Both the position numbers and the translations under genes were made by a program. Under the pieces are notes generated by a model. That model ran no database searches. It was given only the letters and a program-made list of their open reading frames with translations, and was not told the origin of the DNA. DNA of 64,000 bases from Candidatus Fermentithermobacillaceae bacterium. GTDB lineage: Bacteria > Bacillota > Sulfobacillia > Fermentithermobacillales > Fermentithermobacillaceae. The stretch spans positions 19,383 to 83,382 of the forward strand of contig DULO01000130.1 of the NCBI GenBank assembly GCA_012840345.1, in the 5' to 3' direction. Positions 1-64,000 of this stretch are shown here, piece after piece (the first letter of the stretch is position 1; each line of letters opens with the position of its first letter).

Positions 1-1
1 A

Positions 2-22
2 GCTCAAGAAGACTCAAGATAG
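2..22 (+). CDS. C-terminal end of the upstream gene (probably spoIIIAF), truncated by window start
   Basis: Frame gct caa gaa gac tca aga tag ends just upstream of spoIIIAG; identity inferred from spoIIIA operon order only. Confidence 0.3.
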   Translation, partial: AQEDSR

Positions 23-61
23 GAGGGAGGCTCCGCTTGTAAAAGCAACGGAGCGGCGAGT

Positions 62-637
62 ATGAGAGAACCGGAGGCAAAGTACAAGAAAACGGGCTTA
101 TCCCAGCTTCTCCGTCCCCAGAACCTAAAGCTCTTCTTAATCGGGGCCTTGGGAGTATGCCTGCTTATCCTTGGGAGCATATTGGGCAGACCCGCGGGAG
201 AAAAGCCGGTCCTCCCCGAGACCGACTCTCTGGCAAATCTCGAAGCCGCCATGGCGGCAAATATCGAGAGAGCCGTCAGCGCCATCAAAGGAGTAGGCAA
301 AGTGCAGGCTTCGGTGGTGCTGGCCGCCGGACCCGAGAGCCTGTATGCCAAGAACGTTCAGCGGTCAAGGACAACCCAGTCTGAAGTGTCCGGGTCCGGA
401 GAGATAAGGGAAAACGCCACGGAGAACGAAACGTCCCAGCCGGTCACGGGACGTTTTGGGACGTCGGAGTCGCCCCTGGTCGAGCGCGTTCAGGGAGCCG
501 AGGTGGCGGGATGCCTCATCGTGGCCGAGGGCGCCTCGTCGTCCGCTATCAAGGCCGAGATCTACCGGGCGGTCCAGACCCTCTTGGATATACCCCTGTA
601 CCGGATTCAGGTGGTTCCTATGAAAGGAGGCGGCTAA
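62..637 (+). CDS. spoIIIAG: Stage III sporulation protein AG
   Basis: N-terminal TM segment; 'AVSAIKGVGKVQASVVLAAGPESLYAKN' SpoIIIAG-like motif; followed by SpoIIIAH-like ORF. Confidence 0.88.
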   Translation: MREPEAKYKKTGLSQLLRPQNLKLFLIGALGVCLLILGSILGRPAGEKPVLPETDSLANLEAAMAANIERAVSAIKGVGKVQASVVLAAGPESLYAKNVQRSRTTQSEVSGSGEIRENATENETSQPVTGRFGTSESPLVERVQGAEVAGCLIVAEGASSSAIKAEIYRAVQTLLDIPLYRIQVVPMKGGG

Positions 638-638
638 G

Positions 639-1199
639 GTGAAAGCCACGAGTTTATCCTTTAGGAAAGACGGTACGAAACAAGGCGAAAGGACCCAAAG
701 GAGGTTCCCCCTTCGGCGGCTATGGAAGCTGGCGGTGTTCCTAATCGTCGTCGGAATGCTGGCGTACTACGCCACCGTCCACTGGCCCGAGATATCAGCA
801 GTGTTCTCGCTGGATGAAGGTGTTCCCACCACCGCTGCCCCTCCGGCCGGCGAGGACTTCTTCATAGAGTTCAGGCTCGACCGGGAGAAAATGGAGAAAG
901 AGCAACTGGACCTCGTGAAGCAAGTAATGGACGATAAGACCGCTTCGAAAGAAGCCCGGGACGCCGCCCATGCCCAGTACCTGCAGATAGTGGACACGAT
1001 GGGCAAGGAACTCAAGATAGAAGGGATCCTTAAAGCCAAGAACATGGAGAGTCTCGTTTTCCTGTCGGGGGACTCTTGCACCGTCGTAGTGCGGAAGGCC
1101 TCCTTGGACGCCAAGGACGTGGCGGCCATCGCGGATACCGTGAGGAGGATCGCCAAGGTCAAGCCTGAAAACGTCACGGTCATACCCACCGACCGGTGA
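639..1199 (+). CDS. spoIIIAH: Stage III sporulation protein AH
   Basis: Single TM, then 'DFFIEFRLDREKMEKEQLDLVKQVMDDKTASKEARDAAHAQYLQI' and 'VFLSGDSCTVVVRKASLDAKDVAAIADTVRRI'. Confidence 0.9.
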   Translation: MKATSLSFRKDGTKQGERTQRRFPLRRLWKLAVFLIVVGMLAYYATVHWPEISAVFSLDEGVPTTAAPPAGEDFFIEFRLDREKMEKEQLDLVKQVMDDKTASKEARDAAHAQYLQIVDTMGKELKIEGILKAKNMESLVFLSGDSCTVVVRKASLDAKDVAAIADTVRRIAKVKPENVTVIPTDR

Positions 1200-1311
1200 C
1201 GGTGGCCAAGAATCTTGGTTCCGCCAAGATCCCGCCCGGCTCCTCGCTTTGCAGGTGAGTAGGGAAACCTTGTATAATGAGAGCAGACAAGTTCCACCGG
1301 GAGGCCACAAC

Positions 1312-1719
1312 GTGTCCGACGACACACTCTTTGGGAGCGGACAACAGAACAGCGAAAACCAGAGTTCCCAGGTTAACATCTCAGACGAGGTGATCGCGGC
1401 GATAGCCAGCACCGCCGCCACGAGCGTGCAAGGGGTCGCCGCCATGACCGGGAGCATAGTTGGCAGCATCGGCGGGGCGATCCTGGGAAGAAGGAACCTC
1501 ACCAAAGGGGTTCGCGTCTCCTCAGGAGAGAACGACGTGGTGCTCGACCTGTATTTGTCCGTTAAGTACGGCGCCAGGATTCCCGAAGTAGCGTATAAAG
1601 TGCAAGAAAGCGTGAAGAGGTCTGTGGAGGGCATGACCGAGCTCAAGGTGGCGCAAGTCAATATTCACGTCCAGGGCGTATCCTTTTCTGAACCCGGCAA
1701 ACCCGAGAGCGACGAATAA
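1312..1719 (+). CDS. Asp23/Gls24 family envelope stress response protein (GTG start; ORF-track start 1249 is over-extended)
   Basis: 'ISDEVIAAIASTAATSVQGVAAMTGS...VRVSSGENDVVLDLYLSVKYGARIPEVAYKVQESVKRSVEGMTELKVAQVNIHVQGV' Asp23 signature. Confidence 0.88.
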   Translation: MSDDTLFGSGQQNSENQSSQVNISDEVIAAIASTAATSVQGVAAMTGSIVGSIGGAILGRRNLTKGVRVSSGENDVVLDLYLSVKYGARIPEVAYKVQESVKRSVEGMTELKVAQVNIHVQGVSFSEPGKPESDE

Positions 1720-1722
1720 TCT

Positions 1723-2268
1723 GTGCGGGGTGGTCAAGTGGGTATAGTAGACCGAATTGTGTTGAGCCTCTACGCGTTTGCTCTGACAGTGGTATCCTTC
1801 TTTTTCCTCTTGGCCTCGTTCGGGTGGAACGCTCCAATGGACCTGATCTCGGAGACCCTGAGCACCTCGTCAGGCAGGTCTACGGTGGGGATCATCTCCG
1901 GTTTTCTGTTCCTGGCGGGGATTCGGTTCATATACTACGGATTCAAGAGAAGCCCGGTACAAGCGGTCATACACGATACCGGCATGGGTGAGGTCCAGAT
2001 CTCACTTATGGCCATAAAGAGCCTCGTCACGCGCGTGGCCGCCCGCATTCCCGGGGTAAGGGAAGTAAGGGCGAGGGTGCGCCTCAACAAGCTGGCTACG
2101 GGCATCTTGGTCTTTCTTGAGCTTAAGGTGGCCGTTGACGCCAACCTTCCCGATCTGGCCGACAAAGTGCAAAAGGCCATATCTTCCTATGTCAAGGACA
2201 TAGTTGGCGTCAACGTGGAATCGGTCAAGGTATCTGTCTCCGACATCGGGCTGGAAGGACGCCGATAG
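1723..2268 (+). CDS. amaP: Alkaline shock response membrane anchor protein AmaP
   Basis: Two N-terminal TM helices followed by Asp23-like domain; adjacent to Asp23 and DUF2273. Confidence 0.82.
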   Translation: MRGGQVGIVDRIVLSLYAFALTVVSFFFLLASFGWNAPMDLISETLSTSSGRSTVGIISGFLFLAGIRFIYYGFKRSPVQAVIHDTGMGEVQISLMAIKSLVTRVAARIPGVREVRARVRLNKLATGILVFLELKVAVDANLPDLADKVQKAISSYVKDIVGVNVESVKVSVSDIGLEGRR

Positions 2269-2279
2269 GGGGTAAGGGC

Positions 2280-2525
2280 ATGGAAGCCGACGGGGTCTGG
2301 TCTGTGGTGGTGAGGTACCTAAGGGAGCATCCCGGGAGGATTCTCGGAACGCTGGCCGGATTTCTCGTGGGCCTTTCATTCATCTGGCTCGGCTTCTGGA
2401 GAACGCTGGTGCTGGGCTTGGTGACTACCCTCGGGTATGCTATAGGTAAGTGGACCGATGACGAAGGCAAGGGGCTCAAGGAGTTCCTAGAGGAAAAGCT
2501 CCCGGGGAGACCTGATTTCCATTGA
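2280..2525 (+). CDS. DUF2273 family small membrane protein
   Basis: 'REHPGRILGTLAGFLVGLSFIWLGFWRTLVLGLVTTLGYAIGKWTDD' pattern; Asp23-AmaP-DUF2273 synteny. Confidence 0.8.
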   Translation: MEADGVWSVVVRYLREHPGRILGTLAGFLVGLSFIWLGFWRTLVLGLVTTLGYAIGKWTDDEGKGLKEFLEEKLPGRPDFH

Positions 2526-2977
2526 CGACAAAGACCATGAGAAGGCACGACGCACGCATTATGGCGCTGTCGGCGCTTTTTTGTTGGGAAGTAGGAAAGT
2601 TTTCTCCTGAAGAAGCTTTCTCGGGGGTCGCCAGAGACTTTTTCGACGCCCCCGGAGCGGCCGACAAAGTGACACACTACAACTACGCGGGCAAGTTGTT
2701 TCTTGCCGCCGTCAATAACGTTTCTGAGATCGATAACGCCATTTCCCGCGCTTCCCAAGGCTGGCCGATTTCAAGGATGCCCAGGATCGACCTCTCAATC
2801 CTGCGGCTCGCTTTGGCTGAAGCCAACTACCTCAAAGAGGTTCCCCTTGAGGTTGTAATTGACGAAGCTCTGGAACTATCCAAAGAATTCTCCACCCACG
2901 CTTCTCCAAGGTTCGTCAACGGGGTCCTAATGGGGATCTTTCGGGAGATGGGGTATGTGCCAAAAAGCACAAAGTAG
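2522..2977 (+). CDS. nusB: Transcription antitermination factor NusB
   Basis: 'RIDLSILRLALAEANYLKEVPLEVVIDEALELSKEFSTHASPRFVNGVLMGI' NusB motif. Confidence 0.9.
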   Translation: MTTKTMRRHDARIMALSALFCWEVGKFSPEEAFSGVARDFFDAPGAADKVTHYNYAGKLFLAAVNNVSEIDNAISRASQGWPISRMPRIDLSILRLALAEANYLKEVPLEVVIDEALELSKEFSTHASPRFVNGVLMGIFREMGYVPKSTK

Positions 2978-3038
2978 TGTACACTGTTAAGTGGGACTAA
3001 ACGTCCGTAGCTATCGGAGAAACAGGAGGATAGGCCAG

Positions 3039-5272
<2,234 letters not shown>

Positions 5273-5295
5273 AAGAAAGGACAAGGTGGTCGCGG

Positions 5296-6531
5296 ATGCT
5301 TTTAGCTGAAAACGCGATTTCTGTCAGTCAGCTAAACGCGTATGTCCGCGAGACGCTCTGGAAAGACGAATTCCTGCGCCAGGTGTTGGTGCGCGGGGAA
5401 ATCGCCAACCTGAGAAACTACCAGGGACACCTGTACTTCACATTGAAGGACGAAAAGGCGAGCGTGCGGGCCGTAATGTGGCGGTCCGACACGTCTCGCC
5501 TTACTTTTGTGCCCAAGGACGGCGACCAAGTCCTGGTGGCGGGGTCTGTCTCAGTGTTCGAGCGGGACGGCATTTATCAGGTGTACGCCACTTACATGGA
5601 GCCCTCGGGCTTAGGCGCACTGTACGCGGCTTTGGAGAAACTGAAAGCCAAACTCGAGGCGGAGGGGCTTTTCGCGCCGGAACGAAAGCGTCCGCTACCC
5701 GCTTTTCCGAGGAAGATCGGACTTGTTACCTCCGTCCGGGGCGCGGCCATCAAAGACATTGTGACGTGCGGGAGAAGGCGGTACCCGGGCGTCTCCTTCG
5801 TCGTCGTGGATACCAAGGTGCAGGGAGAAGGCGCGCCGCAAGACATCGCCGCGGGACTACGGATACTGGACGCCATGCCGGACGTGGATGTTATCATCGT
5901 GGGGCGTGGCGGCGGCTCTCAAGAAGATTTGTTTGTGTTCAACGATGAAATCGTTGCCAGGGCGATATATGCCTGCAAGACCCCTGTTGTATCGGCCGTC
6001 GGACATGAGAGGGACATCACCATCGCCGACCTGGTGGCCGACGCGAGGGCAGCCACCCCAACTCAAGCGGCGGAACTGGTGGTTCCCGACGCGTACCAGT
6101 TGAAAGCCGGCATTCGAAAGCTCACCGAGTCTCTTAGGAACCAGATGCTCACCCTGATAGGAGGGAGCAGGCAGACTTTGAGTCTCTTGCGCTCGAGGCC
6201 CGCTTTGACCAGGCCGGACTGGTTCCTCGTCTCATCCAGGGAGACTCTTGTGAGGCTGCAAGATGATCTTCAGGATTCGGTTACGACGCTGCTGGAGAGG
6301 CACAGGCACCTCTTGTCCAACGCGGCTTCCAAACTGGACGCCCTCTCGCCCTTGCGGATACTGGGCAGGGGCTACAGCCTTGCCCGCTTGGAGCCCGGAA
6401 AAGAAGTAGTGACCGATTACCGTCAGGCGCCCAAAGGAGCCAGGATTACGGTTACCTTGAAGGAAGGCCAGCTCGCGTGCCTTGTGGAAGAATCGGGACC
6501 CAGAGAGGAGGATAGCGGCGATGAGCAGTGA
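5296..6531 (+). CDS. xseA: Exodeoxyribonuclease VII large subunit
   Basis: 'SVSQLNAYVRETL...VRGEIANLRNYQGHLYFTLKDEKASVRAVMW', 'VIIVGRGGGSQEDLFVFNDE', 'SAVGHERDITIADLVADARAATPTQAAELVVPD'. Confidence 0.95.
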   Translation: MLLAENAISVSQLNAYVRETLWKDEFLRQVLVRGEIANLRNYQGHLYFTLKDEKASVRAVMWRSDTSRLTFVPKDGDQVLVAGSVSVFERDGIYQVYATYMEPSGLGALYAALEKLKAKLEAEGLFAPERKRPLPAFPRKIGLVTSVRGAAIKDIVTCGRRRYPGVSFVVVDTKVQGEGAPQDIAAGLRILDAMPDVDVIIVGRGGGSQEDLFVFNDEIVARAIYACKTPVVSAVGHERDITIADLVADARAATPTQAAELVVPDAYQLKAGIRKLTESLRNQMLTLIGGSRQTLSLLRSRPALTRPDWFLVSSRETLVRLQDDLQDSVTTLLERHRHLLSNAASKLDALSPLRILGRGYSLARLEPGKEVVTDYRQAPKGARITVTLKEGQLACLVEESGPREEDSGDEQ

Positions 6532-6805
6532 GGACATCCTGTCCAAACCGGAGGAGGTTTCTGAACCCGAGTCTTTGGGCGACGCCGGGTTCGCGGAGAA
6601 CTTAAAACGCTTGGAAGCCATCGTGAAGTCCCTGGAGAGCGGCGAGCTTTCTCTTGAGGATTCTCTCAAGAAGTTTGAAGAAGGTATAAAACTTGCCAGA
6701 TACTTGGAATCTATCCTTGACCGGGCAGAGCGGAAGGTCGAGCAGATTCTGAATCCGGAGAAGTCCCGAGACTCGAAAGGTGAGGAAAGCGGCGGTGGAA
6801 TTTGA
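6521..6805 (+). CDS. xseB: Exodeoxyribonuclease VII small subunit
   Basis: 'FAENLKRLEAIVKSLESGELSLEDSLKKFEEGIKLARYLESILDRAERKVEQI' XseB signature. Confidence 0.92.
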   Translation: MSSEDILSKPEEVSEPESLGDAGFAENLKRLEAIVKSLESGELSLEDSLKKFEEGIKLARYLESILDRAERKVEQILNPEKSRDSKGEESGGGI

Positions 6806-7661
6806 GAAGCGCCTGGAGCGCTACAGGTTCCTTATCGATACGGCGATGCGGAAGTACTTTGAAAACATTGAGCCTTTCGCGCCCGCGCTTAAAGACGCCA
6901 TGGTCTACGCCGCCATTGGAGGCAAGAGGCTTAGGGGGGCCACTGTCCTGGCCGTCCACGAAGAACTCGGCGGGAACGTCGAAGACGCCATAGGCCTTAG
7001 CATCGCTATGGAAATGGTGCACGCGTATTCCCTCGTTCACGATGACCTTCCCTGCATGGACAACGACGACACCAGGAGAGGAAAACCCACTTGCCACCGG
7101 AAGTACGGCGAAGCCTTGGCGCTTTTGTGTGGGGACGCCTTGCTTACGGCCGCTTTTGAAGCCGCCGCCTCGTCGGGGAACCTCCCTGACTCAAGACGCC
7201 TTAGGGCGATACAGATCCTGGCCAACGCCGCGGGAGCAGCGGGCATGGTGGCGGGCCAAGTGCTAGACCTTGGACTGGACGGCGACCTGGCAGACGCCGG
7301 GAGCGTGGCCCGGATGTACAGGCTCAAGACCGGGAAGCTATTTGAGGCTTCGGCCCGGATGGGAGCCGTCGCGGCCGGCGCGCCCGACGACATCATTGAG
7401 GCTGCCGGTTCCTGGGGACTCTATTTCGGATACGCGTTTCAGATCGTAGACGATCTGGACGACATGGAAGCCGAAGAAGAGAAGACGACCCTGGCTCGGG
7501 TGACGTCGTGCAAAGAAGCCGGGGAAGAAGCGGAAAAGTCTCTTAGGGCAAGCCTTGAGGCCCTATCTCCATTCTCAGCGAAACCCAGTTTCCTGGAATC
7601 CCTATCCTCCCGTTACCTCGATTTGTTGTCCGGCCGAAACCTGCAAAAGTCTTCTGTGTAG
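6780..7661 (+). CDS. ispA: Polyprenyl synthetase (farnesyl/geranyl diphosphate synthase type)
   Basis: FARM 'SLVHDDLPCMDNDDTRRGKPTCHRKYGEALALLCGDALL' and SARM 'YAFQIVDDLDD' motifs. Confidence 0.93.
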   Translation: MRKAAVEFEKRLERYRFLIDTAMRKYFENIEPFAPALKDAMVYAAIGGKRLRGATVLAVHEELGGNVEDAIGLSIAMEMVHAYSLVHDDLPCMDNDDTRRGKPTCHRKYGEALALLCGDALLTAAFEAAASSGNLPDSRRLRAIQILANAAGAAGMVAGQVLDLGLDGDLADAGSVARMYRLKTGKLFEASARMGAVAAGAPDDIIEAAGSWGLYFGYAFQIVDDLDDMEAEEEKTTLARVTSCKEAGEEAEKSLRASLEALSPFSAKPSFLESLSSRYLDLLSGRNLQKSSV

Positions 7662-7683
7662 TCCCCAAGCGATGGTCCTCGAC

Positions 7684-7713
7684 TTGCCACAACCCCTCGT
7701 GAGCAGGTATAAT
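7684..7713 (+). promoter_or_regulatory. Sigma-A-type promoter candidate for the intergenic RNA
   Basis: TTGCCA (7684-7689), 18-nt spacer, perfect TATAAT (7708-7713). Confidence 0.65.
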
Positions 7714-7719
7714 GATGCG

Positions 7720-8242
7720 TGGCTCTCCGGGAGGGCGCAGTATTCTAGTGGGCTCTCCCGCTCCAAAGGCGGGGCTAAAAATCCGTCACGGGCCGGGCCG
7801 ACGACGCCCTGGAGGGGCCGGTTGCGCCCAGCTTCCGGCTTCTTTAGGGAGAAGGAAAAAAGGGAAACCTACAATGGCATGTAGGTCAGAACATCAAAAG
7901 CCCTTTTTTCGCGGGATCCGGATGCGGGTCCCTACGGCAAGTTTCTTGTCTGGCCTGCCTTGAGTGGCCGCGCAGGAAGGTTCCTCCTGAAAGCGCGGTT
8001 GCAATAGAGGCTAGGAGCGGGTGCCCTTGAGGAAATCTCCTAGACTGTCCTAGCCGGGCGTCTCGCGGGGTTGCGGTGTGAACTAAGTGGTGATCCAGCT
8101 CTGCAAAGGGTGACCTTGCAGGGTGGCCTTAAAGGGGAACCGCCTTTCGCGCAAGCGGAGGTTGGCCATCGGGAAAACCTGCTGGACCTCAAGTCACAAG
8201 ATTTACCGCGGACGCCGCCCCTCGGAGGCGGATTTTCCATTT
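7720..8242 (+). ncRNA. ole: OLE RNA (ornate, large, extremophilic RNA) candidate
   Basis: ~520 nt gap without plausible CDS, own promoter, many strong stems (e.g. GAAAAAAGGG 7855-7864 / CCCTTTTTTC 7901-7910 enclosing CCTACA/TGTAGG), and the ispA-RNA-oapA-dxs synteny known for OLE RNA; ends approximate. Confidence 0.85.
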
Positions 8243-8246
8243 ACCC

Positions 8247-8819
8247 ATGTCGCAAAGAAGAAAGCGCGGAAAGTCAGGTTTACTCCTGGAAGTCCTAGGG
8301 CTCGGCACAGGAGCCTTCCTCTTAAGTTTCGTCATGAACGCCTCTTTTGAAGGGGTATTCCGGGGCGTTTCCCCCAGAGTCGGTATACCTCTGGTATTAT
8401 CCGTGATCGGCTTAGGTATCTTAAGCGACGGATTGGGGCTTGCCAGCGCCCGGGCCAGCGAGAGCGCCCTTTTGTCTATGGCTTCCAAGAGAGTGCCCGG
8501 AGCCAAAGAGGCTGTCTGGTTCGTAAGGAACGCCGCGAGGGTTTCATCCGTCTTCAGTGATGTGTTGGGGGATGTCGCCGCGACGATATCCGGGGCCTTG
8601 GCCGCCGCTATTTCCCAAAACGTTCTGGGCCTATATCCCGGGGTAAGCGGTTTTCTACTGACGGGAGCCGCCGTCGGACTGGCCTCAGGCTTAAGCGTTG
8701 GCGGCAAAGCCCTGTTCAAACCGGTAGCTTTGAAGTACGCTGAGTCTATGATCCTGTTTCTCGGAAGAATCCGGTATTATGTGAACCGGGCTTTTGGGAG
8801 GACGAAGAGACAGAGATGA
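8247..8819 (+). CDS. oapA: OLE-associated protein A (OapA)-like membrane protein
   Basis: Hydrophobic ~190 aa multi-TM protein with 'SALLSMASKRVPGAKEAVWFVRNAARVSSVFSDVLGDVAATISGA' core, between OLE-like region and dxs. Confidence 0.82.
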   Translation: MSQRRKRGKSGLLLEVLGLGTGAFLLSFVMNASFEGVFRGVSPRVGIPLVLSVIGLGILSDGLGLASARASESALLSMASKRVPGAKEAVWFVRNAARVSSVFSDVLGDVAATISGALAAAISQNVLGLYPGVSGFLLTGAAVGLASGLSVGGKALFKPVALKYAESMILFLGRIRYYVNRAFGRTKRQR

Positions 8820-10708
8820 CCGTCAAACTGAGCGATGTAAAGTCTCCCGCGGATCTTCGCCGCATGTCTTTGGCGGAACTAAAAGCCTTGGCAAAGGAAA
8901 TACGCGAGAAGATAGTAGAGACCGTAGCGGCCAACGGCGGCCATTTGGCTTCGTCCCTAGGCGTAGTGGAGCTCACTTTGGCGCTCCATACAGTCTTCGA
9001 CACGCCGCAAGACAAGATAGTGTGGGACGTGGGGCATCAGAGTTACGCTCACAAGCTTGTCACGGGAAGGTACGACCGGTTCTCCACACTCAGGAAGTTT
9101 GGCGGCCTGTCCGGTTTTCCCAAGCGGCAGGAAAGCCCTTACGACGTCTACGACACCGGCCACGCCTCGGGTTCCATATCTTTTGCCCTTGGTCTCGCCA
9201 AGGCCAGAGATCTAAGAGGCGGAGACGAGAACATCGTTGTTGTGATCGGGGACGGCGCCCTTACGTCGGGTGTGGCGTTTGAGGGTCTAAACAACGCGGG
9301 CGAGCACCGCACAAGACTTATCGTCATCTTAAACGACAACTCCATGTCCATTTCAGAAAACGTGGGCGGCATTTCTTACTATCTCACCACGCTCAGGATG
9401 GCTCCACTCTATAGGTCCACCAAGGCCCGGTTTGAGAAGGTCCTTAGGACCATGCCCAACCTCGGGACGCGGGCTGTAAACCTGTTAAAGCGCCTTAAGG
9501 GAGGGCTTAAGCACTTCCTGTTCCCCGAAGCGTGGTTTGAGTCTTTTGGGTTTAGGTACTACGGTCCTATAGACGGCCACGATATCGAGGCGCTACAGAA
9601 GGTCCTTGGGGAAGCCAAGCACCTAAACGAGCCGGTCATAGTCCATGTGGTGACAAAGAAGGGCAAGGGCTATCCGCCCGCCGAGAACGAGCCCGAGAAG
9701 TACCACGGACCGGGTCCCTTTGACCCCGCCACAGGCACGATTCGCGTAAGTGAGGGGCCCCCGTATTGGAACAAGGTGTTCGGCGAGGCAGTGAAGCACT
9801 TCGCTTCGCAAGACAAGAGAGTGGTCGCCATAACAGCGGCCATGTCAGACGGGACGGGACTGGACGCGTTCAAGAAAGCTTTTCCCGACCGCTTCTTTGA
9901 CGTAGGGATAGCCGAAAGCCACGCGGTCACCTACGCGGCCGGATTAGCCCAGGGCGGGATGATTCCGGTCGTCGCCATATACTCCACTTTCCTCCAGAGG
10001 GCCTACGACCAAATCATTCAAGACGTCGCCCTGCAGAAGCTAAAGGTTGTGTTTGCCATTGACAGGGCAGGGATAGTCGGCGAGGACGGCGAAACCCATC
10101 ATGGTGAGTTCGACCTAAGCTATCTGCGCCCGGTACCGGGTATGACCGTGATGGCGCCCAAGGACGAGCGCGAGTTGGTGGACATGCTTTATACGGCGCT
10201 GAACCTTCCGGGACCCAGCGCCATAAGGTACCCGAGAGGACGAGCCACGGGCGTTCCCTACAAGGAGGCGTTGGAGGCACCGAGCCTCTTGGAAGTAGGG
10301 AAGGCCGAGGTGTTGGCGTTGGGCAGAGACGCCAACCTCGTCGCCATCGGAAGCATGGTGGTTCCGGCCTTAGAGTGCAGGGAACTCCTAAAACAAGAGG
10401 GCATTTCTTGCGGAGTTGTAAACGCCCGTTTCGTGAGTCCTTTGGACACCGAACTCATGGCGAGCCTTCTGCGTTCGGCTCCGCTTTTTGTGTTGGAGGA
10501 GAACGTTTCCACCGGGGGGCTCGGCGAGGCGGTTGAGGCAGTGGCCGCTTCCATGCCGTCGGCCTCACACGGTGTGTTCAAGATGGCCTTGCCGGTTGCC
10601 TTCCTGCCCCACGGCAGCCAGGAGGTCCTAAGGCAATCGGTCGGGTTGGACGCGAAGTCTATAGCAAAGAGGGTCATGGAGGCTATCGGGAGAAAAGATG
10701 ACCGTTGA
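8816..10708 (+). CDS. dxs: 1-deoxy-D-xylulose-5-phosphate synthase
   Basis: 'LASSLGVVELTLALHTVFDTPQDKIVWDVGHQSYAHKLVTGR', 'VVIGDGALTSGVAFEGLNNAG' TPP motif. Confidence 0.96.
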   Translation: MTVKLSDVKSPADLRRMSLAELKALAKEIREKIVETVAANGGHLASSLGVVELTLALHTVFDTPQDKIVWDVGHQSYAHKLVTGRYDRFSTLRKFGGLSGFPKRQESPYDVYDTGHASGSISFALGLAKARDLRGGDENIVVVIGDGALTSGVAFEGLNNAGEHRTRLIVILNDNSMSISENVGGISYYLTTLRMAPLYRSTKARFEKVLRTMPNLGTRAVNLLKRLKGGLKHFLFPEAWFESFGFRYYGPIDGHDIEALQKVLGEAKHLNEPVIVHVVTKKGKGYPPAENEPEKYHGPGPFDPATGTIRVSEGPPYWNKVFGEAVKHFASQDKRVVAITAAMSDGTGLDAFKKAFPDRFFDVGIAESHAVTYAAGLAQGGMIPVVAIYSTFLQRAYDQIIQDVALQKLKVVFAIDRAGIVGEDGETHHGEFDLSYLRPVPGMTVMAPKDERELVDMLYTALNLPGPSAIRYPRGRATGVPYKEALEAPSLLEVGKAEVLALGRDANLVAIGSMVVPALECRELLKQEGISCGVVNARFVSPLDTELMASLLRSAPLFVLEENVSTGGLGEAVEAVAASMPSASHGVFKMALPVAFLPHGSQEVLRQSVGLDAKSIAKRVMEAIGRKDDR

Positions 10709-11585
10709 TACGGGGCCAGAGGCCATAGGAATCTATCCAAACATAACGAAAGAAGGAGCCCTTCAGGCGTCCATAGACTTATTGGACTGGCTACCGGGCC
10801 ATGGGTTCAAAGGCTATCTTCCGCCTTGTCTCGCGGCTATGGTAGGGCGGCCGCGAAACGGCTTGTCCCTTTCGGAATGGGCTCATACCGTGCGTTTCGG
10901 AGTGGTGCTGGGAGGAGACGGCACCTTGCTGGGGGCGGCCAGGGTCTTGGGGTCGACAGGCGTCCCGTTGTTGGGAGTAAACCTCGGTCACTTTGGTTTC
11001 TTGACGGAAGTTGAGGCGGACAAGCTTTTTGAGACCTTGCCCGGGTTCCTAAGCGGGCAATTTCAGAGAGAAGAACGGATCATGTTGTGGGCGGAGGTCG
11101 AACGTGAGGGACAAGTGGTCTTTTCCAGCCTCGCCGTGAACGAGGCCGCCGTCGTGAAGGGGCCTTTCGGGCGGATGACCGCGCTTACGCTCAGGGTGTC
11201 AGGACTTGAGGTAGACACCTATTTTGCCGACGGCATCATCATCTCCACCCCGACAGGTTCCACGGCGTACTCGCTCTCGGCCGGAGGACCCATAGTGTCT
11301 CCCCAAGTAAACGCGTTCATATTGACGCCGGTGTGCCCCCACACCTTATATTCCAGATCGATGGTGGTACCGTCCGGCGATACCTGTGAGATCCAGGTGG
11401 AGGAAACGAGCCAGTCCACTATGCTTTCCATTGACGGACAGGAATTCCTGTCGCTTCAAAGAGGCGACAAGGTCAGGGTTTCCACTTCGGGCAAAAAGGT
11501 GACTTTGTTGAGGAGTAAAGACTGGTCCTTTTACGAGGTCTTGCGAAGAAAGCTGAAGGAGGGGGCAGATAGGCTCCCGCGGTGA
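10698..11585 (+). CDS. nadK: NAD(+)/NADH kinase
   Basis: 'VVLGGDGTLLGAARVLGSTGVPLLGVNLGHFGFLTEVE', 'TPTGSTAYSLSAGGPIV'. Confidence 0.94.
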   Translation: MTVDTGPEAIGIYPNITKEGALQASIDLLDWLPGHGFKGYLPPCLAAMVGRPRNGLSLSEWAHTVRFGVVLGGDGTLLGAARVLGSTGVPLLGVNLGHFGFLTEVEADKLFETLPGFLSGQFQREERIMLWAEVEREGQVVFSSLAVNEAAVVKGPFGRMTALTLRVSGLEVDTYFADGIIISTPTGSTAYSLSAGGPIVSPQVNAFILTPVCPHTLYSRSMVVPSGDTCEIQVEETSQSTMLSIDGQEFLSLQRGDKVRVSTSGKKVTLLRSKDWSFYEVLRRKLKEGADRLPR

Positions 11586-11624
11586 TTTGGCGCCCTGAAC
11601 ACCTCTTTTCGGGGGGAGTTTGTT

Positions 11625-12080
11625 TTGAAATCCAAGAGGCAGATGAGGATCATAGAGCTCGTGTCCCAAAACGTGATCACGAGCCAGGAAGCGCTGTGCG
11701 AGGCCCTTGCCAAGGAAGGAATCAAAGTCACTCAAGCCACTGTGTCCCGGGATGTCAAAGAACTTAACTTGGTCAGAGTCCCCGCGGGAGACGGAAGGTA
11801 CAAGTACGCGCTTATGCCGGGCGACCCTTCCACGGTCTACAGGGACAGGTTCCGCCGCCTGTTTGCCGATTGCTGCATCAGCATCGGGAAATCAGGTAAC
11901 ATAATTCTGGTCAAGACCTTAAGCGGAGCCGCTTCGGCCGTGGGTGAAGCGGTGGACGGTTTGAACCTGGACGGGATCCTGGGGACTGTCGCCGGGGACG
12001 ACGCTCTCTTGGTGGTAGTCGCCGAAGAAGCGAATCCTGAGGACGTTCTTGTAACTTTGCGGAAGATAGCCGGGTTATGA
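11625..12080 (+). CDS. argR: Arginine repressor
   Basis: 'KSKRQMRIIELVSQNVITSQEALCEALAKEGIKVTQATVSRDVKELNLVRVP' wHTH; TTG start. Confidence 0.92.
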   Translation: MKSKRQMRIIELVSQNVITSQEALCEALAKEGIKVTQATVSRDVKELNLVRVPAGDGRYKYALMPGDPSTVYRDRFRRLFADCCISIGKSGNIILVKTLSGAASAVGEAVDGLNLDGILGTVAGDDALLVVVAEEANPEDVLVTLRKIAGL

Positions 12081-12084
12081 CGTT

Positions 12085-13818
12085 ATGCTGCAGTATCTAC
12101 GGATAAAGAATTTTGGGATATTCCAAGACGCCGAAGTTGAGCTTGGCCCCGGCTTGTCCACGTTCACCGGCGAGACAGGCGCCGGCAAGTCAATGATCGT
12201 GGACGCAGTGCTGTCTTGCCTTGGGCAGAGGACCTCCAAGGATTTCATCAGGGCGGGGGAAGAACGGGCCGTGGTTGAGCTGCTCGCGGGCCGTCCTCCG
12301 GCCGACGCCGGCACGGAAGAAGATGATATCCTGTCCTCGATCTTAGGGGACCAGGAAGACTTGGTGTTGCAGAGGGACATCCTCCTAGACCGTTCTTACA
12401 TGAGGGTGAACGGCAAGATCGTGTCCTCCGGGATGGCCCAGGAAATCGGTTCACGGTTGGTAGACGTCCACGGGCAACAGGAACACCATTCTCTCATGCG
12501 GCCCCAGAACTACCTGGCCATCCTCGATTCCATGGACCGCCCGCGCCTCGCTCCCCTTCGACGAAAGTTTCTCGAGCTGTACCGCCAGAGGCAGAGCATT
12601 TTGGCCGAGATTCAGGAGCTGGGAAGGGGAGGGCCCGAGAGGCAGCGGGAGATAGACCTTCTCACCTACCAGGTTGACGAGATAGCCTCCTCGAAGATCC
12701 GCGTGGGCGAAGAAGCGGAACTCCGCTCCGAGTATCAGGTGTTGTCATCTCAAAAACGTTTGATCGAGCTCGCGCAGACCGCCTACAGCTTGCTGTACGC
12801 GTCCCCGCGCGGGCAAGAGTCCGCCATTGACCAGGTAAGCCAAGGGTTGTCCGCGCTAAAGAAAGCTTCCGCCATCGATCCTGCCGCGTCTTGTGCCTAC
12901 GAATCGCTTGAAGAGGCCTATTATACATTGGAAGCGGCTTTGGATTCTTTGCGGGATTACCAAAAGAAGCTTTCTCTGCAGCCCGACCGGCTGAACCAGG
13001 TCAGCGAACGCCTAGACTTGCTCCAAAAACTAAAATCCAAGTACGGAGAGACCGAAGAGGCCATCCTCGCGTACGAAAAAACCGCTCGCCAAAACCTTCA
13101 CCGGCTCTTGCACGCCGAGGAGGCCCTGGGAAACCTCAGAGATGAACTGAGGCAGGTAGAGGAGCAAATGGCGAAGGCGGGTTCCGCCATAACCGCCATA
13201 CGGAAAGAACTGGCCCAAGATATGTCTCGTCACGTCACTGCCACAATAAAGGAACTGGGAATGCCGGGCGGCACGTTTATTGCCCGGGTGGACCACGAAG
13301 AGGACGCCCAAGGAGTCCTAGTGGAGGACAAGAGGCTCAGGGTTTTCCCCGAAGGCTTCGACAAAGTGAGTTTCCTCTTCTCGGCCAACTTGGGGGAAGC
13401 GCCCTTGCCCGTAAACAAGGTGGCGTCGGGCGGAGAGTTATCCCGGCTCATGCTGGCCATAAAGTCGCACCTGGAAGAAAACGACCCTGTGCCGACTCTC
13501 ATTTTTGACGAAATTGACGCCGGCATAGGCGGTGACGCTGGACAAGCCGTGGCTGAAAAATTATGGAAATTAGGAAGGCGCCACCAAGTCCTCTGCGTTA
13601 CCCATCTTGCTTCTATCGCCGCTTTCGCGGACCATCACTACGTCGTTGAAAAAAGCGAGATAGATGGTAGAACGGTCGCCAACGTCAGGCTCTTGTCTCA
13701 AGAAGGCAGAGTAGCCGAGATCGCCCGCATGCTTAGCGGCTCCAGTTTGTCAATTTCCTCGGATCATGCCAGGGAGCTTCTGAGATCAGCCCAGGAAAAG
13801 AAGGCTCTTTTGGACTGA
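12085..13818 (+). CDS. recN: DNA repair protein RecN
   Basis: 'LRIKNFGIFQDAEVELGPGLSTFTGETGAGKSMIVDAV' Walker A; 'LIFDEIDAGIGGDAGQAVAEKLWKLGRRHQVLCVTHLASIAAFADHH'. Confidence 0.95.
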   Translation: MLQYLRIKNFGIFQDAEVELGPGLSTFTGETGAGKSMIVDAVLSCLGQRTSKDFIRAGEERAVVELLAGRPPADAGTEEDDILSSILGDQEDLVLQRDILLDRSYMRVNGKIVSSGMAQEIGSRLVDVHGQQEHHSLMRPQNYLAILDSMDRPRLAPLRRKFLELYRQRQSILAEIQELGRGGPERQREIDLLTYQVDEIASSKIRVGEEAELRSEYQVLSSQKRLIELAQTAYSLLYASPRGQESAIDQVSQGLSALKKASAIDPAASCAYESLEEAYYTLEAALDSLRDYQKKLSLQPDRLNQVSERLDLLQKLKSKYGETEEAILAYEKTARQNLHRLLHAEEALGNLRDELRQVEEQMAKAGSAITAIRKELAQDMSRHVTATIKELGMPGGTFIARVDHEEDAQGVLVEDKRLRVFPEGFDKVSFLFSANLGEAPLPVNKVASGGELSRLMLAIKSHLEENDPVPTLIFDEIDAGIGGDAGQAVAEKLWKLGRRHQVLCVTHLASIAAFADHHYVVEKSEIDGRTVANVRLLSQEGRVAEIARMLSGSSLSISSDHARELLRSAQEKKALLD

Positions 13819-13926
13819 GCCCATCCTCCGCTTTCCATCGCTTACTCTCTCTGACGCAATAAATGACCTACTTACGGTAAACCTTATTACCTGTAGTCAT
13901 CGGCGGCGAGAGGAGAGTGGCTCAAA

Positions 13927-15258
13927 ATGCCAAAAGAACGCGCAAAAAGAATCGCCGGTATCATTATTTGCGTTTTCATAGCTCTAATTACCGCTTCTAA
14001 TCCGTTTCGATTAGCTTATTCTTTCCCGGAAGCCATCACTTTGCTCACGGGACAGGATTTTGTCGTTGACACGGGCTATCCGGTCGTGTCGGTATCGTCG
14101 GGCGAAAGCGGAAAAGGATCTTCATGGCCGTGGGGCGATCTCACAACCCGACTGACTATGGATACCGAGAAACCGGGCGAGTACTCCATCGTTTTTAAGC
14201 TTTTCGGCATCATACCTTTGAGAAGAGTCTCATTGACCGTGGCCGAACCCATAATGGTGGTTCCCGGAGGACATTCAATCGGTGTGGTTCTTCGCAGTTC
14301 GGGTTTGGTCATAACAGGACTGTGCCCTGTTCTCACCATCGACGGAAAAGAAGTATGGCCGGCCAAATCCGCCGGGCTGGAACCCGGCGACGTGATTCTG
14401 GCTGTCGGCGATAGGCGCGTCTCGACCAAAGAAGAGCTGGCTATCTTGGTGGACGAGGCCGGACGGGCCGGGGAATGGGTGGACCTCCTTGTGGAGAAAA
14501 CTGACGGCTCCGCCGTTCACCGCGCTCTCATGCCGGTGAGGAACAAGTACGGCGGTTTTAACATTGGCCTATATGTCAAAGACGCCCTGGCCGGCGTGGG
14601 CACACTTACTTTTTACGAGCCGGGGACAGGGCTCTACGCGGCTTTGGGCCACGTCATATCGGAAGGAGACTCCAGGCGTCCCGTTACCATGAAGCAAGGG
14701 CATATTGTGAGAGCCACAGTCACCGGAGTCCAGCCCAGCAAGAAGGGCCAGCCCGGCGAGGTGTTGGGCACTTTCGTCGAGGGTCAGGATGTTATCGGCA
14801 ACATATTGAAGAATGGTGATTGCGGGATTTCGGGCATCCTCAGCGCTTTGCCGGAAAACCCTTACTACCCTGAGCCCATTCCTTTGGGGTTGGAAAGCAA
14901 GCTCAAAACCGGGCCGGCCGAAGTGCTGACAACGGTGAACGGGACAACGATAGAGAGGTTTTCCATTGAGATCCAACAAGTATTTGGCAGCTCATCGCCT
15001 TCGTCAAAGGGTTTTTTAATCAAAATAACCGATCCCAGGCTCTTGTCGCTGACAGGAGGGATCGTCCAGGGTATGAGCGGGAGCCCCATAATTCAAGACG
15101 GCTACTTGGTGGGCGCCATAACCCACGTGCTCGTCAACGACCCGACCAGAGGATACGGGACTTTCGCCGAATGGATGGCCAGGGACTCTCACATGATGTC
15201 GTCTCCCGCCGCTAGAGCGGATTTTGAGGCCGCCGCGGCGACCGCGGCGAAAAGGTAA
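13927..15258 (+). CDS. spoIVB: SpoIVB peptidase (PDZ + S55)
   Basis: 'MVVPGGHSIGVVLRSSGLVITG', PDZ 'AKSAGLEPGDVILAVGDRRV', 'GLYAALGHVISEGD', 'GGIVQGMSGSPIIQDGYLVGAITHVLVNDPTRGYGTFAEWM'. Confidence 0.95.
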   Translation: MPKERAKRIAGIIICVFIALITASNPFRLAYSFPEAITLLTGQDFVVDTGYPVVSVSSGESGKGSSWPWGDLTTRLTMDTEKPGEYSIVFKLFGIIPLRRVSLTVAEPIMVVPGGHSIGVVLRSSGLVITGLCPVLTIDGKEVWPAKSAGLEPGDVILAVGDRRVSTKEELAILVDEAGRAGEWVDLLVEKTDGSAVHRALMPVRNKYGGFNIGLYVKDALAGVGTLTFYEPGTGLYAALGHVISEGDSRRPVTMKQGHIVRATVTGVQPSKKGQPGEVLGTFVEGQDVIGNILKNGDCGISGILSALPENPYYPEPIPLGLESKLKTGPAEVLTTVNGTTIERFSIEIQQVFGSSSPSSKGFLIKITDPRLLSLTGGIVQGMSGSPIIQDGYLVGAITHVLVNDPTRGYGTFAEWMARDSHMMSSPAARADFEAAAATAAKR

Positions 15259-15281
15259 GTGACAAAATACTCATATTTCAT

Positions 15282-15309
15282 ATTGTGCTCCCCCCACAAT
15301 TGGTATAAT
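15282..15309 (+). promoter_or_regulatory. spo0A promoter candidate with overlapping inverted repeat
   Basis: ATTGTG-N7-CACAAT (15282-15300) immediately upstream of TATAAT (15304-15309). Confidence 0.45.
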
Positions 15310-15375
15310 ATGGGTGCTGGAGATAGGCCGGACCGCAATCGGCACGGTAACCACCAGGGCTTAGGGGGAGGAGAC

Positions 15376-16143
15376 TTGGAGTTGCATAAAATCAGGGTAC
15401 TGATCGCCGACGATAACAAGGAGTTTGCGGGCCTCTTGAAAGAGTATTTGGACAGGCAAGATGATGTAGAAGTGGTCGGAACGGCTCATAACGGTTTGGA
15501 AGCGCTTCAGGCAATCAAGGATACAGAGCCGGAAGTAGTGGTCCTCGACATCATCATGCCCTATCTGGACGGGATCGGGGTTCTGGAAAGGCTGGCCAGG
15601 ACCGAGGAAGGACCGCGTCCCAAGATCGTTATGCTTACCGCGTTTGGGCAGGAATCCATAACCCACCGGGTCCTTGAGCTGGGAGCCGATTACTACATAC
15701 TAAAGCCCTTTGACTTTGACATACTCGCCGAACGGCTGCGTCAGCTGTTCAACAAACAAGGGCAGGCGCCCCGAGCCTTGGCGGTAAAGGATAGAGACAG
15801 GAACCAAGATTCTAAAGTAACCGCAATCATGCATGAATTAGGGATACCGGCGCACATCAAGGGTTACTTGTACTTAAGAGACGCGATCGTGATGGTCGTC
15901 AACAGGGTCGACCTCTTGTCCAAGATCACGAAAGAGCTGTACCCGACCATCGCGGAGAAGTACCTCACCACGCCGAGCAGAGTGGAAAGGGCCATAAGGC
16001 ACGCTATCGAGGTGGCGTGGGACAGGGGCAATATGGACTTCATCCAGAGGGTATTTGGCCACACCATTAGCCAAGAGAAAGGCAAACCCACCAACTCCGA
16101 GTTCATAGCGATGGTGGCTGATAGGCTACGGTTAGGTGCCTGA
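15376..16143 (+). CDS. spo0A: Sporulation transcription factor Spo0A (TTG start after GGGGGAGGAG; ORF-track start 15259 over-extended)
   Basis: Receiver '[21 protein letters not shown]...[20 protein letters not shown]' and C-terminal '[18 protein letters not shown]...[37 protein letters not shown]'. Confidence 0.97.
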
Positions 16144-16182
16144 GCGGTTTGTACGTGAAAAAATGTGCAAGAAGGAACGCGT

Positions 16183-16214
16183 CTCCGCCCTGTAGAAAAC
16201 TCTATAGGGCGGAG
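16183..16214 (+). promoter_or_regulatory. Strong RNA hairpin between spo0A and sigma-54 activator; 3' arm contains part of the next gene's SD
   Basis: CTCCGCCCTGTAG-aaaact-CTATAGGGCGGAG, 13-bp stem with one G-U; GGAGGTG SD begins in 3' arm. Confidence 0.7.
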
Positions 16215-16224
16215 GTGTTCTAGT

Positions 16225-17952
16225 GTGCAGGATTCTGCAAGGACCCAGCTGCTCGACCTCATCCTGAATTCGACTCACGATGCCATCGTGGCGGTCGACA
16301 AGGATTTCCGCATTTTTGTTTTTAACCCAGCCGCGGAGAAGATATCGGGGATCCCTGCCTCACAGGCTTTGGGCAGGGACGTAAGGGACGTGATCGACAC
16401 CACGCGTCTCGACCTAGTTGTCCGCACAGGGAATCCCGAACTGAACCAGGTGCAGGTCATAGGAAACACTACCATCGTCACAAACCGTGTCCCCGTGCGC
16501 GGCCCGGACGGCGAAGTATTAGGCGCCGTGGCCGTGTTCCGTGATATCACCGATGTGAAGAACCTGGCCGAAGAGATAACCAACTTAAGGCAGGTCAAAA
16601 CCCTCCTGTCCGCCATAATCAACGCCACTCAAGACGCCATATCCGTAGTTGACGCTCAAGGGATAGGAATCCTCATCAATCCAGCCTATACGCGCATCAC
16701 GGGGCTCACCGAGAAAGACGTTATCGGAAAGCCCGCAACCGTGGACATCGCCGAAGGCCCGAGCATGCACATGCAAGTCCTGCGTACCCGGAAACCCGTG
16801 AAAAACGTTCCCATGAAAGTGGGACCCATGCGGAGGCCGGTGGTGGTGACTGTCGATCCTGTGATGGTCGGCGACGAGTTGGTGGGAAGCGTCGGCGTGA
16901 TTCGCGACGTTTCCGAGATCATGAGCCTCAATGAAGAACTGGAGCGGATGAAGAAAATCGTCAGGGAACTCGAGGCCAAGTACACCTTCGATGACATCGT
17001 CTCCAGGAGCCCTCTTATAATAGGGGCTATCGAGCAGGCGAAAAGAGTGGCGGGCACTTCGGTGACCGTGCTATTGAGGGGCGAAAGCGGCACCGGGAAA
17101 GAGTTGTTCGCCCATGCGTTGCACAGCGCTTCACCGAGAAGAAACAGGCCTTTTGTCCGGGTCAACTGCGCGGCGCTTACCGAAAGCCTCCTAGAATCCG
17201 AGCTGTTTGGATACGTGGACGGAGCTTTTACCGGTGCCAGGAGAGGCGGGCGGAGGGGCCTGTTTGAGGAGGCTGAAGGAGGCACCCTTTTCCTAGATGA
17301 GATAGGGGTCATGAACCTGGCTTCCCAAGCCAGTCTCCTTAGGGTGCTCCAGGAGAAGGAAATCGTAAAGGTGGGGGCGGCTAAACCCACCTCCGTGGAC
17401 GTCAGAGTGATAGCCGCCACCAACGTTTCTCTGGAGCAACTGGTCGCCGAGGGGAAGTTCAGGGAAGACCTCTACTACCGGCTGAACGTGATCCCCATTT
17501 TCATCCCGCCCCTTCGGCAGCGGGTGGAAGACATCCCGGATTTGTGCGAGCACCTTATTAGAAGGCTTAACCAAGAGTACGGTCGTAGGGTTACCGGCAT
17601 TGACCCCCGGGTGCTGGAGATGTTCAAGAGCTACAAGTGGCCGGGCAACGTGCGGGAACTGGAAAACGTCCTCGGGCGGGCCATGATAAACATGCGCTAC
17701 CAGGAAGAGATAATCGAGCCCCGCCACGTGCCTCCGATGGTGTCGCCCGCGGATGGACCCAGCGCCGTTGTTTCCGGGGACATCCCCGATCATCCCGTGG
17801 GAACTCTCGCCGAGACCATAAACGAGGCCGAGAAGAGGGTCATTCAGAACGCGCTCCAGAAAACCCAGGGCAATAAAACAAAGGCAGCCAGGCTTTTGGG
17901 CATAAGCATCAGGAGTCTCTACAACAAAATAGACAAGTACGAAATCGTTTAA
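16225..17952 (+). CDS. Sigma-54-dependent transcriptional activator (PAS-PAS-AAA+-Fis HTH; BkdR/RocR-like)
   Basis: PAS domains; '[37 protein letters not shown]', '[36 protein letters not shown]' (GAFTGA), C-terminal Fis-type HTH; GTG start. Confidence 0.93.
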
Positions 17953-18130
17953 GCATTGTACGATTCTGCATGCAGTATTGATGTACCGTGAAGGAATCTA
18001 CATAGTCCCTCCCTTTCGCGTTTTGGCGGAACGGGTCGCCGGTTTGAACACGACGCGGGCAAACGTAAGGGAACCAGGTTTTTGACTTGAGCGGCGAGTC
18101 CATAACCGGCGTTCCGACTCTTCGGTATCC

Positions 18131-18147
18131 TTGGCACGATTCTTGCA
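18131..18147 (+). promoter_or_regulatory. Sigma-54 (-24/-12) promoter
   Basis: TTGGCACGATTCTTGCA matches TTGGCACG-N4-TTGCA exactly; 30 nt upstream of buk start, downstream of the sigma-54 activator gene. Confidence 0.9.
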
Positions 18148-18176
18148 TTGGACGTACGTGGGCACCGATTGGAGGG

Positions 18177-19283
18177 ATGACGTTGGCGCGCGCTGACGTA
18201 ATACTGACAGTAAACCCCGGGTCAGTATCAACCAAACTCGCGGTTTCCGTCGCGGGCGAACTGGTCGCCTTGGAGAACGTCAGCCACACGTCTCAAGAAT
18301 GGGCAGTGACCCACAAGACCGTGGCGCAATTGCCCTTTAGGACTCAGGTAGTCCGTGAATTCCTCTCGCGCCGGGGCTTTCAGATATCCTACTTGACCTG
18401 CGTGGTCGCGCGGGGAGGTTTGTTGAGGCCTGTTAGTTCGGGTACCTACCTGGTCAATGAGACCATGGTTGAGGATTCCCGGTCCGAAATAGGCGGAAGG
18501 CACGTCTCCAACCTCGGACCGCTCATCGCTTGGGAGCTTACGGGCCACGGCAGCATCCCCGCTTTCATTGTGAACCCGGTCTCAGTCGACGAGTTTTTTC
18601 CCGACGCGAGGATTTCCGGCCATCCCGAGATCCCGCGGAGGAGCCTCTTGCACGCCCTCAACATGAAATCCTCGGCCCTTATGGCATCCTCGGACCTCGG
18701 ACGCCCCCTGGAGGAACTGTTCCTCGTAATAGCCCACCTGGGCAGCGGGTTTTCGGTAAGCCCTTGCTATCAGGGCTATCTCAGAGATGTCAACAACTCA
18801 AACGAGGAAGGTCCTTTTACCGTAGAACGTACAGGCACTGTGCCTTCGGTCTTGCTGTGGGAACTCCATCGGGAGTCCCGTGACCCGGTTTCGGTAAAGA
18901 TGAGGTTCTCCACCGAATCAGGCATGTTTGGCCATCTGGGCACCAAGGACGCCAGGGAAGTGGAGAAGCGGATCGTTTGTGACGAACATGCCGCCCTAGT
19001 CTACAGGGCCATGGCGTACCAGGTAGCCAAGGAGATCGGGGCTATGGCCGGCGCCTTTCCGCAGAGACCCGACGCGGTAGTGATTACCGGGGGCTTGGCA
19101 AGGTCAGAGGTCATAACCGGACTGGTGCGAGAACGGACCTCATTCATCGCTCCCCACTTGATATACCCCGGGGAGGATGAGATGGCGGCGCTCATTGCCG
19201 GCGCGCGCAGAGTGCTTATGAACGAAGAGCCCATTCGAGTCTATCCGGAAGGAGAGGTGGCCGAGCTTGGTCGCCTTGTTTGA
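18177..19283 (+). CDS. buk: Butyrate (branched-chain fatty acid) kinase
   Basis: 'VILTVNPGSVSTKLAVSV', 'AHLGSGFSVSPCYQGYLRDVNNSNEEGPFTVERTGTVP', 'VVITGGLARSEVI'; start reset downstream of -24/-12 promoter. Confidence 0.9.
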   Translation: MTLARADVILTVNPGSVSTKLAVSVAGELVALENVSHTSQEWAVTHKTVAQLPFRTQVVREFLSRRGFQISYLTCVVARGGLLRPVSSGTYLVNETMVEDSRSEIGGRHVSNLGPLIAWELTGHGSIPAFIVNPVSVDEFFPDARISGHPEIPRRSLLHALNMKSSALMASSDLGRPLEELFLVIAHLGSGFSVSPCYQGYLRDVNNSNEEGPFTVERTGTVPSVLLWELHRESRDPVSVKMRFSTESGMFGHLGTKDAREVEKRIVCDEHAALVYRAMAYQVAKEIGAMAGAFPQRPDAVVITGGLARSEVITGLVRERTSFIAPHLIYPGEDEMAALIAGARRVLMNEEPIRVYPEGEVAELGRLV

Positions 19284-20172
19284 ATCCCTGCTTTCAAAGG
19301 TCAAGTCAGAAGGCCCGGTAGGGGTCAGTTTGGTCCAAGCGCAAGACCCCGAGTCCCTTTCCGCCCTTGCCGCGGCGGAGGAAGAGGGTTTCGCGCGGCC
19401 GTTTCTGGTGGGAGACCGGGCGGATATCGAGAAGGTACTGGAAGAGAGCCGGATTTCTTTCCGGGACCCGGTCTTTGTCGATGCCTCTGACCAGGAGGAG
19501 TCTGTGAGGGCCGGGGTGTCTTTGGTGAGAGACGGGTCTTGCGGAATCCTCATGAAAGGAAAAGTCCCGACCCCCACCCTTCTTAGAGCGGTTCTCGACA
19601 AAGAAAAGGGTCTCCGCAAGGGAAGCCTCATGAGCCACGTGGCCTGCTTGGAGGTACCGGGTTACGACAGGTTCATCTTCGTGACCGACGGCGGCGTAAA
19701 CCTCATGCCCGACCTCGACAAGAAAGTGGAGATCGCCAAAAACGCCATAGCCGTAGCCAAGATGATGGGCGTGCGTACCCCGAGGCTCGCGTGCCTTGGT
19801 CCCACTGAAGTCCCTACCCTGGACTCTGATGCAAGCGTCCACGGGGCCATTCTGGCCAAGATGGCCGACCGCGGGGCTTTCCCGGGAGCGTACGTGGACG
19901 GGCCCATGGCGCTGGATGTGGCCGTTTCCGCCGAGTCGGCGTCAATCAAAGGCGTAGGGGGCGAAGTCGCCGGAAAGGCGGATATCCTCTTGGCCCCCGA
20001 CCTGGTCTCAGGAAACAGCGTGGCTAAGAGCATGCAGTATTTCGCGAAAGCGGTGTTGGCAGGGGTGATTGTGGGCGCCAGCGCGCCTTTGGTGGTCATC
20101 TCCCGCGCCGACACCAAGCCTTCCAAACTCTACTCCCTGGCGATGGCCAGGATCCTAATCACGCGAACCTAA
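19267..20172 (+). CDS. ptb: Phosphate butyryltransferase (acyl-CoA:phosphate acyltransferase)
   Basis: 'GILMKGKVPTPTLLRAVLDKEKGLRKGSLMSHVACLEVPGYDRFIFVTDGGVNLMPDLDKKVEI'. Confidence 0.9.
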   Translation: MVALFESLLSKVKSEGPVGVSLVQAQDPESLSALAAAEEEGFARPFLVGDRADIEKVLEESRISFRDPVFVDASDQEESVRAGVSLVRDGSCGILMKGKVPTPTLLRAVLDKEKGLRKGSLMSHVACLEVPGYDRFIFVTDGGVNLMPDLDKKVEIAKNAIAVAKMMGVRTPRLACLGPTEVPTLDSDASVHGAILAKMADRGAFPGAYVDGPMALDVAVSAESASIKGVGGEVAGKADILLAPDLVSGNSVAKSMQYFAKAVLAGVIVGASAPLVVISRADTKPSKLYSLAMARILITRT

Positions 20173-20178
20173 AGGAGG

Positions 20179-21258
20179 ATGGACCGTTTGAGGATGTTCG
20201 AACTCATGGCCGAGTACGACCACGAGCAGATTGTTTTCTGCTACGACAAAGCCTCCGGCCTTAAGGCCATCATCGGCATTCACGATACCACCTTGGGCCC
20301 GGCTCTGGGCGGAACGAGGATGTGGCCGTACAAGACTGAGGAAGAGGCACTCACCGATGTGCTGAGGCTGTCCCGCGGGATGACGTACAAGAACTCGTCC
20401 ATGGGATTGGCCCTGGGCGGAGGAAAGGCGGTCATCATAGGGGATCCCAGGACGGACAAAAGCGAGGAACTTTTTAGGGCTTTCGGCAAGTTCGTTGAGA
20501 CCCTGGGCGGAAGGTATATTACCGCGGAAGATGTCGGGACCACTACCGACGACATGAACATCATCAGGAACGAGACAACTCATGTCTGCGGGCTCGAAGG
20601 CTCAGGAAAGAGCGGAAACCCGTCGCCCGTCACGGCCTACGGCGTTTTTAGAGCGATGGCGGCATCTCTCAAGGAAGCCTTCGGCAGCGACAGTTACGCC
20701 GGGAGAAGAGTCGCGGTCCAAGGGGTCGGGTCGGTAGGATACAACCTGGTAAGCTGCCTCCTGGAGGCCGGCGCGAAAGTCACGGTGACCGATATCTTCT
20801 CGGAGAAAGTTCAAAGGGCGGTGGAACTGGGCGCCGAAGCGGTCCCGCCTGAGAGCATCTATGACGTGGAATGCGACATCTTTGCCCCGTGCGCCTTGGG
20901 AGGAGCCATAAACGACGACACCATCCCCCGGCTTAAGGCAAAGATAGTCTGCGGAGCGGCAAACAACCAGCTTCTGGAGAGCCGGCACGGGGACATGCTG
21001 GCGGAGAGGGGAATCCTGTACGCGCCCGACTTCATCGCCAACGGCGGCGGCGTCATCAACGTGGCGGAAGAGCTTTCTCCCTACGGCTACAACCGCGAAC
21101 GGGCGATGGCCAGGGTGTCGGGCATCTACCACATCCTCTTGAAGATCTTCGCCATCTCCAAAGAGATGAAAATCAGCACTCACCAGGCGGCGGAAGTATA
21201 CGCCGAGGCCAGGATAAAGAAGGCCCTGGAACAGAAGAGGATGTACCTTCCCAAGTGA
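20179..21258 (+). CDS. bcd: Leucine/branched-chain amino acid dehydrogenase
   Basis: '[59 protein letters not shown]', '[29 protein letters not shown]'. Confidence 0.93.
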
Positions 21259-22253
21259 GGACTGTACTCGCGGTAAACCCGACTTACTTGGGAGTGGAGG
21301 CTATCCTTGTTGAGGAAGGAGCCTCTCTTCCCGATGCTTCGGGCAGGTGGGTATTCCCGCCCGGCACCTGCGATTTTGCCGCAATAGAGAGGGAGGCCGG
21401 AATCCCTCCCTCTTTGGTAGCCATACCCGGAGGGACGTACAAGCCGTCAGAGCCGGGAGTATACCTCATCAACGAGAAGATGGCCTCGGAAGCGTCAGAA
21501 ATAGACCCGTTTCACCCTAGAAACCGGCTTACTGTCCTGGCGTACCGGTACTGCTCCGAGCGTCGCGTGCCGGGCATAGTCGTAGAGCCCATGAACACGG
21601 GCAAGCTCTTGCTCGAAGCGGAGGTGTCGGGTTTGGCGGAGCACCGGAGAAGAGGCGTTTACTACGCGCTTCCCCAGCGCCATGCCTGGGAAGATTCCTG
21701 CCGCAAACTCGGGCTTCCTCTAACAGCCCGGGGCATTACGGCCTACTTGGGAGAAGAGTCGTGCGTATCGAGCCACATTGGAGATGAAGTAGTGGACACG
21801 TCAGACCCTGTCCTCGGAGAAGGGCCGTTTGGGCTTACGGCCGCGGGTACCTTGCCCGCGGGAGGCTTCCTCGCCTATCTGGCTGAGCGTCCAGGCTCCG
21901 AACTGGTCTCAACCCTGAAAACCTCAGCGGGAGCCTTCGGTTACGCCAAGACGCGTACCCTCCCCGAACTGGAGCTAGCTCTTTCCCGGGGAGATGAGAA
22001 GGCGGCGAGGGCCGTGTCCGCCATGGGGTATCAAGTGGCCAAAGAGATAGGCAGGCAGGCGGTGGCCTTGTCGGGCAAAGTGGACATCATCGTCCTTTGC
22101 GGGGCCGGAGTTAGACTCAGCGCTTTGAGGAACCGAATAGAAGAGCTTTCGCGAAAGTGGGCGGAGGTTACCGTCTATAAGGAGACGACGCCCGACTTGC
22201 TCATCGCGAAAGGAACGGCCGTTCTAAGGGGAGAAGCCCTCAAAGAATATTAG
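21255..22253 (+). CDS. Second, divergent butyrate kinase paralog
   Basis: Acetokinase-like N terminus '[19 protein letters not shown]' and '[43 protein letters not shown]'. Confidence 0.75.
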
Positions 22254-22273
22254 CGCAGATAGGAGTTTTCAGT

Positions 22274-22963
22274 TTGCCTGATGTCACAGTCTTTTACGGG
22301 CTGTACGGAAGCGGGAAAACGGAGATATCCCTGAACTATGCCGTAAGGCTAGCCGGATCCGGCCGTAGTGTCACGTTGGTCGATCTGGACGCGGTTACCC
22401 CGTATTTCAGGGCGAGAGACGTCCGGGAAGAGTTGGCTCTCCGGGGCGTCCGAGTCGTAGCGCCAAAGGAGTCATTGAGGAGCGCGGACCTGCCCGTCCT
22501 GCCGGAAGGTGTGAGAAGAGTGCTTCGGCAGGGCTCCGACCACGTAGTCGTAGACGTTGGAGGCGACCCCACAGGTTCAAGAGTGCTGGGAGGCCTCAAG
22601 GACGCGCTGCCCCCCGAAACCAGGGGCTTGTTCGTGGTCAACTCGCGAAGGCCCTTTACCAGGACCGTCAGGGAAGCCAAACAGGCATTGGAATCGGTCA
22701 CGAAAGCCGCGGGATTGGAAGCCTCGGGCCTAGTGGCCAATACCCACTTAGCCGAGTTGACAACTCTGGAGCACGTCCTGGAAGGTCTGGGCTTCGCCAG
22801 GGAGCTTTCGAAAGAGGTGGGTCTTCCCGTCCTCATGCTCTGCGCTCCGGCGGAACTCAAGGACAAAGAGAGCGAGATCCGTTCCAATTTGAGGAGCCTG
22901 GGGGAAACCGACTTGCTGTTCCTCACCAGGTTCCTTTTGAAACCATGGGAAGTCGAAGCCTAA
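22274..22963 (+). CDS. P-loop ATPase of CobQ/CobB/MinD/ParA type
   Basis: 'VTVFYGLYGSGKTEISLNYAVRLAGSGRSVTLVDLDAVTPYFRARDV' Walker A, 'HVVVDVGGDPTGSRVLGGL'. Confidence 0.75.
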   Translation: MPDVTVFYGLYGSGKTEISLNYAVRLAGSGRSVTLVDLDAVTPYFRARDVREELALRGVRVVAPKESLRSADLPVLPEGVRRVLRQGSDHVVVDVGGDPTGSRVLGGLKDALPPETRGLFVVNSRRPFTRTVREAKQALESVTKAAGLEASGLVANTHLAELTTLEHVLEGLGFARELSKEVGLPVLMLCAPAELKDKESEIRSNLRSLGETDLLFLTRFLLKPWEVEA

Positions 22964-22986
22964 ACCGTATGCGGGGAGGGAGAGGC

Positions 22987-23202
22987 GTGGATAAACGAGT
23001 CGTCTTCAGAGAAGAGCACTGCAAGAGTTGTGAGCTATGCGTTTCAGTATGTCCCAAGAACATTATCGGGTTTAGAGATAGCCTGAACCGGCAGGGATAC
23101 CGGCCCGCGTTCGTTAGAGACGAGGACCAGGAAAAATGCATTAGCTGCGCGTTGTGCGCGCGCATGTGTCCCGACGCGGTCATAGAGGTTTTCCGCCCAT
23201 AA
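22987..23202 (+). CDS. 4Fe-4S ferredoxin subunit (VOR/KOR delta-type)
   Basis: Two CxxCxxC-xxxCP clusters: 'CKSCELCVSVCP', 'CISCALCARMCP'; GTG start. Confidence 0.88.
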   Translation: MDKRVVFREEHCKSCELCVSVCPKNIIGFRDSLNRQGYRPAFVRDEDQEKCISCALCARMCPDAVIEVFRP

Positions 23203-23219
23203 CCAGGAGGTGAGATCCC

Positions 23220-24293
23220 ATGGCAGACTCAGTGCTAATGAAAGGAAACGAGGCGCTAGCCGAAGCCGCCATCCGCGCGGGCTGCCGCCACTATTTCGGT
23301 TACCCCATCACTCCGCAAAACGAGATATCTGAATACATGGCAAGAAGGCTTAGGGATGAAGGCGGCGTTTTCGTGCAGGCGGAAAGCGAAGTCGCCGCGA
23401 TCAATATGGTTTACGGGGCCGGCGGCGCCGGGACCAGGGTCATGACTTCATCCTCAAGCCCCGGGGTTAGCCTCATGCAGGAGGGACTCTCCTACATCGC
23501 GGGCGCCGAGGTACCGTGCGTCATAGTGAACATGTCCAGGGGAGGCCCGGGCCTGGGAGGCATTCAACCTTCCCAAGCCGACTACTTCCAGGCAACTAAG
23601 GGCGGCGGACACGGAGACTACCGGTTGGTGGTCTACGGCCCTTCCAGCATCCAGGAAGCCTGCGACCTCATGTTCAGGGCTTTCGACGTGGCAGACAAGT
23701 ACCGCACGCCGGTCATGATCTTAGGCGACGGCAACATAGGCCAGATGATGGAACCCGTTACATTCCCCGAACCCGTGGACGTTGGGTCCTTGCCTCCCAA
23801 GCCTTGGGCTACGACGGGACGCAAGGGCAGAGAGCGCAACAACCTGATAAACTCCATCGTCTTGGACCCGGAACAGTTGGACGCCCACAACTGGCGCCTG
23901 TACGAGAAGTACAGCAAGATCAAGGAAAACGAAGTGATGTACGAGATCCTTCACGCCGACGACTCAGAGTGGTTCTTGGTTGCGTACGGCACCGTCTCAA
24001 GGATCTGCCGCCTGGTTGTGGACAGGGCCAGGAAAAAAGGGATAAAGGCCGGGCTGATACGGCCGATAACGCTTTGGCCGTTTCCGGACGAGGCATTCCT
24101 GAAGGTCATCGAGCGCGCCAAAGGTTTTCTCTGCGTGGAGATGTCCACCGGGCAGATGGTGGAGGATGTTAGGCTGGCTGTCTCAGGGAGGGCGCCGGTG
24201 CGGTTCTACGGCAGGACCGGAGGGGCAATCCCCAACCCGCGGCAAATCGAACAGAAACTCACCGAGATGGTGACCGGAGGTGAGGCCCAATGA
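23220..24293 (+). CDS. vorB: 2-oxoacid:ferredoxin oxidoreductase alpha subunit (3-methyl-2-oxobutanoate dehydrogenase VorB type)
   Basis: '[38 protein letters not shown]', '[64 protein letters not shown]'. Confidence 0.9.
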
Positions 24294-25033
24294 AGGCTGT
24301 CTACCAGCGACCCAAGTCTCTTGCGGACGTTGTGACCCACTACTGTCCCGGCTGCACCCACGGCATAGCTCACAGGCTTGTGGCCGAAGTAATAGACGAG
24401 TTGGGGATTCAGGATAGGACCATCGGTGTTGCGTCGGTAGGCTGCTCGGTTTTTTCCTACAACTACTTCGAAGTTGACTTCCAGCAGGCCGCCCACGGGA
24501 GGGCGCCGGCTGTGGCTACCGGCATCAAGAGGGTTCACCCGGACGCCGTGGTCTTCACCTATCAGGGAGACGGCGACCTGGCTTCCATCGGGGCGGCTGA
24601 GATACTCCACGCCGCGGCGCGAGGCGAAAACATCACCGTGGTGTTCATCAACAACGCCATCTACGGGATGACGGGAGGACAAATGGCCCCGACCACGCTG
24701 GTCGGACAGAAGACCACGACTTCTCCTTTCGGACGGGACGCCAAGCTTCAGGGCTATCCGGTGAAGGTCAGCGAGCTGTTGGCCACGGTGGAAGGGGCCG
24801 CCTACGTAGCGCGGTTCTCACTCCACAATCCCGCCAACATCGCTAAGGCGAAGCAAGGAATCAAGAGAGCTTTTTCCACCCAGATGGAAGGTAAGGGATT
24901 CTCTCTAGTCGAACTTCTTTCGACATGCTCGACAAACTGGGGGATGACTCCGGCCCAAAGCCTTCTGTGGCTGGAACGGAACATGATCCCAGAGTATCCG
25001 TTAGGCGAGTTCAAGGTAAAGGAGGGGGAGTAG
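24290..25033 (+). CDS. 2-oxoacid:ferredoxin oxidoreductase beta (TPP) subunit
   Basis: '[22 protein letters not shown]', '[51 protein letters not shown]'. Confidence 0.9.
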
Positions 25034-25035
25034 CG

Positions 25036-25581
25036 GTGCTGCATGAGGTGATTATGGCCGGATTCGGCGGCCAGGGCATCATGCTTATCGGGACTCTCCT
25101 GACCTATGCCGGCAAAGAGGAAGGCAAATCGGTTTCCTGGCTCCCGTCCTACGGCCCGGAGATGAGGGGCGGGACCGCGAACTGCGCTGTTTGCGTGTCT
25201 GATGAACCCATAGCCTCACCGGTCGTGGTTGAGCCGACGTCGGCCATCGTCATGAACGGTCCTTCGTTCCACAAGTTTCACAAGGCGATAGTCTCAGGCG
25301 GCGCTTTGATCGTAAATTCATCCCTGGTAAATGTCGAAAACACCAGGGAGGATGTCAGACTATACCGGATTGCCGCTAACGATGAGGCGAAAGCGTTGGG
25401 ATCGGACCGGGTTTCAAACATGGTGTGCCTGGGCGCGCTTGTGGGAGCCACCGGAGTAGTGGAACTGGATACCGTTCTCAAAGTCCTTCCCAAAGTCATA
25501 AGCGCCCGGCACCACAATCTGCTCCCTCTAAATGAAAAAGCCTTACGAAGAGGTTTCGAGCTCGTGGAGAGTCTCAAGTAA
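25036..25581 (+). CDS. 2-oxoacid:ferredoxin oxidoreductase gamma subunit (GTG start)
   Basis: 'VIMAGFGGQGIMLIGTLLTYAGKEEGKSVSWLPSYGPEMRGGTANCAVCVSDEPI'. Confidence 0.9.
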   Translation: MLHEVIMAGFGGQGIMLIGTLLTYAGKEEGKSVSWLPSYGPEMRGGTANCAVCVSDEPIASPVVVEPTSAIVMNGPSFHKFHKAIVSGGALIVNSSLVNVENTREDVRLYRIAANDEAKALGSDRVSNMVCLGALVGATGVVELDTVLKVLPKVISARHHNLLPLNEKALRRGFELVESLK

Positions 25582-25625
25582 CCGGGCGTTAGGGCTTGCC
25601 CCTTTCGCCCCAATGGGGTGGGAGT

Positions 25626-26438
25626 TTGAGTAACGAGAAGACGGTGAGCGTCAAAGACATCGAGGCTCTTTTGACCTGCCTTCCCGGGATTCAGAAAGCC
25701 CGGGTTGTGATAAGCGATTGGGGAGCTATCGAGGAAATACACATCCTCACCGGATTGGGCAGGAACCCAAAGCAAATCGTAAGGGATGTTCAGAGCGCTC
25801 TCAAAGCGCAGTGGGATATTACCGTTGACCGCAGGAAGGTTTCGGTCGCCCAGGTCCGCGTTGGGCTTCCTGAGCCTATGGGCAGGTTGCGCTACTCGGG
25901 ACTGGAGACAAAGACCGACGCCAAGACCGGAAAGACGGACTTAACCGTCACTTTGGAGCGCCCTTACGAGGGGCAAATGGCCGTGTACGTAGGCCGGGTT
26001 CAGTGCGAGTCCCACGAAGACTCAGCCCTTCTCGGCATAGCCAAGGCGACTTGTCTTGCGGTGAACTCTGTATTGGAGCCGCCTCACGCCTTTTTCGTCG
26101 ACGACGTGGGGGTCTTCGAAGTGGGCGGTCAAAAGGCGGTTGGAGTCTTGGTTAACCTCCTAACTCCAAGGCGCAATCAAGAGCAGATGATAGGCAGCGC
26201 TTTGGTCCGCCGCGACGTTAAGGAAGCCTGCGTAAGGGCGACTCTCGACGCCCTAAACCGGCGCCTCGAGGTCATTCCCCAGAAAGGTTCCGTCATAAGA
26301 GACGGGGAAACGGCCGAAGAAGCAGAAGAAGACCAGCCGGAAGAGGAACTGGAGCCTCTAGACGGACACCCGGGCCTGTTTGCGGAAAAGGAACCCGCGG
26401 CGGCCAAACCGAAAAGGGAATCCAAGGGCAAGTCATAA
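25626..26438 (+). CDS. Conserved protein of unknown function at the end of the VOR cluster
   Basis: TTG start after GGGTGGGAG; 'VKDIEALLTCLPGIQKARVVISDWGAIEEIHILTGLGRNPKQIVRDVQSALKAQWDITVD' plus second domain and acidic/basic tail. Confidence 0.75.
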   Translation: MSNEKTVSVKDIEALLTCLPGIQKARVVISDWGAIEEIHILTGLGRNPKQIVRDVQSALKAQWDITVDRRKVSVAQVRVGLPEPMGRLRYSGLETKTDAKTGKTDLTVTLERPYEGQMAVYVGRVQCESHEDSALLGIAKATCLAVNSVLEPPHAFFVDDVGVFEVGGQKAVGVLVNLLTPRRNQEQMIGSALVRRDVKEACVRATLDALNRRLEVIPQKGSVIRDGETAEEAEEDQPEEELEPLDGHPGLFAEKEPAAAKPKRESKGKS

Positions 26439-26446
26439 CGGCACAC

Positions 26447-26500
26447 GGCCCCCTCATAGGTTTCTCTTGAAGTAGAGAAGAGACATGCCATGAGGGGGCC
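26447..26500 (+). terminator. Long nested hairpin between VOR cluster and spoIIM (possible terminator/SD-sequestering element)
   Basis: GGCCCCCTCAT (26447-26457) / ATGAGGGGGCC (26490-26500) enclosing TTCTCT/AGAGAA; followed by TTTC. Confidence 0.65.
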
Positions 26501-26505
26501 TTTCA

Positions 26506-27099
26506 GTGAAGAAAACCGCGGGATTTTCCCCTCTAATCCTCTGCGCGCTCCTGTTCCTGACGGGGATAGTCATGGGGGCCTTGAGCCTCAAGGTGCTTTC
26601 GGTCAACGAGAAAGCCGAATTGGTTTCGTATCTTGAGGTGTTCATGAGAGGGCTCCGAAGCCCGGGCATTGAACCGGGAATCGTCTTCAGGCTTTCTTTG
26701 GCGCAGAACCTGAAGGCGGCTGCCATGATCTGGGCATTCGGCCTTTCCATAATCGGCGCGCCCCTTTGCTGCGTAATGCTCATGATCAGAGGGTTTGTGC
26801 TCGGCTTCAGCGCCTCTTTCGTCATAAGGGAAGTCTCTCCGGGAGGAGCGCTCATGTTCATAGCGGGGATGCTGCCCCAAAACATCATCTCGGTACCGGT
26901 GATGGTACTGCTTGCCACCTTCTCCCTTACCTTCAGCCTGGTCCTGTTTCACGAACGTCCTTGGACCTACGGCGGCCTTTGGAAAAAGATCGCCTCGTAC
27001 ACTTGGAAATGCGCGGTCCTGACTCTCCTTTTTGTGCTGTCGTCGTTGATAGAGGCGTACGTCTCACCCCTCCTGCTCATCCGGGCTTCAGGAGTATAA
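26506..27099 (+). CDS. spoIIM: Stage II sporulation protein M (GTG start)
   Basis: Multi-TM; 'FSPLILCALLFLTGIVMGALSLKVLSVNEKAELVSYLEVFM', 'PQNIISVPVMVLLATFSL'. Confidence 0.9.
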   Translation: MKKTAGFSPLILCALLFLTGIVMGALSLKVLSVNEKAELVSYLEVFMRGLRSPGIEPGIVFRLSLAQNLKAAAMIWAFGLSIIGAPLCCVMLMIRGFVLGFSASFVIREVSPGGALMFIAGMLPQNIISVPVMVLLATFSLTFSLVLFHERPWTYGGLWKKIASYTWKCAVLTLLFVLSSLIEAYVSPLLLIRASGV

Positions 27100-27233
27100 C
27101 CCCGCTTTGGACGGTTGACATGATACCAAATAGCCTGATAGATCCCATAAACCTGACTTATGGCAGGATAACGGACAAGCGTGTAGAATCAATTTGGTTG
27201 AGTATGTTCGGTGTCGGAGTTTGAGAGAAAGGG

Positions 27234-28361
27234 ATGAGCCTTGTGAAAGTCGGAGTTCCGAAAGAAATTAAGCCGGACGAAAACCGAGTGTCGCTTACGC
27301 CCGCGGGCGCGCAAGCCTTTACCGAGGCGGGGCACCAGGTGCTCTTGGAGAAGGGAGCAGGATTAGGAAGCGGGTTTGACGACAAGTCCTATGAGGCCGC
27401 CGGAGCCAAGATCCTCCCGGACGCCGAGTCCGTATGGACCGAAGCAGACATGATCATAAAGGTCAAAGAGCCTCTGCCGTCTGAGTACCCACTTATGCAG
27501 CGCGGTCAGCTCCTGTTTACATATCTCCACCTCGCTCCTGAACCCGAGTTGACCCACGCTCTCATGGAAAAAGAAGTGGACGCCGTAGCGTACGAGACGG
27601 TCGAGTTGCCCAACCGGACCCTGCCGTTGCTCACTCCTATGAGCGAGGTAGCCGGCCGCATGTCCATACAGATCGGCGCGCACTTCCTGGAGAAGCGGCA
27701 CGGCGGTTCGGGAGTCCTTCTCGGGGCTGTCCCGGGAGTGCTTCCCGGTCACGTCGTGATCATTGGAGGCGGAGTCGTCGGCACCAATGCCGCCAAGATG
27801 GCGGTCGGTCTGGGCGCGAAGGTAACCATCATTGATGTGAACTTGGACAGGCTTAGGTATCTCGACGATGTGTTCGGCACCAAGATTCAGACCCTGGCGT
27901 CAAACGCTTACAACATAAACGAGGCCGTGAGAAGCGCCGACTTGGTCGTGGGCGCCGTGCTGATCCACGGAGCCAAAGCGCCCAAGCTGGTTACCGAGTC
28001 CATGGTAGCCGGCATGAGGCCGGGTTCGGTTCTGGTTGACGTCGCGATAGACCAGGGTGGATGCATCGAGACCATGGACCATACCACGACCCACTCGAAC
28101 CCGACATTCATGAAGCACGGCGTAGTTCACTACTCGGTACCCAACATACCGGGAGCGGTTCCCAGGACCTCGACTCTGGCTCTGACAAACGCTACGCTGC
28201 CCTACGCGCTGCTCTTGGCCAACAAGGGTTTCAAGGACGCCGTAAGGTCCAATCCGGCGCTGGCGAAGGGCGTGAACGTGACCCAAGGGAAGATCACTTA
28301 CAGCGCTGTGGCCGCTGCCCACAACTTGCCCTACACTCCGTTGGAGGAAGTTTTGGCGTAA
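27234..28361 (+). CDS. ald: Alanine dehydrogenase
   Basis: '[45 protein letters not shown]', '[41 protein letters not shown]'. Confidence 0.95.
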
Positions 28362-28404
28362 AGCGCGGCGACGGTCCTTTGGGCGGCATCGAGACAGAAG
28401 AAAT

Positions 28405-28430
28405 GGGGGCTTCCTTGGAGGCCCCCTTTC
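28405..28430 (+). terminator. Rho-independent-like terminator downstream of ald
   Basis: GGGGGCTTCcttgGAGGCCCCC followed by TTTC. Confidence 0.65.
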
Positions 28431-28593
28431 ATGTCTACGGAATAGAACGACTGTATCTGACATAAGACTTGTAGAGGAATGTTGTTCAACATGTAGGATA
28501 TTTCTCCGGCAAAAGGGGAATATAGGTAAGCGCGGAAGGGTTTGTCCTTTTCGGGTCGAAGAATAGACTTCTTGAGTGCGCCCTTGGGGGAGG

Positions 28594-29490
28594 ATGGTGG
28601 AAGTGGAAAGCCTCATACAGGAGTTCATAGACTACCTGGGGCATGAGAAAGGGTTGGCCTCCAACACTCTCGAGTCTTACAGCCGGGACCTAAAGCAGTA
28701 TTATGGCTTTTTGTCAGGGGATTCCTCGCTGTCGTTGGAGAACGCTTCCCAGTCCACCATTGTGGCTTACTTAATGTATCTAAGGAAACAAGGAAAAGCC
28801 ACCGCTACCATCGCCCGCAGGTTGGCCGCGCTTAAAGCCTTCTACCAATTCTTAGTCAAGGAAAACTATGTAGAGAGCGATCCAACCGGAGAGCTGTCTT
28901 CGCCTAAGCTTGAGAGGAAACTTCCCAAGGTGCTCACCGTGGAAGAAGTGGAAAGGCTCTTGGCGCAGCCGGACTTCTCCACCCCGGCAGGGAAGCGGGA
29001 CAAGGCCATGCTTGAGCTCCTGTACGCGACGGGAATCCGCGTCTCCGAGCTTGTCAATCTCAACGTGCAAGATGTGGACCTCCAGGAAGGTTTCGTGCGG
29101 TGCTTGGGGAAGGGCTCAAAGGAACGGGTTGTTCCCATAGGAGAGATGGCCATAATAGCCCTTCGGAGTTACCTGGAAAACGCGAGGTCCAAACTCATCG
29201 CCGACCCCAAGGAAAAGGCGCTGTTCGTTAACCACCACGGGCGCAGGCTTACCAGGCAAGGGTTCTGGAAGATCGTGAAGAAGTACTCGCAGCAGGCGCT
29301 CATCAGAAAAGAGATTACTCCCCATACTCTGCGGCATTCTTTCGCGACCCACCTCTTGGAAAACGGCGCGGACATAAGGGCCGTCCAGGAGATGTTGGGC
29401 CATGCCGACATTTCCACTACCCAGATATACACTCACGTCACGAAAGACAGGCTAAAAGACGTCTACGCGAAGAGCCATCCCCGCGCGTAG
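28594..29490 (+). CDS. xerD: Site-specific tyrosine recombinase XerD
   Basis: 'YATGIRVSELVNLNVQDVDLQEGFVRCLGKGSKERVVPIG', 'HTLRHSFATHLLENGADIRAVQEMLGHADISTTQIYTHV'. Confidence 0.94.
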   Translation: MVEVESLIQEFIDYLGHEKGLASNTLESYSRDLKQYYGFLSGDSSLSLENASQSTIVAYLMYLRKQGKATATIARRLAALKAFYQFLVKENYVESDPTGELSSPKLERKLPKVLTVEEVERLLAQPDFSTPAGKRDKAMLELLYATGIRVSELVNLNVQDVDLQEGFVRCLGKGSKERVVPIGEMAIIALRSYLENARSKLIADPKEKALFVNHHGRRLTRQGFWKIVKKYSQQALIRKEITPHTLRHSFATHLLENGADIRAVQEMLGHADISTTQIYTHVTKDRLKDVYAKSHPRA

Positions 29491-29567
29491 CCGGTTATCG
29501 CGGCCGGTCCGTTGCCCTCTAATAACACCGTGACCCTCTTGGAACTATAACTCCAAGGACTTAAACT

Positions 29568-30788
29568 TTGGAGGCGTTCGTCATGGATTCCAAGAGCCAA
29601 ACGCGAAAGACACGCATCTCTGGGGCGCGGAGATGGATGGCCCTTGCGGTCGCGGTTCTAATGACCTTCGTTTCGATGCCTACGGCCCCGGCGGCGGCCG
29701 CTCCGCCCGGGATCGAGTCGGTTCCCCCGCCGAGGGTCGATTCCCCGTCGTGCGTCGTAATGGACGCGGTATCCGGAGAGGTCTTGTTTGAGAAGGACGC
29801 CCACGTAAAGAGAACCCCCGCCAGCGTGACAAAGATTATGACCCTGGTGTTGGCGTTTGAGGATGTGGCTTCCGGCAAGGTCAAACTCACCGATGAAGCC
29901 GTCGCGTCTGAAAACGCCTGGGAGATGGGGGGCACGGAAGTATGGGCCGAGCCTGGAGAGACCATGCCTTTGGACGAATGGCTGAAAGCGGTGGCGGTGG
30001 CGTCGGCCAACGACGCCGCTGTGATCGTGGCTGAGCATTTGGCGGGCACTGAGGAAGCCTTCGTCGCCAGGATGAACCAAAGGGCAAAGGAACTGGGAAT
30101 GGAGAACACCACCTTCAAGAACCCTCACGGGCTTGACGAAGAGGGACATGAGACCACGGCCATGGACTTGGCCATACTGTCCAGGCACGCCGTGACGGTT
30201 CCCCACCTCTTGGATTACACCAAGATATACATGCAGGAATTCCGCGGCGGCAAGAACATGCTTACCAACTTCAACAAGCTGGTCTACTTGTACCCGGGTT
30301 GCGACGGCCTTAAGACCGGCCACACCAGCAAATCGGGATACTGCATTTCGGCCACAGCGGAAAGGGACGGTTCAAGGTTCATCGTCGTCCTTATGGGAGC
30401 CGAGACGCCTGACCAGAGGCAAAATGACGCCTGGCGCCTTTTGGACTGGTGTTTTGCCAACTTCCGGTCTCTTAAGATCCTGGAGAAAGACGAGTGTGTC
30501 GGGCAGGCCAGGGTCTTAAAGGGCAGAACCGACACCGTGGGCTTTATGCCGGAGCGCCCCGTCGCCGTCACCCTTACCAAAGCTGACAAAGGAGAGGTCC
30601 GGAGGACGATAGTACTGGACCAAGTTGTCGCTCCCGTGAAAAAGGGAGACGTTATAGGGAGCGTCCAAGTGGAAGTGGACGGACGGGTGATGGCAACCGT
30701 GCCGCTTGTGGCGGCGGAAGACGTGGCCCGGGCCAGTTTCTTGGACTACGCGTTAAGGTATTTACGGGCTTTCACCATAGGCAGGTAG
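29568..30788 (+). CDS. dacF: D-alanyl-D-alanine carboxypeptidase (DacF/PBP5-6 type)
   Basis: Signal peptide; SxxK 'RTPASVTKIMTLVLAFE', SxN 'VASANDAAV', KTG 'DGLKTGHTSKSGYCISATAER'; directly upstream of spoIIA operon. Confidence 0.93.
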   Translation: MEAFVMDSKSQTRKTRISGARRWMALAVAVLMTFVSMPTAPAAAAPPGIESVPPPRVDSPSCVVMDAVSGEVLFEKDAHVKRTPASVTKIMTLVLAFEDVASGKVKLTDEAVASENAWEMGGTEVWAEPGETMPLDEWLKAVAVASANDAAVIVAEHLAGTEEAFVARMNQRAKELGMENTTFKNPHGLDEEGHETTAMDLAILSRHAVTVPHLLDYTKIYMQEFRGGKNMLTNFNKLVYLYPGCDGLKTGHTSKSGYCISATAERDGSRFIVVLMGAETPDQRQNDAWRLLDWCFANFRSLKILEKDECVGQARVLKGRTDTVGFMPERPVAVTLTKADKGEVRRTIVLDQVVAPVKKGDVIGSVQVEVDGRVMATVPLVAAEDVARASFLDYALRYLRAFTIGR

Positions 30789-30860
30789 CCTAGGCCCGTT
30801 GAGGCGGCCTGTGGTTCAGGCCGGTCGCGTAGAGGCCGGCAACATAGGCAAGTAACAAAG

Positions 30861-30886
30861 AGGAATCGCCTTCGCGCCGTCGAAAT
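30861..30886 (+). promoter_or_regulatory. Possible sigma-H-like promoter of spoIIA operon
   Basis: AGGAAT (30861-30866) and GAAAT (30882-30886); weak match. Confidence 0.25.
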
Positions 30887-30923
30887 GTAAAAGGAAAATT
30901 TTAACATGGGCGGTGCGAGGGCG

Positions 30924-31274
30924 ATGCATTTGTCGTTCAACAGAAACCCGGCTTGCGTTATCGCGGAAGTTTCAGGAGAACTGGACTTGTCCACCGCCGG
31001 GTCATTTAGGGACAGGGTAGACCAAGAACTCATGCGGACGGGTTCTCCCAACCTGGTCCTTAACCTGCAGAACCTGGAATTCATAGACTCCACCGGCTTG
31101 GGGGTGCTGCTTGGGCGCCACAGGCAGGTGACGGCGGCGGGAGGCAAGCTTATCCTCGCCGGTCCCCCTCCCAAGGTGCTGGCCATGATCGAAATGGCGG
31201 GCCTCTCATCGGTCCTTATAATCGCGCGAAGCCAGGAGGAGGCGCTTAGGCTTTTGGGAGGTGCCTTGTCGTGA
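30924..31274 (+). CDS. spoIIAA: Anti-sigma F factor antagonist
   Basis: STAS 'ACVIAEVSGELDLSTAGSFRDRVDQEL...LVLNLQNLEFIDSTGLGVLLGRHRQV'. Confidence 0.94.
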   Translation: MHLSFNRNPACVIAEVSGELDLSTAGSFRDRVDQELMRTGSPNLVLNLQNLEFIDSTGLGVLLGRHRQVTAAGGKLILAGPPPKVLAMIEMAGLSSVLIIARSQEEALRLLGGALS

Positions 31275-31684
31275 AGAGAGAGATGTTCATGCGGTTCTCA
31301 GCCCATCCTTCCAACGTTTCCGTGGCGCGGATCGCCGTCGCCACCTTCGCCGCGGGCGCCGACTTTACCATCCCTGACATTGAGGAGATAAAGGTGGCGG
31401 TTTCCGAGGCCGTGTCCAACGCCGTGCTCCACGCGTATCCGGGAGGCGAGGGCGAGGTGACGGTCTCGGTTACAAGCCAAGGGGACGAACTGGTGATAGA
31501 AGTAAGAGACCAGGGATGCGGCATCCCGGATATCGAGAAGGCCAAAGAGCCCGGCTTCACCACGGTTCCCGAGCACATGGGCTTGGGGCTCTCGTTCATC
31601 GAGTCGTTCATGGACTCGGTGTCACTGGAGTCCGAAGTGGGTTCCGGCACTGCCGTCAGGATGGTTAAGAAGAGATGCCCTTAG
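31271..31684 (+). CDS. spoIIAB: Anti-sigma F factor
   Basis: HATPase 'DIEEIKVAVSEAVSNAVLHAYPGGEGEVTVSV...IEVRDQGCGIPDI...EHMGLGLSFIESFMD'. Confidence 0.95.
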   Translation: MKREMFMRFSAHPSNVSVARIAVATFAAGADFTIPDIEEIKVAVSEAVSNAVLHAYPGGEGEVTVSVTSQGDELVIEVRDQGCGIPDIEKAKEPGFTTVPEHMGLGLSFIESFMDSVSLESEVGSGTAVRMVKKRCP

Positions 31685-32445
31685 ATAGAGCAGTTTTTGA
31701 AAGAGCGAGGGGCGGCGACCAAAAGGCAAGGGAAGAGATCTTCAACGCCAATACCGGCCTCATTTGGGCCGCGGTCAACCGCTTCGCGGGGCTGCTTGAA
31801 AAGGAAGACCTTTACCAGCTGGGCGCCATAGGTCTCTTAAAGGCCATAGACAGGTTTGATCCCGATTACGGAGCTCAGTTTTCCACGTTCGCCGTTCCCC
31901 ACATAATGGGCGAAATGCGCCGTTTCCTGAGAGACAACACCCCGGTTAAGGTCGAGAGGCGCCTTAAGGAGATCGCTTCTATGGCCAAACGGTTCAGGAC
32001 GGCCTACCGGTCAAGGCGGGGTCTTGAGCCTTCGTTGGAAGAGATGGCGAAAGCTCTGGAAGTGGAAGTGGACACGCTGATATCCGCCTTGGACGCCACA
32101 CAAACTACGGTCTATCTTGAAGACCTGCCTGCCTACAGAGAAGAGGCCGCGGCATCCACAGAACACGCTCCCGAAGGAACCCTTGATTCCATGGACCTCC
32201 ACAGGGCTTTGGAACTCCTCGAACCCAAGGAACGGGCTATCATTGAGTCCAGGTTCTTCTACGACAAGACCCAAGCCGAAATATCGAAGGACATCGGCAT
32301 ATCCCAGGCTCACGTCTCCAGGCTTGAAAAAAAGGCCCTATCGGTGCTGAAGTCGTACCTCGAGGCCCGCGGCGACCGTTTTGACCGGGTGCCGGAAGGG
32401 GATACTACGGAACGTGAGAAAAATCGTGGGGCCGTAACCGCGTAG
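31675..32445 (+). CDS. sigF: RNA polymerase sporulation sigma factor SigF
   Basis: 'EDLYQLGAIGLLKAIDRFDPDYGAQFSTFAVPHIMGEMRRFLRDNTPVKVERRLKEI', region 4 'DKTQAEISKDIGISQAHVSRLEKKAL'. Confidence 0.95.
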   Translation: MPLDRAVFERARGGDQKAREEIFNANTGLIWAAVNRFAGLLEKEDLYQLGAIGLLKAIDRFDPDYGAQFSTFAVPHIMGEMRRFLRDNTPVKVERRLKEIASMAKRFRTAYRSRRGLEPSLEEMAKALEVEVDTLISALDATQTTVYLEDLPAYREEAAASTEHAPEGTLDSMDLHRALELLEPKERAIIESRFFYDKTQAEISKDIGISQAHVSRLEKKALSVLKSYLEARGDRFDRVPEGDTTEREKNRGAVTA

Positions 32446-32471
32446 ACAAGGCTCCTTGAGGGAGATGACCG

Positions 32472-32921
32472 ATGGCCAAAGCCACAGTCAGGGAAGCCGA
32501 AGCCTACAACATGCTGGTAAAAGGGTTTCACCCACCCCGTCAGGTCGCCAGGAACTTCATAAAAGCCTATATGGTCGGCGGAAGCATCTGCGTGGTGGGG
32601 CAAATAATCTTGGATTATCTGGTCGCCAAAGGCGTTCCTTTCGTCCAGGCCAGCAGTATGACCTCCTCAACCATGGTGTTTTTGGGCGCGCTCCTCACGG
32701 GGCTTGGAATTTACGATGAGATCGGCCGGTTTGCCGGCATGGGCAGCGCCCTGCCCATCACCGGGTTCGCCAATTCCATCGTTTCGCCCGCCATGGAGTT
32801 CAAACGTGAGGGCTTCGTTCTCGGAGTCTCGGCGAGGATGTTCCAAATAGCCGGGCCCGTTTTGGTCTACGGGGCTCTTAGCAGCATCATTGTCTCAATC
32901 CTGAAAGTATTCGTCTTCTAA
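32472..32921 (+). CDS. spoVAC: Stage V sporulation protein AC
   Basis: 'YNMLVKGFHPPRQVARNFIKAYMVGGSICVVGQIILDYLV'; SpoVA membrane pattern. Confidence 0.92.
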   Translation: MAKATVREAEAYNMLVKGFHPPRQVARNFIKAYMVGGSICVVGQIILDYLVAKGVPFVQASSMTSSTMVFLGALLTGLGIYDEIGRFAGMGSALPITGFANSIVSPAMEFKREGFVLGVSARMFQIAGPVLVYGALSSIIVSILKVFVF

Positions 32922-32945
32922 AGAAAAGGGTTTTCGGGGGGCTTC

Positions 32946-33959
32946 ATGTTGGAATCAATGCGGCGTGGCTCGTCCACGTGCGTTTTTAGGGAGATGCCGG
33001 TGATCGTGTCGGCGGCCGCGGTGTGCGGCCCCAAAGAAGGCAAGGGACCGCTAGGACCCGGTTTTGACCTGATATACAAGGACACGCTTGCCGGCGAGAA
33101 CTCCTGGGAGAAGGCCGAGTCCAGGATGGCGCGGCAAGCCGTGGAAATCGCCCTGGCAAAAGCGTCCCTTAGCAACAACGATGTGGATTTTCTCTTCGCC
33201 GGAGACCTTCTTAACCAGATAACCGCCTCCGGGTTTATGGGCAGGGAGCTAAACATTCCGTTCCTGGGCATATACGGGGCATGTTCGACGATGATTGAAG
33301 GGATGGGGTTGGCCGCGGCTTTGGTGGCAGGCGGTTTTGCCCGGCGGGCGGTGGCGGCGGCGTCCAGCCACCACGATACCGCCGAGAGGCAATACAGGTA
33401 CCCTACCGAGTTTGGGTATCAGCGAGCGCCTACCAGCCAGTGGACCGTGACGGGGGCGGGAGCCGCGGTGCTTGCCAATGAGGGGTCCGGACCCAGGATC
33501 GAAAGCTTCACCGCGGGAAGGATCCAAGACTACGGCATCATAGACCCAAACGACATGGGCTCGGCCATGGCTCCGGCTTTTGTGGACACCCTTTGCCGCC
33601 ACTTGGAAGACATGTCTCGCGGTCCCCAGGATTACGACCTGGTCCTGTCGGGCGACTTGGGGAGAATCGGGTCTACCGTGGCGAGGCACTTGCTCAAAGA
33701 AAAGGGGATTGATCTCACCGGTGTCCATGAGGACTCGGGGCTTTTAGTCTACGAGATGACGCCGGAGATATGTTCCGGCGCGTCGGGCTGCGGGTGCATC
33801 GCGACGGTGTTCGCGGCCAAAGTATGGAAAGAGCTAAGTGCCGGGAAACTTAAGAGGGTGCTGTTGATCGCCACCGGCGCCCTTCACAGCCCGACAACAT
33901 GTCAGCAGAACGAATCCATCCCATCTGTGGCTCACGCCGTATCCGTGTTGGGGGTGTGA
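32946..33959 (+). CDS. spoVAD: Stage V sporulation protein AD
   Basis: Thiolase-like fold 'DVDFLFAGDLLNQITASGFMGRELNIPFLGIYGACSTMIEGM', 'ASSHHDTAERQYRYPTEFGYQRAPTSQWTVTGAGA'. Confidence 0.94.
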   Translation: MLESMRRGSSTCVFREMPVIVSAAAVCGPKEGKGPLGPGFDLIYKDTLAGENSWEKAESRMARQAVEIALAKASLSNNDVDFLFAGDLLNQITASGFMGRELNIPFLGIYGACSTMIEGMGLAAALVAGGFARRAVAAASSHHDTAERQYRYPTEFGYQRAPTSQWTVTGAGAAVLANEGSGPRIESFTAGRIQDYGIIDPNDMGSAMAPAFVDTLCRHLEDMSRGPQDYDLVLSGDLGRIGSTVARHLLKEKGIDLTGVHEDSGLLVYEMTPEICSGASGCGCIATVFAAKVWKELSAGKLKRVLLIATGALHSPTTCQQNESIPSVAHAVSVLGV

Positions 33960-33980
33960 ACCCAAGGAGATGAAGCGATT

Positions 33981-34331
33981 GTGACTTTGGTAAGGGCTTT
34001 TCTCGTGGGCGGGCTCTTGTGCGGCCTTGCCCAACTGATACTGGACACGACCAAAGCCAACCCGGCCATCATCATGGTTTCGGCGGTAAGCGTCGGAGCC
34101 GTCCTCTCCGGCCTGGGGCTGTACGGGCCCTTGGTCACACTGGGAGGCGCCGGAGCGACCATCCCGCTTACCGGGTTTGGGCACTTGCTTGTGACGGGGA
34201 TGGTGGAGGACGCTACTCGTTCAGGTCTTTTCGGGATCCTGACGGGGGGATTCCGCGCGGCGTCCGCCGCCCTTATGGCAGCCATCATTTTCGGTTACCT
34301 GATGTCGGTGCTGTTCAATCCCAAGGGCTAG
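33981..34331 (+). CDS. spoVAE: Stage V sporulation protein AE (SpoVAEB type)
   Basis: 'VRAFLVGGLLCGLAQLILDTTKANPAIIMVSAVSVGAVLSGLGLYGPLVTLGGAGATIPLTGFGHLL'. Confidence 0.92.
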   Translation: MTLVRAFLVGGLLCGLAQLILDTTKANPAIIMVSAVSVGAVLSGLGLYGPLVTLGGAGATIPLTGFGHLLVTGMVEDATRSGLFGILTGGFRAASAALMAAIIFGYLMSVLFNPKG

Positions 34332-34364
34332 CGGGGACAAGGTTGGCCGGGAAAGGTCAGCCCA

Positions 34365-34404
34365 GCTTCTTCAAACCGGCCGGGCTTCTTCAAACTGGGA
34401 TAAT
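34365..34404 (+). promoter_or_regulatory. Direct-repeat operator candidate upstream of htrA
   Basis: GCTTCTTCAAAC at 34365-34376 and 34384-34395, followed by GATAAT at 34399-34404. Confidence 0.4.
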
Positions 34405-34451
34405 CGTGTAGACTAGACTCGATAGAGAAGATTTTGCGCGCGGAGACCGGA

Positions 34452-35669
34452 GTGAGCGAAATGACCAAGACCCCTCTGTTCAGACGGGCTGAAGCTTGCT
34501 TACTGGCCCTGGCGGTTATCGGCACCGCCTTGGGAGCCGCCCTCACCTTTTGGGAGGGCAGGACCGAAGCGGCTATATGGGAACCGCCTGAACCCCGAAG
34601 AATAGACCATTCGACGCAGGGCGACCCGGAAGAACCCTGGCGCCTTGAGGACGAGGAAAACACAATCGCGGTCTTTGACTTCGCCAAACGGGGCGTCGTC
34701 ATGGTCTCAACGGAACAGCCCAGCGCTCTGGCAAATATGAGTTACAAAGGCAACGGGTCTGGTTTTTTCATCGATGAGGAAGGGCATATTCTCACCAACC
34801 ACCACGTGATCGCCGACTCCACTTCGATAGTTGTTCACACCTACTCCGGAAAGTCTTACCCGGCGGTGGTCGTCGGAAGCGATAGATTGACCGACCTCGC
34901 CGTATTGAAGATAGACGCGCCGGAAGATGAAATCTGGCCGCTTACCTTCGCGGACTACGACAAGGTCCGGGTGGGGCAAAAAGCCATAGTGCTGGGAAGC
35001 CCATACGCGACGGGCACCAGTCTCGGGCTGGACAGGTCTCCCACCACTACCACGGGCATAATCAGCGCCAAGGACCGGTCTTTGCCCATTCAGAGCGAGA
35101 CAAAACCCGGCGTCAACGAGTTCACCATCGAGAACCTCATACAGACGGACGCCGCGGTGAACCCGGGGAACAGCGGAGGGCCGCTCCTCAACTCGTCAGG
35201 AGAGGTTGTAGGAGTGGTTACCGCCATCATGGACTCCGCCATGGGAATAGGCTTCGCTGTCCCGTCAGAAGTCGTCCTGCAAGTGCTTCCGCAAATGATG
35301 AGAGAGGGCCAAGTACGAAGGGCTTTCATGGGCATTCAGTACCACGCTCTCGACGTTTGGGCCAAGAACCTGGGAGACAAGTACTCCCTTTTGGGGCTGC
35401 CGGTGACCGAAGGAGCCCTGCTGGTACAGGTTGAGCCGGGCGGTCCCGCCGACAAAGCCGGGCTTCGCGGAGGAAACAGGACCGTGACTGTGGACGGAGA
35501 ACAAGTCATGGTCGGAGGAGACATTATTGTCGGCCTTCAAGGAGTACCTATATACGGCTCGAACTTGCAGCGTGAGATCCTAAAGTACAAACCCGGCGAC
35601 AAACTCGAATTGGAAATCCTCCGGGACGGCAAGAGACTGTTCGTCGAGATTGTGCTAGGATCCAGGTAG
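34452..35669 (+). CDS. htrA: Membrane-anchored S1C serine protease with PDZ domain (HtrA/DegP-like)
   Basis: 'GNGSGFFIDEEGHILTNHHVI', 'TDLAVLKIDAP', 'IQTDAAVNPGNSGGPLLNSSGEVVGV', C-terminal PDZ. Confidence 0.93.
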   Translation: MSEMTKTPLFRRAEACLLALAVIGTALGAALTFWEGRTEAAIWEPPEPRRIDHSTQGDPEEPWRLEDEENTIAVFDFAKRGVVMVSTEQPSALANMSYKGNGSGFFIDEEGHILTNHHVIADSTSIVVHTYSGKSYPAVVVGSDRLTDLAVLKIDAPEDEIWPLTFADYDKVRVGQKAIVLGSPYATGTSLGLDRSPTTTTGIISAKDRSLPIQSETKPGVNEFTIENLIQTDAAVNPGNSGGPLLNSSGEVVGVVTAIMDSAMGIGFAVPSEVVLQVLPQMMREGQVRRAFMGIQYHALDVWAKNLGDKYSLLGLPVTEGALLVQVEPGGPADKAGLRGGNRTVTVDGEQVMVGGDIIVGLQGVPIYGSNLQREILKYKPGDKLELEILRDGKRLFVEIVLGSR

Positions 35670-35691
35670 CAAAGACCTGGGAGGACTGCCC

Positions 35692-36336
35692 ATGCCGCAG
35701 CTGGAAGCCATCTTACTGAGGATACCGGGCTTTCTTTTGGCCATCAGCATCCACGAGTATGCCCACGCCAGAATAGCGTTCGAACTGGGTGACGATACGG
35801 CCGAAAGGGAAGGCCGCATGACTCTGGAGCCCTGGGCCCACTTTGACCTCGTGGGCGCAATTATGCTCCTGTTTTTCCGGTTCGGTTGGGCAAGGCCCGT
35901 CCCCGTTAACCCCTATAGGTTTAGAAACCCCAGAAAAGGCATGGCATTGGTGTCGCTCGCCGGTCCCGCCGCCAACATGATAGCGGCCTTTGTGCTGCAG
36001 GTGTTGACGATACTCTTGTTCACCCGCATCCGGTTTACGGGCAGCCCTTGGATCCACTTACCCAGGGTGTTGGAACAAGCGGCATGGATAAACGCCGGCC
36101 TGGGCTTTTTCAACTTGATTCCGATCCCGCCTCTGGATGGGTCCAAGATAGTGTCCGTGTTATTGCCTTATTCCCTGCAGGACCTCTGGGACCAGTTTGA
36201 GCAGTACGGCTTTCTAGTGCTTATCGTGCTCCTGTACAGCGGGCTGTCGTCCAAGGTTCTCTGGCCCTTGGTCACAGGGTTCATGCAGTGGGTCCAGAAC
36301 GTAGGCATCTATCTATCACTTCTGGTTTTCCGCTAA
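35692..36336 (+). CDS. Site-2 protease family (M50) membrane protein
   Basis: 'FLLAISIHEYAHARIAFELGD' HExxH, 'NLIPIPPLDGSKI'. Confidence 0.93.
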   Translation: MPQLEAILLRIPGFLLAISIHEYAHARIAFELGDDTAEREGRMTLEPWAHFDLVGAIMLLFFRFGWARPVPVNPYRFRNPRKGMALVSLAGPAANMIAAFVLQVLTILLFTRIRFTGSPWIHLPRVLEQAAWINAGLGFFNLIPIPPLDGSKIVSVLLPYSLQDLWDQFEQYGFLVLIVLLYSGLSSKVLWPLVTGFMQWVQNVGIYLSLLVFR

Positions 36337-36342
36337 GGCGCC

Positions 36343-37077
36343 ATGAAAGGAATCCTAAAACTCGCCCCGTTATTTCGCGTGTTTCGTGGACAAGTTGAGG
36401 CGTCCGAGATTCCCCTTGAGACGTCGGTGCGCACTTTGGCCAGGGCTTCCGACTTGGTGATCACGAAAATAAGGTGGTTGTTGCCGAGCCAAGCTCAAGA
36501 AGCCCCGGACGCGGAAGATGAAGAGATGGGCGACGTGGCGGCCGAAGTCGGAGCCACGTACCTGCCTGTAATGGAGCCGTGGGAGCTCAGCAAGGCCACC
36601 GATTACATGAAGATGCTGCTGGGGGATTCGGCGCGGAAATACCCGCGTGGAGCTACGTCTCTCATGAGCGCTCCGACCACGGTGATCACGTCTATAGACC
36701 CTCGTGAGCTTCGAGACGCCATGAGATTGGTAGTCGCCAAATCCGAACCGGTCAGGCGGACCTTGGTCATCCCCAAGTGGAACTTCGTCGCACACCTCCG
36801 GCGCTTCTGGAGCGAGGTCAAGCGTTTGGCAGGGAAGGGAGCGATTTTGAGGTTTTCCCGTTTCTTGGGGCGCGACAAGAAAGAGGCCATCCAGAACTTC
36901 CTGGCCTTTTTGGAGCTTATCAAGAGGCGGAGGTTGTTCGCCAGGCAGACCGGTCCTTTCGGGGAGATCGTCTTCGGCACGGACCGGGAGAGCGTTTTGT
37001 CCATAGACCACACGGACTACGCGGCGGACCCTCCGGACTCAACGGATTACTCAGAGGAAGAGGGGCGTGAAGAGTGA
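36343..37077 (+). CDS. scpA: Segregation/condensation protein A
   Basis: Position upstream of scpB; C-terminal 'AIQNFLAFLELIKRRRLFARQTGPFGEIVF' kleisin-like. Confidence 0.75.
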   Translation: MKGILKLAPLFRVFRGQVEASEIPLETSVRTLARASDLVITKIRWLLPSQAQEAPDAEDEEMGDVAAEVGATYLPVMEPWELSKATDYMKMLLGDSARKYPRGATSLMSAPTTVITSIDPRELRDAMRLVVAKSEPVRRTLVIPKWNFVAHLRRFWSEVKRLAGKGAILRFSRFLGRDKKEAIQNFLAFLELIKRRRLFARQTGPFGEIVFGTDRESVLSIDHTDYAADPPDSTDYSEEEGREE

Positions 37078-37634
37078 ACCTTACGGCCCTGATTGAAGCC
37101 ATTTTGTTCGCCTCGGACGAGCCGGTGCCGGTAAAGAGGCTCGCGACCGGGCTCCGGGTAACTGAGCAGGACGTGGAAAGAGCCGCGTCCGAGCTTCAGG
37201 AGCTGTATAAGGACAGAGGCATCTTTTTGGAACGTGTGGCCGGCGGCTTGATGATTTCCACCCGTCCTGAGTGCGCCCACGTCATCGAGGAAGTGCTTTC
37301 TTGGAAGGTCCCGGTTTCCTTATCCAGGGGCGCCCTGGAAACTCTCGCCGTGGTGGCTTACCGCCAGCCCGTGACGCGCCAAGACATTGAGAGCGCCCGG
37401 GGAGTAAACCCGGAGGCCAGCATAGAAACGCTGTTGGAGAAAGGCCTCATTCGGGAGGCCGGAAGGAAGAAGAGTCTGGGCCGCCCGAAGCTTTACGTCA
37501 CTACCGACGAGTTTTTGAAGAAAGCCTCATTGAACTCCATAGAGGACTTGCCGCCATTGTCCGGTCCCCCCGATTCTGACGAAGATGAAAGGCCCAGGCA
37601 GTTGCCGCTCGGGACAGACGCCGGAGAGCGGTAG
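37074..37634 (+). CDS. scpB: Segregation/condensation protein B
   Basis: 'LIEAILFASDEPVPVKRLA', 'ALETLAVVAYRQPVTRQDIESARGVNPEASIETLLEKGLIREAGRKKSLGRPKLYVTTDEFLKKASLNSIEDLP'. Confidence 0.94.
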   Translation: MNLTALIEAILFASDEPVPVKRLATGLRVTEQDVERAASELQELYKDRGIFLERVAGGLMISTRPECAHVIEEVLSWKVPVSLSRGALETLAVVAYRQPVTRQDIESARGVNPEASIETLLEKGLIREAGRKKSLGRPKLYVTTDEFLKKASLNSIEDLPPLSGPPDSDEDERPRQLPLGTDAGER

Positions 37635-37740
37635 GCGCCCTTTTGGCGGGGTTTTCCATTGTAGGATCTCACAAGGGTTTACCTTGGCCGATGAATGGAC
37701 ATGCTAAACCGGAAGTCCATTGGGCTCAAGGTGTTAACCC

Positions 37741-38418
37741 ATGCGGTATCTGGTGGTCATTGCCGCTCTGGCTGCGGTATCTTTATTTGTCTTGGCCCTG
37801 TTTCTGCCTGTCTGGATCCGGCTCAGGGCCAGGGTAGGACCGGATCGTTTCGGGGTTCGAATATGGGTTCGCTTGCCTCTCATCCCATGGTATATTCCCT
37901 TGCCTGAACTGACCCCCGACAAGCTGCACAGATTGCGCCAGCCCAAGACGCGACGGGCTCCTAAGGATATGGAGCCGGACTTGAGCGCGGAGCCAACACC
38001 TGACCGCGAACGCGCGAGAACGCCCGACGCGGTGCCGCTGACGAAGAAGATTCGAAGAGGGATGGCGGCGTTTCGGAAAGCATTGCCTCTGGTCAGGGAA
38101 ATCCTTAGGGAAGTGGCCGGAATTGTTCGTGTGAGGAAACTTAGCGTTCGGGGACACCTTGGAGTGGGCGACGCATTCCAGACCGCTCTCCTCCTGGGCG
38201 GGTTGAACTCGGCGGCCTTTCTCCTCCTGAGGACCATGCGCCGGCAAGGGTTTCGCTTTGACAAAAAACCGGTAATTTGGTTTGCCCCCAGGTATGACAC
38301 TGTGACTTTTGACGCCAAGATTGACGTCGAAACGGGAGCAAGCGTCGTCGGTTTCCTAAAACTGGGATGGCATCTTAGGAAAGCGACCCAACCTTTGTTG
38401 ATGTCACGCACCGCGTGA
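37741..38418 (+). CDS. DUF2953 domain-containing protein
   Basis: N-terminal TM; C-terminal 'WFAPRYDTVTFDAKIDVETGASVVGFLKLGWHL'; directly upstream of gerW. Confidence 0.7.
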   Translation: MRYLVVIAALAAVSLFVLALFLPVWIRLRARVGPDRFGVRIWVRLPLIPWYIPLPELTPDKLHRLRQPKTRRAPKDMEPDLSAEPTPDRERARTPDAVPLTKKIRRGMAAFRKALPLVREILREVAGIVRVRKLSVRGHLGVGDAFQTALLLGGLNSAAFLLLRTMRRQGFRFDKKPVIWFAPRYDTVTFDAKIDVETGASVVGFLKLGWHLRKATQPLLMSRTA

Positions 38419-38422
38419 CATC
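38400..38422. promoter_or_regulatory. Perfect 10-bp-arm palindrome upstream of gerW
   Basis: GATGTCACGC-acc-GCGTGACATC. Confidence 0.5.
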
Positions 38423-38464
38423 GCCTCAACACAGCGTGGCAATACTACCCCTAGGAAGTTTGCG

Positions 38465-38929
38465 ATGGGGGGTCAAGACATGGGTTGGCATCCGATTGAG
38501 ACTCTCATGAAGACTACCATGGAAAGCCTTAAAGCCATGGTCGATGTGAACACGGTTGTGGGAGAACCGGTTGAGACCAAAGAAGGGACTGTGATTATCC
38601 CTGTTTCCAAAGTGTCCTTCGGGTTTATCACGGGCGGCGGCGATGACAGCATGGGCGGAGAAACGTCCGCCGAAGAAGGCCAGCGTGAAAACGAGTACGA
38701 TGTACAAGGAGGAAGTGGCGGTCAACACCTGCCGTTCACAGGGGGGACAGGCGCGGGCGTGACGGTGCGGCCGGTTGGGTTCCTAGTGGTCGGCACCAAG
38801 AAGGTAAGGTTTCTGCCGGTAGATTCCCGTGCCATTTACGACCGTCTGCTTGATGAACTCCCCGACCTTCTGGAAAGAACGGCCGATGCTCTCCATACCA
38901 GAGGCCGCCCGCCAGAACCGGGCCTCTAG
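38465..38929 (+). CDS. gerW: GerW/YtfJ family sporulation protein
   Basis: 'HPIETLMKTTMESLKAMVDVNTVVGEPVETKEGTVIIPVSKVSFGFITGGGDD...FTGGTGAGVTVRPVGFLVV'. Confidence 0.92.
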   Translation: MGGQDMGWHPIETLMKTTMESLKAMVDVNTVVGEPVETKEGTVIIPVSKVSFGFITGGGDDSMGGETSAEEGQRENEYDVQGGSGGQHLPFTGGTGAGVTVRPVGFLVVGTKKVRFLPVDSRAIYDRLLDELPDLLERTADALHTRGRPPEPGL

Positions 38930-38946
38930 AACCGGGAGGTAGGGAC

Positions 38947-39819
38947 ATGCGGCCGCTGTGGAACGGTACCCTCGCCTTTGGGCTGGTGGTGATCCCGGTC
39001 AGGCTGTACGCCGCGACCGAAAGGAAGTCGCCCAGCTTCAACTTGCTTCACGCGAAATGCGGCACTCCGGTGAAGTACTTAAAGTGGTGTCCTACCTGCG
39101 ACAGGGAAATCGCTCAAGATGAGATAACCCGGGCGTTCGAGTACGCGAAGGGCGAGTACGTTACCATCAGCGACGAAGAAATGGAGGCCATCCCCGGCCC
39201 GGCGGCTCACGTCATAGAGATACTGGACTTCGTGGAATTGTCCCAGGTGGATCCCGTGTACTTCGAAAAGAGCTTCTTTCTGGAACCGAGGGAAGGCGCG
39301 GGTAAGGCTTACGCGCTCCTGCGGAAGGCCATGGAAGAACAGGGCAAAGTCGCCGTCGCCAGAGTAGCGATCCGCGCGAAAGAAACATTGGCGCTTATTC
39401 GCGTCTATAAGGGCCGTTTCATCATGATGGAGACCATGTACTGGGGCAACGAAGTCAGGCAAGGCGAGGAACTAAGCATTCCCGAAGACGTCCACCTGGA
39501 CGAACGCGAGATGTCCATGGCAAAGACGCTCATGGAAACCCTGACGTCTGACTTCGAGCCGGGCAAGTACGAGAACCGCCAGCGTCAGGCCCTTTCCGAT
39601 TTGATCGAGAAGAAAGTCCAGGGTAGGGAGATCGTGCGTGAACCGGAGCGGGCCGGCGCGCAAGTCATAGACCTGATGGAAGCGCTGCGCAGGAGCGTGG
39701 AGAAAGCCAAAGCCGACGAAGGACGGCAAAAAGGCCGGACCGCGGCTGACGGGAAACCCAGGGCCAGAAGAAGGAGAGCTTCAGGCGAGGGCGAGGCGGC
39801 TGCCCCGCCCCCGGCATGA
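38947..39819 (+). CDS. ku: Non-homologous end-joining protein Ku
   Basis: 'MRPLWNGTLAFGLVVIPVRLYAATERKSPSFNLLHAKCGTPVKYLKWCPTCDREI'. Confidence 0.95.
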   Translation: MRPLWNGTLAFGLVVIPVRLYAATERKSPSFNLLHAKCGTPVKYLKWCPTCDREIAQDEITRAFEYAKGEYVTISDEEMEAIPGPAAHVIEILDFVELSQVDPVYFEKSFFLEPREGAGKAYALLRKAMEEQGKVAVARVAIRAKETLALIRVYKGRFIMMETMYWGNEVRQGEELSIPEDVHLDEREMSMAKTLMETLTSDFEPGKYENRQRQALSDLIEKKVQGREIVREPERAGAQVIDLMEALRRSVEKAKADEGRQKGRTAADGKPRARRRRASGEGEAAAPPPA

Positions 39820-40796
39820 GCCCGGATCCCGAGCGGGGTCTAGGACCCGACCGGGTTTTCGGAATCCCGCGGCTGTTTCCCATGTTGGCCACTCCGGGCG
39901 GCGAGCCTTTCTCGGACGAGGCTTGGTCGTTTGAGGTCAAGTGGGACGGCTACCGCTCGCTGGCCTATCTCACCCGCGGCCAGTGCTACCTGGATTCCCG
40001 GAACCAAAAGCCCCTGTTGCCCAGGTTCCCGGGGCTAAGCGGTATGTGGCGGGGTCTGAACGCCCAGAGCGCCCTCATCGACGGCGAAATCGTCGCGTTT
40101 CGGGACGGCAGGGTCGATTTCTCCCATCTTAGGACCGAACCCCAAGATGTTGTTTTTGTGGCTTTCGACCTCCTCTACGTAGACGGCAAGCTGCTCTTAG
40201 ACGAGCCCCTATCGGAGCGCCAAGCTCTCTTGGAGGGAGTCTATTCATGGGGCAAGGATGTTTTCAGGTCAGAGACCGTGTCTGGCCAGGGAGAAGCCTT
40301 GTTTGAGTGGGTGCGGGAGCGAGGCTTGGAGGGGATGATGGCCAAGCGGAAAGACAGCTTTTACACCCCGGGAAAGCGGTCAAAAGACTGGATCAAAGTG
40401 AAAAACGTCCAAGAGGGCCGTTTCTGGGTGGTAGGATACATGCCCGGCGCCGGAAGAACGGTCGGTTCTCTGGTCGTCGCCCGGGAAAAAGACGGCCGCT
40501 TAGACATTGTGGGACGAGTGTCGTCGGGACTCAACAGCCGGTATGAGAAGTTTTTTCTGGAGAACCTCACGCCCATCGACGCCGCCGCTGTGGATACCGG
40601 GCATGTGGATGCGGGCTCGGACCTGGTCGCTCCCCGCGTTGAGGCCGTCCGTAAGCCGGTGTTTGGAGACCTCACTAGAGCGGAAATAAAGACAATCCGG
40701 TGGGTGAGGCCCTTTTACGGCGTGGAAGTCCAGTACACGGAAATCACTCCCGACGGACGACTCCGGCATCCTGTGTTTCGGGAGGTGTGTGAATAG
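39816..40796 (+). CDS. ligD: ATP-dependent DNA ligase (LigD ligase domain, stand-alone)
   Basis: Motif I 'FEVKWDGYRSLAYL'; 'ALIDGEIVAFRDGRVDFSHL', 'EGMMAKRKDSFYTPGKRSKDWIKVKN'. Confidence 0.92.
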   Translation: MSPDPERGLGPDRVFGIPRLFPMLATPGGEPFSDEAWSFEVKWDGYRSLAYLTRGQCYLDSRNQKPLLPRFPGLSGMWRGLNAQSALIDGEIVAFRDGRVDFSHLRTEPQDVVFVAFDLLYVDGKLLLDEPLSERQALLEGVYSWGKDVFRSETVSGQGEALFEWVRERGLEGMMAKRKDSFYTPGKRSKDWIKVKNVQEGRFWVVGYMPGAGRTVGSLVVAREKDGRLDIVGRVSSGLNSRYEKFFLENLTPIDAAAVDTGHVDAGSDLVAPRVEAVRKPVFGDLTRAEIKTIRWVRPFYGVEVQYTEITPDGRLRHPVFREVCE

Positions 40797-41731
40797 TGCC
40801 GGTGAAGACTCCAACCATCGCGAGGGTGGGCTCCCAAGAGGTAGCCCTAACCAATCTAGACAAGGTCTACTGGCCCGAACAAGGCTACACCAAACGAGAC
40901 CTTGTGGACTATTACGCCAGCATAGCCCCGTACATCCTGCCTCACCTGAGGGACCGTCCGCTCTCCTTGGTAAGGTACCCGGAAGGCATCAAAGGAGAGG
41001 GGTTTTACCAGAAAGACGCGCCGCCCGGGATGCCGTCCTGGGTGAGCGTCGCTCCCATACGGTCCAAAGAAAGAGGTTCTTACATCAACTTCATCTTGTG
41101 CCAAAACGTTGAGACCCTGGTTTGGATGGCTAATTCGGGAGCTATCGAGATCAACCCGTGGCTATCCCGTTACTCGTCCCTGGATAACCCCGATTTTGCC
41201 GTCTTCGACATTGATCCGTCCGAAGGTACCGGATGGGATGACGTAAAGAAAGTGGCAATGATTGTGAAGTCTCTCCTGGATGAGTGGAAGCTCGTTGGGT
41301 TTCCCAAAGTCTCCGGAGCGACCGGCCTGCACATCTACGTCCCTCTGGAGCCTCGATACTCGTACAAGGACGTCGCCAGATTCGTCGGATTGGGCGCGTC
41401 CCTCATAAAAGGCGCGTTTCCCGACCTAGTCACCCTCGAAAGAAAGGTGAAGGACAGGACCGGTTACGTGTACATCGATTACCCGCAAAACGCCCGAGGA
41501 CAGACGATCTCGGTCGTCTACGGTGTCAGGGCGTCTCAGGGGGCGCCCGTTTCCATACCTGTGACCTGGGATGAACTGGCTGAAGGAAGCCGGATCCACA
41601 GCCAATCGTGGAACATAAAGACGGCGCTTGAAAGGGCTCAGGCTGTAGGCGACTTGTTTGCTCCTGTACTTTCCAGCCCACAGAACATCGATCCGTACCT
41701 ACGACTAGCCCCTCCAGGGAAACATAATTAG
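40796..41731 (+). CDS. ligD: LigD-type polymerase/primase (stand-alone)
   Basis: 'VALTNLDKVYWPEQGYTKRDLVDYYASIAPYILPHLRDRPLSLVRYPEGIKGEGFYQKDAP', 'FDIDPSEGTGWDDV', 'GATGLHIYVPL'. Confidence 0.94.
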   Translation: MPVKTPTIARVGSQEVALTNLDKVYWPEQGYTKRDLVDYYASIAPYILPHLRDRPLSLVRYPEGIKGEGFYQKDAPPGMPSWVSVAPIRSKERGSYINFILCQNVETLVWMANSGAIEINPWLSRYSSLDNPDFAVFDIDPSEGTGWDDVKKVAMIVKSLLDEWKLVGFPKVSGATGLHIYVPLEPRYSYKDVARFVGLGASLIKGAFPDLVTLERKVKDRTGYVYIDYPQNARGQTISVVYGVRASQGAPVSIPVTWDELAEGSRIHSQSWNIKTALERAQAVGDLFAPVLSSPQNIDPYLRLAPPGKHN

Positions 41732-41758
41732 GCTACCGCCCCTAAGGGGGGATCCTTC

Positions 41759-42082
41759 TTGGGAAGACGACGTAACCGTCCGGTAAATCCTGACGCGGTT
41801 CGCGCTCTGGATAACCTGAAGTACGAAGTCGCCCAGGAGTTAGGATATGTGAGGGGTGGAAGTGAAGACGAGCTCCGGGCCAATTTGGATCGCATGAAGT
41901 ACGAGATTGCCGATGAGCTCGGGCTTTCCGAGAAGATCCGCGCTGTCGGATGGCCGAACATGACCTCCCGGGAGTGCGGACGAATCGGAGGACAGCTTGG
42001 CGGACGCCTCGGCGGCCAAATGGTCAAACGGATGATCGAGTACGCTGAAGCCCGCATGGCTCAAGACCAACTAAGGCGGTAG
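41759..42082 (+). CDS. Alpha/beta-type small acid-soluble spore protein with two KYE-A modules
   Basis: 'ALDNLKYEVAQELGYV' and 'NLDRMKYEIADELGLSEKIRAVGWPNMTSRECGRIGGQLGGRLGGQMVKRMIEYAEARM'; TTG start. Confidence 0.88.
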   Translation: MGRRRNRPVNPDAVRALDNLKYEVAQELGYVRGGSEDELRANLDRMKYEIADELGLSEKIRAVGWPNMTSRECGRIGGQLGGRLGGQMVKRMIEYAEARMAQDQLRR

Positions 42083-42088
42083 CACACA

Positions 42089-42114
42089 CGGCTCCCTGGG
42101 GAACCAGGGAGCCG
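42089..42114. terminator. Hairpin between convergent SASP and spmB genes
   Basis: CGGCTCCCTGG-ggaa-CCAGGGAGCCG, perfect 11-bp stem, GGAA (GNRA) loop, no U-tract. Confidence 0.6.
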
Positions 42115-42116
42115 GT

Positions 42117-42707
42117 CTAGCGAACCATGGCCCTCCAGATCAGGAAGGCGGTTATGAATCCGCATAAATCCCCGAACAAGCAAGCTCCCAAAGCATGGCG
42201 GGTCTTCTTGATGCCTGCCGCGCCGAAGTAAACCGTGACCACGAAAAACGATGTATCAGTCGCCCCTTGCAGGATGGAGGCGAGAAGGCCCATGGAGGAA
42301 TCCGGTCCGTAGGTGCGCAGAATGTCGCCGGTGAGGGCGAGGGCCCCGCTCCCACTGATGGGCCGGATGACCACAAGCGGGATCACGTCCACCGGCAGCC
42401 CCAGGGGCTTAAGCAAGAATCCAAATGCCTTGGAGACCAGTTCCAGGGCCCCGGAACCTCGGAAACATGAGATGCCTACAAAGATCGCCACGAGGTACGG
42501 TAGGGTATCGAGAGCGACTCTGAGGCCCTCCTCCGCGCCCTTGATGAACGTCTCGTACACCGGGACTCCCTTTAGGTGAGCGTAGAGAGGGACCCCGATT
42601 AGGATGATCGGGAATGAGTAGACTCCCATCTTGGCAAGGAACATCAGAAAGCTCACTTGGATCGCCGCCTTCGTGAGAAAAGCCAGTGGACGGATAGGCC
42701 TCCACAT
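42117..42707 (-). CDS. spmB: Spore maturation protein B
   Basis: 'FPIILIGVPLYAHLKGVPVYETFIKGAEEGLRVALDTLPYLVAIFVGISCFRGSGAL', 'RPISGSGALALTGDILRTYGPDSSMGLLASILQGATDTSFFVVTVYFG'. Confidence 0.93.
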   Translation of the reverse strand: MWRPIRPLAFLTKAAIQVSFLMFLAKMGVYSFPIILIGVPLYAHLKGVPVYETFIKGAEEGLRVALDTLPYLVAIFVGISCFRGSGALELVSKAFGFLLKPLGLPVDVIPLVVIRPISGSGALALTGDILRTYGPDSSMGLLASILQGATDTSFFVVTVYFGAAGIKKTRHALGACLFGDLCGFITAFLIWRAMVR

Positions 42708-43231
42708 GTCGCGGCCAGCCCGGCGAGGACCGTTGGCCCCGCGACGATGGCCGGCGCGGCGGAACCCGTCGCGGCCCGGAGCGCTACCACCGATGAGGGA
42801 AAGAAGCATAGACCCGCGGCGCTCAGCACCACCAGACGGATCATGGCGTTCATCTGGTCGTCTTCGTCCTTCAAGGCATCCTTTATTTCCCTCATCGCTT
42901 TGGTTCCCAGAGGTGTGGCGGAACTAAGGCCCAAGAGGTTGGAGACGATAGTCGCCGATATGGTTCCAAGAGGTTTGGACTTGCCCCGAAGTTCCGGGAA
43001 TAGGACTCCCAACACGGGGCGGGTGGCTCTGGCCATGGCCTTTATTAAGCCCGATTCTTCAGCCAGCTTCTCTATACCGACCCAGAGACAAAAAAGCCCC
43101 GCAAGCCCGATGACAAGTTCGATAGCGCTGTCAGCGCCCTCAAGCACCGATGCCATCATTTCGTCAACGTTCCCGGTCAGGAGCGCCACAGCGCAACCCA
43201 AGCCCACAAGGACGAGCCACACAGCGTTCAT
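42653..43231 (-). CDS. spmA: Spore maturation protein A
   Basis: 'MNAVWLVLVGLGCAVALLTGNVDEMMASVLEGADSAIELVIGLAGLFCLWVGIEKLAEESGL', 'GTISATIVSNLLGLSSATPLGTKAM'. Confidence 0.93.
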   Translation of the reverse strand: MNAVWLVLVGLGCAVALLTGNVDEMMASVLEGADSAIELVIGLAGLFCLWVGIEKLAEESGLIKAMARATRPVLGVLFPELRGKSKPLGTISATIVSNLLGLSSATPLGTKAMREIKDALKDEDDQMNAMIRLVVLSAAGLCFFPSSVVALRAATGSAAPAIVAGPTVLAGLAATCGGLSVHWLFSRRRRSK

Positions 43232-43282
43232 TGAGCCCACCACCTGAGCTCGGCGGCCATGAGAGTGTGGGACCGCCGGTTC

Positions 43283-43298
43283 CACATAACCTTATGTG
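43283..43298. promoter_or_regulatory. Inverted repeat upstream of spmA
   Basis: CACATAA-CC-TTATGTG. Confidence 0.35.
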
Positions 43299-43519
43299 CG
43301 TGCAAGACGGGAACATGCAAAGCCTATTTGGCTGCTCTACCGCGGCCGTTCAGAGGAAATACTGTTCGTGACATGATAGCGTGGCACGGTAGACCGTGAT
43401 GGTGTCATGGGGTATGATTGAAATTGGCTCCACTAAGGAAGATTGCGCTTGCCATCGCGGCCTGGGCGCGGGGCGACCATTACCCCTGGTGGCCAAGGAC
43501 TTTCTAGGAGGAATGCGGA

Positions 43520-43978
43520 GTGCGCGTTGAGGAGAGGCTAAAGGAACTTGGGATCGAGCTGCCCCCCGTCGTGAAGCCTCTGGCAGCCTACGTTCCGGCG
43601 GTTAAGGCTGGGCAGTGGGTGTACATATCGGGACAAGTACCAATGAGACAGGGCAAACTGTCCGTGACAGGGAAAGTGGGTTCTGATGTAACCCTGGAAA
43701 CTGCCTACGAAGAAGCGAAGCAGTGCGCAATAAACTGCATCGCCGCTCTAAAGAGCGTGGTCGGAGATTTGGATGACGTGGCCCAGATCGTGAAAGTCAC
43801 GGGATTCGTAGCTTCTGCACCCGGATTTACCGACCAGCCCAAGGTCGTGAACGGAGCCTCCGAGCTCCTCGGTAAGGTCTTCGGTGAGCAGGGAGCCCAC
43901 GCCAGGGCCGCCGTGGGAGTCGCCGAGCTGCCCATGAACGCCTGCGTCGAAGTTGAGCTTGTTGCGCTCTTGAAGTAG
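43520..43978 (+). CDS. RidA/YjgF family protein
   Basis: 'VYISGQVPMRQGKLSVTGKVGSDVTLETAYEEAKQCAINCIAALKSVVGDLDDVAQIVKVTGFVASAPGF'; YjgF long-form type. Confidence 0.9.
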   Translation: MRVEERLKELGIELPPVVKPLAAYVPAVKAGQWVYISGQVPMRQGKLSVTGKVGSDVTLETAYEEAKQCAINCIAALKSVVGDLDDVAQIVKVTGFVASAPGFTDQPKVVNGASELLGKVFGEQGAHARAAVGVAELPMNACVEVELVALLK

Positions 43979-44078
43979 TTGAAGGCGGCATTTTGAGAGA
44001 TGGCGGACCGCGAGCGGCCCGCCTTCTCTTTATATGAGGCATGCTTGTTATGCGAGGTGCTTTGGCCTGGAAGAGAGA

Positions 44079-44912
44079 ATGGGAGCGGAAAATGAGGTCC
44101 GGATCTCGCGCTTCTTGGCGTCAGCCGGGGTAGCGTCGAGGCGCCACGCGGACCTCCTCATCGAACAGGGCAGAGTGCTGGTGAACGGCAGGAGAGCCCG
44201 GCTCGGGGAGAAAGTGCGTCCTTCGGCAGACAAAGTTACTGTGGACGGGCGAGAAGTGACAGCCGAGGAGCCCCGCGTCTACCTGGCCCTAAACAAGCCG
44301 CCGGGGTACTTGTCTACTTGTTCCGACCCGTTCTCCAGGCGGACGGTGCTGTCTTTAGTACGCGGTGTGAAGGAGCGGGTTTTCCCCGTCGGAAGGCTTG
44401 ACCAGGATGCCGACGGGCTCCTGCTGTTGACCAACGATGGCGAGCTTACCTATCTTCTGACCCACCCCAAGCACCATGTGATCAAAGAATACGTGGTTGA
44501 GGTCATCGGAGACCGAGACGAGCGCAAGGTCAAGGAGATGCTGTCCGGGATAATTATCGACGGACGCAAGGTTTCAGCCGATTACGCGGAGTTCTTGCCT
44601 CTTAAGGGTCCCCGGGAGCGGCTTAGGATAGGCGTCCATGAAGGCGAAAAACACCTCGTCAAAAAGATGTGCGCGTGGGCAGGTTACGGCGTGTACCGCC
44701 TTACCAGGACTAAGGTGGGGAGAGTATCCCTGGGCGATTTGCCTATGGGGAAGTGGAGGCACTTAACGCCGGCCGAGGTCAAAGCGCTATACGACGAAGC
44801 GATGGCCGGAAAGGACGGGACACGGGGCAAGGCTAGCCCCAACCACGATGCCAAGCGGCGTCCAGAAAACCCGGCACAGGGGGCTAACCCCGGCCGTGGG
44901 GCCAGAAGATGA
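44079..44912 (+). CDS. rluB: Pseudouridine synthase (RsuA/RluB family)
   Basis: S4 'VRISRFLASAGVASRRHADLLIEQGRVLVNGRRA', 'VFPVGRLDQDADGLLLLTNDGELTYLLTHPKHHVIKEYVVEV'. Confidence 0.93.
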   Translation: MGAENEVRISRFLASAGVASRRHADLLIEQGRVLVNGRRARLGEKVRPSADKVTVDGREVTAEEPRVYLALNKPPGYLSTCSDPFSRRTVLSLVRGVKERVFPVGRLDQDADGLLLLTNDGELTYLLTHPKHHVIKEYVVEVIGDRDERKVKEMLSGIIIDGRKVSADYAEFLPLKGPRERLRIGVHEGEKHLVKKMCAWAGYGVYRLTRTKVGRVSLGDLPMGKWRHLTPAEVKALYDEAMAGKDGTRGKASPNHDAKRRPENPAQGANPGRGARR

Positions 44913-45138
44913 TGCCGTAGATGCCCAGCCCGACAGATCCCAGCGACAGATAGCGGATCAAGTCCGCGAGCACCCGCAGAAAGGCCCTGTTTAAGCTGGG
45001 GTTAGCCAGCACGATAGCCTGGGGAAGGGCTTGTGGCGCCGAGTCGAAAAATGAACATATTATGGCGGACAGCAGGAAAACCAGAAACGATGTGAAAGTA
45101 ATAACCCAGGCGAGGTCCTTATCCTTTTCCCAACGCAT
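44884..45138 (-). CDS. Small hypothetical membrane protein (two predicted TM segments)
   Basis: ORF with hydrophobic segments 'LAWVITFTSFLVFLLSAIICSFF' and 'YLSLGSVGLGIYGIIFW'. Confidence 0.5.
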   Translation of the reverse strand: MRWEKDKDLAWVITFTSFLVFLLSAIICSFFDSAPQALPQAIVLANPSLNRAFLRVLADLIRYLSLGSVGLGIYGIIFWPHGRG

Positions 45139-45227
45139 GCCCTCGCCTCCAGTTTCGGTGTACGTTTTGAGTATTCCAAAGGACGGCCCTTACTAAACTA
45201 GGGACGACAATTGAACAGAGCGCGGCG

Positions 45228-45418
45228 TTCAGGTGCCCTCTTAGGGAGAATAGGGAAGTCCGGTGAGCGAACTACGGTCCCAGCGAACCAAAGTCGCGAA
45301 TCCGGCGCGGTGCCGCCACTGTAACCGGGGAGCCCCCCACAGCGTCCACTGGGCGTGATGCTCGGGAAGGAGTGGGAGCCAGGATCCGGGAGCCAGGAGA
45401 CCTGCCTGAACGCGTTGG
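45228..45418 (+). ncRNA. Cobalamin (AdoCbl) riboswitch
   Basis: AGGTGCC... GGGAA..CCGGTG...GGTCCC...'GCCGCCACTGTAACCGGGGAGC' B12-box and 'GAGCCAGGAGACCTGCC' elements; precedes btuF. Confidence 0.92.
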
Positions 45419-45466
45419 AACCTGACCTTCGAGCGAAAGGGGGGGACCTGGTGGTACGCTTGAGAG

Positions 45467-45494
45467 AACCCCCGGCCAAGAGCCGGGGTTTTTT
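45467..45494 (+). terminator. Intrinsic terminator of the cobalamin riboswitch
   Basis: CCCCGGC-caaga-GCCGGGG followed by TTTTTT. Confidence 0.85.
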
Positions 45495-45549
45495 GTGAGA
45501 TGACTTGGCATCGGACGACTCGGCGACAATTCTGGAGGTATCGGAGTAA

Positions 45550-46470
45550 ATGACTATAGCAAGTAAGGCGAATAAGCGCTGGACCAGGCCCGCTTTTCTA
45601 GCCTGGGCGGTCTTGTCCCTCGTCTTTCTCGTCGCGCTGGCGGGCTGCGGTCCGTCTGAGCGGACGTTCAAAGACGGCCTCGGAAACGAGTTTGCCTTGA
45701 AAGGTACTCCTAAGCGCATCGCGTCCCTATCCCCGGCCTTAACCGAGACCGTGTTCGCTCTGGGATTGGGCGACAGGATGGTGGGAGTCTCCACTTACTG
45801 TAACAGGCCCGCCGAGGCTTTGGAGGTAGAGAAGATCGGAGACGCTTACAACATCAACTTCGAGAAACTGGTGGCGCTCAAGCCGGACCTCGTCTTGGTA
45901 GCCGGAACCAAGGACTTTGAGTCCCAGGCCAAGAAGGACATGGACCGGCTCGGGCTGCCTGTCTACGTTTCCGGCCCATCCACCGTGGCCGAAGTCCTGG
46001 CGGACATTGAGAACCTCGCCAAGGTCTTGGGAGTCGAGAAGGCCGGAAAAGAACTGGTGGCCAAACTTCAAGACCAGATAGACGCCGCCACCGCTTCATC
46101 CTCGGGAGACGGAGCCAGACCCAAGGTGTTCGTCGCTATTGACCCCGAGTTGTGGACTGTCGGCCCGACGTCTTTCATAAGCGACGTGATCCGGGTGGCC
46201 GGCGGCGAAAACGTGGTGGGAGACGTACCCGACCAGTACCTCCAAATAAGCATGGAGGACCTTCTGACCAAAGACCCGGATGTTATCCTTATTGCCGTCC
46301 CTGAAGACCAGGCTCAGGCGTTGATGAACCGCCCCGGGTGGGAATCTCTGCGCGCTGTCAAAGAAGGGAAGGTAAGTTTCGTGAACCCGGACCTTATCTC
46401 AAGGCCCGGCCCGGGCGTGGCGGAAGGGATAGCTGAAGTGGCGGCGGCCCTGGCGCCGTCAGGGAAGTAA
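45550..46470 (+). CDS. btuF: Cobalamin/iron-siderophore ABC transporter substrate-binding protein
   Basis: Lipobox 'FLVALAGCG', 'RIASLSPALTETVFALGLGDRMVGVSTYCNRPAEALEVEKIGD' periplasmic BtuF-like fold; under B12 riboswitch. Confidence 0.9.
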   Translation: MTIASKANKRWTRPAFLAWAVLSLVFLVALAGCGPSERTFKDGLGNEFALKGTPKRIASLSPALTETVFALGLGDRMVGVSTYCNRPAEALEVEKIGDAYNINFEKLVALKPDLVLVAGTKDFESQAKKDMDRLGLPVYVSGPSTVAEVLADIENLAKVLGVEKAGKELVAKLQDQIDAATASSSGDGARPKVFVAIDPELWTVGPTSFISDVIRVAGGENVVGDVPDQYLQISMEDLLTKDPDVILIAVPEDQAQALMNRPGWESLRAVKEGKVSFVNPDLISRPGPGVAEGIAEVAAALAPSGK

Positions 46471-46471
46471 G

Positions 46472-47497
46472 ATGAAGTACCGGTCCCGCCAAGGGAAACT
46501 CCTAGCTATATTGCTGTTCCTTTCGGGAGTCGTCCTGCCCTTGGGCTTGTGCTTGGGATCTGTCCGTTTGCCGCTGGGGGGAGTCCTTAGGGCTCTCCTC
46601 AGTGGGCCAAGTGCGTTAATAGAGACCGAGCCCGAGAGCACTTGGTCGACCATCGTCTGGACGCTCCGTTTTCCTAGGGTCGTCCAGGCGTTTGTGGAAG
46701 GCGCGGCGCTGGGCATCGCCGGGGCGGTTATGCAGGGGTTGTTTCGGAACCCAATGGCGGACCCCTATGTGCTCGGTGTGTCCTCCGGCGCGTCCTTGGG
46801 AGCGGTTTTGGGCTTGGTGCTGGGCGTAGGCAGAGCCTTGGGCATATGGGGACTTCCGGCGATGGCCTTCTCTGGCGCCATCTTGTCCACCGCTTTCGTG
46901 TACGGGTTGGCAACCCACAGGGGAAGGACCGACACCTGGACCCTTCTTCTTTCGGGCATCGCCGTGTCCAGCCTCGTGTCCTCGGCCATCGCCCTGCTCA
47001 TGGTCCTGTTTAGAGAACGGGTGGACGAGATCGTCTTCTGGACGCTGGGCGGGCTTACTCGCGCGACATGGAAGTCAGTAGGCGCGTCTTTAGTCTACAC
47101 TGTCCCCGGCTTATTGGTCTTGTGGAAGTCGTCTCGAGCCCTCGACGCCATTTCTTTTGGGGAGGAGACCGCCTTCCATCTGGGAGTCCCGGTCCAAACC
47201 GTAAAAAGAAGGCTTCTCTGGGCGGGGTCTTTGGTGACCGCAGCAAGCGTGGCGTTTACCGGCCCTATCGGTTTTGTGGGACTCATCGTGCCCCACGCGG
47301 TCCGCTTAGCCGCGGGTCCCCGGCACGGTTGGCTCTTGCCCCTATCCGGCCTGGCGGGAGGAAACGTGTTGGTCTTGTCGGACCTATTGGCCAGGAGCGC
47401 TGTGCCGCCTAGGGAGATCCCGGTGGGAGTTGTCACGGCCCTCTTGGGCGCCCCATTTTTCCTCCGTCTTCTTTTCAGGGCAAGGAGGGACGCGTGA
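46472..47497 (+). CDS. btuC: Cobalamin ABC transporter permease (FecCD family)
   Basis: 'LRFPRVVQAFVEGAALGIAGAVMQGLFRNPMADPYVLGVSSGASLGAVLGL', 'GPIGFVGLIVPHAVRL'. Confidence 0.92.
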   Translation: MKYRSRQGKLLAILLFLSGVVLPLGLCLGSVRLPLGGVLRALLSGPSALIETEPESTWSTIVWTLRFPRVVQAFVEGAALGIAGAVMQGLFRNPMADPYVLGVSSGASLGAVLGLVLGVGRALGIWGLPAMAFSGAILSTAFVYGLATHRGRTDTWTLLLSGIAVSSLVSSAIALLMVLFRERVDEIVFWTLGGLTRATWKSVGASLVYTVPGLLVLWKSSRALDAISFGEETAFHLGVPVQTVKRRLLWAGSLVTAASVAFTGPIGFVGLIVPHAVRLAAGPRHGWLLPLSGLAGGNVLVLSDLLARSAVPPREIPVGVVTALLGAPFFLRLLFRARRDA

Positions 47498-48282
47498 TGG
47501 ACAAGATGGTGCTTAAGGCGCAAGACCTCGAATTCGGGTTTGGGCCGGACCCGGTGCTCAAGGGCGTGTCTTTGGAGGTTCAGGAAGGCACCGTGTGCGC
47601 GGTCGTCGGTCCCAACGGGTCCGGGAAGAGCACGCTTCTTAGGACCATATCCGGTTACCTGACCCCTCGGAAAGGATACGTCGAGGTAGCCGGCGTAAAC
47701 GTCCACCAAGCTCCCTTTTCCTTGCGCAGCCGGTTAGTCACTTATTGCGGAGACGATGGCGCGCCGTCCTTCGCGTTCAGCGTCAAGGAGACGGTGCTGC
47801 TGGGAAGATACGCGGGAAGTCATGAGGACCCGTCAGTCGACTTGGCCGCCGCCGAACAGGCTATGCGAGCGGTGGACGTTTGGAAACTCAAGGACAGGGC
47901 CATTACCGAGCTTTCCTCAGGTGAAAGGCAGAGGGTCTACCTGGCCAGGGCCATATGTCAGGATCCGGAAGTGTTCTTGCTGGATGAACCTACCGCGCAT
48001 CTGGACATGTCTTACGAAATCATGGTCATGGAAACGGTGGGCAGGATGGCGTCCTCGGGAAAGACGTTCTTAATGGTGGTCCACGATCTCAATTTGGCTC
48101 TTAGGTACGCCTCCAAGGTCGTCTGCATGAAAAACGGGAAGATTGTGTGGACCGCCGCTCCAGACGAAGTAACCGCGGAAATGGTGCGCGCTGTCTATGG
48201 GGTGGAAGCCCTGGTCCTGAAACACGACACCTTGGGGACCCCCATGATAATCCCCGTATCGCGGTCGGATGACGGGCGCTAG
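47494..48282 (+). CDS. btuD: Cobalamin ABC transporter ATP-binding protein
   Basis: Walker A 'VVGPNGSGKSTLLRTISG', 'LSSGERQRVYLARAICQDPEVFLLDEPTAHLDM'. Confidence 0.92.
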   Translation: MMDKMVLKAQDLEFGFGPDPVLKGVSLEVQEGTVCAVVGPNGSGKSTLLRTISGYLTPRKGYVEVAGVNVHQAPFSLRSRLVTYCGDDGAPSFAFSVKETVLLGRYAGSHEDPSVDLAAAEQAMRAVDVWKLKDRAITELSSGERQRVYLARAICQDPEVFLLDEPTAHLDMSYEIMVMETVGRMASSGKTFLMVVHDLNLALRYASKVVCMKNGKIVWTAAPDEVTAEMVRAVYGVEALVLKHDTLGTPMIIPVSRSDDGR

Positions 48283-49934
48283 ACCGGGCGGCGGACCGCG
48301 AACCTCACTTTGGCGCCAGGGCGCAGCTGGCCCGCGACTCCAAGGTACTTGGACTCCAGCACAGCGATTCGCTTGTAGCCGCCGGTCGTCTGAGCGTCGG
48401 CGGTCAAAAGCAGGGGACTTCCGTCGGACGGCACTTGGATGGTGCCCGGTACAACGGGAGACGACAAAATGTCCCCGCCGAACCCGGCAAGAGTTGGCCC
48501 GTCGAAACGGAGCCCCATCCTGTCCGACTCCGGCCTTACCGAGTAGACTCCGCCGCACAGGGCGCGAAGCGCGTCAGGATGGCCTTCCGGACCCGGGATT
48601 ATGCCCAAGACTACCTCGCCTGTTCCAGAGAATACGCTTTGGTATTCTTCGGGCAAAGGCATGGAACCGGCGGGCACTCTGGGCAGTATCTCTTCGTGTT
48701 CCGCCGAGGGTCCTACGCGGACAACGTCTCCGGCTCGTAAGGGGCGCCCGGCAAAGCCTCCGAATCTCCCTCTCAAGTACGTCGACGCCGAACCCATCAC
48801 TTTCTCGACGCTGATCCCGCCCGCGACAGCAAGGTACGCGCGGCAGCCTGTGGGCATGGAGCCTATCTCCAGCACTGATCCTTTCGGCACCAGCAGGGGA
48901 CTGGTCGTGTCCACAGGGTCGCCGTTTAGAAACGCCGGCGCGGGAGCGCCCGCGATCGACACGGTCAAGGATGTCTCGGCACGGATTCTGGCGCCCAGCA
49001 AGGTCATCTCCAAGGCGGGCGAGTACGGCGGGTTGCCGCACATCATATTTGCCCTCTTGTAGGAGACGAGATCGGCCGCTCCCGAAACGGGGACTCCCAG
49101 TTTTCTGTACCCGTGGCGCCCTCCGTCGACTACCAACGTGAGAAAGCCCGGATTCTCGATGGTAAAGCCCGGGACCGAGTGAGGCGCCAGAGGCGCCGGG
49201 TTGGCATGTCCCGGCGTTTGACCGTGAGCGGTTTCCGGCGCGTTTGCGGGCGGGTTGAAACGCCGGTCATCTCTGTCCACAGGCACGAGCCGGATAGTAT
49301 CGCCGGGGTGTAGAAGCGAAGGATCGTCCCTTAATGGGGAGAACAGTTCCAACCGAGTGCGCCCGATGATCCGCCAGCCTCCGGGACTATCCCACGGGTA
49401 AATCCCCGTCTGGTTTCCGGCGATCCCGACAGAACCGGCTGGGACGCGTTTTCGGGGTTCGGGAAGCCTCTCTAGCGCGATCCTTTCGTCTATCCCGCCC
49501 AGATACGGAAAACCCGGCGTGAACCCCAGCATGTAGACGCGGTAGTCCCGGCCGGAGTGCAGCTTCACTATCGTTTCGGGGCTCATGCCAAGCCTTTCGG
49601 AGGCCCACTGGAGGTCAGGGCCTTCCTCGCCGCCGTAAAGTACCGGTACCTGGACCAAGCGGCCAGACCGCCGGGCCAATCCTGGCAGAGAGCCGGCGAG
49701 CCGGCGCAGGAGTTCCCTCGTGAATCCTTCTATGTATGACGCCCGCACCCGGGACCTATCGAAATGCACGCAGAAAGAAGAGTAGGCAGGCTGCGCCTCG
49801 ATGATCCCGGGCACCCGGCTCTCTTCCAGGGCGGAACAGGCCGCGAGCACCAGGTCATTTATCTCTTCGGATACTTCTTGACCCAGTGTGACCAGGAGGG
49901 CACCGTCGCCCAACGGACAGAACGCAGCTTCCAT
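48279..49934 (-). CDS. 5-oxoprolinase subunits PxpB-PxpC fusion (KipI-KipA type)
   Basis: N-term 'VYMLGFTPGFPYLGGIDERIALERLPEPRKRVPAGSVGIAGNQTGIYPWDSPGGWRIIGRT'; C-term 'PGFLTLVVDGGRHGYRKLGVPVSGAAD...' biotin-dependent-carboxylase-like. Confidence 0.92.
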   Translation of the reverse strand: MEAAFCPLGDGALLVTLGQEVSEEINDLVLAACSALEESRVPGIIEAQPAYSSFCVHFDRSRVRASYIEGFTRELLRRLAGSLPGLARRSGRLVQVPVLYGGEEGPDLQWASERLGMSPETIVKLHSGRDYRVYMLGFTPGFPYLGGIDERIALERLPEPRKRVPAGSVGIAGNQTGIYPWDSPGGWRIIGRTRLELFSPLRDDPSLLHPGDTIRLVPVDRDDRRFNPPANAPETAHGQTPGHANPAPLAPHSVPGFTIENPGFLTLVVDGGRHGYRKLGVPVSGAADLVSYKRANMMCGNPPYSPALEMTLLGARIRAETSLTVSIAGAPAPAFLNGDPVDTTSPLLVPKGSVLEIGSMPTGCRAYLAVAGGISVEKVMGSASTYLRGRFGGFAGRPLRAGDVVRVGPSAEHEEILPRVPAGSMPLPEEYQSVFSGTGEVVLGIIPGPEGHPDALRALCGGVYSVRPESDRMGLRFDGPTLAGFGGDILSSPVVPGTIQVPSDGSPLLLTADAQTTGGYKRIAVLESKYLGVAGQLRPGAKVRFAVRRPV

Positions 49935-49937
49935 GCG

Positions 49938-50720
49938 CTACCTCCCTGCGCTCCGTGACAAGGGAAGCACGTCCACGCCCGCGCGCTCCAGGGCTTCCCG
50001 CACCGCGCGGGCTATGTCTGGGGCTCCCGGCGTGTCGCTGTGGATGCAGAGAGTATCTACGTTTATGTTCACGGGCTTGCCGTCGTACGAGATAACCGAG
50101 CCTTGGTTCACCATGGCTACCGCTCTCTCCGCGATTTGGTCCGGATCGTGCAACACTGAGCCGGGCTTGAGCCTGCTCACAAGCGAGCCGTCGCTATTGT
50201 AGGCACGGTCGCAGAAACCCTCAGCCGCGTAGGGCAGTCCCACTTTCCGGGCCGCCTCGAGGGAAAGGGAACCCGCCAGTCCGACCAGGATGATGGTTTC
50301 CCCCGGTTCAACGCACCGGGCCACGCCCCTTGCCACCGCCGCCGCGATTTTCTCATCCGAAGCCGCCATGTTGTACAAAGAACCGTGAGGTTTGACGTGG
50401 GTCAAGGGCTTTCCCAAAGAACGGGCAAACGCTTTGACTGCGCCTACCTGGTACACAATGAAGGACTCGATTTCCGAAGGAGCCATCTTGATCTCCCGGC
50501 GGCCAAACCCTTGCAGGTCGGGGTAACCCGGGTGGGCGCCTATAGACACGCCTTTTTCCGCGCAGATTCCAGAGACGCGGTCCATCACCACCGGGTCGCC
50601 GGCGTGCAAACCACACGCGATGTTCGCGGATGTGACATATGACAGGAGACGTTCGTCATCGCCAAGAACCCACCGTCCGAAGCTTTCGCCGGTATCCGTA
50701 TTCAGGTCTATGTACGGCAT
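49938..50720 (-). CDS. pxpA: 5-oxoprolinase subunit PxpA (LamB/YcsF family)
   Basis: 'YIDLNTDTGESFGRWVLGDDERLLSYVTSANIACGLHAGDPVVMDR', 'SIGAHPGYPDLQGFGRREI'. Confidence 0.93.
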   Translation of the reverse strand: MPYIDLNTDTGESFGRWVLGDDERLLSYVTSANIACGLHAGDPVVMDRVSGICAEKGVSIGAHPGYPDLQGFGRREIKMAPSEIESFIVYQVGAVKAFARSLGKPLTHVKPHGSLYNMAASDEKIAAAVARGVARCVEPGETIILVGLAGSLSLEAARKVGLPYAAEGFCDRAYNSDGSLVSRLKPGSVLHDPDQIAERAVAMVNQGSVISYDGKPVNINVDTLCIHSDTPGAPDIARAVREALERAGVDVLPLSRSAGR

Positions 50721-50756
50721 GTCTTTCCCCTCCCGCGTAACCCTTCCACCGTCATT

Positions 50757-50776
50757 ATACATGGGCAATACATGGG
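50757..50776. promoter_or_regulatory. Tandem direct repeat in pxpA upstream region
   Basis: ATACATGGG-CA-ATACATGGG, 11-bp period. Confidence 0.35.
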
Positions 50777-50962
50777 ACAGGGTCCTTGCCCGTAGAATGT
50801 GTGGAAAACCCGCAGGGCGGGAGATACTACCAGGTTAGAAGGAGAAAGGCGCGTAGGTTCAGGTAGGCAAACCGGTCGGTTCGGGAGGAACAGCCAAGCC
50901 CGCAAGTGTCGGCCGGCCGCAAGGGGCAGGAGAGGCGCGGCGAAGCACGGGGTGGTGAGGAG

Positions 50963-51550
50963 ATGGACGTTAGCCGAAGGGCGAGGGCAAAGGAGAGTTC
51001 CGATTCAGGTTTCTTGGACAAATGGCTTCCCAGGACAGCCGCGATCCTGTTGTGCGTCGTCGCCGTGGTACAGGGATTGTTGAGGTACGAAGACATGAGG
51101 ACCCTCTTGAACGAATCACTCAGGCTGGAGGGCGAGCCGCTTGCCCGCGCCATCGCGGGATTGGACCGTCCCGCGTACCCGTGGCTTGATTCTATGGTCG
51201 CGTCCTCAGATGCGAAAGCCGTGGAGACTGACGAGACCGGGGAAAGCGGCAAGCCCACCGGGAACGCCGGCAAGACCGGGGAGGCCGCCCGAGGCGTTAT
51301 CTACCTCCGCCTGTTGTCGAAACCCAAAGGGGAAGTATGGGCTTTGGTAAACGGGAGAGCCGTGAAGCTGATAACAGAAGACGACGGGGTCTTGGCGTGC
51401 AAAGACGGCGACCTCATAGAAATCTTGTGTGAAAAGGGAGAAGCCAACGTCCTCGTCACCTACGTAAGCGACAATCTGGCTCAGCCCGCCCAAGGAGTGT
51501 GGGTCAAAGGTTCCGGGATCCTCTTCTTATCCAGAGTGACCGCTAAGTGA
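50963..51550 (+). CDS. Hypothetical single-TM protein upstream of cmk
   Basis: ATG start; 'WLPRTAAILLCVVAVVQGLL' TM, then extracytoplasmic-type domain 'GEVWALVNGRAVKLITEDDGVLACKDGDLIEI'. Confidence 0.65.
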   Translation: MDVSRRARAKESSDSGFLDKWLPRTAAILLCVVAVVQGLLRYEDMRTLLNESLRLEGEPLARAIAGLDRPAYPWLDSMVASSDAKAVETDETGESGKPTGNAGKTGEAARGVIYLRLLSKPKGEVWALVNGRAVKLITEDDGVLACKDGDLIEILCEKGEANVLVTYVSDNLAQPAQGVWVKGSGILFLSRVTAK

Positions 51551-51600
51551 TCTTTCGCCGGGGAAGGATTCCCGCCGGCGTTCCTCGAAAACTACTGCTC

Positions 51601-52329
51601 ATGAGCGACAAGTCAAAGGTTGGCAATCCTGATAAGCCGAAAATGCGTAAACTGCGCATCGCTATCGACGGGCCGGCAGGCGCGGGCAAGAGCACTGTGG
51701 CCCGGATGCTGGCTCAAAAACTAGGATACTTGTACCTGGACACCGGGGCCATGTATAGGGCTTTAGCCGTTACAGCCGTGGACAAGGGTATTGACCTTAA
51801 CGACCCTGTCAAGTTGGGCGAAATGGCCCGCCAGGTTGACATGCGGGTTAGAGAGGATAACGGCGTTTTTCGGGTATGGGTCGATGGCGTCGAACTTACG
51901 GACAGGCTCCGTGGGCCGGAGACGGACAGAGCGGTTAAGCTCTTGGCCATGGCCAGGCCCGTCCGCGAAGTCCTGGTAGCTATCCAGCGCAAGCTGGCGG
52001 AGGCCGGAGGCGTCGTGATGGAAGGCCGGGACATCACCAGCGTCGTCTTGCCCGATGCCGAGGTCAAAGTGTTTCTCACCGCGTCTTTGGAAGAGCGCGT
52101 CAGGCGCCGTTGGAAAGAGCTAAAAGACCGGGGCATCCAGGTCGAGTGGGATGAAGTCAAGGAAGAAATGGTGTCCAGAGACCAGAAGGACCAAGAGAGG
52201 ACCTGGGGACGTCTAGTTCAGACAGAGGACTCGGTCTTTATCGATTCTTCTAGGATGACGAAGGAAGAGGTGTGTTCCGCGATAGCGGAACTATGCGAGG
52301 CGAGGACGCGGTGCTGTACCGGTTCATAA
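51601..52329 (+). CDS. cmk: Cytidylate kinase
   Basis: 'RIAIDGPAGAGKSTVARMLAQKLGYLYLDTGAMYRALAV', 'VVMEGRDITSVVLPDAEVKVFLTASLEERVRRRWKEL'. Confidence 0.94.
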   Translation: MSDKSKVGNPDKPKMRKLRIAIDGPAGAGKSTVARMLAQKLGYLYLDTGAMYRALAVTAVDKGIDLNDPVKLGEMARQVDMRVREDNGVFRVWVDGVELTDRLRGPETDRAVKLLAMARPVREVLVAIQRKLAEAGGVVMEGRDITSVVLPDAEVKVFLTASLEERVRRRWKELKDRGIQVEWDEVKEEMVSRDQKDQERTWGRLVQTEDSVFIDSSRMTKEEVCSAIAELCEARTRCCTGS

Positions 52330-52907
52330 AAGGGCTCTTCTATCTGTGGATTCGGTTGTTTATGCGAGTTAAGGTTTACGGCAAAGAAAGAATGCCCAAA
52401 GAAGGCGCCTACATCGTTTGCGCCAACCACATGTCCTGGTGGGACCCTATCCTAGTAGCCCAGTTGACGCCTCGCGTAATACACTTCATGGCCAAAAAAG
52501 AGCTTTTTGAGATCCCCATAATCGGCCCCGCTTTCAGGTTGGTCAACGCCTTTCCCGTAGACAGGGGCAAGGCCGACATCAAGGCTATCAGGGATTCCCT
52601 GGATATCCTAAAGAAGGGCGAGGTACTCGGCATCTTTCCTGAAGGGACCCGAAAACACGATCCCGACAAGCTCGCCGAGGTCCATGGCGGAGCTGCCCTG
52701 GCCGCGCTCCGCGGGGGGGCGCCCATAGTTCCTATCGCCCTGAGAGGAAGGTACGGTATCGGTTCGACCATAAAAGTCGCCATCGGAGAGCCGTTTACCC
52801 TAAGGCCCAGCCACGAGAGGTTTTCTGTGGACGTCGCGGAAGGTTCCAAGAGAATAGCCCAGGAGATAACCGAGTTGTGGCGAGAGATAGACGGGGAGGG
52901 AGCCTAG
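52293..52907 (+). CDS. plsC: 1-acyl-sn-glycerol-3-phosphate acyltransferase
   Basis: 'IVCANHMSWWDPIL' (HxxxxD-like), 'LGIFPEGTRKHDPDKLAEVHGGAALAALRGGAPIVPIAL'. Confidence 0.93.
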   Translation: MRGEDAVLYRFIKGLFYLWIRLFMRVKVYGKERMPKEGAYIVCANHMSWWDPILVAQLTPRVIHFMAKKELFEIPIIGPAFRLVNAFPVDRGKADIKAIRDSLDILKKGEVLGIFPEGTRKHDPDKLAEVHGGAALAALRGGAPIVPIALRGRYGIGSTIKVAIGEPFTLRPSHERFSVDVAEGSKRIAQEITELWREIDGEGA

Positions 52908-55067
52908 GTGGAGATAAAGCTCGCCCGGCATTACGGCTATTGCTTCGGCGTGCAAAGGGCTCTGAACATGGTGCATACCGCCTTGAAAGAAGGCCCCGGC
53001 CCCGTATGGACGCTAGGCCCCATCATCCATAACCCGACGGCGGTAGCGGAGCTTCAGGAGATGGGCGCCGTGCCCATATCTTCTCCCGGTGAGGCCACAT
53101 CCGGGACCCTGGTCATGCGAAGCCACGGGACCACAAAAGAAGAAGCGGCTCTCATACCCCCAACACTGCGAGTTTTGGACGCCACGTGCCCCTTCGTGCT
53201 GCGCGCCCAGAAGAAGGCCGAAGAGTACACGGAAAAGGGGATGTTTGTGCTCCTGGTCGGAGACAAGGACCACCCCGAGACGCGGGCCATCCTGTCCCAC
53301 GCGGGGAAAGACTCGGTTTGCGTAAAAGACGTAGACGAAGTTCAACCGATGCTTTCCCTTCTAAAAGGGCGAGAAGTGGCGTTATTGGCTCAGACTACGT
53401 CGAGACGGGACGAAGTGGAAAAAATAGTAGTCGAATTGAAAAAAGCAGGTATTTCTGTTCACTGCTCGAATACTATCTGCACTGCCACCCATGACCGACA
53501 GGAAGCTACTGTGGAACTGGCGAAAGAGTGCCAAGTGGTATTGGTGGTCGGAGGTAGGACAAGCGCCAATACCAGGCAGCTCTTGGAAATCGCGAGGCAG
53601 TGTGGGGCGGAAGCCCACCTGATTGAGTCGGCCCAGGAAATCCAAGCCGCGTGGTTTGTGGGTAAGGGCAAGGTCGGGATCGCGGCAGGCGCTTCTACGC
53701 CCGACCGGGTCATAAAGGAGGTTGTAGGCAAAGTGGAGGAACTAGAGAAGCCCAACTGCGAAATGGAGACGGAGAAGGGGAAAGGTTCAGAGGCACCGCC
53801 CGCGGGCGAAGAGCCTGAGACCAAAGCCCAAGAGGAAGTTGCCCCTGTGGACCAAAAACCGGAACCAGAAGCCCCAAAGGATCAGGCGGCCGGTCCCCAG
53901 GAAGAACCCCAGGAGTCGGAGGCACAGGACAAGAGTGCCGCAGACTTGTACGACGAGTCGTTCAAGTCCCTGGAGGAAGGGCAAATCGTAAAGGGTAGGG
54001 TAGTGTCTGTGGACGAAAACGGAGCTTTGGTCGATGTGGGTGCCAAGTCCGAGGGATTGATCCCGGCGTCCGAACTCCAGAGAAAAGGCGCGTTCGCCAC
54101 TCCACCTCTCTCCCCCGGGGACGAGATAATGGTGTACGTACAAAGCTCCGACCCCGGCGATGGGACCCTACGCCTCTCCAAACGACGCGCGGACGAGGAG
54201 ATGGCCTGGCAGCGACTTGACGAGGCTCACCGTGAGGGAACCATCATTGAGGCCCCTGTGGTTCAGGAAGTCAAGGGCGGGTTGGTAGTGGACGTCGGAC
54301 TTAGGGGATTTGTCCCCGCGTCTCAGGTGGAGCGCGGATACGTCAACGACCTGTCCAAGTACGTCGGGAAGACCCTGCGGATGAAGGTGCTCGAACTGGA
54401 CCGCTCAAAGAACAGGGTCGTCCTTTCCCAGAGGGTCGTGCTTGAGGAAGAGCACGAGAGGCTCTGCGCCGACACGTGGGCTACTATCGCCGAGGGGCAA
54501 GTGCGCCGCGGGGTAGTTAAAGGCATCACCGACTTCGGCGTCTTCGTGGACCTGGGCGGGGTTGACGGATTGCTCCACATCTCCGAGTTGTCTTGGGGTA
54601 GGGTGAAGCACCCGTCAGAGGTAGTCCAAGAGGGACAAGAGATTGACGTCAAGGTGCTCAGGGTCGACAAGGAGAAAGGCAAGATCTCTTTGGGAAGGAA
54701 ACAGGTCCTGCCGGATCCTTGGGAGACGGTGGAAGCCAAATATCCCGTGGGCGCCGTCATTGAAGGCGAAGTCACCCGCACCGCTCCCTTTGGCGCCTTT
54801 GTCCAGTTGGAGCCTGGGGTCGAGGGACTTGTGCATATATCGGAAGTCTCGGACCGCCACGTCATCAAGCCCGAGGAAGCCGTCAATTCAGGAGACAAGG
54901 TCCTGGTTAAGGTGCTCAGGGTGCGCCCGGACGAGAGGCGGATAAGCCTGTCGATTAGGCAGGCCGCGCCTCCGGTGGAAGAGGCCGCGGCTACGGCCGG
55001 GGAGGCTCAGGCCAAAGATTCTGAAGAAGCGCCGCAGGAAGAAGTGTCCGAGGAAAACCCGGAGTAG
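52908..55067 (+). CDS. ispH: IspH (4-hydroxy-3-methylbut-2-enyl diphosphate reductase) - ribosomal protein S1 fusion
   Basis: N-terminal 'YGYCFGVQRALNMVHTAL...TLGPIIHNPTAVAELQEMG...DATCPFV'; acidic linker; four S1 repeats. Confidence 0.94.
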   Translation: MEIKLARHYGYCFGVQRALNMVHTALKEGPGPVWTLGPIIHNPTAVAELQEMGAVPISSPGEATSGTLVMRSHGTTKEEAALIPPTLRVLDATCPFVLRAQKKAEEYTEKGMFVLLVGDKDHPETRAILSHAGKDSVCVKDVDEVQPMLSLLKGREVALLAQTTSRRDEVEKIVVELKKAGISVHCSNTICTATHDRQEATVELAKECQVVLVVGGRTSANTRQLLEIARQCGAEAHLIESAQEIQAAWFVGKGKVGIAAGASTPDRVIKEVVGKVEELEKPNCEMETEKGKGSEAPPAGEEPETKAQEEVAPVDQKPEPEAPKDQAAGPQEEPQESEAQDKSAADLYDESFKSLEEGQIVKGRVVSVDENGALVDVGAKSEGLIPASELQRKGAFATPPLSPGDEIMVYVQSSDPGDGTLRLSKRRADEEMAWQRLDEAHREGTIIEAPVVQEVKGGLVVDVGLRGFVPASQVERGYVNDLSKYVGKTLRMKVLELDRSKNRVVLSQRVVLEEEHERLCADTWATIAEGQVRRGVVKGITDFGVFVDLGGVDGLLHISELSWGRVKHPSEVVQEGQEIDVKVLRVDKEKGKISLGRKQVLPDPWETVEAKYPVGAVIEGEVTRTAPFGAFVQLEPGVEGLVHISEVSDRHVIKPEEAVNSGDKVLVKVLRVRPDERRISLSIRQAAPPVEEAAATAGEAQAKDSEEAPQEEVSEENPE

Positions 55068-55138
55068 GACGAAGACGCGGCGAAGCGCGCCGCTTAGCAG
55101 GGGATTGTTCGCTTTCCCAACTGAAAGTAAATCGAAAG

Positions 55139-55171
55139 AGAGCCCGGTTTGGCGCCGGGCTCTTGGTTTTT
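55139..55171 (+). terminator. Intrinsic terminator downstream of ispH-rpsA
   Basis: AGAGCCCGG-tttggcg-CCGGGCTCT followed by TGGTTTTT. Confidence 0.8.
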
Positions 55172-55235
55172 GCCCGGAATAGACCCAAGACCTCCCTGGG
55201 GAACCTACTGATTGACACATGAGGGGGGATTTATC

Positions 55236-55880
55236 TTGGGTTTACCTGTAGGCACCATAGTCTTGATTCTCGTGGCAGTCCTGGTGTTCTTCGGGGTCCT
55301 GCACCGCGTCTTGGACAGGATGCGCCTTTCGGACCGCGCGGCTCTGGTGATAATCATAGCCATGGCCGCGGGAACCTTTCTTAACTTCGGCATATCGGGA
55401 TCTATCCCCATCCGGGTGAACGTGGGCGGCGCTCTAGTGCCCCTGGCCGTGATAATCTGGCTTGTCGCCACCGCCCATGAAGCCTCTGAGAAAACCCGGG
55501 CCATCCTTTCCGCCATCATCACAGGCGTGGTGGTTTGGGGACTCTCAAAGGTGATGAACCCGGAAGAGCAGTTCATGCGCGTAAGCCCCATGCTCCTGTT
55601 CGGCGTAGCCGCCGGCATTATTGCCGCTTTGTCGGGCCGTTCACGGCGCGCGGCTTTCGTCGGGGGCGTAGGCGGAATCCTGCTGTCCGATGTTTTCCAC
55701 TTAATTGAACTGACCGTCACCGGTACTCCCGGGTCCGTGTTTTTCGGCGGAGCGGGCGCGTTCGACGCCACGGTTATCGCCGGAGTCTTGGCCGTCGGAC
55801 TAATGGAATTTGTAGGCGAAGCACGGGAGCACATGGTCAAAACGCCGAAAGGGGAGAGGGAACAAGATGAACCGAGATAG
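55236..55880 (+). CDS. DUF1614 domain-containing membrane protein (TTG start)
   Basis: 'ILVAVLVFFGVLHRVLDRMRLSDRAALVIIIAMAAGTFLNFG', 'GFVGGVGGILLSDVFHLIE'-like pattern; next to spoIIP. Confidence 0.75.
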   Translation: MGLPVGTIVLILVAVLVFFGVLHRVLDRMRLSDRAALVIIIAMAAGTFLNFGISGSIPIRVNVGGALVPLAVIIWLVATAHEASEKTRAILSAIITGVVVWGLSKVMNPEEQFMRVSPMLLFGVAAGIIAALSGRSRRAAFVGGVGGILLSDVFHLIELTVTGTPGSVFFGGAGAFDATVIAGVLAVGLMEFVGEAREHMVKTPKGEREQDEPR

Positions 55881-56991
55881 GGATAGACGCCTGGCCGGCG
55901 TCGCGGTTATCTTGACCGTTGCCTTGCTGGCGTTTGCTTACTACAACTACGGTCCCGTCTGGAGGCGCGCTTCCGCGCCGGGTATGGAAGGGTCCCTGGA
56001 GAGATCCGATGGATACTTCACGGTCCAGGACGAGAACGCCAGGACTCTTTTCACCACAGGGCACATGGTTACTGTGGGCGACGAGTTTATAGACGAGAAC
56101 GACGTCAGGTACATCGTTGAACGTGTTTCGGGCGATGTCGCCACGGCTAGGGCTGTCGGAAAGATGGAGGCCCTGCCGCCCTTGCCTTTCGTATCGGCGC
56201 AGGCAGGGCAAGGGGAAAACACAGGGTCCGTAGGGATCTATCACACTCACTCGGATGAGTCTTACGAGCCTACAGAGGGGACTTCATCCGTAGAGGGCAG
56301 GGGCGGGGTGTTAAGCGTCGGAAAGGCCATGGCTCAGACGCTGGACGAAAAGGGGATTGAAGCCATCCACGACGATACGCTGCACGGCCCTCACGACGCG
56401 GGCGCCTACGACAGATCCCGCCGTACGGCGACTCAGTTGCTGAAACAGAAACCTTTGGCTCTATTTGACGTTCACCGGGACGCGGGTCCGGCAGAGCCGT
56501 ACCTAAAGGATGTTGACGGGAACGACGTCGCCCGGTGCATGATCGTGGTCGGCAGGACCAACCCGAAAATGAGCGCCAACCTTGATTTCGCGAGGCGCAT
56601 GAGGGACGCGGTGAACGCCCAAACCCCCGGACTGGTAAAGGGTATCTTCCTCGGAAACGCTGACTTTAACCAGGACTTATACGACAGGGCGCTCCTCCTT
56701 GAGGTAGGCACGGAGAAAGTCTCCAGGGAGGCCGCCGAGAGAGGGATCTCTCTGGTCGCCGCCGCCGTACCCAGGCTGCTGGGGACTACCACAGGACAGC
56801 CAGGCCTGGGAGGCGGCACCGGCAAGGCAATAGGTTGGCTTCTCGGACTCGCGGTGGCCGGAACCTTTGTCTACTTGTGGATAGCTACCGGCAGCTGGGA
56901 AGAAATGAAGGCCAAGATCCTCGGTTGGTTTGGGACCGGAGGGGTCAGGATAGGCGGCCGAAGGCGTAACGGCGGGTCCGGGGAGGCATAG
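55867..56991 (+). CDS. spoIIP: Stage II sporulation protein P
   Basis: 'GSVGIYHTHSDESYEPTEGTSS', 'ALFDVHRDAGPAEPYLKDVDGNDVARCMIVVGRTNPKMSANLDFARRM'. Confidence 0.93.
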   Translation: MNRDRDRRLAGVAVILTVALLAFAYYNYGPVWRRASAPGMEGSLERSDGYFTVQDENARTLFTTGHMVTVGDEFIDENDVRYIVERVSGDVATARAVGKMEALPPLPFVSAQAGQGENTGSVGIYHTHSDESYEPTEGTSSVEGRGGVLSVGKAMAQTLDEKGIEAIHDDTLHGPHDAGAYDRSRRTATQLLKQKPLALFDVHRDAGPAEPYLKDVDGNDVARCMIVVGRTNPKMSANLDFARRMRDAVNAQTPGLVKGIFLGNADFNQDLYDRALLLEVGTEKVSREAAERGISLVAAAVPRLLGTTTGQPGLGGGTGKAIGWLLGLAVAGTFVYLWIATGSWEEMKAKILGWFGTGGVRIGGRRRNGGSGEA

Positions 56992-56995
56992 AGAC

Positions 56996-57889
56996 TTGCC
57001 TCACGGCAACTCAATAGGGCTGGGGCTCCTTCTGGGGGCCCTGGCCAGGATCGCTATGTTGCGCTCGGATTACCGCCATTACCCGACATACCCCCATTCC
57101 TACACCAGCCATTTGTTCTTGGGGTTTATAGCCGCCTTAGCGGGGTCGGTTACCGTGGCCGCCCTCTTGGAGCAAGAATGGACCGCCGTAACTTTCTTCC
57201 TCCTGGTATCCCAGCAGTTCCGCGAGATGCGGAGCATGGAGAGGGATGCCCTGAAAGCCATGGAGGACGACGAACTGGTGGCCCGGGGCTCGGATTACAT
57301 TGAGGACATCGCCAGGGTGTTTGAAGCCAGGTACTACATCGTGATCCTGGTTTCGGCGGCCTCGGCGTTTGGTTTTGAGATCGGCTCTATATGGCTGGGA
57401 CTCTTGTTTGGGCTCCTTTCCTTCGCGGTGGGGGCGTTCCTGATGGTACGCAGGAGGCTCGGAGACATAGTCACAGTTGAACCTGCTCCTGTCATCGTTC
57501 AAGAGCGGAACATCTATGTGGGAGACGTTTTCATCATGAACCTTGGATTGGTGGAATCCCGTGAGATCATCCAAGAGCACGCTTTGGGAGCGATACTGGT
57601 GCCCAAGGACGACAACGCCAGGGGCACCATCGCCAATCCGGGTCAGCGCCAAGCAATAGTACACGACTTAGCCGCGGTGCTGGGAGCGCGGAAGGACTTG
57701 GACACTCCCGAGTTCACACCCATGGCGAAGCGGGACCTTAAGACGGGGAGGGTCGGGGTGTACATAGTACCTATGGAGAAGGACCAGGGCGCGTTGCTGG
57801 AGGCCCTTAGGAGGGTGCCGATCTTGGAGTCCGCCAGGGGAGGAGCTCTCAATACCCGGGCCGGGAGAAAGGCCCGGAAGGGCCGCTAG
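56996..57889 (+). CDS. YIEGIA family membrane protein
   Basis: 'LVARGSDYIEDIARVFEARYYIVILVSAASAFGF'; followed by a ~60 aa partner and DUF3189/DUF512 as in other spore formers. Confidence 0.75.
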   Translation: MPHGNSIGLGLLLGALARIAMLRSDYRHYPTYPHSYTSHLFLGFIAALAGSVTVAALLEQEWTAVTFFLLVSQQFREMRSMERDALKAMEDDELVARGSDYIEDIARVFEARYYIVILVSAASAFGFEIGSIWLGLLFGLLSFAVGAFLMVRRRLGDIVTVEPAPVIVQERNIYVGDVFIMNLGLVESREIIQEHALGAILVPKDDNARGTIANPGQRQAIVHDLAAVLGARKDLDTPEFTPMAKRDLKTGRVGVYIVPMEKDQGALLEALRRVPILESARGGALNTRAGRKARKGR

Positions 57890-57907
57890 CCGCGGGGAGG
57901 GTGTTGG

Positions 57908-58096
57908 GTGGAAGTCACCATTCAAAAGGCTGTCTTGTGCGCCGTTTCAGATGACCTGGGGAAAGTCGCCGGCCTACCCGTGTTCTTGGCCGGAGATGAC
58001 GCGTCGAGGCAAGAGAAAGCCCGTTACCTTGCCCGCATTTTGCAGGCGACCGTACATGATTTGGGAGACGGCGTCTTGATAGTGGTGAAACATTGA
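57908..58096 (+). CDS. Small protein, capping complex subunit for YIEGIA-like
   Basis: 62 aa 'VEVTIQKAVLCAVSDDLGKVAGLPVFLAGDDASRQEKARYLARILQATVHDLGDGVLIVVKH'; GTG start; position after YIEGIA. Confidence 0.65.
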   Translation: MEVTIQKAVLCAVSDDLGKVAGLPVFLAGDDASRQEKARYLARILQATVHDLGDGVLIVVKH

Positions 58097-58980
58097 ACGG
58101 CTTGCCCAGGCTGATCCTAGCGCGAAATCGAGCGGTAGCCGTGGCCGAACTGCAAAGGCTTTGGAGCGGCACCTTCCGGTTGACGGAAGGGTCGAGAGGG
58201 GCCGCCGCGAAGGCTGTATGCGACCGGGGACACGAAGGGACGGGCGAAGCAGTGTACCTGGCTTGGGGCTTTTGTCCGTCACCTTTGGCTTTGAAGGTCT
58301 TGGAGAGCTTTCTCGACCTGTACGACGATCCCGCTACCGCCCAACAGGGGGCAAGCTATCCGGGTGAGACCCCGGCTCCTCCGCCAAGGGTCTTCTACGT
58401 GTGCTACGCGGGGACTCACAGCTCGATCTTGGCTTCGTGTTTGCACTTGGGAAAGGTAAGGAACGTAAACGCCGTTTGCGACCTGCCGTTCTTCGACCGC
58501 CGTACACACCGGGATATCGGCATACCGGTGAAGATGGGCTACGACCGCAACGGAGCGGAGGTATACGCTTTAGGGACGGGCTGGCTCTCCAGGGCAGTGG
58601 AGTTGGCGGCCTGCGACCTTATCGAACTCGCTTCGCCGGGCGCCAGAGCCTGCCTTTGCAGCGTCAGAGGATACCTGGACTTTTTCGCGCGGGTAGGGGG
58701 CTTCGCGTCGAGGCGTTTCGGAATTGTGCGGTTGGGTAGAGGCCTCATAAGCTCTTCTCTCGCGAGAAAACTTCCGGAGATGTCCAAGGCGACCCAATTC
58801 TGTCTTGACCTCACATCTAGGTGGAAGGATAATGTAGGGCAGCCAAAAGGGGAGGTCATCTGGGTAAATGGGCCGACGGCAGGGCGGAGTTATCGCGGAG
58901 GTGGAGCGCGGCGGGCTCGGGGAATACCTGGGGCTTCGGCCGGGAGACCGCGTACTCTCCGTAAACGGGAAAATCCTTAG
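58093..58980 (+). CDS. DUF3189 family protein (TTG start; C-terminal ~37 aa overlap next gene)
   Basis: 'RVFYVCYAGTHSSILASCLHLGKV...FFDRRTHRDIGIPVKMGYDRNGAEVYALGTGW'. Confidence 0.75.
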   Translation: MNGLPRLILARNRAVAVAELQRLWSGTFRLTEGSRGAAAKAVCDRGHEGTGEAVYLAWGFCPSPLALKVLESFLDLYDDPATAQQGASYPGETPAPPPRVFYVCYAGTHSSILASCLHLGKVRNVNAVCDLPFFDRRTHRDIGIPVKMGYDRNGAEVYALGTGWLSRAVELAACDLIELASPGARACLCSVRGYLDFFARVGGFASRRFGIVRLGRGLISSSLARKLPEMSKATQFCLDLTSRWKDNVGQPKGEVIWVNGPTAGRSYRGGGARRARGIPGASAGRPRTLRKRENP

Positions 58981-60199
58981 GGACGAACTGGACTTCCGGT
59001 TTTACGCTTCCGAGAGGTACTTATCCTTACGGGTCAAGACCCGCGATGGGGAAGAAAAGGACTTCGAGATAGACAAGGACGAAGACGACTTGTTGGGCCT
59101 GACTTTCGAGGAGCCCATCTTCGACGATATGAAGACTTGCAGGAACAACTGCGTCTTCTGCTTCATCCGCCAGATCCCCAAAGATATGCGCCGGAGCCTT
59201 CACATAAGGGACGACGACTACCGGATGTCTTTCCTTTACGGCAACTTCATTAGCCTTACCAACCTGACCGAAGAAGACTGGGAACGGCTCGAAGAGCAAA
59301 GGCTTTCCCCCATAAGGGTTTCGGTGCATTCCACCGACGGCGCGCTCAGGCAAAGCCTCATGAGAAACCCGGAAGCGGGCAAGATCATGGAGCACTTGCG
59401 CCGCTTGGTTGACATCGGCATCTGGCTCCACGCCCAGATTGTTCTCCTGAGGGGAGTGAACGACGGCCATAACCTCCTTAAGACTCTGGAGGACCTGGAC
59501 TCTCTGGGACACCAGATGGTCTCAGTGGGCGTGGTGCCCGCGATATACACCAAGTACCGCCTGGAGCCCCCTTCGCCTGGTATCGACGCGGCTTGGGCAA
59601 AAGAGACCCTCGACCTCATCGAGGAGTACGCCGAAGAAGCTATGGGGCGGAGGGGCGACCACTGGGTGTACGGGGCTGATGAACTCTACTACTTGGCCGG
59701 AAAGGAGTTTCCGCCCTACGACTATTACGGCGAGTTTCATCAGTACGACAACGGGATCGGAATGGTGACCGATTTCAGGCACAGCCTTTCCGAGTTTAGG
59801 AACTCTCCTCGTCCCGTGGGCAAGAGGCGAAAGGGGAAGGTCATCGCCATAACGGGAGAAATGGCCCAAGGCGAGATCCGGACGGCTGTCTCGGAACTTC
59901 AACTGGATTCCGAGGTAACGGTCTGTCCCGTGAAAAACGTTTTCTTCGGGGATTCCGTGACCTGTTCCGGCCTGCTGACCGGTCAGGATATCATATCCTC
60001 TGTCCTGTCGGTGATGAGGAATGAAGGAGAGACGGGGAGGTTCGAGGAAGTCTTGGTGCCGTCCATCTCTCTTTTCCAGGGAGCGTTCCTGGACAACATG
60101 ACTCTTCATGACATTGAACGCGCTACAGGGTTAAGAACGACGGAGGTCGAGCCTTCGCCGCGAGGCCTCTATCAGGCTATAAGAGGCCGGAGGGAGTAG
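58868..60199 (+). CDS. DUF512 / PDZ-radical SAM-like Fe-S protein
   Basis: PDZ 'GGVIAEVERGGLGEYLGLRPGDRVLSVNG', 'CRNNCVFCFIRQIPKDMRRSLHIRDDDYRMSFLYGNFISLTNL'. Confidence 0.92.
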   Translation: MGRRQGGVIAEVERGGLGEYLGLRPGDRVLSVNGKILRDELDFRFYASERYLSLRVKTRDGEEKDFEIDKDEDDLLGLTFEEPIFDDMKTCRNNCVFCFIRQIPKDMRRSLHIRDDDYRMSFLYGNFISLTNLTEEDWERLEEQRLSPIRVSVHSTDGALRQSLMRNPEAGKIMEHLRRLVDIGIWLHAQIVLLRGVNDGHNLLKTLEDLDSLGHQMVSVGVVPAIYTKYRLEPPSPGIDAAWAKETLDLIEEYAEEAMGRRGDHWVYGADELYYLAGKEFPPYDYYGEFHQYDNGIGMVTDFRHSLSEFRNSPRPVGKRRKGKVIAITGEMAQGEIRTAVSELQLDSEVTVCPVKNVFFGDSVTCSGLLTGQDIISSVLSVMRNEGETGRFEEVLVPSISLFQGAFLDNMTLHDIERATGLRTTEVEPSPRGLYQAIRGRRE

Positions 60200-60201
60200 C
60201 A

Positions 60202-61536
60202 ATGCCTGACAAGTTTACAGTAGCTATCGTTGGCCGCCCGAACGTAGGCAAGTCTTCCTTGTTCAACCGCATGGTGCAAGATGTGTCTTCCATTGTGCAC
60301 AAGGTGAGCGGCGTAACCAGGGACCGCTTGTACGGGACTTGCCGGTGGGGAGGACAAGAGTTTACGCTCCTCGATACGGGAGGTTTGGACCTAAGTTCAA
60401 CGGACGACATGGTCCAGGCCATTAGAGTCCAGGTGGAACGCGCCATAGAGGAGGCCGACCTTCTGCTCTTCGTCGTGGACGTGAGGGCCGGTCTTACGCC
60501 TGAGGACGTGGAAGTGGCGGAAATCTTGAGGCGCACAAAGAAACCGCTGCTGCTGGTCGCCAACAAGGCGGATTCGGCCGGAGCGGAATCAAAGGCCGTG
60601 GAGTTCTACGCCCTCGGTTTTGGCGAGGTCTACCCGGTCTCGGCTGCTCACGGGTTGGGCGTTGGCGACGTCTTAGACAGGATCCTCGAGCTCAGGGGCG
60701 AGCCTTCCGAGGTTGCCTCTACGCGAGAAGCTGAAGAAGGTGCGCCGATCCGCGTGGCCATAGTAGGAAAGCCTAACGTTGGGAAGTCGTCTCTGGTCAA
60801 CGCTCTACTGGGTGTGGAACGGATGACTGTGTCTTCCCGCGCCGGAACTACCGTGGACGCTGTCGATACTCCGCTTCGTTATGAAGATACGGACTATGTC
60901 TTGGTCGACACCGCGGGGCTCCGCCGCCCCAAGCTCATAGAGGAGAAGCTGGAGGGACTATCGGTTTCCCGGGCTCTTTCCGCCGTCAAGCGAGCCGACG
61001 TCGCCATACTGGTTGTGGACGGAACGGAGGCGCCTTCGTCACAGGAACGCAGGATCGCCGGGTACATACTAAGGAACGCGAAGGCGTCAGTGATCGTGGT
61101 CAACAAGACCGACCTTGGCTTTACCGACGGTGTCGCAGCCAACCAGTACAAAGCCGCGGTCCTGCAACAATGCCGCCCGATAGGCTACTCGCCGGTCATT
61201 TTCATCTCGTGCAAGACCGGCAAAGGGATCGATAAAGTCTTGCCTGAAGTCAAGAAGGTATACGAAGAGTACTCAAAGAGGATCCCGACCCCGGTGCTAA
61301 ACCAGTTCATCGCTGAGGTAACCGAGTTGAACCGCCCGCCTCAGGGTGGAAGGGTCTACTACGCTACCCAGGTAGGAGAAAGGCCGCCCCACATGGTATT
61401 CTTCGTAAAAGACCCGACCCAACTCACGGGAATGTACCAGCGGTACCTGGACAGCGAGTTTCGGAAGCGTTTCGGGTTCTCGGGGTCTCCCATCGTTATG
61501 GAGTTCAAGGAAAGGCAGAGACGGAAACTGAGATGA
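60202..61536 (+). CDS. der: Ribosome biogenesis GTPase Der
   Basis: Two GTPase domains 'VAIVGRPNVGKSSLFNRM' and 'VAIVGKPNVGKSSLVNALLG', C-terminal KH-like. Confidence 0.96.
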   Translation: MPDKFTVAIVGRPNVGKSSLFNRMVQDVSSIVHKVSGVTRDRLYGTCRWGGQEFTLLDTGGLDLSSTDDMVQAIRVQVERAIEEADLLLFVVDVRAGLTPEDVEVAEILRRTKKPLLLVANKADSAGAESKAVEFYALGFGEVYPVSAAHGLGVGDVLDRILELRGEPSEVASTREAEEGAPIRVAIVGKPNVGKSSLVNALLGVERMTVSSRAGTTVDAVDTPLRYEDTDYVLVDTAGLRRPKLIEEKLEGLSVSRALSAVKRADVAILVVDGTEAPSSQERRIAGYILRNAKASVIVVNKTDLGFTDGVAANQYKAAVLQQCRPIGYSPVIFISCKTGKGIDKVLPEVKKVYEEYSKRIPTPVLNQFIAEVTELNRPPQGGRVYYATQVGERPPHMVFFVKDPTQLTGMYQRYLDSEFRKRFGFSGSPIVMEFKERQRRKLR

Positions 61537-62153
61537 ACCCTGGCTTCTCTCTGACTGTCCTTTTGTGCGCGCTGGCCTATCTTCTAGGTTCGGTGCCGTT
61601 CGGTTTCCTTGCGGCCAAGATGGCCGGTTTGGACATTACCAAGCAAGGAAGCGGCAACACCGGCGCGACCAACGTCCTACGGACTCTCGGCCCCAAGTAC
61701 GCGGTACCGGTGCTGGCCTTGGACCTCGCGAAAGGAGCAGTCAGCGCCTACGCCGGCCTCAGGCTTACCGGCATGGGTACTTTAGGCGCCCTATTGGTGG
61801 GAGCCGCGGCTGTAGCGGGCCACAACTGGTCCGTTTTCCTGCGGTTTCGTGGAGGCAAGGGAGTCGCTTCCTCGGCCGGAGTGATCCTTGTGGCGTTTCC
61901 GCTGCTGCTCTTGGCAGCGCTGGGTGTTTTCGTGCTTATCGTCGCGGTCACCCGCTACGTTTCCTTAGGGAGTCTTCTTGGCGCGTGGACCGCTGTCGCG
62001 CTGTCGTTTACGTCCGGCTATGACCTCACCGCGCAGATACCGGTCACACTGCTGGCGGCTGCCATTACCTATCAGCACCGAGCGAACATCAAGCGCCTCC
62101 TGACCGGCACTGAGCTCAAGATCACTTCAGGAAAGGGTGGGACTTCCAGGTGA
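61533..62153 (+). CDS. plsY: Glycerol-3-phosphate acyltransferase
   Basis: 'AYLLGSVPFGFLAAKMAGLDITKQGSGNTGATNVLRTLGPKYAVPVLALDLAKGAV'. Confidence 0.95.
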   Translation: MNPGFSLTVLLCALAYLLGSVPFGFLAAKMAGLDITKQGSGNTGATNVLRTLGPKYAVPVLALDLAKGAVSAYAGLRLTGMGTLGALLVGAAAVAGHNWSVFLRFRGGKGVASSAGVILVAFPLLLLAALGVFVLIVAVTRYVSLGSLLGAWTAVALSFTSGYDLTAQIPVTLLAAAITYQHRANIKRLLTGTELKITSGKGGTSR

Positions 62154-63148
62154 AGAAAGCGTGCGTGTTGGGAGCGGGCGCCTGGGGATCGGCGATCGCC
62201 ATGGTCCTTAGCGATACGGGGCATCAAGTCGGGCTTTGGGACAGGGATGCCTCGATAGTCGACCAGATAAACAGCACACACGCCGCGCCGAAGCTGCAAG
62301 GCATAAACCTTCCGGAAACCATCGTCGCGACCACTGATTATGTACAAGCTCTTGAGGGAGCCCAAGTTGTGGTCTCCGCCATCGCTTCCACAGGGATCCG
62401 GGAAGTGTCCCGCGCTGTTGCCGCGATAGTGCCGGAAGACAGCATTTTGGTAAGCGCTACCAAAGGATTGGACCCCCAGACTCTCCAGCGCCCCCTTGAG
62501 GTGTGGGCGGAGGAATCGCCCGCCTTAACAGACCGGCTGGTAGCCATGTCCGGCCCCAATTTCGCCATCGAGATAGCCCATAAACTTCCCGCGGCCACTG
62601 TGGTGGCAGCCGTGACGCTGGACGCCAGGGACAAGGCGCAGTCGGCTTTCATGACCTCGTACTTGCGGGTCTACACCAATTGGGACGTCATCGGCGTTGA
62701 GTTGGGCGGATCCTTTAAGAACATAATTGCCATAGCTTGCGGGATCATCGAAGGCATGGGACTGGGGAACAACGCCCAAGCCGCCATCATCTCCCGGGGT
62801 ATCGCCGAGATAACCCGCCTCGGAGTGGCGCTCGGAGCCGAACCTCTGACCTTTGCCGGACTATCGGGTCTGGGCGACCTTGTGCTCACCGCGACCGGGC
62901 ACTTGTCCAGAAACCGCCAGGCAGGCATCGCCGTTGGCAAGGGAGAGTCCATCGACTCCTTCGTCTCAAGGACAGGCTATACGGTGGAGGGCTTTACCAC
63001 GGTAAAGAGCGCGGTCCGCCTGGCGGAGGCCAACGGTATCGAAATGCCCATCACAAACGTGGTGTACAAGATCCTCTATGAAGGTCTGCCGGTCCGTCAC
63101 GGTGTTTCTGAGATAATGCTCAGGGAGAAACGGGCAGAGTACCGGTAG
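62150..63148 (+). CDS. gpsA: NAD(P)H-dependent glycerol-3-phosphate dehydrogenase
   Basis: 'VLGAGAWGSAIAMVLSDTGHQVGLWDRD', 'GLSGLGDLVLTATGHLSRNRQAG'. Confidence 0.95.
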   Translation: MKKACVLGAGAWGSAIAMVLSDTGHQVGLWDRDASIVDQINSTHAAPKLQGINLPETIVATTDYVQALEGAQVVVSAIASTGIREVSRAVAAIVPEDSILVSATKGLDPQTLQRPLEVWAEESPALTDRLVAMSGPNFAIEIAHKLPAATVVAAVTLDARDKAQSAFMTSYLRVYTNWDVIGVELGGSFKNIIAIACGIIEGMGLGNNAQAAIISRGIAEITRLGVALGAEPLTFAGLSGLGDLVLTATGHLSRNRQAGIAVGKGESIDSFVSRTGYTVEGFTTVKSAVRLAEANGIEMPITNVVYKILYEGLPVRHGVSEIMLREKRAEYR

Positions 63149-63188
63149 TAACCTTATCAGTCAGAGCCACCGGTCCTTCTTGCTCTCT

Positions 63189-63221
63189 CAGTTGTCTCCC
63201 TATCTTCCCCCAGTTGTCTCC
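63189..63221. repeat. Direct repeat upstream of spoIVA
   Basis: CAGTTGTCTCC at 63189-63199 and 63211-63221, 22-bp period. Confidence 0.5.
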
Positions 63222-63380
63222 TTGCCGGGCTTGCTCCGTCATGCTTGTTCTAACCATGCCTCTAAGCCTCATAGTCTTCTGATGTGACAATGAAACTTGT
63301 TACTTCAACTTAGACATTGGGTCAAGTTGACGGATAGCTTGGCATATGAATTTACGAACCCGGTAAGGAGGGAGAGTCAG

Positions 63381-64000
63381 GTGGAGAAATTCGATATCTT
63401 CCTGGATATCGCCCAAAGAACGGGAGGCGATATCTACATCGGTGTAGTCGGGCCCATGCGAACAGGGAAATCCACCTTCATTCGTCAGTTCATGGAACTC
63501 TTTGTGCTCCCGAACATCGCGGATGAATACGACAAACAGAGAGCCATAGATGCCATGCCGCAGGCTGGAGGCGGCAAGACCATCATGACGGTCGAGCCCA
63601 AGTTCATCCCTGACGAATCCGTGCGCATTGACATCCGAGACAACCTGTCCCTCAACGTAAGGTTAGTTGATTGCACAGGCTACCCTGTCCCGGGAGCTCA
63701 GGGATACATGGACGGGGATGCTCCCAGGATGGTCCGCACCCTATGGTTTGACGAACCGGTACCGTTCGCGGAAGCCGCCGAGGTCGGGACCGAAAAGGTC
63801 ATCGTGGACCACGCCACCATCGGGATAGTGGTGACCACTGACGGGAGCATCGTGGATATCCCGAGGGAAGCCTACGTGGAGGCCGAGAGGCAAGTAGTCG
63901 CGAAAATGGCCGCCCTGGGCAAACCTTTTGTTATCGTACTGAACTCCAGAGATCCCTATTCCAAAGAGGCGTCGGACTTGGCAACCGACATGGAGGGCGA
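63381..64000 (+). CDS. spoIVA: Stage IV sporulation protein A, truncated by window end (GTG start)
   Basis: Own translation: VEKFDIFLDIAQRTGGDIYIGVVGPMRTGKSTFIRQFMELFVLPNIADEYDKQRAIDAMPQAGGGKTIMTVEPKFIP..., SpoIVA ATPase signature; AAGGAGG SD upstream. Confidence 0.96.
   Translation, partial: MEKFDIFLDIAQRTGGDIYIGVVGPMRTGKSTFIRQFMELFVLPNIADEYDKQRAIDAMPQAGGGKTIMTVEPKFIPDESVRIDIRDNLSLNVRLVDCTGYPVPGAQGYMDGDAPRMVRTLWFDEPVPFAEAAEVGTEKVIVDHATIGIVVTTDGSIVDIPREAYVEAERQVVAKMAALGKPFVIVLNSRDPYSKEASDLATDMEG

Follow-up and report, generated by a model that had tools for sequence, protein, structure and literature searches.

The window analysed here is a 64,000-nucleotide stretch of a contig (DULO01000130.1) from a Candidatus Fermentithermobacillales bacterium, a member of an uncultured order of thermophilic fermenters with genomes of 1.5–2.4 Mb. 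An operon in it reads xseA, xseB, ispA, a noncoding gap, oapA, dxs, nadK, argR and recN, followed by an S55 (SpoIVB) peptidase gene. The original prediction had placed an OLE RNA in this gap, in a gene order that is as found here with nadK additionally lying between dxs and argR. OLE RNA is a very large structured bacterial RNA whose biochemical role has been open since 2006. A search with the Rfam OLE model (RF01071, score cut-off 50 bits) returned a match at 7716–8237 on the forward strand with 288.1 bits (E 7.8e-81), spanning model positions 1–616 of 616, and the adjacency typical of RF01071 loci is present, with oapA next door within the isoprenoid/argR/recN cluster. The rest of the gap consists of promoter and leader (7684–7715) and a spacer (8238–8242) ahead of the oapA start codon (ATG, 8247). 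Its coding content amounts to short overlapping ORFs, with no long ORF fitting. The 7716–8237 sequence has a minimum free energy of -246.5 kcal/mol (z -4.66), a value equalled by 0 of 100 shuffles. With a strong model match, strong covariation among relatives and a noncoding gap, 7716–8237 is almost certainly a genuine OLE RNA of this bacterium, present as one copy in the source genome (2.36 Mb, 136 contigs).

Positions of all features are collected in Table 1. The stems named in the original prediction were recovered: GAAAAAAGGG (7855–7864) pairs with CCCTTTTTTC (7901–7910) and encloses CCTACA (7868–7873) and TGTAGG (7880–7885); GGGATCC and GGGTCCC lie at exactly 7913–7919 and 7926–7932; and the CTGCAA/TTGCAG stem is present, although its quoted start was one base off, the true positions being 8101–8106 and 8116–8121. 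Neither Pfam nor NCBIfam gave a match to OapA, which was recognised through relatives directly beside OLE in genomes of the class. It is encoded in 14/14 OLE carriers of the order and in 101 of 154 class genomes, and is absent from all three non-carriers in the order. Elsewhere the window holds a cobalamin riboswitch (45214–45423, forward strand, 109 bits, E 2.1e-26).

Table 1. Features of the OLE locus, in window coordinates
Feature	Position	Strand	Remarks
ispA	6780..7661	+	upstream neighbour of OLE
sigma-70-type promoter TTGCCA-N18-TATAAT	7684..7713	+	TTGCCA 7684-7689, TATAAT 7708-7713; 11/12 consensus matches
OLE RNA (RF01071)	7716..8237	+	522 nt; full-model match, single copy, covariation in 14 order members
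P1 5' strand	7723..7736	+	pairs with 8217-8230; 11 pairs, 8 changed on both sides
P3/P3.1 5' strand	7750..7764	+	pairs with 8014-8026; 12 pairs, 10 changed on both sides
P4 hairpin with A-rich L4 (CUAAAAA)	7768..7787	+	14/14 class-conserved columns kept
J4a and J4a/5	7789..7806	+	lost across order; mean retention 0.43, 1/12 conserved columns kept
P5 with L5 GCCCA (7826-7830)	7808..7850	+	L5 is the kissing-loop partner of L6
P6 with L6 AAUGGCAUG	7855..7910	+	two helices, 100% of cells paired; L6 GGCAU invariant in 14/14
J6/7, short P7 (7913-7932), potential short P8 (7937-7951)	7912..7956	+	class-conserved nucleotides mostly lost
truncated P9	7957..8011	+	retains basal stem and GGA/GAAA internal loop; lacks P9.2/P9.3 and the palindromic kissing loop
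domain 2 (P11-P15)	8049..8206	+	59/64 class-conserved columns kept in at least 90% of order
terminator-like hairpin CCGCC-CCTCGGA-GGCGG-ATTTT	8215..8231	+	overlaps P1 3' strand, just 5' of oapA; marginal
oapA	8247..8819	+	190-aa membrane protein, four hydrophobic segments; OLE-associated protein A
dxs	8816..10708	+	downstream neighbour; TIGR00204, 785 bits

The near-consensus promoter that had been called at the start of the gap is the sole promoter-like site in 7500–8300, where 0.1 would be expected. In 13/13 order members examined, a TATAAT, TATAGT or TATACT box lies ~24–29 nt 5' of an AGTAT element. This conserved position of the -10 box would fit an OLE-specific transcript besides any polycistronic one. 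Many other Bacillota loci (L198–L277) also often carry a TATAAT-like -10 box, ~16–31 nt before the AGTAT element, which suggests that a dedicated OLE promoter may be widespread in Bacillota.

Distribution and conserved fold in the order

OLE is known from 2,822 Bacillota genomes, with two variants described (PMC11332333), and its presence in Fermentithermobacillales was therefore expected. We found it in 14 of 17 genomes of the order, spread over five genera, at lengths of 515–635 nt and at a similar score level (271–310 bits, vs. mostly 360–496 in the rest of the class). A closed genome exists for one member of the order, the fermentative thermophile Ca. Fermentithermobacillus carboniphilus Bu02, which came from a coal-fire site (PMC10215811). 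In our set, genome G009 is a single contig of 2,316,832 bases. In a scan for relatives of OapA, the closest named genomes were those of Candidatus Fermentithermobacillaceae; the source genome lies in that family too, though in a separate genus. Another genus of this family, g4 (G010, G011 and G012, at loci L278, L279 and L280), has neither OLE nor OapA, while its operon xseA-xseB-ispA-dxs-nadK-argR is otherwise intact, with an ispA-dxs spacing of 68–69 nt in two of the three genomes. Given this joint absence, OLE and oapA behave as one two-part module. Outside these groups, an OLE match of 424 nt (L113, G074:C75) lies close to the end of its contig, in a genome with an OapB match and no OapA match, and has probably been affected by assembly.

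The consensus fold of the 14 OLE RNAs of the order comprises 152 pairs, with 97.4% of cells paired. Both sides have changed in 62 of these pairs, giving 247 double-changed cells compared with 81 ± 7 in shuffles and 30–58 when the structure was slid along the alignment. Among the best-supported helices are P1, P3/P3.1 (12 pairs), P12 and the hairpin at 8101–8121. The baseline for retention was a set of 42 OLE RNAs taken from other families in the class; outside the order, 210 columns reach a conservation of 95% or more. Within the order, these columns show a mean retention of 1.00 in P4, 0.96 in J5/6-P6, 0.96 in basal P9 and 0.97 in domain 2, but of 0.43 in J4a/5 and 0.51 in J6/7-P7-P8. Such conservation suggests that the OLE homologue is functional.

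The retained parts include elements with assigned roles in other OLE RNAs. Domain 2 is not resolved in present OLE structures. It carries two GNRA hairpins here, one at 8101–8121 with a GUGA tetraloop and one at ~8142–8161 with a GCAA tetraloop, and both are kept in 14/14 carriers; sequential numbering of the helices points to the first as a candidate for P13, the OapB site. The P3/P3.1 helix corresponds to a 12-bp stem proposed as a membrane-crossing element (PMC12265935). In cryo-EM structures the OLE dimer is held by the palindromic tip of P9, plus P4, L5 and L6 (PMC12286853, PMC12265935), and the A-rich L4 loop forms the P4 contact (PMC12286853). The sequences of L4 and of the L5-L6 pair are kept in 14/14 carriers.

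RNA modules lost across the order

That the RNA was somewhat short and of variant architecture, as first predicted, is borne out: the P9 arch, most of P7/P8 and the k-turn strand are missing, and the genome lacks an OapB gene. In other OLE RNAs, J4a/5 reads CACAUCGAUGAAG, which forms one strand of the k-turn for OapC, and in the order the UCGAUGAAG of this k-turn is lost as a block. Positions 84–85 (U, C) of the Rfam model, within the k-turn strand, are the residues of the Halalkalibacterium halodurans mutants U84 and C85, with which the need of OapC for the J4a/5 k-turn was demonstrated (PMC9723947). In place of J4a/5 stands a stretch able to pair with the P7/P8 joining region (7797–7800/7935–7938), the cells of this helix being paired in 52/56 cases in the order vs. 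59/168 outside. Judged by covariation at the level of the alignment, this short helix apparently replaces the k-turn strand across the order; it does not occur in the window's own minimum-energy fold. The window alone among order members has GACGA at the place of the lost GAUGA.

The J6/7-P7-P8 region keeps only 2 of 22 conserved columns in at least 90% of the order, and its short P7 appears in the window's minimum-energy fold. In one genus (L010, L011 and L012, from G006, G007 and G005) P7 carries an insertion of ~60–110 nt, made of imperfect repeats resembling CCCGGATGAACGGT.

P9 spans 22–24 nt in the order compared with ~62–72 nt in most other OLE RNAs, and the order's OLE alignment shows no conserved palindromic P9.3 kissing-loop tip. 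We scored this loss by the length of P9, since GGGCCC alone is an unsuitable marker when other palindromes occur. A shortened P9 is also found in a few unrelated lineages with an intact k-turn, so that loss of P9 and loss of the k-turn are separable. The variant architecture is fixed in the order, being shared by its 14 OLE carriers in 5 genera; each loss was probably a single event, so the high counts should not be read as many independent losses.

Protein partners and a proposed reduced OLE particle

OapB and OapC are essential for OLE in H. halodurans, the one model species. In members of the class, the gene that separates map from infA was identified as OapB, tied at E 1.1e-13 to PDB 7k9b (OLE-associated protein B). 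A profile built from an alignment of proteins in the map-infA gap matched 91 of the 154 class genomes and none of the 17 genomes of the order, a closed genome among them. Outside the order, 85 of 88 OLE carriers in the class have OapB; the three exceptions (G077, G125 and G153) are incomplete or fragmented genomes. Where oapB sits in others, map directly adjoins infA in the source genome, G009, G002 and G011. A Pfam KOW search carried to E 1 yielded mainly L24, NusG and weak matches in long frames. By profile search and gene order, OapB thus appears absent from the order, though a strongly diverged copy could lie elsewhere. We considered whether its loss was paired with loss of one GNRA hairpin of domain 2, but both are kept, the second being changed only in its closing base pair.

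OapC, of the L7Ae family, is encoded once in every genome of the order, beside and upstream of rpsL where checked. Its motif reads G[TAS]KQ in 14/14 rpsL-linked homologues examined outside the order and has degenerated to G[AV][KR][AS] in 14/14 members of the source genome's family, the k-turn-reading GTKQ being GVKA in the source genome itself. Three genomes of family f2 keep GTRQ although their RNA has lost the k-turn strand. Protein bS21 is found in 15/17 order genomes, with one copy in the source genome.

Very probably, the locus encodes a functional OLE particle that has been reduced to an OapA-centred core. The RNA would most likely be transcribed both from its own promoter (7684–7713) and by read-through from ispA, fold into the core, and dimerise via the A-rich loop of P4 and via L5-L6. 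It would be held in the cell membrane by OapA, whose gene lies 9 nt downstream, with the P3/P3.1 stem placed at the membrane. By analogy with what has been shown for H. halodurans, the particle may help the cell adjust to metal-ion, cold and solvent stress. The order's particle would have shed OapB, the k-turn read by OapC and the P9 kissing-loop arch as accessory modules, leaving OapA, domain 2 and the P3–P6 core.

It is unlikely that the particle is instead canonical, with a diverged OapB encoded elsewhere and OapC bound to another k-turn, such that sequence has drifted and composition has not. Such a particle would account for the retention of both GNRA hairpins, one of them the OapB site, in 14/14 carriers, and for an OapC gene still standing upstream of rpsL; it sits poorly with an OapB profile that succeeds in 91 class genomes and in 0/17 of the order, closed genome included, with the yield of the KOW search, with the adjacency of map and infA, and with the degenerate OapC motif in the source genome's family.

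We regard it as very improbable that the gap encodes no separate RNA and serves mainly as a cis-regulatory leader for oapA-dxs, in which the hairpin at 8215–8231 would be the attenuator. A terminator-like hairpin does overlap the 3' strand of P1 shortly before oapA, but the number of terminator-like sites is near chance (2 found vs. 1.0 expected) and this one has no counterpart among relatives in the OLE alignment. The full OLE fold is moreover conserved far beyond the needs of a leader, and in H. halodurans OLE RNA works as a particle at the membrane (PMC12265935). That the gene is a decaying relic heading for loss, as the sister genus that lost OLE and oapA and the low scores relative to the rest of the class might suggest, is the least probable reading, given domain 2, P4, L5 and L6 loops that are almost invariant across 14 genomes and 5 genera, compensatory pair changes, and the retained promoter and oapA.

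Taking the reduced particle further, we tentatively propose, at somewhat below even confidence, that Fermentithermobacillales carry a working OLE particle made up of OapA and an RNA in which the k-turn has been remodelled into an ordinary helix, while OapB, the docking of OapC and the P9 arch are all gone. If so, the essential activity would reside in domain 2 and the P3–P6 core, and a partner other than OapB would bind the conserved GNRA hairpin now assigned to it; retention of the OapB-attributed hairpins without OapB does suggest that these make some other contact. This free-living order retains the RNA and OapA but has lost OapB, the site where OapC docks and one bridge of the dimer; it thereby sets core parts apart from accessory ones and amounts to a natural experiment on what the particle needs. 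Full-length structure work may also be easier on an RNA that is shorter and has fewer partners, which matters because domain 2 is missing from present structures.

How does this particle compare with known OLE systems? It resembles that of H. halodurans in its full-length covariance model match, operon context, adjacent OapA, P1–P6 and domain 2 architecture, A-rich L4, and L5 and L6 loops. It differs in lacking the OapB gene, the J4a/5 k-turn strand, the P7/P8 sequence and the P9 arch with its kissing loop, and in length (522 nt vs. ~600 nt). Some clades, TANB77 and RF39 in particular, reportedly lack OapB and OapC (PMC11332333). Variant 1 OLE (TANB77 clade and others; PMC11332333) shares with the present RNA shortened P7, P8 and P9 and the lack of an OapB gene. 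However, variant 1 often has no P13 OapB site, whereas both domain 2 GNRA hairpins are kept here (8101–8121 being only a P13 candidate); an OapC gene is present here; the genomes are those of fermenters (1.5–2.4 Mb) and not of strongly reduced symbionts; and the main text of PMC11332333 does not describe loss of the k-turn strand for variant 1. Variant 2 (RF39 clade; PMC11332333) likewise has a reduced P7-P8 region, but it lacks P7 and P8 altogether, unlike the short P7 at 7913–7932 and the potential short P8 at 7937–7951. We found no description of an OLE system in which OapB is gone with both GNRA hairpins kept, and OapC is kept with its k-turn site and motif lost, without strong genome reduction, although one may already show in published supplementary data.

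Two neighbouring CNNM-domain proteins of the MpfA-like superfamily (G000:C17:27921-29783 and counterparts), candidates for MpfA itself, are encoded by almost every member of the source genome's family despite OLE. OLE and MpfA are reportedly anticorrelated. As a substitute for OLE, MpfA-type proteins were rejected, CNNM proteins being found alike in OLE carriers and non-carriers.
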